From positions 1 to 32,588 of the forward strand of contig JADFNO010000021.1 of NCBI GenBank assembly GCA_022563315.1: DNA of 32,588 bases, in the 5' to 3' direction. Positions 1 to 32,588 of this stretch are shown one piece after another. Below the pieces are notes generated by a model. The model had not been told where the DNA came from. It worked only from the letters and a program-made list of their open reading frames with translations, and did not search any database. A program made the position numbers and the translations under genes. The stretch comes from Planctomycetota bacterium (GTDB lineage Bacteria > Planctomycetota > Phycisphaerae > Phycisphaerales > SM1A02). How positions within the stretch are numbered: the first letter of the stretch is position 1; each line of letters begins with the position of its first letter.

Positions 1-761
1 GCGCAGATCTATTCGACCCCGGTGAGCCGTTTGCGAATCTCAGGGTCACCCTTCCCGGTGGTACGCCTCTGCAGGCGGAGGATAAGCAGTCGTACGTGTG
101 GCGGTTAGCGCCGTACGTGGACAACGCGTGGGATGTGTTCTACACCGAGTTGCGCGACGCGGGGCTGATGGCGCAACTCCACGCGGAATACAGCGGCGGG
201 ATTTACGGGCCATTCGGCAACAGTGTGACGGGCGGCATCAGCGAGCGACCAACGTACGGCCTGAACTCGATCTTCGTCGGCGGAGACTCGGTCCACGGCG
301 GCACGAGCATTGCAGATCAGCATCCTTGGCAGGACAGCAACCCGGTCATCGCGGCGACGCGCTTCACGCAGGTCAAGAACCCGGCGCGGCTGATCGTCTT
401 TAGCGCCGCGGCCAAGGCGGATGACAGCCTCTCCAGTCAGGTGTATGAGGATCAAGTGCTCGGGTTCTGCGAATTACGCGCGCCGTATCTGGTCAACCCT
501 GGTGACCCGACCGACATTTCTAGTGTTTGGATGCAGCGGCAATGGCTGGTTGGCACCGGCGGCCTGGTGGAGAAGACTCCGCCGACGGGATTCTACAACG
601 ACCCGCCGGGGGCGGGCTTGCCGATTGTCCGCAGCGGCAACGATGTGATTCCAGTTGGGATGCTCGACGGCAGCGCTTCCCTGGAACAAGTGAGCAACCT
701 CTCACGCGACATGCGCCGGTGGAGCCCCTTCGAGGTCGCTTTGCGAGAAACTGGCCCCTAA
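1..761 (+). CDS. Pseudopilin-like (type II secretion / prepilin-type) protein, 5' end cut by window
   Basis: The reading frame is open from base 3 to the TAA at 759-761, so the gene starts upstream of the window and the GTG at 96 is an internal Val codon. The visible 250 or so residues resemble the globular part of planctomycete prepilin-type proteins: a WRLAPYVDN segment, a YGLNSIFVGGD segment, an MLDGSA segment near the end, and the closing SRDMRRWSPF, close to the LRDMRRW ending common in that family. The N-terminal methylation helix that would prove it is outside the window. If correct, the product is a secreted or pilus-associated pseudopilin of unknown substrate. It converges on cysC and probably does not belong to the sulfation locus. 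The family call rests on remembered motif patterns only. Confidence 0.6.
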   Translation, partial: ADLFDPGEPFANLRVTLPGGTPLQAEDKQSYVWRLAPYVDNAWDVFYTELRDAGLMAQLHAEYSGGIYGPFGNSVTGGISERPTYGLNSIFVGGDSVHGGTSIADQHPWQDSNPVIAATRFTQVKNPARLIVFSAAAKADDSLSSQVYEDQVLGFCELRAPYLVNPGDPTDISSVWMQRQWLVGTGGLVEKTPPTGFYNDPPGAGLPIVRSGNDVIPVGMLDGSASLEQVSNLSRDMRRWSPFEVALRETGP

Positions 762-770
762 CGACCCGAC

Positions 771-829
771 CCGCGGATATGCATCCGCGGCTATTAGCGC
801 TGGTCATAGCCCCGCATGTATATGCGGGG
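771..829. repeat. Pair of 8-4-8 hairpins between convergent genes
   Basis: Two perfect palindromes lie side by side: CCGCGGAT-ATGC-ATCCGCGG at 771-790 and CCCCGCAT-GTAT-ATGCGGGG at 810-829. Both have 8-bp stems and 4-base loops, and both lie between the stop codons of the pseudopilin-like gene and cysC. Neither is followed by a T-run, so they are not standard intrinsic terminators, but the position suits a bidirectional transcription block or a REP-like doublet. Read on the minus strand, the second hairpin is followed by CTATG, similar to the hairpin-GGGCTA arrangement seen elsewhere in the window. Confidence 0.65.
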
Positions 830-836
830 GCGGGGG

Positions 837-1457
837 TCACTCAGCCGTGAGCAAGCCGTGCTCTTCGAGGTAAGTCAGCATCGCCCGCACTGAGTCCTCA
901 ACGCTGAGCTTGTCGGTGCGCAGGTGCAGCTCTGCCTTGTCGGGCGCTTCGTACGGATCGTCGATTCCGGTGAATCCCTTGATCTCGCCGGCACGAGCTT
1001 TCTTATAAAGTCCCTTGGGGTCGCGTTCCTCGGCCACGTCCAGCGGCGCATCGACGTAGACCTCGAAGAACGGAAGGCCGGCATCGTCGTGCAGCTTGCG
1101 CACGAGATCGCGATCAGCGCGATAGGGGCTGATGAAGCTGGTGATGGTGATGATCCCCGCCTCGGCGAAGAGCTTGGCCACCTCGCCGATGCGGCGAATG
1201 TTCTCAGCACGGTCCTCAGCGGAGAAGCCGAGGTTCTTGTTCAGGCCGTGGCGGACGTTGTCGCCGTCGAGTCGATAGGCGTGCTTGCCCTGTTGCAGGA
1301 GCACCTGCTCCAAGGCGACGGCGATGGTGCTTTTGCCCGAGGCGGAGAGACCCGTCATCCACAGCGTCACGCCCTTTTGTTGCATGTTCTTGTGGCGCTC
1401 GGCAGACGTGACTTCGCCTTCGTGCCAGGTGATGTTCGTTGCGACTTGCTCAGTCAT
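837..1457 (-). CDS. cysC: Adenylylsulfate (APS) kinase
   Basis: It phosphorylates adenosine 5'-phosphosulfate at the 3' position with ATP to give PAPS, the donor used by sulfotransferases. The 206-residue protein has the family's usual length and order: a leading [11 protein letters not shown] segment, the Walker A loop GLSASGKST at residues 36-44, the [13 protein letters not shown]-binding stretch, [10 protein letters not shown], and [20 protein letters not shown] near the C-terminus. Translation starts at ATG 1457. It lies downstream of sat on the same strand, with only a 78-bp repeat-bearing gap, so the two are probably co-transcribed. No cysH, cysD or cysN is present in the window and six sulfotransferase genes follow, so the likely role is supplying PAPS for glycan sulfation rather than sulfate reduction. 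Family assignment is very secure; the pathway role is inferred. Confidence 0.97.
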
Positions 1458-1476
1458 GGCTGGTTCTTAGTAGTTC

Positions 1477-1532
1477 GTAGGTAGTTATTGGTACTTGGTA
1501 GGAAGTAGGTAGTTATTGGTAGTTGGTAGGAA
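1477..1532. repeat. 28-bp direct tandem duplication built on a 7-bp period
   Basis: Two adjacent 28-bp units, 1477-1504 and 1505-1532, differ at one base. Each can be cut into four heptamers of the GTAGGTA / GTTATTG / GTASTTG / GTAGGAA kind, so the block is a degenerate heptanucleotide array. It fills almost all of the sat-cysC gap and would be transcribed between the two coding regions. Confidence 0.85.
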
Positions 1533-1535
1533 GGA

Positions 1536-2729
1536 TCATGCGCCGACGGGTTGTTCGGAGGTCGCCCATTTGATGAGCACGTCCGCCACTTCAGGCCGAC
1601 TGAACTCCGGCGGGGGACGTTTGCCTTGGGCGAGCAGCTCGCGGACTTTGGTGCCGGAGAGAAACACCTTCTCATCGGGGCCATGCGGGCAGGTCTTGGC
1701 GCTGGTCATGCCTTCGCAGACGGTGCACCAAGCGGCGTGCTCGAACTTCAACGGCGTGATGCCGATCTCAGCCGGCGTGAAGTCGTCGAAGATCTTTTGT
1801 GCATCGTAGGTGCCGTAGTAATCCCCCACCCCTGCGTGATCGCGCCCGACAATAAAGTGCGAGCAGCCGTAGTTCTTTCGAATCATCGCGTGAAGAAGGG
1901 CCTCGCGCGGTCCGGCATAACGCATCGCGCCCGGCATCACCGACAACATCGTGCAATCGGCAACGTAGTAGTTGTCGATGAGCACCTGGTAGCACGCCAT
2001 GCGAACGTCTGCTGGAATATCACCAGGTTTGGTCTCCCCCACCAGCGGATGGATGAGCACGCCGTCACAGATTTCCAATGCGCACTTGGTCAGATACTCG
2101 TGCGCGCGATGAACAGGATTGCGGGTTTGGAACGCCGTGATGGTCTTCCATCCCTTCGCGGCAAACGCCTCGCGCGTCTTGGCGGGCGGCAGACGAAACT
2201 CGGTGAACTGTTCGCCCGGCTCGACCTGGGGTGTCACGGTGATGACATGAATGGGACCCCCAACAAGCCAGGGCCCTTCGTCGAGCACGGCTCGGACGCC
2301 CGGATGGGCCTCGTCTTCAGTGCGAAAGACATTGGGGATTTCCAGCTTCTTGTCGTGTGGGTAGATTTCTCGGACGTCGATGACCGCTAAGAGCGTGCCG
2401 TCGCCGTGGAACAGCGCAGCCTGCCCACCTTCGCTGAGGCTGGCCTTTGTCGCGTCATCAACGGCGAGCGTGATGGGGATGGGCCAGACCGTGCCATTGG
2501 CCAGCCGAGCCTCCCGGCAGATCGACTCGAAGTCGGCCTTGCCCACGAACCCTTCCAGGGGGCTGAACGCACCCGTGGCGATCATCTCCAGATCGCACGC
2601 CTGCTTCGTCGTGAGTGTGATTTTGGGTAAGCCCGACGCTGCGGACGTGAGTTCCCGCGCGCGATCGGCGTCAGCGAAACGATTGACCAACGTTCCCCCG
2701 TGCGGGGGGATTAGGGATGAAGCGGCCAT
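1536..2729 (-). CDS. sat: Sulfate adenylyltransferase (ATP sulfurylase), single-chain type
   Basis: It catalyses ATP + sulfate to APS + pyrophosphate, the first step of sulfate activation. The protein carries the ATP-binding motif QTRNPVHRAHEYL around residues 201-213, HPLVGETKPGDIP, a GRDHAGVGDYYG segment and a cysteine-containing CTVCEGMTSAKTCPH stretch, all typical of homo-oligomeric Sat. The open frame runs upstream to 2852, but the ATG at 2729 is preferred: AGGAG lies about 7 bases before it and the alignment with the family starts just after it (397 aa). A weak promoter-like pair, TTGCCC and TACCAT with 17-bp spacing, lies on the minus strand at 2781-2809. cysC follows directly, forming a two-gene PAPS synthesis unit. 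Family assignment is very secure; the promoter is tentative. Confidence 0.96.
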   Translation of the reverse strand: MAASSLIPPHGGTLVNRFADADRARELTSAASGLPKITLTTKQACDLEMIATGAFSPLEGFVGKADFESICREARLANGTVWPIPITLAVDDATKASLSEGGQAALFHGDGTLLAVIDVREIYPHDKKLEIPNVFRTEDEAHPGVRAVLDEGPWLVGGPIHVITVTPQVEPGEQFTEFRLPPAKTREAFAAKGWKTITAFQTRNPVHRAHEYLTKCALEICDGVLIHPLVGETKPGDIPADVRMACYQVLIDNYYVADCTMLSVMPGAMRYAGPREALLHAMIRKNYGCSHFIVGRDHAGVGDYYGTYDAQKIFDDFTPAEIGITPLKFEHAAWCTVCEGMTSAKTCPHGPDEKVFLSGTKVRELLAQGKRPPPEFSRPEVADVLIKWATSEQPVGA

Positions 2730-3273
2730 GAAGACTCCTCTCCCCTTTCCGTGGGAGCGACTCGGAAACAAGGGGAGCCGATGGTAGCCGGTTGCGGTAG
2801 CCGGGGCAATAGTAATCCTTGATCGCGCACCCCGCCGATCCTCCTGTTTCATCGTCAGGATTCAGCCCCAGGGAAGCGCGTGGTGGCACAGCCTGTTCTA
2901 GCGGAGCTGTCTTACTAGCGATGTCCGTAACCAGACGGATGCTTGGCACGTCCGCTAATCCGCCCCCCGCCGGGGCGGCAGTTCTACACCTAACTCTACG
3001 ACGTAGCGATCGATCTGGTTCTTACGGAGTACTTCGAATCAGGCGCTATTGTTCGTCTTCCCAAGCGCTCTGAGAGACCTCGAAATAGAGGCCAAGGGCT
3101 GGTAACGTGTCGACAGTACCTGAGCCATGACTTACGCTACATAAGCCGGACAGCGGTCAACCTACATCGTTCTTCTCCGACGTCTCTGCGGACGATCAGC
3201 CGTTTGGCAGATCGAACGAAGGCTGTCAGGTGCGACGTGATTTGGCGGACGGCCGGATCGATGGGCCAAGCGG
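2730..3273. other. Intergenic stretch without a recognisable gene
   Basis: This is the divergent gap between sat (minus) and the first sulfotransferase (plus). Apart from the sat ribosome site and the weak promoter at 2781-2809, the only structure seen is a GC-rich hairpin with a 7-bp stem, CCGCCCC at 2960-2966 pairing with GGGGCGG at 2972-2978. No tRNA, no conserved small ORF and no clear promoter for the plus-strand gene were recognised. Confidence 0.5.
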
Positions 3274-4164
3274 ATGCAAGCGATCGAGAACACGCGCATA
3301 CACCTGTTTATTCTCTGCCCGCCGTTTTGCGGCTCCACGCTGCTGTGGAAGCTAATTTCTACGTCGCGCAATGTGTCGGCGCTTCCGGACGAGGGCCAGT
3401 TCCTACCCGAAGCCAGGCCCCTCATGCGAGGCGACTCGGTCAACCCGGACAAGCGCATCCCGTGGAGCGCGGTTGAAATAATCTGGCGTCGATATTGGGA
3501 CCTCTCCAAGCCCATCCTGCTTGAAAAAAGTCCACCGAACGTTATGCGCGCCGATCAGATTGAGGCGCACTTCGAGAACGCAGCGTTCATCGCCATGATG
3601 CGCGATCCGTATGCTTTCTGTGAAGGGCATCACCGGAGACTCGGCAAGGGCGTAAAGTTCGCAGCAGACCGCTGGTGTCAATTCGCACAAATGCAGCGGC
3701 GCAACATCCAAGAGCGCGCGCGGATTCTCTATTTCACCTACGAAGAGTTGACGGAAGATACATGTGGCGTCGCGCAACAAATCACCGACTTTCTACCGGA
3801 ACTCAAAAGCATCGACATTGACCGAACGTTCAAGCTCAAGTCGATCAAGGGACGGCGAGCGAGGCCGATTGCTAACCTGAACGAATCAAAAATCAAGCAC
3901 TTGAGCCGCCGCGAGATTCACACCATCAGCACAATCTTGGATTCGCACGAAGAATTGGTCAACTCCTTCGGGTATGAGATTCTCTCGGCAGACGCTGTCC
4001 AGATTCCGACGACGTTGCACCGGAGGGTCACCTGGGCAGCATCCCGTTCGCGACGTTGGGTTGACCGGTCACTGCGGCGCCTCGCGATCGCACTTGGCGC
4101 GAAGCGCCGATCGGTGCGGGGCGAGCCGACGGATCGTTCGCAGCGCCCCCACGATGGCCCGTAA
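3274..4164 (+). CDS. PAPS-dependent sulfotransferase 1
   Basis: The protein begins with a beta strand leading into the 5'-phosphosulfate-binding loop, FILCPPFCGSTLLWKLI (residues 11-27), where GST replaces the GTT of many family members. The 3'-phosphate-binding strand and helix follow as FIAMMRDPYAFCEGHHRR. These are the two hallmark PAPS sites of the sulfotransferase superfamily. The length (296 aa) is usual, but the last 45 residues form a strongly basic tail with no family match. The ATG at 3274 has only a weak ribosome site. The gene opens the plus-strand run of three sulfotransferases beside sat-cysC. The acceptor is unknown; a locus glycan is the inference. It is the most divergent of the six, so a sulfated small molecule or protein remains possible. 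Confidence 0.82.
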   Translation: MQAIENTRIHLFILCPPFCGSTLLWKLISTSRNVSALPDEGQFLPEARPLMRGDSVNPDKRIPWSAVEIIWRRYWDLSKPILLEKSPPNVMRADQIEAHFENAAFIAMMRDPYAFCEGHHRRLGKGVKFAADRWCQFAQMQRRNIQERARILYFTYEELTEDTCGVAQQITDFLPELKSIDIDRTFKLKSIKGRRARPIANLNESKIKHLSRREIHTISTILDSHEELVNSFGYEILSADAVQIPTTLHRRVTWAASRSRRWVDRSLRRLAIALGAKRRSVRGEPTDRSQRPHDGP

Positions 4165-4368
4165 GGCGCCGCGGCTGCGCTGAGCCACGCGTCTGAAACG
4201 TTGAGCCGAGGCCGCGCCGGCTCGATGCGGTCCTGTTCGAGCGCGACCCGCCGGGGCTAGAATGGGCTCCAGGCGAGCAGACATTGGGGCGATCAAAGCT
4301 CGTATACCCCCAAAGGCCGGCGCTGCCGATGCCAGCGACGCCGGGCGAATACAGAAAAGATCGACGGC

Positions 4369-5229
4369 GTGAACCTCAAACTCTCTCTGATTACGGCTTC
4401 CCACCACGTCACGTGGTTCCTGGGCACGCGGTTTCCCGAGACGATTCCGCTGGTGTTCGTGGTGGGTTATCCCAAGAGCGGGACCACGTGGGCGTGTAAA
4501 GTTGTGGCCGATTATCTCCAGTTGCCCTGGCCCAGGCTTTCGCTGCTGCCCGTGGGGTGCCCGGCGGTGGTGCACGGCCACGAGCGCGTCTGGAAGCGGT
4601 ATCGCAAGGGCGTGTACGTGGTCCGTGACGGGCGCGACGCGCTGGTTTCGCAATACTTCTTCATGACTCGCCATCTTCCGGAGGGCGATCATCCTCGGCT
4701 CACCGCTCGTCAGCGACGAGTGTTTCCCGGACTCGTCAACAAGAACAATGCTCGGGCGAACATGGCCGGATTCATTCAGCGTCAAATGGTCTCGCCGCAC
4801 TCCGCGCGCGCCAATTGGGGCGATCACGTTCGTTCATTCTTCGAGGTGGACAACCCCAACGTCGTGCTCCTTCGCTATGAAGATCTGCTGACCGACGGAT
4901 CGACAGCGCTGGCCGAGGCGATGTCGCAACTGACCGGCGACGAGCCGAACGTGGCGCGTGCGGCCGAGTCGCTCAAGCGGTATTCGTTCCGTCGGCAGTC
5001 CGGACGTGATCCCGGGCAGGAGGTCCGCAGCGCTTTCTTGCGCAAAGGGCAGGCTGGGGATTGGAAGAACCATTTCACGCGCGAAACCGCTGAGATCTTC
5101 GATCACTACTGCGGAGACACGCTGATCGCGGCTGGATACGAAAACGATCACACCTGGGTCGAATCGGTCGGCGCCGACGGCCAGGCCGTTGCCCACGCGA
5201 CGACGGCGGCTTCGGAGGCCGGGGCGTGA
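4369..5229 (+). CDS. PAPS-dependent sulfotransferase 2 (Sulfotransfer_1 type)
   Basis: The protein carries the textbook PAPS loop VVGYPKSGTTWACKV near residue 28 and the 3'-phosphate site YVVRDGRDALVSQYFF, followed by LLRYEDLLTD and a C-terminal RKGQAGDWKNHFT segment, the RKGxxGDW motif that closes over PAPS in cytosolic sulfotransferases. All key motifs are intact, so activity is likely. A GTG start at 4369 is used because no ATG precedes the PAPS loop in a sensible place; the ribosome site is poor. The stop codon overlaps the start of the next gene as GTGA, so translation of the next sulfotransferase is probably coupled. The acceptor is unknown and inferred to be a sugar of the locus polysaccharide. 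Confidence 0.93.
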   Translation: MNLKLSLITASHHVTWFLGTRFPETIPLVFVVGYPKSGTTWACKVVADYLQLPWPRLSLLPVGCPAVVHGHERVWKRYRKGVYVVRDGRDALVSQYFFMTRHLPEGDHPRLTARQRRVFPGLVNKNNARANMAGFIQRQMVSPHSARANWGDHVRSFFEVDNPNVVLLRYEDLLTDGSTALAEAMSQLTGDEPNVARAAESLKRYSFRRQSGRDPGQEVRSAFLRKGQAGDWKNHFTRETAEIFDHYCGDTLIAAGYENDHTWVESVGADGQAVAHATTAASEAGA

Positions 5230-6113
5230 GACTCCCGGACTTTCTCATCATCGGGGCCATGAAGGCGGGAACCACATCGCTGTATCGCGACCTGCTGGCC
5301 AACTCTGCGGTGTTTATGCCCATCGACAAGGAGCCGTGGAACCTCGCAGGCGACGACGTCTGCCAACCCCAGGGACTTCGGCAGTACGCGAAACTCTTTG
5401 AGAAAGCAAAGGCGCATCAAGTCTGTGGGGAGGCCTCCACCGTCTACAGTCAACTGCCTGATATCACCGGCGTGCCCCGGCGGGCCCGAGAGGTGCTGGG
5501 CGATCGGTTGATGGTGATCTACCTGGTGCGGGAGCCGGTGTCGCGCATCGTCAGCCACCACCACCACCTGTGGTTATCAGGCGTCGTCGCCTGCGGCATC
5601 GACGATGCGGTGCGCCAGTACCCGAGGCTGATCAACTACAGCCGATACGCGATGCAGATCGAACCGTGGCGGGAGGTGCTGGGCCCGCAGCAGGTCTTGA
5701 TCGTGCAATTCGAAACGTACATCAATGATCGCCGCGGCACGGTCGCGTCGGTGAGCCGATTCCTCGGCATCGAGCCGCAATGTGAACAGATTCGCGCTGA
5801 GACGGCGTATAACAAGAGCGAGGGCAAACCTGTGCCCAAAGGTCCGGTGGCGAACTTGCGGCACCGCTGGCTGTACCGCACCATCGTGCGGCCTCTGCTT
5901 CCCTTGTCGGCCCGGGAAAAGCTTCGATCCACCCTGCTGCCCAAGGCTCAAGATCGGCCCGATCCGCCATCTATCGAAACGGTGCGGTACATCATCGAGC
6001 AGGTCCGTGACGATGCCGAACTACTGCGCGCCATCATGAGCAGTGACGAGCCGCTATGGGATTTCCAGGACGTTCTGCGGCGCTACGAAGTCATGCAAAC
6101 ATCGCAACGCTAG
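5226..6113 (+). CDS. PAPS-dependent sulfotransferase 3 (heparan N-sulfotransferase/NodH-like)
   Basis: It starts with DFLIIGAMKAGTTSLYRDLL, whose first residues form the N-terminal strand and PAPS loop in the arrangement of heparan sulfate N- and 3-O-sulfotransferases. EASTVYSQLPD and the 3'-phosphate site IYLVREPVSRIVSHHHHLW follow. YSRYAMQIEPWREVLGPQQVLIVQFE is the segment usual in this subfamily. The GTG start at 5226 overlaps the previous gene's stop by four bases. It ends at TAG 6111-6113, which shares a CTAG with the stop codon of the convergent glycosyltransferase, so there is no intergenic space. The subfamily favours carbohydrate acceptors, which supports a glycan target, but the exact sugar and position cannot be read from sequence. 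Confidence 0.93.
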   Translation: MRLPDFLIIGAMKAGTTSLYRDLLANSAVFMPIDKEPWNLAGDDVCQPQGLRQYAKLFEKAKAHQVCGEASTVYSQLPDITGVPRRAREVLGDRLMVIYLVREPVSRIVSHHHHLWLSGVVACGIDDAVRQYPRLINYSRYAMQIEPWREVLGPQQVLIVQFETYINDRRGTVASVSRFLGIEPQCEQIRAETAYNKSEGKPVPKGPVANLRHRWLYRTIVRPLLPLSAREKLRSTLLPKAQDRPDPPSIETVRYIIEQVRDDAELLRAIMSSDEPLWDFQDVLRRYEVMQTSQR

Positions 6114-7291
6114 ACTTCCAGGAGCTTGATCAGTCTCGGCAGCACCACCGACTCATCATACTTTTCCGTCAAATACTCCACCAGCTTCTCTGCCGGGACC
6201 GGCACGAGTTTGCCGGTCAGAAAATCATCGACCTTCTGCTGCAAAGCGAGAACGTTCCCAGCCGGCACAATAAAGTCGGGCAGGATCGGCTGCATGGTCT
6301 CCGGAAGCGCACAGGAATCGGTGCTCAAGACCGGGCACCCAAATGCAAACGCTTCCAACGTAATGAGACCGAAACATTCTAACGCCACGGTCGGCAACAC
6401 GAAGAGATCGGCCGCCTCATACGACAGCGCTAACGCTTCATCGGAAATCCGGCCGGTAAACCGCACGCAGCCATCACCGCCGAGCTCTCTCGCCATCGCT
6501 TCGAAGGAAGTCCGAAGCGGTCCATCGCCGGCCAGCACGAAGATGCACCGCCCCTCAGCCGCCAGGGGGGTGATGGCCTGAATGGCAATATCAAGCCCAT
6601 ACCGCGACGCATGGCGACGAACCGTAAACAGGATCTTTTCATTCTCGGGCCAGCCGAGCCGCCGCCGTGCTTCTACCTTCGTGTGTACTCGTTTCAGATC
6701 CGGGCGACGCCAATGCGGAACAACCGTGACCCGATCGCCCAAGCCATGAAAATGGTCCACCTGCCGGCGCGTAAACTCTGATAGCGTTTGGATGCCGGCG
6801 CACTTGTTCAGCAGATCGCCTTCAATCCGTTTGAGTCGCCCCAGGCCAAAGGCCAATTTGATGCGACCGGGAATCCCTTGATTCGCCCAGTTGATCTTTT
6901 GCTCCAGCACCATTGGCGAGTGCATGGTGTAGATATAACGGGGGCCATCACCCAACGCCCGCATCACACCGACGCCGGTAAAGGGCGCGTGGATGTGAAC
7001 CACGTCCCAAGTCTCATGACCGAGCCATTTGCGTGTGGCCTGAGCTGCAGCCTGAATGGCTCGCTCAGCCCGTCTGGGATGCCAGCTGGCAAGGGAAGGA
7101 CGATCGTACCGCAAGATGCGCACGCCATGCGATTCTGAAAGGGAGCCTGGACCATCTCCAGCGCTCTGTCGAGTGCAGACGATGGTCACAGCGTGTCCGC
7201 GATCGCGCATCGCCAACGCAGTATCCCACGCGACACGCTCCGCCCCGCCTGGTTGGTCAAGAAAGCACGAGCCGGCCGAAAGATAGTTCAT
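6110..7291 (-). CDS. GT4-family glycosyltransferase A
   Basis: The 393-residue protein has the GT-B layout. An N-terminal glycine-rich GGAERVAWDTALAMRDRGH leads the acceptor domain. In the C-terminal domain the donor-site segment ILFTVRRHASRYGLDIAIQAI, FVLAGDGPL, the FTGRIS loop, and the retaining GT4 signature ECFGLITLE (E-x7-E) are visible. It should transfer a sugar from a nucleotide donor with retention of configuration, on the cytoplasmic face. The ATG at 7291 is preceded closely by GAGGTGAGAG, a good ribosome site. It is the last gene of a minus-strand series that also carries two sulfotransferases and wzy. Donor and acceptor cannot be predicted. Confidence 0.92.
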   Translation of the reverse strand: MNYLSAGSCFLDQPGGAERVAWDTALAMRDRGHAVTIVCTRQSAGDGPGSLSESHGVRILRYDRPSLASWHPRRAERAIQAAAQATRKWLGHETWDVVHIHAPFTGVGVMRALGDGPRYIYTMHSPMVLEQKINWANQGIPGRIKLAFGLGRLKRIEGDLLNKCAGIQTLSEFTRRQVDHFHGLGDRVTVVPHWRRPDLKRVHTKVEARRRLGWPENEKILFTVRRHASRYGLDIAIQAITPLAAEGRCIFVLAGDGPLRTSFEAMARELGGDGCVRFTGRISDEALALSYEAADLFVLPTVALECFGLITLEAFAFGCPVLSTDSCALPETMQPILPDFIVPAGNVLALQQKVDDFLTGKLVPVPAEKLVEYLTEKYDESVVLPRLIKLLEV

Positions 7292-7614
7292 CTCTCACCT
7301 CGGAGACGCCTCGCCGCACGAACCCGTCGCAACTGGGTCCCGATTCGCCAGCAGTCCCACCCGTGCGAGGCGCCGCTCGCACCGGACGGTCGCGACGAAC
7401 AGGGTGCCGCGAGATCACCGACCAAGTTGTACCCGAGTTCCCCCGACGGCGAGACGGTCGCGCAAACGCCTGGAAGCTCGGTCTCGCTCTCTTGTGACAC
7501 TTTTACTACAAACGGTGCGGATATCAATTGGAAAACGTGGAGAAAACGGACCCCGGTGGGTGGACCAGGGCCCGGGGGCTAACTCGCTCGTGGGGTCCGG
7601 TTCGCCCGCCGGCG
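7292..7614. other. Intergenic gap, 323 bp, no supported gene
   Basis: The gap separates sulfotransferase 4 from glycosyltransferase A on the same strand. A 79-codon minus-strand frame crosses it but has no recognisable content and overlaps the start of the glycosyltransferase. A locally AT-rich patch around 7495-7545 could hold a promoter for the glycosyltransferase, but no convincing -35/-10 pair was seen. Confidence 0.4.
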
Positions 7615-8520
7615 TCAGGCCTTCCTACCGGCAACCGTCCCAGAATCGAGCGCGGTCGGAGTACCGGGCGCATCCAAGGGCCAGAAGTCGGCGGGCTTGC
7701 CGTAGAACTCGAGGAACCGTCGAACGTCGTCACCGATACGATCGACGACCCACTGGCGGGTCTGCTCGTCCCACCGCGGTCGCTGCTGAATCGGCTTCGT
7801 GAATCTCCGCTTGAAGGCGCGCCGCAACGCTCTGGGGATCAGGGCGTCGCGCAACCGATCGTAGCCCGGTAGCCGCCGCAACGCGTTCAAGACGATCCGA
7901 TCCTCGTGCTTGTCATCCCAGACATTGCGCGGCCTATCTGTGTCTTGCACCTGCGCCTGTGGTTTCACCTCGAGGAACTCGAAACACTTGCTGAGTACGG
8001 CGTGCGGGTCGGACTTGAAGTCATCGAAGAACAGCACGAGTATACGTTCATCGGGGATATACCGGCGATAGGCATTGATCTGGGTCCAGTACAGGCTCGA
8101 GTCAATCAGCGGCGGCCAGGTATACAGTGCCCGGGAGAACGACGCCGGGATCTTATGTCCCTGGTACCTCCATTGAATCCACTGCGACTCCAGGCGCTCC
8201 AGCGGGCTCCGCGTGATGTAGATGATCCGCGCATCCGGAGCATAATCGACGAGCCGCTTGAGAGCGTCGGGGTAGACACCGGTTTGCGAGTACGTGGTGC
8301 TTCCGTCGCCGATGGCCTTGTGACCTGTGGCCGATTCAAACAGCGAGGCGTACCAGCCATAACCGCGCTTGAACTTCTTCGGTATGGTGAAGAACTGCGG
8401 CTCTTTCGGATCGCAGATGAACACGTCAGGATGAGCGCCCAGCAGCTCGCAAACGCTTGTCGTTCCCGCCTTGGGGGCGCCGATGAGGAAGAAATTCGGC
8501 TTGACAATCGTACCTCGCAT
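7615..8520 (-). CDS. PAPS-dependent sulfotransferase 4
   Basis: Its PAPS loop reads NFFLIGAPKAGTTSVCELL, with DPKEPQFF following as in NodH/heparan-type enzymes, then GDGSTTYSQ and the 3'-phosphate site IIYITRSPLERLESQWIQW. RYIPDERILVLFFDDF is the conserved segment before the C-terminal helices. The frame starts at 8538, but the ATG at 8520 is preferred because AGGAGG sits four to five bases upstream, giving 301 aa. It shares the PKxGTTS...HPDVF layout with sulfotransferase 5, and the two are separated by a relic of the wzy 3' end, so they may be paralogues from a tandem duplication. Its acceptor is unknown. Confidence 0.93.
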   Translation of the reverse strand: MRGTIVKPNFFLIGAPKAGTTSVCELLGAHPDVFICDPKEPQFFTIPKKFKRGYGWYASLFESATGHKAIGDGSTTYSQTGVYPDALKRLVDYAPDARIIYITRSPLERLESQWIQWRYQGHKIPASFSRALYTWPPLIDSSLYWTQINAYRRYIPDERILVLFFDDFKSDPHAVLSKCFEFLEVKPQAQVQDTDRPRNVWDDKHEDRIVLNALRRLPGYDRLRDALIPRALRRAFKRRFTKPIQQRPRWDEQTRQWVVDRIGDDVRRFLEFYGKPADFWPLDAPGTPTALDSGTVAGRKA

Positions 8521-8648
8521 ACTGCCTCCTGCTTCCACCTACGCATGTTGAACCGCGGACTCCCTATCAGTTGTCGGCCGAAGAATCCCGGAGTTCGCGT
8601 ATTCGTAATCTTATTAGGCCTTGAAACGGAAGCAAGCGTCCACGACCC

Positions 8649-8756
8649 TCAAGCCGCGCCTTGAACTGAATCGTCATCGGGAGGCTCGTCCCCGTCGTCA
8701 ATGTAGAGCAACCCCGGGGTGTCGGGCGTTTGCGGCAAATCCTGTGCACCGCGGCG
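8649..8756 (-). pseudogene. Relic second copy of the wzy 3' end
   Basis: On the minus strand this stretch encodes RRGAQ ... PGLLYIDDGDEPPDDDSVQGAA and a stop, closely matching the last 35 or so residues of the polymerase gene at 9926 (KRGAQ ... PGLPYSDYGDEPPDDDSAQRAA). At DNA level 28 bases are identical (8666-8693 versus 9943-9970), as are 11 bases at the stop codon. Upstream of RRGAQ the similarity ends, and the 62-codon frame around it has no other recognisable content. It is read as a leftover of a duplicated wzy-sulfotransferase unit. A tiny expressed peptide cannot be excluded. Confidence 0.75.
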
Positions 8757-8824
8757 CGACCCTGCTCGCTCGGTTTGATAATAGCCGAAATTGTCCAGGT
8801 GTTGCGACCAGCGATCCGCCCGGC

Positions 8825-9742
8825 TTACGCAAGCCACCTCGACAAGTCACGCTGAAGCAGGTTCTGGAGTTTGAGAATATCTTCGCGAAAGTCCTCAATC
8901 AGCGATTGGCGCAGTTCCGGCTGGAATTCAGGCCTTTCCAAGTTACGCATTCGAAGTCGATTCTTGAATCGACGAGCGATACCACGGACCCGGCGGGTGG
9001 GGATGAAGGTCTTCACAAGAGCCTTGAGCCGATTTGGTTTCGCGATCAGGTCGTGAATCGCATGCACCATCTTGCTCCGCGGCAAACCCGAGACGTTGTA
9101 CTGGATACTGGCATCAACTTGATACTCCGGATCAACACCGAGAAACTGAAAAGCGTCTCGCAACAGGCCCTGTGCATCCTCGCACAAATCGTCGTATAAG
9201 AACACCAACAGTTGGTCAGGGCCAAATAAATCCATATACATCTTGATCTGCTCATAATAAAACCCTCGTCGAAGGTAGTGCCAGATCGGAGCATAGTTTT
9301 CGGCGATCCGCTGAGGTTCTTGCGCGAGCGCATCGGCAAAGGAGAGCGTTTCTTTGCCATCCCGCAGCATGTGAGTATAGGCTGAGAAAGCGCGGTCCGC
9401 CGGCTGCCGAAGCACAGCGATGAGCTTGACGTGAGGGATGTAGTGTTGGATCCGCTGCGCCGCTTCCTCGCTCGAAAGGTACACATCACAAGTTTCTCCG
9501 ATCGCAATTGCTTCCCCCGCAGCCTCAAAAATGGCCTCATACTCGGCGAGTTCCGTAATGATGAATCCTCCCCTTTGCGATACCTTGTTGGAACCGCAGA
9601 ATCGCGTGGGGTCGCGATCTAGATCGAAGAAATGTGTCTTGACCGGACACATGAAGACCTCAGGGTGTTGATCCAAATACTGCATGAGGGACGTCGTACC
9701 CGACTTCGCGGCGCCGATGACCAGAAAGTTTGGAAGTGTCAC
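8825..9742 (-). CDS. PAPS-dependent sulfotransferase 5
   Basis: The N-terminus NFLVIGAAKSGTTSLMQYL is the PAPS loop and continues HPEVFMCPVKTHFF. The 3'-phosphate site is LIAVLRQPADRAFSAYTHM, which has RQP where many relatives have REP or RDP. YYEQIKMYMDLFGPDQLLVFLYDDL is the characteristic carbohydrate-sulfotransferase segment. The start is GTG at 9742 with GAGGTGATC nine or so bases upstream. The length of 305 aa is usual and no lesion is seen. It follows wzy by 183 bp on the same strand. Target inferred as a sugar of the locus polysaccharide. Confidence 0.94.
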   Translation of the reverse strand: MTLPNFLVIGAAKSGTTSLMQYLDQHPEVFMCPVKTHFFDLDRDPTRFCGSNKVSQRGGFIITELAEYEAIFEAAGEAIAIGETCDVYLSSEEAAQRIQHYIPHVKLIAVLRQPADRAFSAYTHMLRDGKETLSFADALAQEPQRIAENYAPIWHYLRRGFYYEQIKMYMDLFGPDQLLVFLYDDLCEDAQGLLRDAFQFLGVDPEYQVDASIQYNVSGLPRSKMVHAIHDLIAKPNRLKALVKTFIPTRRVRGIARRFKNRLRMRNLERPEFQPELRQSLIEDFREDILKLQNLLQRDLSRWLA

Positions 9743-9925
9743 GTCTGATCACCTCGTAGGGCTGGGTCTCTGCTCAAGCGCCGCGGGGCCGGCCCACCGC
9801 TCGCAAGCCGTCAGCCCGCATGCCTCGTCGAGCTCTCGATCGGCCAGCGGAGCGTCCCTGCTGTTGCCCAAGCTGACGCCGTTTCCTGTTGGTAAAGCAT
9901 ATAGTAGGGCGTCGGTCAACGAGCT

Positions 9926-11290
9926 TCAAGCCGCGCGCTGCGCTGAATCGTCATCGGGAGGCTCGTCCCCATAGTCACTGTAGGGCAACCCGGGGTCTTC
10001 GTGCATGGGCGCCAGAGGGGTCTGTGCTCCGCGCTTCAGATCCCAAGCCAGTCCCATGAAGATCACGGACAGAAGGACGTGAAAGAACGCCAGGTTTGTG
10101 GTCGGGTAATACAGCGAATGATTCACGAAGCCGTGCGCGTACGTCATGACCATGAACGCGGCCAGCAAGTTGATCAACAACGGATCAGCCCCGATCACAC
10201 GGCGGTCTTTCCAGGTGCGAACGGTGCACAACCCTGTATAGGCGACAAGGAAGAACACCGGCAGCGCATACGCGATCCCGCCGACGTACAGCGTCTCGAT
10301 GTATCCGTTGTGCGCATGAGCTTGGCCTGTAGACTCCGAACGAAGAAACGACTCGCCCTCGGTTTCCAGAAGACCTAGGAATGGACGTTCGGCAACAATG
10401 CTCAGGTATCGTATGCCGGTCTCCACCCGGCCGGTGTCAAGCGATTCGAACCGATCGAGTTTCACGGCTCCCGCAAAGCCAAATACCCAGGCGATTCCAC
10501 CAGCCAAGATGAGTCCGGCGATGGCGGTCAGCACGGGTCGGCGGGTTAGGAATACGACCAAGGGGAACGAGGCGCCGATCATCACGATCATGGTCGAGCG
10601 GCTGGCCGTGAGCAAACCCATCCCCACCGCCATGGCGGTGAATCCAATCAGGACCGGTTTCAAGACCAAGATGGGGGTGCGCATGGCCCAATACAGGGTT
10701 AGTGGCCCGGCCAGCGCGAAGAGTACTCCGATGTGGTTGGCGTTTGTGCCGTAGGGAAAAAAGCGACCGACCCCCTGGAACGCCTGGGTCGGATGCAAGA
10801 CCAGGGCCGAAAGCGGCACCAGAAGGGCCACGGCCAGGCCGATCGTGATGGCCCGGATCACCCGCTGGAGCGACGCTTCATCAACAATTGTCCGGCTCAC
10901 CGAAAGGACGGCGACGACCATGATCATCCATTGCACACGAATCGCCAACGCCAGGAGAAAGTCACTAACGGTCAAGATAAAGACGAACGCGAACGCGGCT
11001 ACCACGAGGTACATCCAGGCCATCGGCGGCGTACGCCGGCGCGGAGTGGGATCCAGCCACGCCGTCACCGCCACCAGGCCGTACACGGCAAAACCCGTGA
11101 CCTTGGCGACCGCGCGGAGCATCCCCAAATCGGGCATTTCACCCAGTGGAATCCAAAACACCATCAGGCTCAGAGCAGCCGGCATTCGGAACTTTGCGGG
11201 GATGACCACGAAGACCACCAGCGCACCCACCATCGCCACGAGCAGCAGCGGGAGGGGAACGACTTCCAGGTAGCGTTCGATCTTGTCCAT
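9926..11290 (-). CDS. O-antigen polymerase/ligase-type membrane protein (Wzy/WaaL family)
   Basis: The 454-residue protein has about 11 to 13 hydrophobic segments. A large extracytoplasmic loop near residues 300-350 contains QAHAHNGYIETLYVGGI, matching the HNxxL/I signature of the O-antigen ligase superfamily. Such enzymes join lipid-linked repeat units or transfer finished chains at the outer face of the cytoplasmic membrane. With a Wzx-type flippase in the same locus, a Wzy polymerase role is more likely than ligation, but sequence alone does not separate these. The C-terminus is a hydrophilic acidic tail, GDEPPDDDSAQRAA, outside the membrane core, and a second copy of that tail lies at 8649. 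The ATG at 11290 has a weak ribosome site; MDKIERYLE immediately precedes the first membrane segment, so the start is plausible. Confidence 0.87.
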   Translation of the reverse strand: MDKIERYLEVVPLPLLLVAMVGALVVFVVIPAKFRMPAALSLMVFWIPLGEMPDLGMLRAVAKVTGFAVYGLVAVTAWLDPTPRRRTPPMAWMYLVVAAFAFVFILTVSDFLLALAIRVQWMIMVVAVLSVSRTIVDEASLQRVIRAITIGLAVALLVPLSALVLHPTQAFQGVGRFFPYGTNANHIGVLFALAGPLTLYWAMRTPILVLKPVLIGFTAMAVGMGLLTASRSTMIVMIGASFPLVVFLTRRPVLTAIAGLILAGGIAWVFGFAGAVKLDRFESLDTGRVETGIRYLSIVAERPFLGLLETEGESFLRSESTGQAHAHNGYIETLYVGGIAYALPVFFLVAYTGLCTVRTWKDRRVIGADPLLINLLAAFMVMTYAHGFVNHSLYYPTTNLAFFHVLLSVIFMGLAWDLKRGAQTPLAPMHEDPGLPYSDYGDEPPDDDSAQRAA

Positions 11291-11529
11291 GGCAACGGGT
11301 ATCGGCGAGTGGGTTCCAAATGCGGAGGCGCGATCGAGCTCGGCGTCTTACGGTATGTATCGTATGGCTGTTACGCCCCGATGAGGCCCGTGCCCAAACT
11401 GGTCCAACTGTGACGTGTTATCGGGCATACGCCGCGTTCATGACCCGCGGTCTGTTTGCACGAGCTCATGCGGTGATACATGCGCGCGTGGGTGCTCAGG
11501 CTATCTCATTCGATGCACACCTCTCTCGT

Positions 11530-12456
11530 TCATGAGACGGCCGCTCGGATCGGATCGAACAATACGTCGGCAATGATGCGCTGGCCGTGCTCGTTGGGGT
11601 GGATGTCGGCCAGGTATGGATCCGGACCGTCCCGCAAGGCCTTGGCGAACTCCGGGCCGAGTTGGATTGGCTCAATGCCCGCCTCCTGGGCCACGGCGGC
11701 GATCATACGGTGGCCGATCTCCGGCTCGGTTGCCAGCTCGCTTCGCTTGAGGTGTTGAGCCAGCAGGACGGTCACCCCAGCTTGGCGTGTCATGCGGATC
11801 AGCTCCCGCACGGCGCTCAGACAGGTGTCGATAGCCTCGGGAGTCGGAGGCTGCCTCTTCCTCCGCAATCCGAGATTTTTTTTGAAGTATCGCGGCAGGT
11901 ATTTGCCGTGGAGCTCCTGGAGAGCCAGCACGGGTTTGCGCTGCGGCTTCTTGGGGCCGAGCGGCTCGAACGTGGGCGCGTCCGCGTAATCCGGGCTGTT
12001 AAGCACGATAACCACCACATCGGCATCGAAGAGGCCGAAGCGCCGCAGGTAGGCCAAGATGTTGGGTGGCCCCCAACTCCCGGCGGCGATGTTGGCGACC
12101 AGCACGGGCCGGTCCAGGGATTCGGCTAGTTTGTTTTCCAGCAGCGTCGTGGCCAGCGCTTGCTGATCCGTCTGCGCACCGCCGTTGATAACGCTATCGC
12201 CCACCACCAGCACCCGAAGCTCATCTGGGTTGACCTTGTTGCGCGGAAAATCCCGGCTGCGCATCGAGTATGCATTGTAGCTGATCCGGTTGCCGAACCG
12301 TCGGTAACTCTTCGCCGGCTGGGGTAAGTATTCGATCTCGGGGTCCGCCATCCACAGCGGCGGATTGCCCAGCCCCAGCACCACGCGTGCGTATACCTCA
12401 AGTAGCCCCACCAGTACGAACAGACTCGCGACGACGATGAGTCCGGTCACCAACAA
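11530..12456 (-). CDS. Membrane-anchored SGNH/GDSL-type hydrolase
   Basis: An N-terminal membrane segment (residues 2-27) is followed by a domain with SGNH landmarks: block I VVGDSVINGGAQ with the nucleophile Ser, NIAAGSWGPPN for block II, VIVLNSPDYAD for block III, and DIHPNEHGQ carrying the Asp-x-x-His of block V. This supports an ester hydrolase or O-acyl-handling enzyme facing the periplasm, probably editing acyl groups on the locus polysaccharide. Translation probably begins at TTG 12456, six bases after AGGAGG; TTG 12453 and GTG 12450 are nearby alternatives. A run of eight A residues on the coding strand near the Lys-Lys-Asn codons is intact in frame. It lies 61 bp downstream of sulfotransferase 6 and is probably co-transcribed with it. 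The substrate is inferred only from context. Confidence 0.82.
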   Translation of the reverse strand: MLVTGLIVVASLFVLVGLLEVYARVVLGLGNPPLWMADPEIEYLPQPAKSYRRFGNRISYNAYSMRSRDFPRNKVNPDELRVLVVGDSVINGGAQTDQQALATTLLENKLAESLDRPVLVANIAAGSWGPPNILAYLRRFGLFDADVVVIVLNSPDYADAPTFEPLGPKKPQRKPVLALQELHGKYLPRYFKKNLGLRRKRQPPTPEAIDTCLSAVRELIRMTRQAGVTVLLAQHLKRSELATEPEIGHRMIAAVAQEAGIEPIQLGPEFAKALRDGPDPYLADIHPNEHGQRIIADVLFDPIRAAVS

Positions 12457-12517
12457 AGCAATCCTCCTGTGACGTAGCGCCGGTGTTGGTCAGGCGGGCC
12501 TAACAAGATCAACCCCG

Positions 12518-13291
12518 TCAATCACGATAGCCCATCATCTGGAGATACCGACCGAGGCGCCGGCGGCACAGTTCCTGTTGCTCTTCACTGAATACATCTT
12601 TGAAGCGACCCGTGACGCCCTTGTTCAGGTGCAAGTGCCCCGCGCGGGAGATGTCGGCCTTGATGCGGCTCCGATCGTAGGCGGCCGCAATCGTTTCAAT
12701 CTGCTTCTCGGAAACGTCCAGATCGAGGTAGTCAGCGAGACGCCGCAGCTGGCCCTGGGTGTCAGCGTGCAGATCCTCGTAGCGAGTCATGAGCACGCCG
12801 TCGCAGTTCGCCCAGGCTTTCCAAACGGGTAGCAGTCGGAACCTTGCCCAGAGGATGGCCCCGCGAACGGTGTGATACTTGGCGAAACTCTTCTGCGGCC
12901 CGATGTAGAAATGCCTGCCATGGAGCTGGCCGGTCTCTCGCATCACCCGACCGCGCTCCAAGGCGGAAACGATGACGTCGCGCAGATCGCGGTAGATATA
13001 GGTCGCCCGGATCCGCCCCTCAGCCATGAGTTTCCGCACGAGTTTGGATGGTCGTCGGTGCGTCTTGACCACGAAGGTGTGGCCCTGCTGCCGGATGCGG
13101 TCCAGTTCTATGATCGCCTGATCGTCGAGCCTACGCACGTTGCAGTTCTTCGTGGTCAGCAGCGAATGGAGTTGATACTTCTCACGGATTTCGCGGGCAT
13201 CGGGATGGCCGGCCGCCATCAACAGCTCGTTGGTCATGTTCCAGTACCAGCCGGTGCCGGACTTCTGCATTCCCGCTGAAAGTATGATCAT
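12518..13291 (-). CDS. PAPS-dependent sulfotransferase 6
   Basis: The PAPS loop is MIILSAGMQKSGTGWYWNM, with GTG(W) in place of GTT(W), and the 3'-phosphate site is YIYRDLRDVIVSALERG. LMTRYEDLHADTQGQLRRLADYL is the usual following segment, and HLHLNKGVTGRFKDVFS near the end resembles the RKGxxGxW closing loop with the tryptophan replaced by phenylalanine. The frame opens at 13336, but ATG 13291 directly precedes the first beta strand and has GGAG and GAGG upstream, giving 257 aa. It heads the minus-strand series sulfotransferase-SGNH-wzy-sulfotransferase-sulfotransferase-GT4. Its Sulfotransfer_1-like layout is closest, among the six, to sulfotransferase 2. Confidence 0.9.
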   Translation of the reverse strand: MIILSAGMQKSGTGWYWNMTNELLMAAGHPDAREIREKYQLHSLLTTKNCNVRRLDDQAIIELDRIRQQGHTFVVKTHRRPSKLVRKLMAEGRIRATYIYRDLRDVIVSALERGRVMRETGQLHGRHFYIGPQKSFAKYHTVRGAILWARFRLLPVWKAWANCDGVLMTRYEDLHADTQGQLRRLADYLDLDVSEKQIETIAAAYDRSRIKADISRAGHLHLNKGVTGRFKDVFSEEQQELCRRRLGRYLQMMGYRD

Positions 13292-13625
13292 CGCCTCACC
13301 GTCTCCTGGGCTGGATCGCGGCGCCCGCAGACGCATCTGTGTTCGGCAGAATAATACGGTCGCCCGATACGCACTTCAATGATTTGATCCGTGGGAAGAC
13401 GGGGATGGTCAAGCTCGGGGCGTCACCGAATGGCCGTGTAGTATTTATCGATTCTCTACTGCTTCTGATGAACCTCGGCCAGCGAGCCGATGTACGACTA
13501 CCGGGTTATCGGCCATGATCAACCCGGCCAGCGGTTGCTGCCGCGGATGAGTACGATGGGCCGCGTAGGGAAGTTCGGCTGCGTCGTTGATTGTGCGTGC
13601 GCACGGTCTGTCACGGGAATTCACG
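13292..13625. other. Divergent intergenic region, likely holding promoters both ways
   Basis: The 334-bp gap separates the starts of the minus-strand sulfotransferase series and the plus-strand flippase. Promoters for both are expected here on position alone. A TAGTAT hexamer occurs at 13439-13444 without a matching -35, so no promoter is called. No ORF with recognisable content was seen. Confidence 0.45.
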
Positions 13626-15251
13626 ATGGCCTCCGAAGCCAAGCGCGGCCTGATCCGCATCGTTTCCAACTACGCGCGGGTGATCAGCAACGTCGTCCTG
13701 GGCCTGCTGTTGGTGCCGATGCTCTTGCAGGTCGCGGGCAACGATGGGTGGGCGCTGATCGCGCTGTTGGGCTCGACGATCGGCCTGGCTTCCATGGCCC
13801 AGGATATTGTCCGCTCAAGCCTGATCCGTGAACTCGGCACGGCCTACCACAGCGGCGACGGTTCAACCGGGACCGACCTCTTTCGCCACGTATATAACTC
13901 GGCGTTGGCCATCTCGGCGGTAATCGCAGGTCTTGCCGTTGTCGTCTTTGCGGTGCTCTGGTTCGTCGTGCCGCTACTTGACATCTCCAACGACCTCCTG
14001 CCCGCAGCGCAGTGGCTCGTGGTGGCCAAGGGAGCCGAAACCGTGGCTGTGCTCCTGCTGGCCGCCCCCTTCAACATGTACAAGGTCACCGAGCGGATGG
14101 TCGCGTTCAACGCGTGGCAGATCGCGACCCGATCCAGCTACATAATCGCCGCCGCCTGGCTGCTGCTCGTGCACGGCCCGGGCGACCCAGGTCGGATTGT
14201 CACCTACTACGCCTTTATCTCATCCGCCCTCGTCATCACGGTTCTTACGATCGCGGTGGCTGTGATTATGTTCTCCGACCGCCGGCTCATCCCCGCCTTG
14301 TCTTTCGTCACCCGCAGCGCGATCAAGGCCATACTCCACGTCGGCGGCTGGAACGCTGCCGCCAGCGCCGCCACGATGCTTTACCGCCGCCTGGCACCGG
14401 TGCTCATGAATCTGGCCTCGGGCCTCATGAGCCTGCCCTCCGGGCTCTTTGGCGTTCTCATCCTTGCGTTGAGCATTCAAGTGACGGTCTCTGTCCGCCG
14501 GCTGACCATGGGTATGACCGATGGCCTTGACGCGGTCTCGACCCGGCTCAGCATGACGGCCGACGCCAGTGCCATCCGCGCGCTGATGCATCATTCCACG
14601 CGATTGCACGGGGTGGCCGCATTTCCCCTCGCCATCATCATCCTGCTGGTGCCTGAGATTCTGCTGCGACTCTGGCTCGGGGGGCGAATTGACGACCCCC
14701 AAACCACATTGCCCCTTGCGGTCACGCTGATCCAGATTATGACCCTGGGCATGGTGGCTCGTGCGGTCTCCGACGGTTGGATTCGTATCCTCTACGGCGC
14801 TGGGCACGTTCGGCGATACGCTTGGATAATTATCGCCGGTGCGGTGATCTACCCACTCGTGTTCGGTGTGCTGTTGGTCATCCTGCCCACGGCCTCACGC
14901 TACACCGCCGTGACATGGGCGTACTCCGCGGTCCTGGTGATCGTTCACGGCTTGCTCGTGCCCCTCGCCGGCGCACGGGCCTTGCGGATCAGGTATGCCG
15001 ATTTCTTTGTCCCGCTTGTGCGCCCGCTGATCATCGCCGTCGTTTGTTCGCCAATACTTTTGCTCGCCCACGGAAAGCAAGGACAATCGGAGTTGCTGTG
15101 GCTGATCGCTGCTCTCGCATTGTACGGTGTGACGTATCTGGGACTGTGCATTGCGTTCGTGATGAATCAAGTGGAACGGCGACGATTCACCAAGGCAGCT
15201 TTGCGGCGGCTGCCGTTCCGACGCCCAAGCAAAACAGACGACATGCACTAA
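13626..15251 (+). CDS. Wzx-type polysaccharide flippase (MATE/MOP superfamily)
   Basis: The 541-residue product is built from 12 to 14 hydrophobic segments without a large soluble domain. It opens with a short basic stretch and LIRIVSNYARVISNVVLGLLLVPMLL, the usual first helix pattern of polysaccharide-export flippases, and continues with many paired helices. It is expected to move lipid-linked oligosaccharide across the cytoplasmic membrane for Wzy. The frame could begin at TTG 13587, but ATG 13626 sits just before the conserved N-terminus and is preferred, with only a weak GGGAA ribosome site. The TAA stop at 15249-15251 ends exactly where the long palindromic element begins. Assignment to the flippase family is good; pairing with this wzy is inferred from proximity. 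Confidence 0.85.
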   Translation: MASEAKRGLIRIVSNYARVISNVVLGLLLVPMLLQVAGNDGWALIALLGSTIGLASMAQDIVRSSLIRELGTAYHSGDGSTGTDLFRHVYNSALAISAVIAGLAVVVFAVLWFVVPLLDISNDLLPAAQWLVVAKGAETVAVLLLAAPFNMYKVTERMVAFNAWQIATRSSYIIAAAWLLLVHGPGDPGRIVTYYAFISSALVITVLTIAVAVIMFSDRRLIPALSFVTRSAIKAILHVGGWNAAASAATMLYRRLAPVLMNLASGLMSLPSGLFGVLILALSIQVTVSVRRLTMGMTDGLDAVSTRLSMTADASAIRALMHHSTRLHGVAAFPLAIIILLVPEILLRLWLGGRIDDPQTTLPLAVTLIQIMTLGMVARAVSDGWIRILYGAGHVRRYAWIIIAGAVIYPLVFGVLLVILPTASRYTAVTWAYSAVLVIVHGLLVPLAGARALRIRYADFFVPLVRPLIIAVVCSPILLLAHGKQGQSELLWLIAALALYGVTYLGLCIAFVMNQVERRRFTKAALRRLPFRRPSKTDDMH

Positions 15252-15382
15252 GAAACTATCTCAGAACCCTACTTCCGGTGGTACGGGCGTCTCGCCCGTA
15301 CATTTCATCATGGCCCTACGTTCGCATTGCGAGAGGCTTGCACGGGCGAGACGCCCGTGCAACCGGTTTTGAAATAGTTTCT
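15251..15382. repeat. 132-bp palindromic element with terminal inverted repeats (MITE/REP-like)
   Basis: The outer arms are AGAAACTATCTCA at 15251 and its near-complement TGAAATAGTTTCT ending at 15382. Inside lie two smaller perfect palindromes, GTACGGGCG-TCT-CGCCCGTAC at 15281-15301 and GCACGGGCG-AGA-CGCCCGTGC at 15340-15360. The core of the second is the reverse complement of the core of the first, so the whole element can fold as one long hairpin or as two side hairpins. It sits between two convergent stop codons and starts within the flippase stop codon. It encodes no protein and no clear target-site duplication is visible. Confidence 0.85.
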
Positions 15383-15396
15383 AACGGGACGGCAAC

Positions 15397-16563
15397 CTAG
15401 TCGCGTGCGCTTATCTCACGATACAACTGTTCATAGCGATCCAACACGCGCTCAACCGTGAGGTTCCGCAAGACCCAGTCTCGCCCTTTGACGCCCATCG
15501 ATTGACGCCTCGGGTCATCGGACAGCAACGCCACGATGGCATCTGCGATCGCATCCGGTGAAGCGTCGGCGATGACGGCTCCGCCGGTGGACTCAAGTTC
15601 GGGCCAGATGTCAACACCTTTGGTTGTAATCACAGGTGTACCACAGGCCAGCGACTCTAAGAGCACGAACCCCCAGTTCTCCTGGTGTGTGGGCAGGACG
15701 AAGAGGTGCGCGGCCTGGTAGAGCGAGACCTTTTCCTTTCCGGTCACGAACCCGACAAATGCGATCTGCTCCGTCAGCGCGCGCTCCTTGACAAGCTGCC
15801 GAAGCTGCGCTTCGTACGGCTCGTCACCGGTGCCGGCGATGAGCAGCTTGAACGAAACACCACGTCGGCGCAGCTCACCGGCCGCTTCGATCAGCAGATC
15901 GACCCGCTTCTTCGGATGCAGTCGGCTCAGGAACAACAGAACCGGCTCGTCGGTGCTGGGAATCACCGACGCGAAGGCTTGGCGCGCCAGTTGCGGCCCG
16001 GGAAGGTCAATGTACTCCTCAAGGTCGAAGATGAGCGGCAACACAACCGGGCGACCCTTTGGGTACCACTTTTCGGACTGTTCACGTTCGGCTTGAGCTG
16101 TGCAGTGGACCGCGGCCGCCTGTTCGAGGAACCGTCGTCCCTTGATGGCAAGATACAAACGCTTCTTGAGCGACTTTTGCTTCATCGACCAGTCGTCCAA
16201 CATGCCATGGATGCCGACAAGGTACGGGACGCCTGCTTGGCGCGCGATCCGACCCAGTTGAATACAGATTGGATCCCACGGCACATGCAGATGAAGGACA
16301 TCCGCTTGTTGGATGATCCGTTGCGCATCGAGCGTTGCCGGCTGCGTGAGTCTCGGAAGCGGCCCGGATCGCCCTTGAACGGTGTGAACACGAGGCAGGC
16401 CGTCGCCGCCGCTGTGCCAGGTTAAAGGCACATCTGAAGAATCGCAGGCCAGCAGCGTCACGTCATGCCCGCGCGCAGCCAACGCCCCGCACAGGTCGAG
16501 AACGGCCCGGACAACGCCGCCATCTTCCAGTTTCATCCTCGACATGTACTGGACAATCTTCAT
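15397..16563 (-). CDS. GT4-family glycosyltransferase B
   Basis: The protein starts MKIVQYMSRMKLEDGGVVRAVLDL, the N-terminal donor/acceptor cleft of GT4 enzymes with its glycine pair. DVLHLHVPWDP and GIHGMLDDWSMKQKSLKKRLY are motifs common in exopolysaccharide GT4 members. The C-terminal domain has FLSRLHPKKRVDLLIEA, IAGTGDEP, FVGFVTGKEK and the retaining signature ENWGFVLLE (E-x7-E). The frame extends to 16647, but the ATG at 16563 starts the first beta strand and is preferred (388 aa). It is convergent with the flippase and closes the polysaccharide locus on this side. Donor sugar unknown. Confidence 0.92.
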   Translation of the reverse strand: MKIVQYMSRMKLEDGGVVRAVLDLCGALAARGHDVTLLACDSSDVPLTWHSGGDGLPRVHTVQGRSGPLPRLTQPATLDAQRIIQQADVLHLHVPWDPICIQLGRIARQAGVPYLVGIHGMLDDWSMKQKSLKKRLYLAIKGRRFLEQAAAVHCTAQAEREQSEKWYPKGRPVVLPLIFDLEEYIDLPGPQLARQAFASVIPSTDEPVLLFLSRLHPKKRVDLLIEAAGELRRRGVSFKLLIAGTGDEPYEAQLRQLVKERALTEQIAFVGFVTGKEKVSLYQAAHLFVLPTHQENWGFVLLESLACGTPVITTKGVDIWPELESTGGAVIADASPDAIADAIVALLSDDPRRQSMGVKGRDWVLRNLTVERVLDRYEQLYREISARD

Positions 16564-16782
16564 AACCGACCGATCTTGGGATCGCTGACCGTCAGCTTCA
16601 TCACACGGCGAAAGTTCTGGACGGTGTCTCGGAGACAGCAACGACATCGATGAGGATGCAAGGATCTACCAGGATACCGATCGGATGGATGAGCAACACA
16701 TCGCAGATCCCCAACCGTCATCTCGGACGTGCTCGTCGGCATCGGCCCATCCGTGTTACGCGGGAGCGTGTCGAAATCACCT

Positions 16783-17502
16783 TCAATTCTTCACAACGCC
16801 GGGGCTGATCTGTGGTGACTGACGGGATCGGAGGAACCGCAGGCGCCGCTGCGCACGATCGTCGAGATCCGTTGGTGACATGGCGTCGGAGGGCGGCGGT
16901 CGGTCGCTGCTCATCGCCGGGGCGTCTGTGCTCCGCTCTTTAGCCTGCCGCTCGGCGATGCGCTGACGGATCTGAGCCAATCCCGCCCGCATCGTCTCCT
17001 GCTGTGTTTCGGTCAGTACCTTCCAAATCTTCGCCTGATACGCAGCGGGCTTGGGAGCGAGAGAGCGCAGCTTCCTCAACTCGCGGCGCACCTCGGCCGG
17101 AACGTCCCTCCCGGCGCCGCGGGCTTCGCGGACCTGACCTTGCAACTCCCGCAGCCGCGGACCGTTGGCTTGCTGATGGGCACGGGCTGCCTTCTGGTAA
17201 GACTGAACGAGCCGGCGAACTTCGGGAACTTGATCTTCGTCGAGGCCCAGCGTCCTCAGTAGTCCGAACCACTGCCGAGGCGGCGCCGAGTTCCGGTCCC
17301 GATCACGCCCCGCGCCGCCGAACTGCGGAACAGTCTCGCGGGCCGCATCATCATCCACCTTCGGCCCGGCGAGGAGGTCTTTGGAGGAAGTTTGCTCAGC
17401 CGCCCCCTCCTTCGCCGACCCGGCCGGCTGCGTCGTCTGCGCGAGGGCGGCTGAACCGTTCAGGGCGAGCAACACAATCCAGACCGCTTGGTAGTGCGTC
17501 AT
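16783..17502 (-). CDS. Exported helical protein, Spy/CpxP-like (LTxxQ-type)
   Basis: A signal peptide is clear: short N-terminus, hydrophobic VWIVLLALNGSAALA and a likely cut after ALA at residue 22. A low-complexity acidic linker follows, then a helical, Arg- and Gln-rich core with LGLDEDQVPEVRRLV and LTETQQETMRAGL. The second fits the LTxxQ motif of the Spy/CpxP family of periplasmic chaperone or stress sensors. The tail is proline- and Asp-rich and ends with a basic stretch. The start ATG 17502 is chosen over an upstream in-frame ATG because GGGAG lies eight bases before it and the signal peptide begins there. It is divergent from mrp. Function beyond periplasmic helical protein is not shown. 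Confidence 0.6.
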   Translation of the reverse strand: MTHYQAVWIVLLALNGSAALAQTTQPAGSAKEGAAEQTSSKDLLAGPKVDDDAARETVPQFGGAGRDRDRNSAPPRQWFGLLRTLGLDEDQVPEVRRLVQSYQKAARAHQQANGPRLRELQGQVREARGAGRDVPAEVRRELRKLRSLAPKPAAYQAKIWKVLTETQQETMRAGLAQIRQRIAERQAKERSTDAPAMSSDRPPPSDAMSPTDLDDRAQRRLRFLRSRQSPQISPGVVKN

Positions 17503-17623
17503 AGAGTCAGCTCCCATACTCATTCACCACTATATCGTCCAACGCCCCGAACCGGCGCATATTGCTCAAACACGGGCGTATGATGTTCCTCCCTGAAAGA
17601 AATAGGGGTGATGAGGTAATTCG

Positions 17624-18724
17624 ATGCCGCTGACCAACGAACATGTGCGCGACGCGCTGCGAACCGTCAAGGACCCGGACCTTCACAAAGACCTCGTGAC
17701 GTTGAACATGGTCAAGGACGTTCGCGTGGACGGCGAGGACGTCACAATCCACATCGAACTGACGACGCCGGCCTGTCCGCTGAAGGACAAGATCCGCGAC
17801 GACATCGTGCAGGCCGTCCGAAGCAAAGGCGAAGAACTTACGGAACCCGTCGGCGAGATTACCGTGGAGTTCTCCGCCGATGTCCGCAGCCCCAACCAGC
17901 GAACTAAGGATAACGGCAATCCTCTGCCGGATGTGAAGCATGTCATTGCCGTCGGCGCGGGTAAAGGCGGCGTGGGCAAGTCAACCATCGCGGTCGCGCT
18001 CGCCGTCGGGTTGGCAAAATTCGGCGCAAGGACCGGCTTACTCGATGGCGATATCTATGGCCCATCGCTCACGACCATGCTCGGACTCGACGACATCCAG
18101 GCCAAAACCCGCGGCAATACGCTCCTGCCCTTTGAAGTGCACGGGATCAAGGCGATGACCATCGGCAAGCTGGTGCCGCCGGACAAGCCGCTGATCTGGC
18201 GCGGCCCGATGGCGCATGGCGCGTTTAAGCAGCTCGCGACGCAGACGGACTGGGGTGAGTTGGACTATCTGATCGTGGATCTGCCGCCGGGCACGGGCGA
18301 TGTCCCGTTGACGCTGACGCAACTGTTGCCGCTGACGGGGGCGGTCGTCGTCTGCACGCCGCAGAAGGTCGCGCGGGACGACGCGCGTCGAGCCGTCAAG
18401 ATGTTCCAGCAGCTCGGCGTGGAAATGCTGGGAATCGTTGAGAACATGAGCTACTTTGTCGGCGACGATGGCAAGACCTACGACATCTTCGGCCGAGGCG
18501 GCGCGGAGATGCTCGCCCAGGAAATGGGCCTGCCCTTCCTCGGGGCCGTGCCGATCCACATGGAGCTGCGCGCGAATTGCGACGACGGCCAGCCGCTGAA
18601 GAACTGGCAGGTCAACGAGGAACTGGCTGAGGAACTCGATCGACTCTGCAAGAACCTCGCCTCACAGATCTCGATCGCCACCATGAGCGGCAAGTTCGTC
18701 CAACCAACGCTGTCGATCCGATGA
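17624..18724 (+). CDS. mrp: Iron-sulfur cluster carrier ATPase Mrp/ApbC
   Basis: Residues 1-85 form a MIP18/DUF59 domain with the conserved TPACPLKD cysteine. A ParA/MinD-type ATPase follows, with the deviant Walker A GKGGVGKST at 113-121, LLDGDIYGPS, IVDLPPGTGD and IVENMSYFV. Such proteins bind and hand over 4Fe-4S clusters in the cytoplasm. The usual CPxCG after ENMSYFV is absent: here residues 280-284 read GDDGK, so the cluster-bridging cysteine pair of ApbC is missing, although the rest, YDIFGRGGAEMLA, is conserved. ATG 17624 has GAGG nine bases upstream. The last codons, SGKFVQPTLSIR, recur in diverged form at 20568-20606 beyond the next three genes. Confidence 0.93.
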   Translation: MPLTNEHVRDALRTVKDPDLHKDLVTLNMVKDVRVDGEDVTIHIELTTPACPLKDKIRDDIVQAVRSKGEELTEPVGEITVEFSADVRSPNQRTKDNGNPLPDVKHVIAVGAGKGGVGKSTIAVALAVGLAKFGARTGLLDGDIYGPSLTTMLGLDDIQAKTRGNTLLPFEVHGIKAMTIGKLVPPDKPLIWRGPMAHGAFKQLATQTDWGELDYLIVDLPPGTGDVPLTLTQLLPLTGAVVVCTPQKVARDDARRAVKMFQQLGVEMLGIVENMSYFVGDDGKTYDIFGRGGAEMLAQEMGLPFLGAVPIHMELRANCDDGQPLKNWQVNEELAEELDRLCKNLASQISIATMSGKFVQPTLSIR

Positions 18725-18734
18725 ACGACTGGGC

Positions 18735-18764
18735 TTGACATGTCGTATGAGGGTGGGGCAAGAT
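18735..18764 (+). promoter_or_regulatory. Probable sigma-70-type promoter of the three-gene cassette
   Basis: A consensus -35, TTGACA at 18735-18740, begins 11 bases after the mrp stop. With 18-bp spacing a weaker -10, CAAGAT at 18759-18764, follows (AGATACT nearby is an alternative with longer spacing). The GTG start with GGAGG is just downstream, so the cassette is probably transcribed on its own. Confidence 0.5.
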
Positions 18765-18786
18765 ACTAAGCCCTGGAGGCGCGATT

Positions 18787-19617
18787 GTGGGCTCATCACC
18801 TGATGCCGCTCAGACGAGAAGTGGCCCGAAATTCGACAACCCGCCGGTTGTGGAGACAGCGCTCGGCATCCAGTTCGTCGAATTGCCCGGGTTCAACACA
18901 ACTCACTTCGGGCTATTTCACGAGGAAATTTGTGATCGGTACGCGGTAGCCGTGGATCAGCCCCGGCTAGACCGGATCATCGAGACGTTTCCCAAGGCGG
19001 TGCGAACTCCACATTTCAAGCTCAGAACCGCACCGAGGCCTGAACGGGTGTGGTTCAAGGATTCACCTGACGGATCGCGCCTCGTTCAGTTGCAGCCGGA
19101 TCGCTTTGGCTTCAACTGGCGAAAGCCAGACGAGGAAACACAGTACCCGAGTTACTCTGTTAACAGTCAGCTATGCCTCGCCGAGTTTCGTGTTTTCACG
19201 GAGTTTTGCGAGCGACAAGGGTGGCCGGTGAAGCCTGACCTCTGCGAAGTCGTTTATGTGAATCAGATCTGGCCGGTCCAGGGCGAATCGGTGATCGACC
19301 TCTTTGCGAACATCTTCACCGGGATCGGCTGGGGAACGAGTGACGACTGGCTCCCCTCTCCCGAAGTCGTGACACTCAACCGAGTATTTGAGATACCGGA
19401 GCAACGCGGCCGCCTGTACGCCGAGGCAGGACTCGCGATCGACAAGGACGAAGGACCTTTCATCAATCTCCGAATGCTCGGCCGCGCTTTGCACACCAGC
19501 GGCAATCCCAGTGATATCGAAGATACCTTGCGGTTGGCGCACGACTGGGTAGTGAACGGGTTTGTCAGCTTGACAGACCGCACCATAAGACAAGAACGAT
19601 GGGGTCAAAGGATATGA
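18787..19617 (+). CDS. TIGR04255-family protein (sporadically distributed family)
   Basis: The protein opens with KFDNPPVVETALGIQFVELPGF, the PPxxE-type N-terminal strand of the TIGR04255 family, and includes LVQLQPDRFGFNWRKP with a YPSY segment (residues about 95-120), EVVYVNQIWP, and a C-terminal DTLRLAHDWVVNGFVSLTD helix, all of which fit. It is soluble with no signal peptide. The family's biochemical function is not known to me. Start GTG 18787 has GGAGG eight bases upstream. Its stop overlaps the next start as ATGA, so the two proteins are probably made together. Base composition looks slightly less GC-rich than mrp by eye, not counted. Confidence 0.75.
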   Translation: MGSSPDAAQTRSGPKFDNPPVVETALGIQFVELPGFNTTHFGLFHEEICDRYAVAVDQPRLDRIIETFPKAVRTPHFKLRTAPRPERVWFKDSPDGSRLVQLQPDRFGFNWRKPDEETQYPSYSVNSQLCLAEFRVFTEFCERQGWPVKPDLCEVVYVNQIWPVQGESVIDLFANIFTGIGWGTSDDWLPSPEVVTLNRVFEIPEQRGRLYAEAGLAIDKDEGPFINLRMLGRALHTSGNPSDIEDTLRLAHDWVVNGFVSLTDRTIRQERWGQRI

Positions 19618-20084
19618 CTGAAGGAACTGCGGGTGTGGTGTTCTCAGGAGCCGAAACAATAACGGCTGACGCCTCCCCGTCAGGCGAATCATGTGAAGCG
19701 TTTAGTCGCCAGCCCGTGCTTGCCTTGCGCAGCGCACCAGCATGGCTGGATGAGCGCATCGGTCAGCTTCGGTCGCTCCTCCAACTCCAAGACAATTGGG
19801 ACAGTTACGGCGGACGCGCCATTGATAGGCAGTCAGTGGAGATCGCAACGCAGTTGCTCAAGGCGCTTGCCGTCGTCGAGGGCGTTGAAGCGCCAACAGT
19901 CACGGCATCGCCAGATGGCAATGCGGCGCTGTGCTGGGACAACGGCCGGCGCAGTTTGGATCTAGAAGTTATGCCAGACGGCCGTTTTGAGTACGTGTTC
20001 CTGAATGAGGAGGACGCCTCGAAGGATGACGAAGGGATCACGAGCAGTGCTGAGGGGTTTGCTGAACTGCTGACTGCCTGGTAG
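19614..20084 (+). CDS. Unknown small protein, translationally coupled to the TIGR04255 gene
   Basis: The 156-residue protein is acidic and soluble. Its N-terminal 35 residues are low in complexity. The core has LRSLLQLQDNWDSYGGRAIDRQ, a pattern (helix, then NWDSYG) seen in small uncharacterised proteins of varied bacteria, followed by a helix ATQLLKALAVV and a beta-rich half, VTASPDGNAALCWDNGRRSLDLEVMPDGRFEYVF. The start ATG at 19614 overlaps the previous stop (ATGA). An upstream ATG at 19599 in the same frame is less likely. No function can be named. The coupling suggests that it works with the TIGR04255 protein. Confidence 0.7.
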   Translation: MTEGTAGVVFSGAETITADASPSGESCEAFSRQPVLALRSAPAWLDERIGQLRSLLQLQDNWDSYGGRAIDRQSVEIATQLLKALAVVEGVEAPTVTASPDGNAALCWDNGRRSLDLEVMPDGRFEYVFLNEEDASKDDEGITSSAEGFAELLTAW

Positions 20085-20125
20085 GTCACAGAGTACTTGT
20101 CAGGTGCAAGCAAAGCGTACGAAGC

Positions 20126-20563
20126 ATGGCTGATTCGCGCCCGATCGCAGACGAAGAAGTCATCCTAAAGCGCGTGCGAGCGAACGATCCACACTGTATC
20201 CAACCGTACGGCGACGGCTATCGAGCTACGAGTTTTGCAGTCAGGATTCCGCCCGGCCAGGAGGGATCATCGTGTAGCCGCTTGCGACTCACGAGCCCAC
20301 GGACGCTCCTTTCGCTGGTAACACTCCAGGGCGGGTCATCTGACGACTACTTAGTCTGTCGCATGCGTGTGACAGATGTGCGAGCGCTGAATCTTGAGGT
20401 GCTCGCACTTCCGACGGATGAGGATCCGGGCCACTGCGAAATCCGCAAGACGGTCGGCCAGCACTACCCGGCTTCGGTTTGGTCCAGGTTGGCGAAGACG
20501 ACCCGAATCTTGACCGCGGCAGAGGTCGCAAGCATCGAGGCGGGCGATGAGTTAGTCGAATGA
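20126..20563 (+). CDS. Unknown 145-aa protein, third gene of the cassette
   Basis: A soluble protein with four cysteines (in DPHCIQ, SSCSRLR, LVCRMR and GHCEIR) and the segments ILKRVRANDPHC and DGYRATSFAVRIPPGQ near the N-terminus. The second half, VTDVRALNLEVLALPTDEDPGHCEIRKTVGQ, appears beta-rich and ends in a short helix. I do not recognise a named family. The arrangement faintly recalls short proteins with an HP...dGr..S.aF pattern, but this is weak. ATG 20126 lies 41 bp after the previous stop with a poor ribosome site. The diverged copy of the mrp tail follows five bases after the stop codon. Whether it forms a system with the two genes before it is inference from adjacency. Confidence 0.62.
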   Translation: MADSRPIADEEVILKRVRANDPHCIQPYGDGYRATSFAVRIPPGQEGSSCSRLRLTSPRTLLSLVTLQGGSSDDYLVCRMRVTDVRALNLEVLALPTDEDPGHCEIRKTVGQHYPASVWSRLAKTTRILTAAEVASIEAGDELVE

Positions 20564-20567
20564 AGTG

Positions 20568-20606
20568 AGTGGAAAGCCTGTCCAGCCAACGCTGTCGGTT
20601 CACTGA
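20568..20606 (+). pseudogene. Second, diverged copy of the mrp 3' coding end
   Basis: In one frame this reads SGKPVQPTLSVH and then TGA, against SGKFVQPTLSIR and TGA at the true mrp end (18685-18724). Thirteen bases running from CCAACGC onward are identical, and most other differences are at third codon positions. The stop codon here overlaps the stop of the convergent gene at 20600. The simplest reading is that this is the original mrp end, displaced when the three-gene cassette arrived together with a homologous replacement end. Confidence 0.7.
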
Positions 20607-21400
20607 GAGAACGAACGAAGTGATCGGCCCGGTGGAACGTGACTCATCTTATCCGCCGACTCTTGGTCGATGTCGGCATCGTCCGAGGGAATGACTTGGC
20701 TCTCGTCGGCCCTGATCGGCGTAATGTCGAGCGTCGTGCGATAATCGGCGCCGTCGGGCAGCCGCTGCTCACCTTCGATCCGTTCGATGAGCATCGATTC
20801 GGGATTGACGTACAGATCGAATCTGGCGGTGTAGTCCTCGCTGAGCCCATCACCACTGGTGAGCTGTAGATGGACCATTGAGTTGTTGTCGATGGTCACC
20901 GTTTCGATCTTGGTGGGCGTGAAGCCTTCATCGACGCCGAGTCGGAAGTCTTGAAGCGGTTCGTCGGTGAAACGAAGGGCCATATGCGGCGCAATCCAGA
21001 GGTTGTACTTCTGGACGAACGCATCCATAGCCGGGCTGGTGTTGAGGGGCACGTCCAGACCAATGCCGTCGCGCACCTGTGACCCCGGCGTTTCGACGCG
21101 CAGCTTGTTGTCTTGGATGGTGGCGGCGATGCGGGTTTCGACGCGCTGTGGTTCCTCGCCGGGCCTGGTGGTGATCTGCACCACGTCGGCAACGTCCTCA
21201 TACGAGACCAGCCGACGGTAGCGATCGACCAGCGACTGGAAGAACGCCCGGGCATCCGCGCGATCGGCGCCGGCGTCTTGCGACGCGGTAATGTGAGGTG
21301 AGGAAATTGAGCCGACCGTGTTCTGATCCACCGACGCGGCGGCGCTTCCCAGGAGAAGAACGGCGTGAGCGACGACGATGGTGTGGGTGAACCTGGTCAT
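20600..21400 (-). CDS. Exported DUF2092/LolA-like protein
   Basis: A signal peptide (MTRFTHTIVVAHAVLLLGSAAAS, split as a basic start, a hydrophobic core and small residues at the cut) precedes a predicted beta-sheet protein. FFQSLVDRYRRLVSYEDVADVVQI is the start of the DUF2092/LolA-like pattern, followed by strands such as NKLRVETPG, MALRFTDEP, MVHLQLTSG and ARFDLYVNPESMLIERIEGEQ. The fold suggests binding of a lipid or hydrophobic partner in the periplasm, but this protein's role is unknown. The frame opens at 21511, but ATG 21400 starts the signal peptide and is preferred, giving 266 aa. It converges on the mrp cassette. Confidence 0.6.
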   Translation of the reverse strand: MTRFTHTIVVAHAVLLLGSAAASVDQNTVGSISSPHITASQDAGADRADARAFFQSLVDRYRRLVSYEDVADVVQITTRPGEEPQRVETRIAATIQDNKLRVETPGSQVRDGIGLDVPLNTSPAMDAFVQKYNLWIAPHMALRFTDEPLQDFRLGVDEGFTPTKIETVTIDNNSMVHLQLTSGDGLSEDYTARFDLYVNPESMLIERIEGEQRLPDGADYRTTLDITPIRADESQVIPSDDADIDQESADKMSHVPPGRSLRSFSQ

Positions 21401-21623
21401 GAGCACGGTTCCGCCGGACCGACCATTATGCGCTAAGCACCGGCCAAAGAGCAAGGCGGGAGTTTGCGATTCCCGAATGCCGTGGTAAATGACTGTAAGA
21501 TATTGATACATAAGAGTTTATGATTGTCGAGCCTGTCCCGGCGCTCTCGGTTGTCTCCGAAAAGTCGGTGGGATCGCGATTCGACTGGGAGGTCACCGCA
21601 AGCCCAGCGTCTTCGAACAGAGC

Positions 21624-23138
21624 CTAGTCCGCGATCAGGAGCATAAAGAACGTCATCACCACAGCGTTGTTGATGGCATGCATGATCATCGAGGGGACCA
21701 CGGTGCCCCGCCATTCTCTCATGAGGGTGAATCCGCACGCCAACGCCATCAGCGCCGGCATGGCCACCCATCCTTGAGGATGAATGACCGCGAAGACGAA
21801 AGTGTTGATGAACGTGCTGAGGGCGATGCTCAAGACGATCCCCATACGAGCGCTGGCATCGCGAAGGTGCCGGTAGAGGACCCCGCGGAACATCGTCTCT
21901 TCGACAATCGGGGCGGCGACGACGGCCATGAATAACACTTGAACTGCCGTCCACCAATGTCCCTGCGCTAGGTCGGTAATGATCGGGTGCGCTGGCCCAC
22001 CCGCAGGTGTGAACGTTGGCACAGGTCCAGCTTGTGCGGTTTGAATCATCATAAGGACAAACACGAGCACCAGACCGACGGCCAACAGCGGGAGGGTCAT
22101 CGCGTAGCCGGCGACGCCGAACGCCGGTTCGAGCACTGGTCGGCAGCCAAGCGTCCAACCGATGTCGGTCCTGACCTGTCGCCACGGGATACCGCGCAGC
22201 ACGGGCCACAGGAGCACGCCCAGCGAGACGAAGAAGGCACCGGCTGCGATCGCCAACTGGTGGGCCTGCATCCCCGAAGCCGTCACGACGAAACCCGCCG
22301 CCACTTGCAACCCGAAGAAAACGAACATCCAGATGGCGAATGTTTCGGCATAGATTGCGTGTGGTCCGGCGCCGGCGACAAGTCCCGACCGCACCTTGCC
22401 CACGATCGTCAGGACACCCGTCACCACCAGACCGATGAAACCGGCAAACCCAGCAAGCACGCCGAGCACCACCACGACAAGCAGCAGCAACAAAACTCTC
22501 CACGCGGGCGCGAGCACCGCTTTCCGATCAGCTTGCTCCTCGGCTTCGGGCGGCGCAAGCGCCAGCCGGCCGAACCATCCAAGGTGCTGTACGAGCAGCT
22601 CGCGCTGATCATCGGTCAGCCGAATCGGCGCCAGGTCATGCTCATCGCCGGGCCCCTCCGCACCGTACAGCGCGTGAAGCAGAGTCTGGACGTCGGCCTG
22701 AGCTTCGGTCAGCTCCGGCGGATCGCCGAGGGGCGGGTCGGCCAGGTCTGCGTCAAGCTCCCGCAGAACGCGTCCTGCCTCCTCCGTGCCGGCGAGTTCC
22801 GCAGCAAGGATGACAAACCGTTGGCGTTGGCCGATCGATCCGACGTTTAGCGGACGCTGAGCCTGTTTGTACAGCTTGTCCAGCGCTTCGCGGTCATTCT
22901 TGAACCATTGGCCCAACCCGACCAAGTACCTGGCTTGAACGACGCCAATCGGATCGTCTTCATCGTCAGCCGACACCGTGTCAGGGGCGATCCGATGCAT
23001 CAACACGGCCACAACGCAAGCGAGGACGATGCCGATCCACGCGATGATCGCATGGCCTCGACGCGGTGTGTTCGGCGTCGGCCAATCTGCGCCTGGCTGG
23101 AGCGAATCGCCTGACTGCGGCTGAAAAGGGGGATCCAT
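21624..23138 (-). CDS. CPBP-family intramembrane metalloprotease
   Basis: The C-terminal half holds the three CPBP/Abi (CAAX-protease-like) motifs: VVAAPIVEETMFRGVLYRHLR with the EExxxR pair, FVFAVIHPQG with the first His, and MIMHAINNAVV with HxxxN. About eight membrane segments are visible, one near residues 30-48 and the rest after residue 215. Between them is a long soluble region of about 165 residues with helical, Asp- and Leu-rich sequence and no recognised domain. The enzyme should cleave or process membrane-embedded substrates; none can be named. ATG 23138 is used, but the ribosome site is weak. The gene is divergent from rplM. Confidence 0.9.
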   Translation of the reverse strand: MDPPFQPQSGDSLQPGADWPTPNTPRRGHAIIAWIGIVLACVVAVLMHRIAPDTVSADDEDDPIGVVQARYLVGLGQWFKNDREALDKLYKQAQRPLNVGSIGQRQRFVILAAELAGTEEAGRVLRELDADLADPPLGDPPELTEAQADVQTLLHALYGAEGPGDEHDLAPIRLTDDQRELLVQHLGWFGRLALAPPEAEEQADRKAVLAPAWRVLLLLLVVVVLGVLAGFAGFIGLVVTGVLTIVGKVRSGLVAGAGPHAIYAETFAIWMFVFFGLQVAAGFVVTASGMQAHQLAIAAGAFFVSLGVLLWPVLRGIPWRQVRTDIGWTLGCRPVLEPAFGVAGYAMTLPLLAVGLVLVFVLMMIQTAQAGPVPTFTPAGGPAHPIITDLAQGHWWTAVQVLFMAVVAAPIVEETMFRGVLYRHLRDASARMGIVLSIALSTFINTFVFAVIHPQGWVAMPALMALACGFTLMREWRGTVVPSMIMHAINNAVVMTFFMLLIAD

Positions 23139-23298
23139 CAGGATTCACGCTCAGGGGGTAAAGCAAGCTTGGTTCGGACAGACGCCGTAGCTTATCGCAC
23201 CGGGCCCGCCATAGCCGAGGCGGCAGACGTCGGGCATTTCCCGCTAGTTTGGTCGATGATTCGCGTAGGTCGGAGATCGGCGTCGTCAGCCATAACGC

Positions 23299-23326
23299 TT
23301 GACACGTCCATGTGGGCGGCTACGCT
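23299..23326 (+). promoter_or_regulatory. Probable promoter of rplM-rpsI
   Basis: TTGACA at 23299-23304 is a perfect -35 hexamer. TACGCT at 23321-23326, with a 16-bp spacer, is a modest -10. It lies 64 bp before the rplM start and just before the leader hairpin. Spacing and position support it; the -10 is weak. Confidence 0.45.
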
Positions 23327-23334
23327 GACAGGTC

Positions 23335-23364
23335 AGCGACTCCTTGGCCGGTCCGAGGGTCGCT
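23335..23364 (+). promoter_or_regulatory. Leader hairpin in the rplM 5' UTR
   Basis: A 12-bp stem with one bulged base: AGCGAC (23335-23340) and CCTTGG (23342-23347) pair with CCGAGG (23353-23358) and GTCGCT (23359-23364), with a CCGGT loop and one G-U pair. It lies downstream of the promoter and directly upstream of the AGGGA ribosome site. Autoregulatory leaders are known for several ribosomal operons; whether L13 binds this one is inference. Confidence 0.55.
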
Positions 23365-23389
23365 CCTTTATGGATATTAGGGAACTGCG

Positions 23390-23824
23390 ATGCCTCGCCA
23401 GACCTATTTTGCCAAGGCTGGAGACGTCACCCCGGTGTGGCGGCAAGTGGATGCTGAGGGTCAGATTCTCGGCCGGCTGTCCGTACGGATCGCCACCATC
23501 CTCATGGGCAAGCACCGCCCGCAGTACACCCCGCATGTGGACTGTGGCGATTTTGTGATCGTCACCAACGCCCAGAAGATCGTCCTCACCGGTCGCAAAG
23601 CCGAGCAGAAGACCAGAATGCGGTACAGCGGTTACCCAGGCGGGCTCAAGGCTGAGACCTACGGCTCGCTGCTGAAGCGCCGGCCTCAGGTGGTGCTCGA
23701 GAACTCCGTTCGCCGGATGCTGCCCAAGAGCAAGCTGGGTCGAAAGATGCTCGCCAAGCTCAAGGTCTACGCCGGACCCGACCATCCACACCAGGCCCAG
23801 CGACCGATCGGCCTCGACGAATAG
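23390..23824 (+). CDS. rplM: Large-subunit ribosomal protein L13
   Basis: The 144-residue protein has the full L13 pattern: the N-terminal WRQVDAEGQILGRLSVRIATILMGKHRPQY, VDCGDFVIVTNAQKIVLTGRK, YPGGLKAETYGSLLKRRPQVVLENSVRRMLPKSKLGR, and the terminal LKVYAGPDHPHQAQRP. L13 binds 23S rRNA early in 50S assembly. ATG 23390 has AGGGA five bases upstream. rpsI follows after 77 bp, the conserved L13-S9 pair. It is preceded by a promoter and leader hairpin. Length is as usual and nothing is missing. Confidence 0.98.
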   Translation: MPRQTYFAKAGDVTPVWRQVDAEGQILGRLSVRIATILMGKHRPQYTPHVDCGDFVIVTNAQKIVLTGRKAEQKTRMRYSGYPGGLKAETYGSLLKRRPQVVLENSVRRMLPKSKLGRKMLAKLKVYAGPDHPHQAQRPIGLDE

Positions 23825-23901
23825 ACCGCGACAGGACATCGTCGTCCTGTCCGCACGATCACACATGTTCCCCAAACAGGCGCCGCGAGCCTACGAACAC
23901 C

Positions 23902-24639
23902 ATGGCCAAAAAAGACAGCACCCCCCCCGCCGACGAATCGCAATCCACCGCCCAGGACCAAGCCCCGGCTGCCGACGACAAGCCGACTGATGCGGCTGAT
24001 GCGGCGGCTGCGACTGATGCAGTTGATGCGACTGATGCAGTTGATGCGCCTGATGCGACTGATGCAGTTGATGCGCCTGATTCAGCTGATGCCGACGACC
24101 CCAAGACCTCAACGCCGGCCAAGGCTCCCAAGAAAACCAGCAAACCGCGGCGCAAGCCCAAAGTGGCAGCAAAGGCTGAGGCGGCGCCCCCAGCCAAGGA
24201 CAAGGCTGACAAGCCAGCCGTTGCCCCCGGCCCCAGCGGTGCGCCACCCGACGGCCACTGGTGGTGGGGAACCGGGCGGCGCAAGAGAGCGGTCGCTCGT
24301 GTGCGGATCCGCCCCGGTGACGGCAAGTTTGTGATCAACAAACGCCCGTACGAATCCTACTTCACCGAAGAGCGAGATCGCAACGATTTGATGAACGTGC
24401 TGAATAAGACCAATACCGCCGGAAGCCTGGATGTTCACGTCAACCTCCACGGCGGCGGCTATATGGGTCAGGCCGGCGCTATCGTTCTCGGGCTCGCCCG
24501 GGCGCTGCGAAAGTACGACGAATCGCTCGAGCCGATCCTCCGCAGCAACGGACTCCTCAGCCGCGACCCACGCAAGGTCGAGCGCAAGAAGTACGGCCAG
24601 CCCGGCGCTCGAAAACGCTTCCAGTTCTCCAAGCGCTAA
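23902..24639 (+). CDS. rpsI: Small-subunit ribosomal protein S9 with a long N-terminal extension
   Basis: Residues 119-245 are a normal S9: WGTGRRKRAVARVRI, GDGKFVINKRPYESYF, DVHVNLHGGGYMGQAGAIVLGLARAL, and the C-terminal LSRDPRKVERKKYGQPGARKRFQFSKR, the tail that reaches the ribosomal P site. In front is an extension of about 118 residues: residues 28-66 are almost only Ala, Asp, Val, Thr and Pro, built from DATDAV/DAPDAT repeats. A Lys-, Pro- and Ala-rich stretch resembling a histone-H1 tail follows. The repeat is encoded by an 18-bp DNA unit in three copies within 24013-24084. ATG 23902 has no strong ribosome site, so an internal start is possible, but no good alternative exists before the core. 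A strong terminator follows. Confidence 0.97.
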   Translation: MAKKDSTPPADESQSTAQDQAPAADDKPTDAADAAAATDAVDATDAVDAPDATDAVDAPDSADADDPKTSTPAKAPKKTSKPRRKPKVAAKAEAAPPAKDKADKPAVAPGPSGAPPDGHWWWGTGRRKRAVARVRIRPGDGKFVINKRPYESYFTEERDRNDLMNVLNKTNTAGSLDVHVNLHGGGYMGQAGAIVLGLARALRKYDESLEPILRSNGLLSRDPRKVERKKYGQPGARKRFQFSKR

Positions 24640-24675
24640 GTACACATCCAAATACAATAGATCTCCCCGACAACG

Positions 24676-24703
24676 CCCACGGATACCAATCCGTGGGTTT
24701 TTT
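24676..24703 (+). terminator. Rho-independent terminator of rplM-rpsI
   Basis: A perfect 9-bp stem, CCCACGGAT with ATCCGTGGG, and an ACCA loop is followed at once by six T residues. It starts 37 bases after the rpsI stop and fits the plus-strand operon. Confidence 0.92.
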
Positions 24704-24741
24704 CCATCCCTCACCCCTCACCTCATGCCGTCTCCATGCAC

Positions 24742-24813
24742 GGGTGCCAAGCTTTGACCCTCTTCGGGCAAAGCATGCTTCACCCCGAGGACCGGGGATG
24801 AAGCATGGCACCC
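24742..24813. repeat. Cloverleaf-like palindromic element
   Basis: The outer arms GGGTGCCAAGCTT (24742-24754) and AAGCATGGCACCC (24801-24813) are inverted with one mismatch. Inside are two further hairpins: GCTTTG-A-CCC with GGG-CAAAGC around 24751-24774, and ATGCTTCACCCCG with CGGGGATGAAGCAT (24775-24806, one mismatch). Arms of different hairpins overlap, so alternative folds compete. It lies in a gene-free region just downstream of the rpsI terminator. Confidence 0.75.
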
Positions 24814-24816
24814 ACC

Positions 24817-24911
24817 CTTCCCCGTGTAGCCGCCGCGGCAACGCGGTGTCGATGGCGCGGCAGGCGTTCATTCACGTTCGACCCGCCGTGGCCGGCGGGG
24901 CTAAACGGTCG
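24817..24911. repeat. 95-bp dispersed intergenic repeat, copy 1
   Basis: It is nearly identical at both ends to 31737-31832, in the same orientation. It contains a hairpin CCGCG-GCAA-CGCGG and a hairpin CCCGCCG-TGGC-CGGCGGG followed by GGCTAAACGG. The middle part (around 24857-24872) differs between the copies, while both hairpins are kept; the first loop is GCAA here and GCCA in copy 2. Nothing suggests that it is coding. Confidence 0.85.
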
Positions 24912-24950
24912 AGCCAGAAAACCGGACAGGTCCGTTGAATAGACCGCCGC

Positions 24951-24977
24951 GCCGCTCGGGGAGCGGCCGCTAAACGT
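24951..24977. repeat. Hairpin followed by GCTAAACG, member of the same short-repeat family
   Basis: A 7-bp perfect stem GCCGCTC-GGG-GAGCGGC (24951-24967) is followed by CGCTAAACG, echoing the GGCTAAACGG after the hairpin of the 95-bp repeat. It lies about 40 bp downstream of copy 1. The rest of 24704-25060 holds no recognisable gene. Confidence 0.6.
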
Positions 24978-25060
24978 GGCGATGTCCGGCCATCGTTCTT
25001 CGTGCGTCCCTTCGCGCCTCCATCTTGCACATCCGTGTTCATCTGTGGTTCCTCCCTTCC

Positions 25061-26710
25061 TCATTGCCGCGCTGCGGCGCGCAGTTGCCGCTGGGCTTTG
25101 CGGATGGCCCGGACTACGGCGGTGCTGGTCATCTGGAACTGCTCAGCGAGATCAGTCACCGCCAGTGGACGCCGTCCGTCGAGTCCGAAGTGCAGTTGCA
25201 CGAGTGTGCGCAACCGAACGTCGATCTTCTCGATATACGGTCGAAGATCGGGTCGAAGGTCCAGCCACGACTGCCAGGGGTCGAGCGAACTAAAGGGATC
25301 GTTCAGCGTCACCGAGCCCGGCGTATGCCGGCTGGCCGCTCGCGTCGTCACGGGGCGCACACCACGGACCGCGAGAGCTCGATCCATCGCATACCCGCAG
25401 GTGTGGTCCATTCGCTGTCCCCGCGCGGGATCGATGCGCTGGACCGTCTCGGCCGCGACCAGAATCGCCAGTCCAAGCAACATGCGTATCTCTTGCGACG
25501 GCTGCTGGACCAACGAGCGGTGCAGCGTCTGCTCGATGGCCGCAATTGCCGCCGGCATTCCCAGCTCGATGAGCGTGGCCTTGAGAAGCGTGGCCCATCT
25601 CAGGTCGGTCTCGACGCCATCGAGAACCGTTGCCGACGGATCGTCCCCCAGCGTTTCGATCACGCGCCCGGCGCGCCGCTTGAGAAGGTTGTAAGCGGCG
25701 ATGAGCGATTGCTCGAGGTTCTCCTGCGGTGGCGAGGCCTGATGCGCCGCTTCGATCAGGCTGACCGCATCGAGCTGCATCGGCATGGCGCTTAGCCCCG
25801 TGTTGACGGCGGGTGCGGAGAGGATCACCGCTTCGGCATCTTCGCGGTCCATCGTCGGCAACGTGATATAGGGCAAATCCAACGACCGCAATAGGGCGCC
25901 GCGCCGGTGGTTGAACACGCGATGCACGGTCGCTGGAGTCTTGGCGAACCGGCGCGACAACACCGCCGGCGAGACGCCCCAATGGATCGCCCGGAACACC
26001 AACCGGATATCGCGCTGGGTCAGCGGGCCGCGCTCGGCGAAGATCGGCGGCCGGGCCCGGCGATCGTGACGCCGAAGAATGGAGCGGACCGTCTCATGCG
26101 CCCGGTCGTGTGCTTTTGCCAACTCCTTGGCGACCGCGTTGAGGGAGAGATTTCGCGACGCACGGAGGGCGGCGGCCTCAGAAATAATCTGCCGTTCGAT
26201 CGACTTGTCCACGCGCGTAAAGCCGGCCGCGTCGGCGAGCTGCTTTCGGTGGTGTTGAACGAAACGCTGGAGCACGTCCTCGAAGCAAGCGAGACGTTTC
26301 ACGCCGTCCGTGAAGGTCACGTAGTGACAGACCAACCCTTGATGCCGATACCGCTGGAGAGACTTGGACGAGACGCCGAGGCGCGACGCCACCTCGGCCA
26401 GCGCGATGGCGGATCGATCATCGTGATTTGGCGGCAGGTCGAGCGTGTGGCTGAGCTGCTGAACCAACGCGACCAGGTCCCCCACCAGTGCTTCGCCCAC
26501 GAGCATCGCCGCCGGACCGGCGCTTTCCGGGCGGTAACCGGTGATCCGGTAGCGGACGAAATCCTCGGGGTAGGTGCGACTCGGCTTCACCTGAGTCACG
26601 AGCTGCTCAGCGGCGTCCATCTGGCGACGGCGAACATGAACCGGGGCCCGCAGCAGTTCCCGGCACAGCTCGTCGATCGCCGTGATTCTGAATCGAGCAA
26701 CTCGGGGCAT
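25061..26710 (-). CDS. Sigma-factor-like regulator with several HTH domains
   Basis: The 549-residue soluble protein has four likely helix-turn-helix units. Residues 103-150 look like a MerR-type winged helix (LAEVASRLGVSSKSLQRYRHQG, then the wing). Residues 186-215 (LSLNAVAKELAKAHDRAHETVRSIL) and 230-266 (TQRDIRLVFRAIHWGVSPAVLSRRFAKTPATVHRVF) look like HTH helices. Residues 500-546 resemble sigma-70 region 4 (LQLHFGLDGRRPLAVTDLAEQFQMTSTAVVRAIRKAQRQLRA). No region 2, the part that melts promoters, was recognised, so it may be a divergent sigma factor, an anti-terminator-like protein or a DNA-binding regulator. ATG 26710 has GAGG six bases upstream. It follows mqnA by 70 bp on the same strand and may be co-transcribed. 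Confidence 0.6.
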   Translation of the reverse strand: MPRVARFRITAIDELCRELLRAPVHVRRRQMDAAEQLVTQVKPSRTYPEDFVRYRITGYRPESAGPAAMLVGEALVGDLVALVQQLSHTLDLPPNHDDRSAIALAEVASRLGVSSKSLQRYRHQGLVCHYVTFTDGVKRLACFEDVLQRFVQHHRKQLADAAGFTRVDKSIERQIISEAAALRASRNLSLNAVAKELAKAHDRAHETVRSILRRHDRRARPPIFAERGPLTQRDIRLVFRAIHWGVSPAVLSRRFAKTPATVHRVFNHRRGALLRSLDLPYITLPTMDREDAEAVILSAPAVNTGLSAMPMQLDAVSLIEAAHQASPPQENLEQSLIAAYNLLKRRAGRVIETLGDDPSATVLDGVETDLRWATLLKATLIELGMPAAIAAIEQTLHRSLVQQPSQEIRMLLGLAILVAAETVQRIDPARGQRMDHTCGYAMDRALAVRGVRPVTTRAASRHTPGSVTLNDPFSSLDPWQSWLDLRPDLRPYIEKIDVRLRTLVQLHFGLDGRRPLAVTDLAEQFQMTSTAVVRAIRKAQRQLRAAARQ

Positions 26711-26780
26711 CCCGACCTCTGTCGGGAAGGATAGCCCGCGCGGCGTCGTGCCGTGGCCCGGGCCGGGATCCTCGGTTGTT

Positions 26781-27644
26781 TCAAGTCGCCAGTATCTCTA
26801 GCTTCCGGGCTTGGGGGATCAGGCCGTGGTCGAATGCCTTCTGGTAGAACAGCTCCAGGCCGGCGAGACGCCGCTCGGTAAACTCGAAGGCGAGCTTCTG
26901 CTTGAGATAGTCCGCGGCCAGGTCACCCGGCCAGTGCCGAGGAACGGCGCTGCGCTGAACGATCCGATCGAGTCGGTCAAGCTCGTTATGGCGGCGCTGG
27001 CGATCGAGAACGGCCCCGACTGCGGACAACAGACCTGCGTCGGTGCGGCATTTGGCCATCCACAAGGCAAATACGAACGGCAGACCCGTATGCTCCACCC
27101 ACACCGCGCCAAGGTCGAGTTGATGTGGGTAGCGAATCGCCGGCGGCGAGTCCGTCACGACCTTGTCGCCGATCAAGAGCATTGACTCGGGCCAATCGAT
27201 GGGCCGGTTCCGGGCCACGTGCTCACGGGCGTGGTAGTCGATCAGCTCGGGCGCCAGGTCGTAGATCTCCTTCAAGAGAATCTGCATCAGCACGATCGAC
27301 GTGTGGCTGTCGGTGTCGCAGTAAATCCGTTCGATGCGCTCAACTGGGACGTTGGAGTACAGCCGAACCGTGAGCGTCGCCCCGTCGCACCCCAGTAATC
27401 CAGCGGGAAGTATGACCAAGGGCTCGGTTGACCGTTGATAGTCGATCGCGGAACACAGGGCCACGTCCACCTCGTCGTCGAGCAATTGTTGCAGCAGCCG
27501 GCTCGGCACGGTGAACCGCAGTTCGACGTCGGCAAGGTTCTGGAGGCCGTCAATCAGCGGCAACGTGTTGACGAAGCTCACCACGCCGAGGCGAATGGGG
27601 CGACGACGGGTCTGAGCGGTTGCGACCGCGGCTGGTTCGGACAT
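26781..27644 (-). CDS. mqnA: Chorismate dehydratase MqnA (futalosine menaquinone pathway)
   Basis: MqnA removes water from chorismate to give 3-[(1-carboxyvinyl)oxy]benzoate, the entry step of the futalosine route to menaquinone. The protein, with a periplasmic-binding-protein-like fold but no signal peptide, has RLGVVSFVNTLPLIDGL at its start, DEVDVALCSAIDYQRS, the substrate loop DTDSHTSIVLMQILLKEIY, MLLIGDKVV and LGAVWVEHTGLPFVFALWMA, all diagnostic. The frame extends to 27845, but ATG 27644, shortly before the first strand, is preferred, giving 287 aa. No other mqn gene is in the window, as is common when the pathway genes are scattered. The sigma-like regulator lies downstream. Confidence 0.94.
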   Translation of the reverse strand: MSEPAAVATAQTRRRPIRLGVVSFVNTLPLIDGLQNLADVELRFTVPSRLLQQLLDDEVDVALCSAIDYQRSTEPLVILPAGLLGCDGATLTVRLYSNVPVERIERIYCDTDSHTSIVLMQILLKEIYDLAPELIDYHAREHVARNRPIDWPESMLLIGDKVVTDSPPAIRYPHQLDLGAVWVEHTGLPFVFALWMAKCRTDAGLLSAVGAVLDRQRRHNELDRLDRIVQRSAVPRHWPGDLAADYLKQKLAFEFTERRLAGLELFYQKAFDHGLIPQARKLEILAT

Positions 27645-28040
27645 ACCCCAGATCGTAGCCGCCGCACCTGTGATGTGTGAGAAGAAGCGGCCGGTGCGCT
27701 CGACCGGAGGCGTGGAGTTCGGGAAGCACTTATTCCAAGTGGGTCGGACAAACGCGGACCCTCGTAGATAGTGTTTGCTTCCCGAACTCCTCACCTCCGG
27801 CCGGGAGTCGCTATCGGTTCGCTCGACCCCGCACATCAAAAGCACGGTCCAGCACCTGCGGAGGTCAGTTATCGGCTATCGGCTCGTCACGCCAGCGTCA
27901 TGCGATGGGGATAGCGCTCGCACAGATTCCCGGCCGTCCGGGCTGGCGAGGCTCAGGGCTCGACTCCCGACGTGACACGATGCCGCCAGCTGGCGCGTGC
28001 ACGTCCTCTGATCGCCCGAAAGCTCCGATTGACGGGCAGA
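27645..28040. other. Gene-free region upstream of mqnA
   Basis: About 400 bp between the mqnA start and the terminator of the PEP-CTERM-type gene. It holds the inverted repeat at 27704-27800 and no ORF with recognisable content. The mqnA promoter is expected here on the minus strand but was not identified. Confidence 0.5.
27704..27800. repeat. Long inverted repeat (22 of 25 bp arms)
   Basis: The left arm CCGGAGG-CGT-GGAGTTCGGGAAGCA (27704-27728) is matched on the other strand by 27776-27800, with only the central three bases different. The 47-bp loop contains a smaller hairpin, GGGTC with GACCC. There is no T-run, so it is not a simple terminator. It lies about 60 bp upstream of the mqnA start codon and could be a folded leader, an operator or a small mobile palindrome. 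Confidence 0.8.
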
Positions 28041-28079
28041 CAAAAAAAGAAAACCGGCAGAACATGGTGTTCTACCGGT
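28041..28079 (-). terminator. Rho-independent terminator of the PEP-CTERM-type gene
   Basis: Read on the minus strand, CCGGTAGAACA pairs with TGTTCTGCCGG (one mismatch) around a short CCA loop, followed by TTTTCTTTTTTT. It lies about 40 bp beyond the stop codon of the upstream minus-strand gene. Confidence 0.88.
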
Positions 28080-28118
28080 CGAGGTCGAGGTAAGACGAGA
28101 TCAGGCGAGATGTCGCGC

Positions 28119-28781
28119 TCAGCGTCGGCGACGACGTCGAGAAGCGAATCCGGCCAGACCCAACAGGACGAGCACGCCAGGAGCGGGGATATTGCCGATC
28201 GTCAGATTGTCGATTTGGAACTGGCCACGCGTCGTGAATCCGCCGCCCGCAAGACCCAGATGAATGGACTGGATGTCCAGCTTTGAGGTGATACCAAAGA
28301 ATGAGGCGCCGGAAGGAAGCGCAACGTCCAACGTCGTGTTGTCACCGAACGTGATAAAAGCGTGGTATGGAAGGGCGGACGAGTTGCTCAAAACGTCGAA
28401 ACCAGCGCCGTACACGCCGCTGGCTGTACCCACGGAAGTCGACGTGAAGATCAACCTGAAGGATCCGTTGCAGCCCGCGCAGTATGCTTTATTGCCGCCT
28501 TCGGGACCGAAGATGAAATTCCAGTTGTTGAAGCCGGTGGTGAAGTACTCCGTTTCGCCCAAGATACCGCTCATATGTGCGTTGGTGTGAATGTCCAATG
28601 TGCCGCCATCGGAGATGTCACCGTGCAAATACCCATCGGCTTGGTAATCATCGAGAACGATGGTGCCGAGCGCACTCTCAAAGGCCGTGCGGTCGTTGTA
28701 CTGGTTCGTCCCATCCGCCAGCGCAGGTACCGCGAAAAGCAAGGCCGCGCCAAGTCCACAAACAGTTGTTTTTTTCATCAT
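28119..28781 (-). CDS. Secreted protein with PEP-CTERM-type sorting signal
   Basis: A signal peptide (MMKKTTVCGLGAALLFAVPALA) precedes a beta-rich, Gly-, Asn- and Thr-rich domain of about 170 residues with a CAGC cysteine pair. The C-terminus has the tripartite sorting layout: IPAPGVLVLLGLAGFAS and then RRRRRR, where PAP replaces the usual PEP. Such tails are recognised by exosortases, which are not in this window. The frame extends to 28889, but the two ATGs at 28781 and 28778 follow GAGGAG, four or seven bases on; either could start. Its own promoter and terminator make it a single-gene unit. The mature function is unknown; attachment to the cell surface is inferred. Confidence 0.82.
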   Translation of the reverse strand: MMKKTTVCGLGAALLFAVPALADGTNQYNDRTAFESALGTIVLDDYQADGYLHGDISDGGTLDIHTNAHMSGILGETEYFTTGFNNWNFIFGPEGGNKAYCAGCNGSFRLIFTSTSVGTASGVYGAGFDVLSNSSALPYHAFITFGDNTTLDVALPSGASFFGITSKLDIQSIHLGLAGGGFTTRGQFQIDNLTIGNIPAPGVLVLLGLAGFASRRRRRR

Positions 28782-28879
28782 ATTTCTCCTCGTTCCGGTA
28801 CCTGAGCCCAAAAGAAGCCCGGCACCAATGCGAATCCTTCTTTGCTCAACTCTACTCGCACCTTTGGGTGCACCGCTCC

Positions 28880-28909
28880 ACCCTACCACCGCCTGCCTCT
28901 AGGCGTCAA
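28880..28909 (-). promoter_or_regulatory. Possible promoter of the PEP-CTERM-type gene
   Basis: On the minus strand TTGACG (28904-28909) is a good -35, and TAGGGT (28880-28885), 18 bp further, is a weak -10. The distance to the start at 28781 leaves a leader of about 90 bases that contains a GCACC-CAAA-GGTGC hairpin. Confidence 0.4.
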
Positions 28910-29288
28910 GAACAAATCCGAAATTCAGACGCGGGCTTACGGCGTCCGGGCATGGTCCTGGCCGTATATACCTGTCAGTTATGGACTTATAGATCAAACC
29001 CCCTCGCCAAAAATGCCCCTTGCGGTCTGGTCCTGGACCTCGTGCTAACGCAGAAACGGCGGCTGACCGGCATCGTTGAACACCGAGTATGTTCGGCACT
29101 TGTTCGGTTGGCGCCCTCCGCTGACCGCGGGTTTGCCTTGGGAGGTGAGTCAAACCGGCAAGTCGCCACGAACGGAGCTGCCGGCCGCGATTGACGCCGC
29201 CCGATGTTTGCGGGTGATCTATCTTCCGCCCCCCCTCCCCCGGCGCAGTGGAACCTGTTTCGTGGTGAGTCGTGCGGAAGTCGGCGGA
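28910..29288. other. Gene-free region, 380 bp
   Basis: Between the PEP-CTERM-type gene and the type III polyketide synthase, both minus strand. No ORF with recognisable content, no terminator with a T-run and no RNA gene was seen. Confidence 0.4.
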
Positions 29289-30404
29289 CTACTCGCACGA
29301 GAGAAGAGCGAGACTCTCGATACTCAAACCCGGACCGAAGGCCAGCATCAGCCCGGGCAGTTGGTAGCCGTCCCCAAGAACCTGGTCGAGCACAAACAGC
29401 ACGGTGCATGAGGACATGTTTCCGAAGCGTCGCAAGACCGTGCGGGCGGAATCGAGGCCGGACCTTCCTTGCAAATCGAGCCCACTGTCAACGGCGTCGA
29501 GGATTCCGGCGCCGCCAGGGTGAACGACATAGCAGTTGGGGCGCTGCGGCGCGACACTGGCAACGTACGAGGCGATCCGCTGGCGCAGTATGACCGGAAC
29601 CTGGCGCGTCAATGTCATGGCGAACCCTTCATCCGTGATCCGCCAAGTCATCCAATCCCGGCCCTCGGGGATGAGCCGGCTGTGGCCAATCGTCAAGCGC
29701 CCGATACCGACGCGCCCGTGTTCGATCGCCCTGCGCTCGCCGACAACGATCGCTACCGCCGCTCCGTCAGCGAACAGTGCCGAGGCCACTTGGTTTTGCG
29801 CGCTTGGATCACGGCGAACATGCAGTGAACACAGTTCCACGCAGACAACGACCACCACCGCGTCAGGATCAGCTACACATGTACGCACCGCGCTGCGCAG
29901 ACCGTTGATCGCGCCGAAACAACCCATGAACCCGATGATCGTGCGCTTCACGGTCAGGGACATACCAAGCCGGTGGATCAGCGCTATATCGAGTCCAGGC
30001 GCTGAGAAACCCGTGCAGGAGACGATGATCAGATCAGTGACGTCCTGAGCGTTGATACCGGCGTTTGTGAGAGCGCAGCGGACTGCGTCCTCGGCCAACG
30101 GCGGCGCATGGTGCTCATACGATTCCATTCGTTGTTTGGTCGATAGCCCGACGACTTCTTCAACAGGCATCACACTATGACGCTGATCGATTTTGCTTCC
30201 GTCAACGATCCTTTGCCAGCGTTCGGCGGCTTGCCCAGTCAATCCCCACATGTCGGCGAGGCGTTGGGCGATCTGGGCTTGCGAGAAGCACGGCTTGGGG
30301 GTGGCGAGGCCCAAGCCGACCAGTAGCGCCTCGGCGGTGGTCGCACGGCCCGAACGTGTCGGGTGAACCTGCGAGCTGGACTTCAGTTGGCGAAGCTGAT
30401 TCAC
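29289..30404 (-). CDS. Type III polyketide synthase (chalcone/stilbene synthase family)
   Basis: It condenses an acyl-CoA starter with malonyl-CoA units and cyclises the chain. The catalytic triad is complete: Cys162 in GFMGCFGAING, His295 in YVVHPGGAGILDAV, and Asn329 in FGNMSSCTVLFVLD. The GFGPG-type loop near the C-terminus is AFGPGLSIE. The length, 371 aa, is that of bacterial relatives. The frame runs up to 30647, but GTG 30404 is preferred because it overlaps the stop of the upstream oxidoreductase as GTGA, showing translational coupling, and the homologous region begins soon after. The product is probably a pyrone, resorcinol or related phenolic lipid; starter length cannot be read. 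A flavoprotein partner as in alkylresorcinol-quinone clusters supports a modified product. Confidence 0.93.
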   Translation of the reverse strand: MNQLRQLKSSSQVHPTRSGRATTAEALLVGLGLATPKPCFSQAQIAQRLADMWGLTGQAAERWQRIVDGSKIDQRHSVMPVEEVVGLSTKQRMESYEHHAPPLAEDAVRCALTNAGINAQDVTDLIIVSCTGFSAPGLDIALIHRLGMSLTVKRTIIGFMGCFGAINGLRSAVRTCVADPDAVVVVVCVELCSLHVRRDPSAQNQVASALFADGAAVAIVVGERRAIEHGRVGIGRLTIGHSRLIPEGRDWMTWRITDEGFAMTLTRQVPVILRQRIASYVASVAPQRPNCYVVHPGGAGILDAVDSGLDLQGRSGLDSARTVLRRFGNMSSCTVLFVLDQVLGDGYQLPGLMLAFGPGLSIESLALLSCE

Positions 30405-31564
30405 GGCATCACCACTTTCCCAACAAGACCGCGCGTGAGCGGCCCGGGTCGAGCCACAGCGCCGGCGAGTAGGCCCAGCAGGCGAGGACGCCCCAACGAC
30501 CATGAAACGAGCCGACACAGCCACTGCCGACGCCCGATGCGATCTCGCCACGCCCTTGCGTACCGCCTGGCCACGGCCGGCGTCCAGTCGCCCGGCGATT
30601 GATCCGCGACGACCTCGGCCAGAACCTCCGCGCTGGTCAGCGCCCAACTCATCCCTTCGCCGGTGAACGGCTCGACATAGCCCGCCGCATCACCGACGAG
30701 CGCCACTCGCCCTCCCGCCACCGCCCGTGGTCGACACGGAATCGGACCGGCGCCGAGCACTTTCACCGCATGTAGCGCCGCTGCGTTGGCTAACCCGACC
30801 CGGCGCAGCAGATCGAATCGTCGAGCAACCGCAGCCACGAAAGACACGGGTCTGGAGGCATCGGCGTCGTGCGGCGATACGAGCCCGGCCAAATGCAACA
30901 GGCCTCGACCCTGATTGACCACGCCCAGATACCCGCCCGGCACGACGAACATCTCGATTGTCTCCCGCGCGAGCAAGTCGGCGCGCGGGCAGCGCACATC
31001 GAGTGAGAAGCCGAACTTTCGTCCGATCCGCTTCTTCGTCGCCGCCAGACCTGCAGCCTGCGCCACACCGCTGCGGAGCCCGTCGGCGCCAATGACAAGG
31101 CGACACCGAAGGCGGCGAGTTTGGCGCTGCGGCGACCTCACCTCGACGACGGCGCCGTGGTCATCCGTTGACCGCAGACATGCGCGGGCCGATTGGACCA
31201 CCGTTACCCCAGCTCGCGCAGCTCGATCACGCAGGAGCTGATCGAACTCACGCCGGGGCACGAGCAGATAGCCGCCGGCGCGATGATCGTCGGCGAGTGC
31301 GATGGTGGCCGGTTCTCGTTGCCCAAGATGCAGGCGCAACCGTTGCGATCTGCCGACCGAACGTGCTCGCACGTCGTCCAGCAGACCCTCGCGCTGCAAC
31401 AATGGATGCACGGCCAAGTTCAGACAATGCCCGCAGGCCTTGTCCCGAAACCGCCCGCCCCGCTCGATCAGGGCGACACGCCAGCGGAGCTTGGCCAGCA
31501 GCAGCGCGCTCAGACTCCCCGCGGGGCCGCCGCCGATCACGACCGCGTCGAATTCATCCGTCAT
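30401..31564 (-). CDS. FAD-dependent oxidoreductase (geranylgeranyl reductase/hydroxylase-like)
   Basis: The Rossmann dinucleotide site VVIGGGPAGSLSALLLA opens the protein. The second FAD contact, RVALVGDAAGYVEPFTGEGMSWAL, lies near residue 275, and RLVIGADGLRSGVA (DG motif) near residue 157; together they place it in the group of geranylgeranyl reductase-like and aromatic hydroxylase-like flavoproteins. ACGHCLN near residue 45 is a CxxC pair of unknown role. The product is probably soluble or membrane-associated and may oxidise or reduce the polyketide made by the coupled synthase. ATG 31564 is taken as start although the ribosome site is weak; the in-frame TTG just before it is an alternative. 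Its stop overlaps the polyketide synthase start. Confidence 0.88.
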   Translation of the reverse strand: MTDEFDAVVIGGGPAGSLSALLLAKLRWRVALIERGGRFRDKACGHCLNLAVHPLLQREGLLDDVRARSVGRSQRLRLHLGQREPATIALADDHRAGGYLLVPRREFDQLLRDRAARAGVTVVQSARACLRSTDDHGAVVEVRSPQRQTRRLRCRLVIGADGLRSGVAQAAGLAATKKRIGRKFGFSLDVRCPRADLLARETIEMFVVPGGYLGVVNQGRGLLHLAGLVSPHDADASRPVSFVAAVARRFDLLRRVGLANAAALHAVKVLGAGPIPCRPRAVAGGRVALVGDAAGYVEPFTGEGMSWALTSAEVLAEVVADQSPGDWTPAVARRYARAWRDRIGRRQWLCRLVSWSLGRPRLLGLLAGAVARPGPLTRGLVGKVVMP

Positions 31565-31736
31565 CAACGCACCGAGACATCAGGATGTGAAGTGTAGCGA
31601 CCGGTCGGCGAGGCGGACCGAGGAATCTTGCCGCCGGGACGTGGGTCGTATCCGGCCATGAGTAGGTCAGGCCTTGGGCCTGACTGGCTTGTGACGAGGC
31701 AGGCTCAAAGCGTGCCCTACACCTGGGGTGGCGGTT

Positions 31737-31832
31737 CTTCCCCGTGTAGCCTCCGCGGCCACGCGGTGTCGATGGCGATGACGTGCGTTTGTTGACGTTC
31801 GACCCGCCGTGGCCGGCGGGGCTAAACGGTCG
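31737..31832. repeat. 95-bp dispersed intergenic repeat, copy 2
   Basis: It matches copy 1 at 24817-24911, with both hairpins intact, including CCCGCCG-TGGC-CGGCGGG and the following GGCTAAACGG. It lies 170 bp upstream of the oxidoreductase gene, in the same orientation as copy 1, in the gene-free DNA of 31565-31918. Confidence 0.85.
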
Positions 31833-31847
31833 GAATTGTCTTGCTCA

Positions 31848-31915
31848 TGCCATGATGCCACAATGCCTTGATGCCATCTTCACTAATGCCTAATGCCTAG
31901 TGCCCAGTGCCTTCT
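31848..31915. repeat. Degenerate octamer/heptamer tandem array
   Basis: First about three octamers, TGCCATGA, TGCCACAA, TGCCTTGA, then heptamers TAATGCC, TAATGCC, TAGTGCC, CAGTGCC. The 7-bp phase resembles the array in the sat-cysC gap. It is non-coding and ends at the stop codon of the dockerin-like remnant. Confidence 0.7.
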
Positions 31916-31918
31916 GCA

Positions 31919-32095
31919 TTATGGACACGGCCCCCAGTTGCCCAGCAAGACGAGCAGGTCCTTCACGCCAACGTCGTCGCTGTTGTCGAAGTCGGCGGGA
32001 CAATCTCCCTTCGGCGGGCACGGCCCCCAGGCGCCCAGCAAGAAGAGTAGATCCTTCACGCCAACGACGCCGTCCACGACGAGGTCGGCATGATC
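31919..32095 (-). pseudogene. Orphan dockerin-like C-terminal tail
   Basis: The minus-strand frame ends with two tandem Ca-binding-type repeats, DLVVDGVVGVKDLLFLLGAWGPCP and DFDNSDDVGVKDLLVLLGNWGPCP (each under its own CP-rich linker), then TAA. This matches the C-terminal dockerin-like tail seen on many secreted planctomycete proteins. The first repeat reads VVDG where NGDG is expected, so it has decayed. Upstream the frame stays open to 32368, but the 90 or so residues there have no recognisable domain or signal peptide. It is read as the leftover 3' end of a lost secreted-protein gene; a short functional gene cannot be excluded. Confidence 0.6.
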
Positions 32096-32292
32096 TTCCA
32101 GATGGCCGAAGTGGCGGTTCCACGAGAGTTGTTCGCAGCGATCCTGGACCGCATCCAGCGCTTCGGTGTCCCGCCGCCGTTGCTGCAACGTGGTTGAGTA
32201 TCGCGATAGGGTGAAAAACATGACGATCCCGGCCAGGGGCCGGTTGGTGCTGCGCTGGGGGGCGGGCAAACGCCGCCACAGCACTCTGACGA

Positions 32293-32588
32293 GCGGAAAT
32301 GGGACGGTGTTAGCGTTCAAACGGCGACATGATCGGCGGAATGGTCGTTCGGTTTTGAGATCGGGCAAAGATCCGATAGAATTTCGACCTTGGAGGTGGC
32401 AAATGGGAAATGTCGGCTCAAGAAGCTGGTCGCGGACCTGTCGCTGGACAACGCGATTCTCAGCGGAAATCGGTCAAATTTGGCGTTCACAGGCAGGCAT
32501 TTTCGTCAGAATCGCAGTTCGGTCTTGACTTCAGGCAGAGATTCGCTAAGATGGCAGCATCGGAGGCGGCAAATTGGGAATCCCGGTC
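32293..32588 (+). repeat. Tandem ~170-bp units with promoter-like and ribosome-site sequences; second unit cut by window
   Basis: Unit A (32293-32461) and unit B (from 32462) both begin AGCGGAAAT and run in parallel at about 70 percent identity by eye. Each has a GTTCGGT box, a -35/-10 pair with 16-bp spacing (TTGAGA/TAGAAT at 32355-32382; TTGACT/TAAGAT at 32525-32552), and a GGAGGYGGCAAAT ribosome-site box. In unit A this is followed by ATG at 32403. The layout is that of a duplicated insertion-sequence leader. Confidence 0.7.
32403..32461 (+). pseudogene. IS3-family transposase (OrfA) fragment, frameshifted
   Basis: From 32411, in the frame shifted by two bases from the ATG at 32403, the sequence reads CRLKKLVADLSLDNAIL, the leucine-zipper end of IS3-family OrfA proteins (RLKKLVADLxLD). 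The normal 50 or so residues of the N-terminal HTH are missing between the start codon and this motif, so the fragment carries an internal deletion and a frameshift and cannot make a transposase. It lies inside tandem unit A. Confidence 0.6.

Follow-up and report, generated by a model that had tools for sequence, protein, structure and literature searches.

A three-gene accessory operon with a predicted ADP-ribosyltransferase-like protein at the duplicated 3' end of a planctomycete mrp gene

Accessory and defence genes are often found by themselves among core genes, without any recognisable machinery of mobility nearby, which poses the question of how they got in. The stretch of 32,588 nucleotides analysed here (the window), one entire contig of a planctomycete genome (3.76 Mb, 96% complete) whose relatives are Phycisphaerales-type MAGs, raises this question in a compact form: three genes, which we call T, U and V, stand between two copies of the 3' end of mrp (Table 1). 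How did they come to this place, and what might they do there? The family of cassettes to which they belong leaves a legible mark at four genes in bacteria and a phage, where the 3' end of the adjoining gene is present twice, and the entry route can therefore be tested. What is new here is a gene-end inserted accessory element, in itself a known kind, that carries an unassigned operon.

Table 1. Features of the mrp locus and its cassette, in positions of the window.
Feature	Coordinates	Strand	Evidence or remark
mrp/ApbC-type Fe-S carrier ATPase, intact target gene	17624..18724	+	Pfam PF10609 3e-90, PF01883 1e-20
Left copy, resident mrp 3' end	18684..18724	+	Direct repeat D1
T, TIGR04255 family protein, 276 aa	18787..19617	+	52.5 bits against a cut-off of 30
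U, 161 aa	19599..20084	+	Second possible start at 19614, overlapping T by ATGA
V, 145 aa, predicted ADP-ribosyltransferase-like fold	20126..20563	+	AlphaFold2 pLDDT 92
Right copy, second mrp 3' end, SGKPVQPTLSVH-stop in frame	20566..20606	+	31/41 nt match to the left copy
Convergent gene, start uncertain	20600..21397	-	Directly 3' of mrp at the empty site L012
Final codons of the convergent gene	20600..20625	-	50% identity to sister L009, remainder of gene 97%

The two mrp ends are the longest direct-repeat pair between 17.0 and 22.5 kb of the window. They differ at about 24% of their positions, and up to the stop codon mrp reads SGKFVQPTLSIR where the second copy reads SGKPVQPTLSVH; the second copy abuts the convergent gene and is overlapped by the stop of that gene. 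The bracketing of three genes by two mrp-end copies and the termination of the second at the convergent gene, both claimed in an earlier, sequence-only reading of this DNA, are thus real. The gapped alignment of the copies scores 42 and the best of 300 shuffles 34, and about a dozen similarly weak pairs occur in 769 kb of related loci, so that by score alone the repeat in the window is weak. The pair is nevertheless secure because of its placement at the stop codon and because a perfect repeat of 36/36 nt stands at the same place in the related locus L011. A reading as a dispersed repeat was ruled out: the whole genome of the window holds just two such mrp ends, and elsewhere in the order the doubling occurs only in genome G636, the source of L011.

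The sequence-only reading had further held that the differences between the copies lie mostly at third codon positions, and that both copies descend from functional mrp ends. Six of the ten differences are at third positions and four elsewhere, which makes the first point weak evidence, and an mrp ending in GKPVQP or in SGKPVQPTLSVH was not found in any genome searched, relatives included, which leaves a functional origin of the second copy conjectural. The left copy differs at six positions from the mrp ends of the sister genomes L008 and L009, and five of these six are common to the right copy.

Orthologues of mrp share 65-98% identity across 80 loci. L011 belongs to a different genus within the same family and carries a related T-U-V after mrp at the identical site (66%, 52% and 50% identity to T, U and V of the window, respectively), bracketed by the perfect repeat of its own mrp end. 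Its congener L012, with an mrp 96.6% identical, provides the precise empty site, in which mrp is directly followed by the convergent gene; once the cassette and one repeat copy are removed, L011 aligns with L012 free of gaps. The sister genomes L008 and L009, the nearest to the window (mrp 96% identical at the nucleotide level), have no T-U-V after mrp. Taken together, the repeats and the empty site in relatives show an insertion at the mrp 3' end with that end duplicated, as had been proposed under the image of a core gene whose end is restored. The comparison of mrp loci that had been suggested as a check delivered the empty site running into the convergent gene, though not the mrp ending in GKPVQP, and the possibility that all relatives keep the cassette did not hold.

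The sister genomes bear a different insert of 1.84 kb at the same mrp 3' end (L008:3456-5290 and L009:4738-6572). It contains one minus-strand ORF of 444 aa built from repeats of about 70 aa (WADxHYxxTGxWP), for which no family match was found. Since L008 and L009 hold this other insert and L012 is empty, the 3' end of mrp is a variable site. Past the filled site of L011 (L011:9015-9300) the convergent gene looks truncated, with similarity ending about 170 nt beyond the right repeat.

Could the cassette simply be old? A single insertion in the common ancestor of both genera, followed by vertical descent and by losses in L008, L009, L012 and L013, would account for the T proteins located at mrp forming a supported pair (99/99) and for a nucleotide divergence of the cassette similar to that of the flanking genes. 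The two copies in L011 are, however, identical at 36/36 positions in spite of the far-reaching divergence of neutral sequence between the genera, and an old insertion would therefore need a recent conversion or a recent event; we regard this explanation as unlikely.

On the right side of the window's cassette, the convergent gene is 50% identical to the sisters over its last 26 nt, as against 97% over the rest of the gene and 90-96% for spacers within the genus, so that the right copy and these 26 nt diverge far beyond neutral spacers between sister genomes. Either import from a relative that had diverged, or a copy that is old and has decayed, would fit this. Homologous recombination with donor DNA that already held mrp and cassette, by which the lineage of the window would have imported T-U-V and the right copy from a diverged and already bracketed relative, is a tentative but real possibility. 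It agrees with this local divergence, with a comparable tract at the locus L157 described below, and with a divergence of T-U-V from L011 (T 66%) that exceeds that of mrp (84% at the protein level). It accounts for the spread of the cassette but not for the first duplication, no donor with a matching second copy was found in the genomes searched, and the flanks of L011 show no imported tract.

The duplication of a gene end belongs to the cassette rather than to mrp, because the pattern recurs at three other genes. Cassettes with a TIGR04255 gene are bracketed by duplicated 3' ends at mrp (two genomes), at a gene for a small basic protein, at ligA and at a phage tail gene, which makes five loci with four target genes, with repeats of 36-144 nt; the cassette starts within about 20 nt of the stop codon. 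Four targets in five loci, together with this start near the stop, make the arrangement a signature and not a coincidence. In L157 (G761, a congener of the window) a distantly related T-U-V begins a few nucleotides past the stop codon of the gene for the small basic protein; behind it stands a diverged repeat of the final 85 or so nt of this gene, whose alignment scores 54 where the null reached 30 at most. The window's own genome holds the empty version of this locus, to which the right tract of L157 (gene end and spacer) is about 70% identical before identity rises to about 97%. In L125 a T-U cassette on the opposite strand, with a different third gene, lies between two ligA ends that are 92% identical over 118 nt and both read VIAGENAGSKLEKAEKLGV. 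The viral contig L199 repeats, after V, the final 137 nt of a minor tail gene of NlpC/P60-like type, with 135/137 positions identical; the left copy ends LWG-stop and the right LWRSA-stop, and the cassette has therefore trimmed the left gene end, the right copy continuing into downstream DNA. T-U-V stands here between the minor tail gene and a tail protein gene (L199:5200-11329), a typical moron position.

No clear bracketing repeat above shuffles was found in 12 of the 17 cassettes examined. In the 769 kb of background only two comparably strong pairs occur, one from a tandem duplication of paralogues and one from a dispersed repeat family; L087:9028-10446 holds a 157-nt direct repeat of 98% identity that marks where a gene of 241 aa was duplicated in tandem, with no relation to the cassette. 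L159 is not a clean insertion and has no gene-end repeat: upstream of gatB in G755 (L159:2800-4850) T-U-V replaces 307 nt that both sister genomes keep, and the last 12 nt of the V reading frame fall in the shared host flank.

Beyond gene ends, the operon is met in several mobile contexts. The order T-U-V is preserved in distant planctomycetes; on a mycobacterial plasmid (L150) it directly follows a MobF relaxase gene, in L198 it follows a phage integrase, in L199 it lies inside the phage tail operon, and in L119 it belongs to an 8.4-kb tRNA-Met island with a tyrosine integrase. A search of plasmids and viral contigs with the single V sequence found none, and V in L150, L198 and L199 was recognised by synteny. 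Within one genus, three genomes carry three distant T clades at three loci, and among 181 genomes of the family V is present in 6. Mobile cargo is distributed in this way, and the joint occurrence of the three genes elsewhere, which had been suggested as a second check, extends to plasmid, phage contigs, tRNA-Met island and other gene ends. Because its relatives sit likewise at three other gene ends, one of them in a phage, T-U-V looks like a travelling bacterial conflict module and not a one-off scar. Between its two tRNA-Met 3' ends the island of L119 (L119:2334-10859) holds, besides the tyrosine integrase and T-U-V, a 557-aa protein with a caspase-like look, judged by eye, and an FGE-sulfatase domain; it is possibly a defence island.

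Known elements offer two points of comparison. Cis-mobilizable elements (CIMEs; PMC5704250) and other island remnants that lack an integrase resemble the cassette in that cargo stands between direct repeats, one of which is the end of the intact target gene, with no integration genes. Flanking repeats of an att-like kind are indeed present (36/36 in L011, 31/41 in the window), and neither T, U nor V is an integration or transfer gene. The cassette departs from a CIME in its repeats of variable length in four unrelated genes, in the lack of ICE or IME relics and in being a bare three-gene operon. Islands of the Islander type at gene 3' ends, which use a tyrosine integrase, leave an intact target gene and a displaced 3' fragment at the far end (PMC4383910), and to that extent the cassette is alike; it is unlike them in having no integrase, a length under 2 kb and variable target genes. 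As an autonomous island it would carry an integrase of its own, and none of its three genes is a recombinase, in line with the absence of an integrase that the sequence-only reading had noted.

A decayed, CIME-like element, with the repeats as attL and attR of a tyrosine integrase directed at the 3' end of mrp, since lost or acting in trans, deserves consideration. The direct repeats at a gene 3' end, the precise empty site, and the cassette relatives in an integrase-bearing tRNA-Met island and behind a phage integrase speak for it; it is at odds with repeats in four unrelated genes that have no single shared core, and with an insert that is the operon itself with almost no additional DNA. An integrase lies downstream of mrp in none of the 80 loci (in L073 one stands on the upstream side), the viral contigs yielded no attP with an mrp end, and no integrase-bearing element sharing a mrp-end att site was found in either set. 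We consider this explanation somewhat unlikely, and a remnant of this kind possible for mrp alone.

The explanation that we favour, with moderate confidence as a whole, is that T-U-V is a small mobile conflict operon without its own recombinase, added exactly at the stop codon of mrp with duplication of the gene end, and with V as an effector of the ADP-ribosyltransferase (ART) type. Arrival duplicated the mrp 3' end, leaving mrp intact on the left and a second end on the right beside the convergent gene. The cassette molecule would likely enter carrying, or re-copying, a piece of the end of its target gene: it might be a circle with a gene-end fragment that integrates by homology in a single crossover, or it might insert with a long and variable target duplication, and repeats of such lengths in unrelated genes fit either route. 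Subsequent spread among relatives would proceed by homologous recombination. In the window and in L157 the flanks suggest that recombination brought in the cassette together with its right flank from a diverged relative, the alternative being an old decayed copy; L011 and L199 look like fresh events. The different third gene of L125 counts against this explanation, as do the 12 of 17 cassettes without a bracketing repeat, the weak score of the repeat in the window, the lack of a significant Foldseek match for V with Z no higher than about 8, and the His that V has as third conserved residue in place of Glu. We give little credence to a bolder version, in which TIGR04255 operons are integrase-free gene-end cassettes, small molecules that carry the 3' end of their last neighbour and re-enter by homology, with an undescribed three-part system and its non-canonical ART-fold effector as payload; re-entry by gene-end homology would be the reason why the host gene is kept intact.

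What the cassette might do is best approached through V. Neither U nor V matches Pfam or NCBIfam, V matches no PADLOC model, and no recombinase or transfer gene is matched by any of the three. The AlphaFold2 model of V, compared with VIA-align 2, returned 25 top entries that all belong to the ART superfamily (Z 3.8-8.1; the next entry Z 3.4), among them Tpt1/KptA (Z 8.1), AvrPphF ORF2, DarT, RES, TreX, Tne2 and MbcT; Foldseek gave no significant match for V (best E 0.2). An ADP-ribosyltransferase-like fold is thus predicted. In an alignment of 17 sequences Ser49 and His103 of V are invariant, Arg15 and Arg16 are conserved at 90% or more, and the third conserved residue is His, with no invariant Glu. 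Known ART clades have the active sites H-H-h, H-Y-[EDQ] and R-S-E (PMC9503650), and an Arg-Ser-His set, as read here from the sequence alignment, would therefore be unusual.

With ART superfamily toxins such as RES, DarT and MbcT, and with Tpt1/KptA, V shares its predicted fold, and with them the small size of the protein and a compact, overlapping operon; it differs in having no sequence match to them and in its conserved residues, and T and U, its partners, do not belong to the known antitoxins. The predicted fold, the structure of the operon and its mobile setting make an NAD+-using effector of the ART type the most likely role for V, which T and U would hold or trigger. By the same predicted fold, the overlapping genes and the phage, plasmid and island settings, T-U-V may be a toxin-antitoxin-like or an abortive anti-phage module. 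The suspicion of an accessory, mobile and possibly toxin-like cargo is thus supported by the relaxase-side plasmid locus, the phage contexts and the predicted ART-like fold. The earlier reading as a whole is partly supported. A scan of the cassette for the sigma-70 consensus returned no promoter, and so did not recover the TTGACA one that it had placed there. It is the recurrence of this three-gene operon, with what is likely an NAD+-related effector and as a system absent from current defence catalogues, that lends the locus its wider relevance.

The assignment of T to TIGR04255 (NCBIfam, a 'sporadic' subfamily) holds well above the curated cut-off, with a match that covers model positions 1-251 of 252, and ten further T copies, all that were tested, pass the same cut-off. 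The family itself has no assigned function, and no mention of it was found in the literature searched. The AlphaFold2 model of T (pLDDT 86) compares best with guanidino kinases (Z 8.6, rmsd 4.3); TBP-like folds and others score nearly as well. The overlap of T and U is as it had been described, with either start of U.

U is kept after T in other operons and resembles the C-terminal 100 or so residues of PDC-M32A of the PADLOC candidate system PDC-M32 (7e-9, residues 54-151 aligned to positions 262-359 of the 375 in the model). The cassette is otherwise unlike PDC-M32, in that the match is to this C-terminal part only, and not to a full-length M32A with its own N-terminal domain, and V has no counterpart there. 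T as the N-terminal half of PDC-M32A was ruled out on sequence; complete M32A proteins start with another domain. U is a modular domain: it occurs behind TIGR04255 proteins and behind DUF4209 proteins as well as at the PDC-M32A C-terminus, and it seems to pair with several unrelated partners. On two Hymenobacter plasmids (L148:1019-3402 and L149:2256-3363) a U-like protein is encoded directly 3' of a DUF4209 gene.
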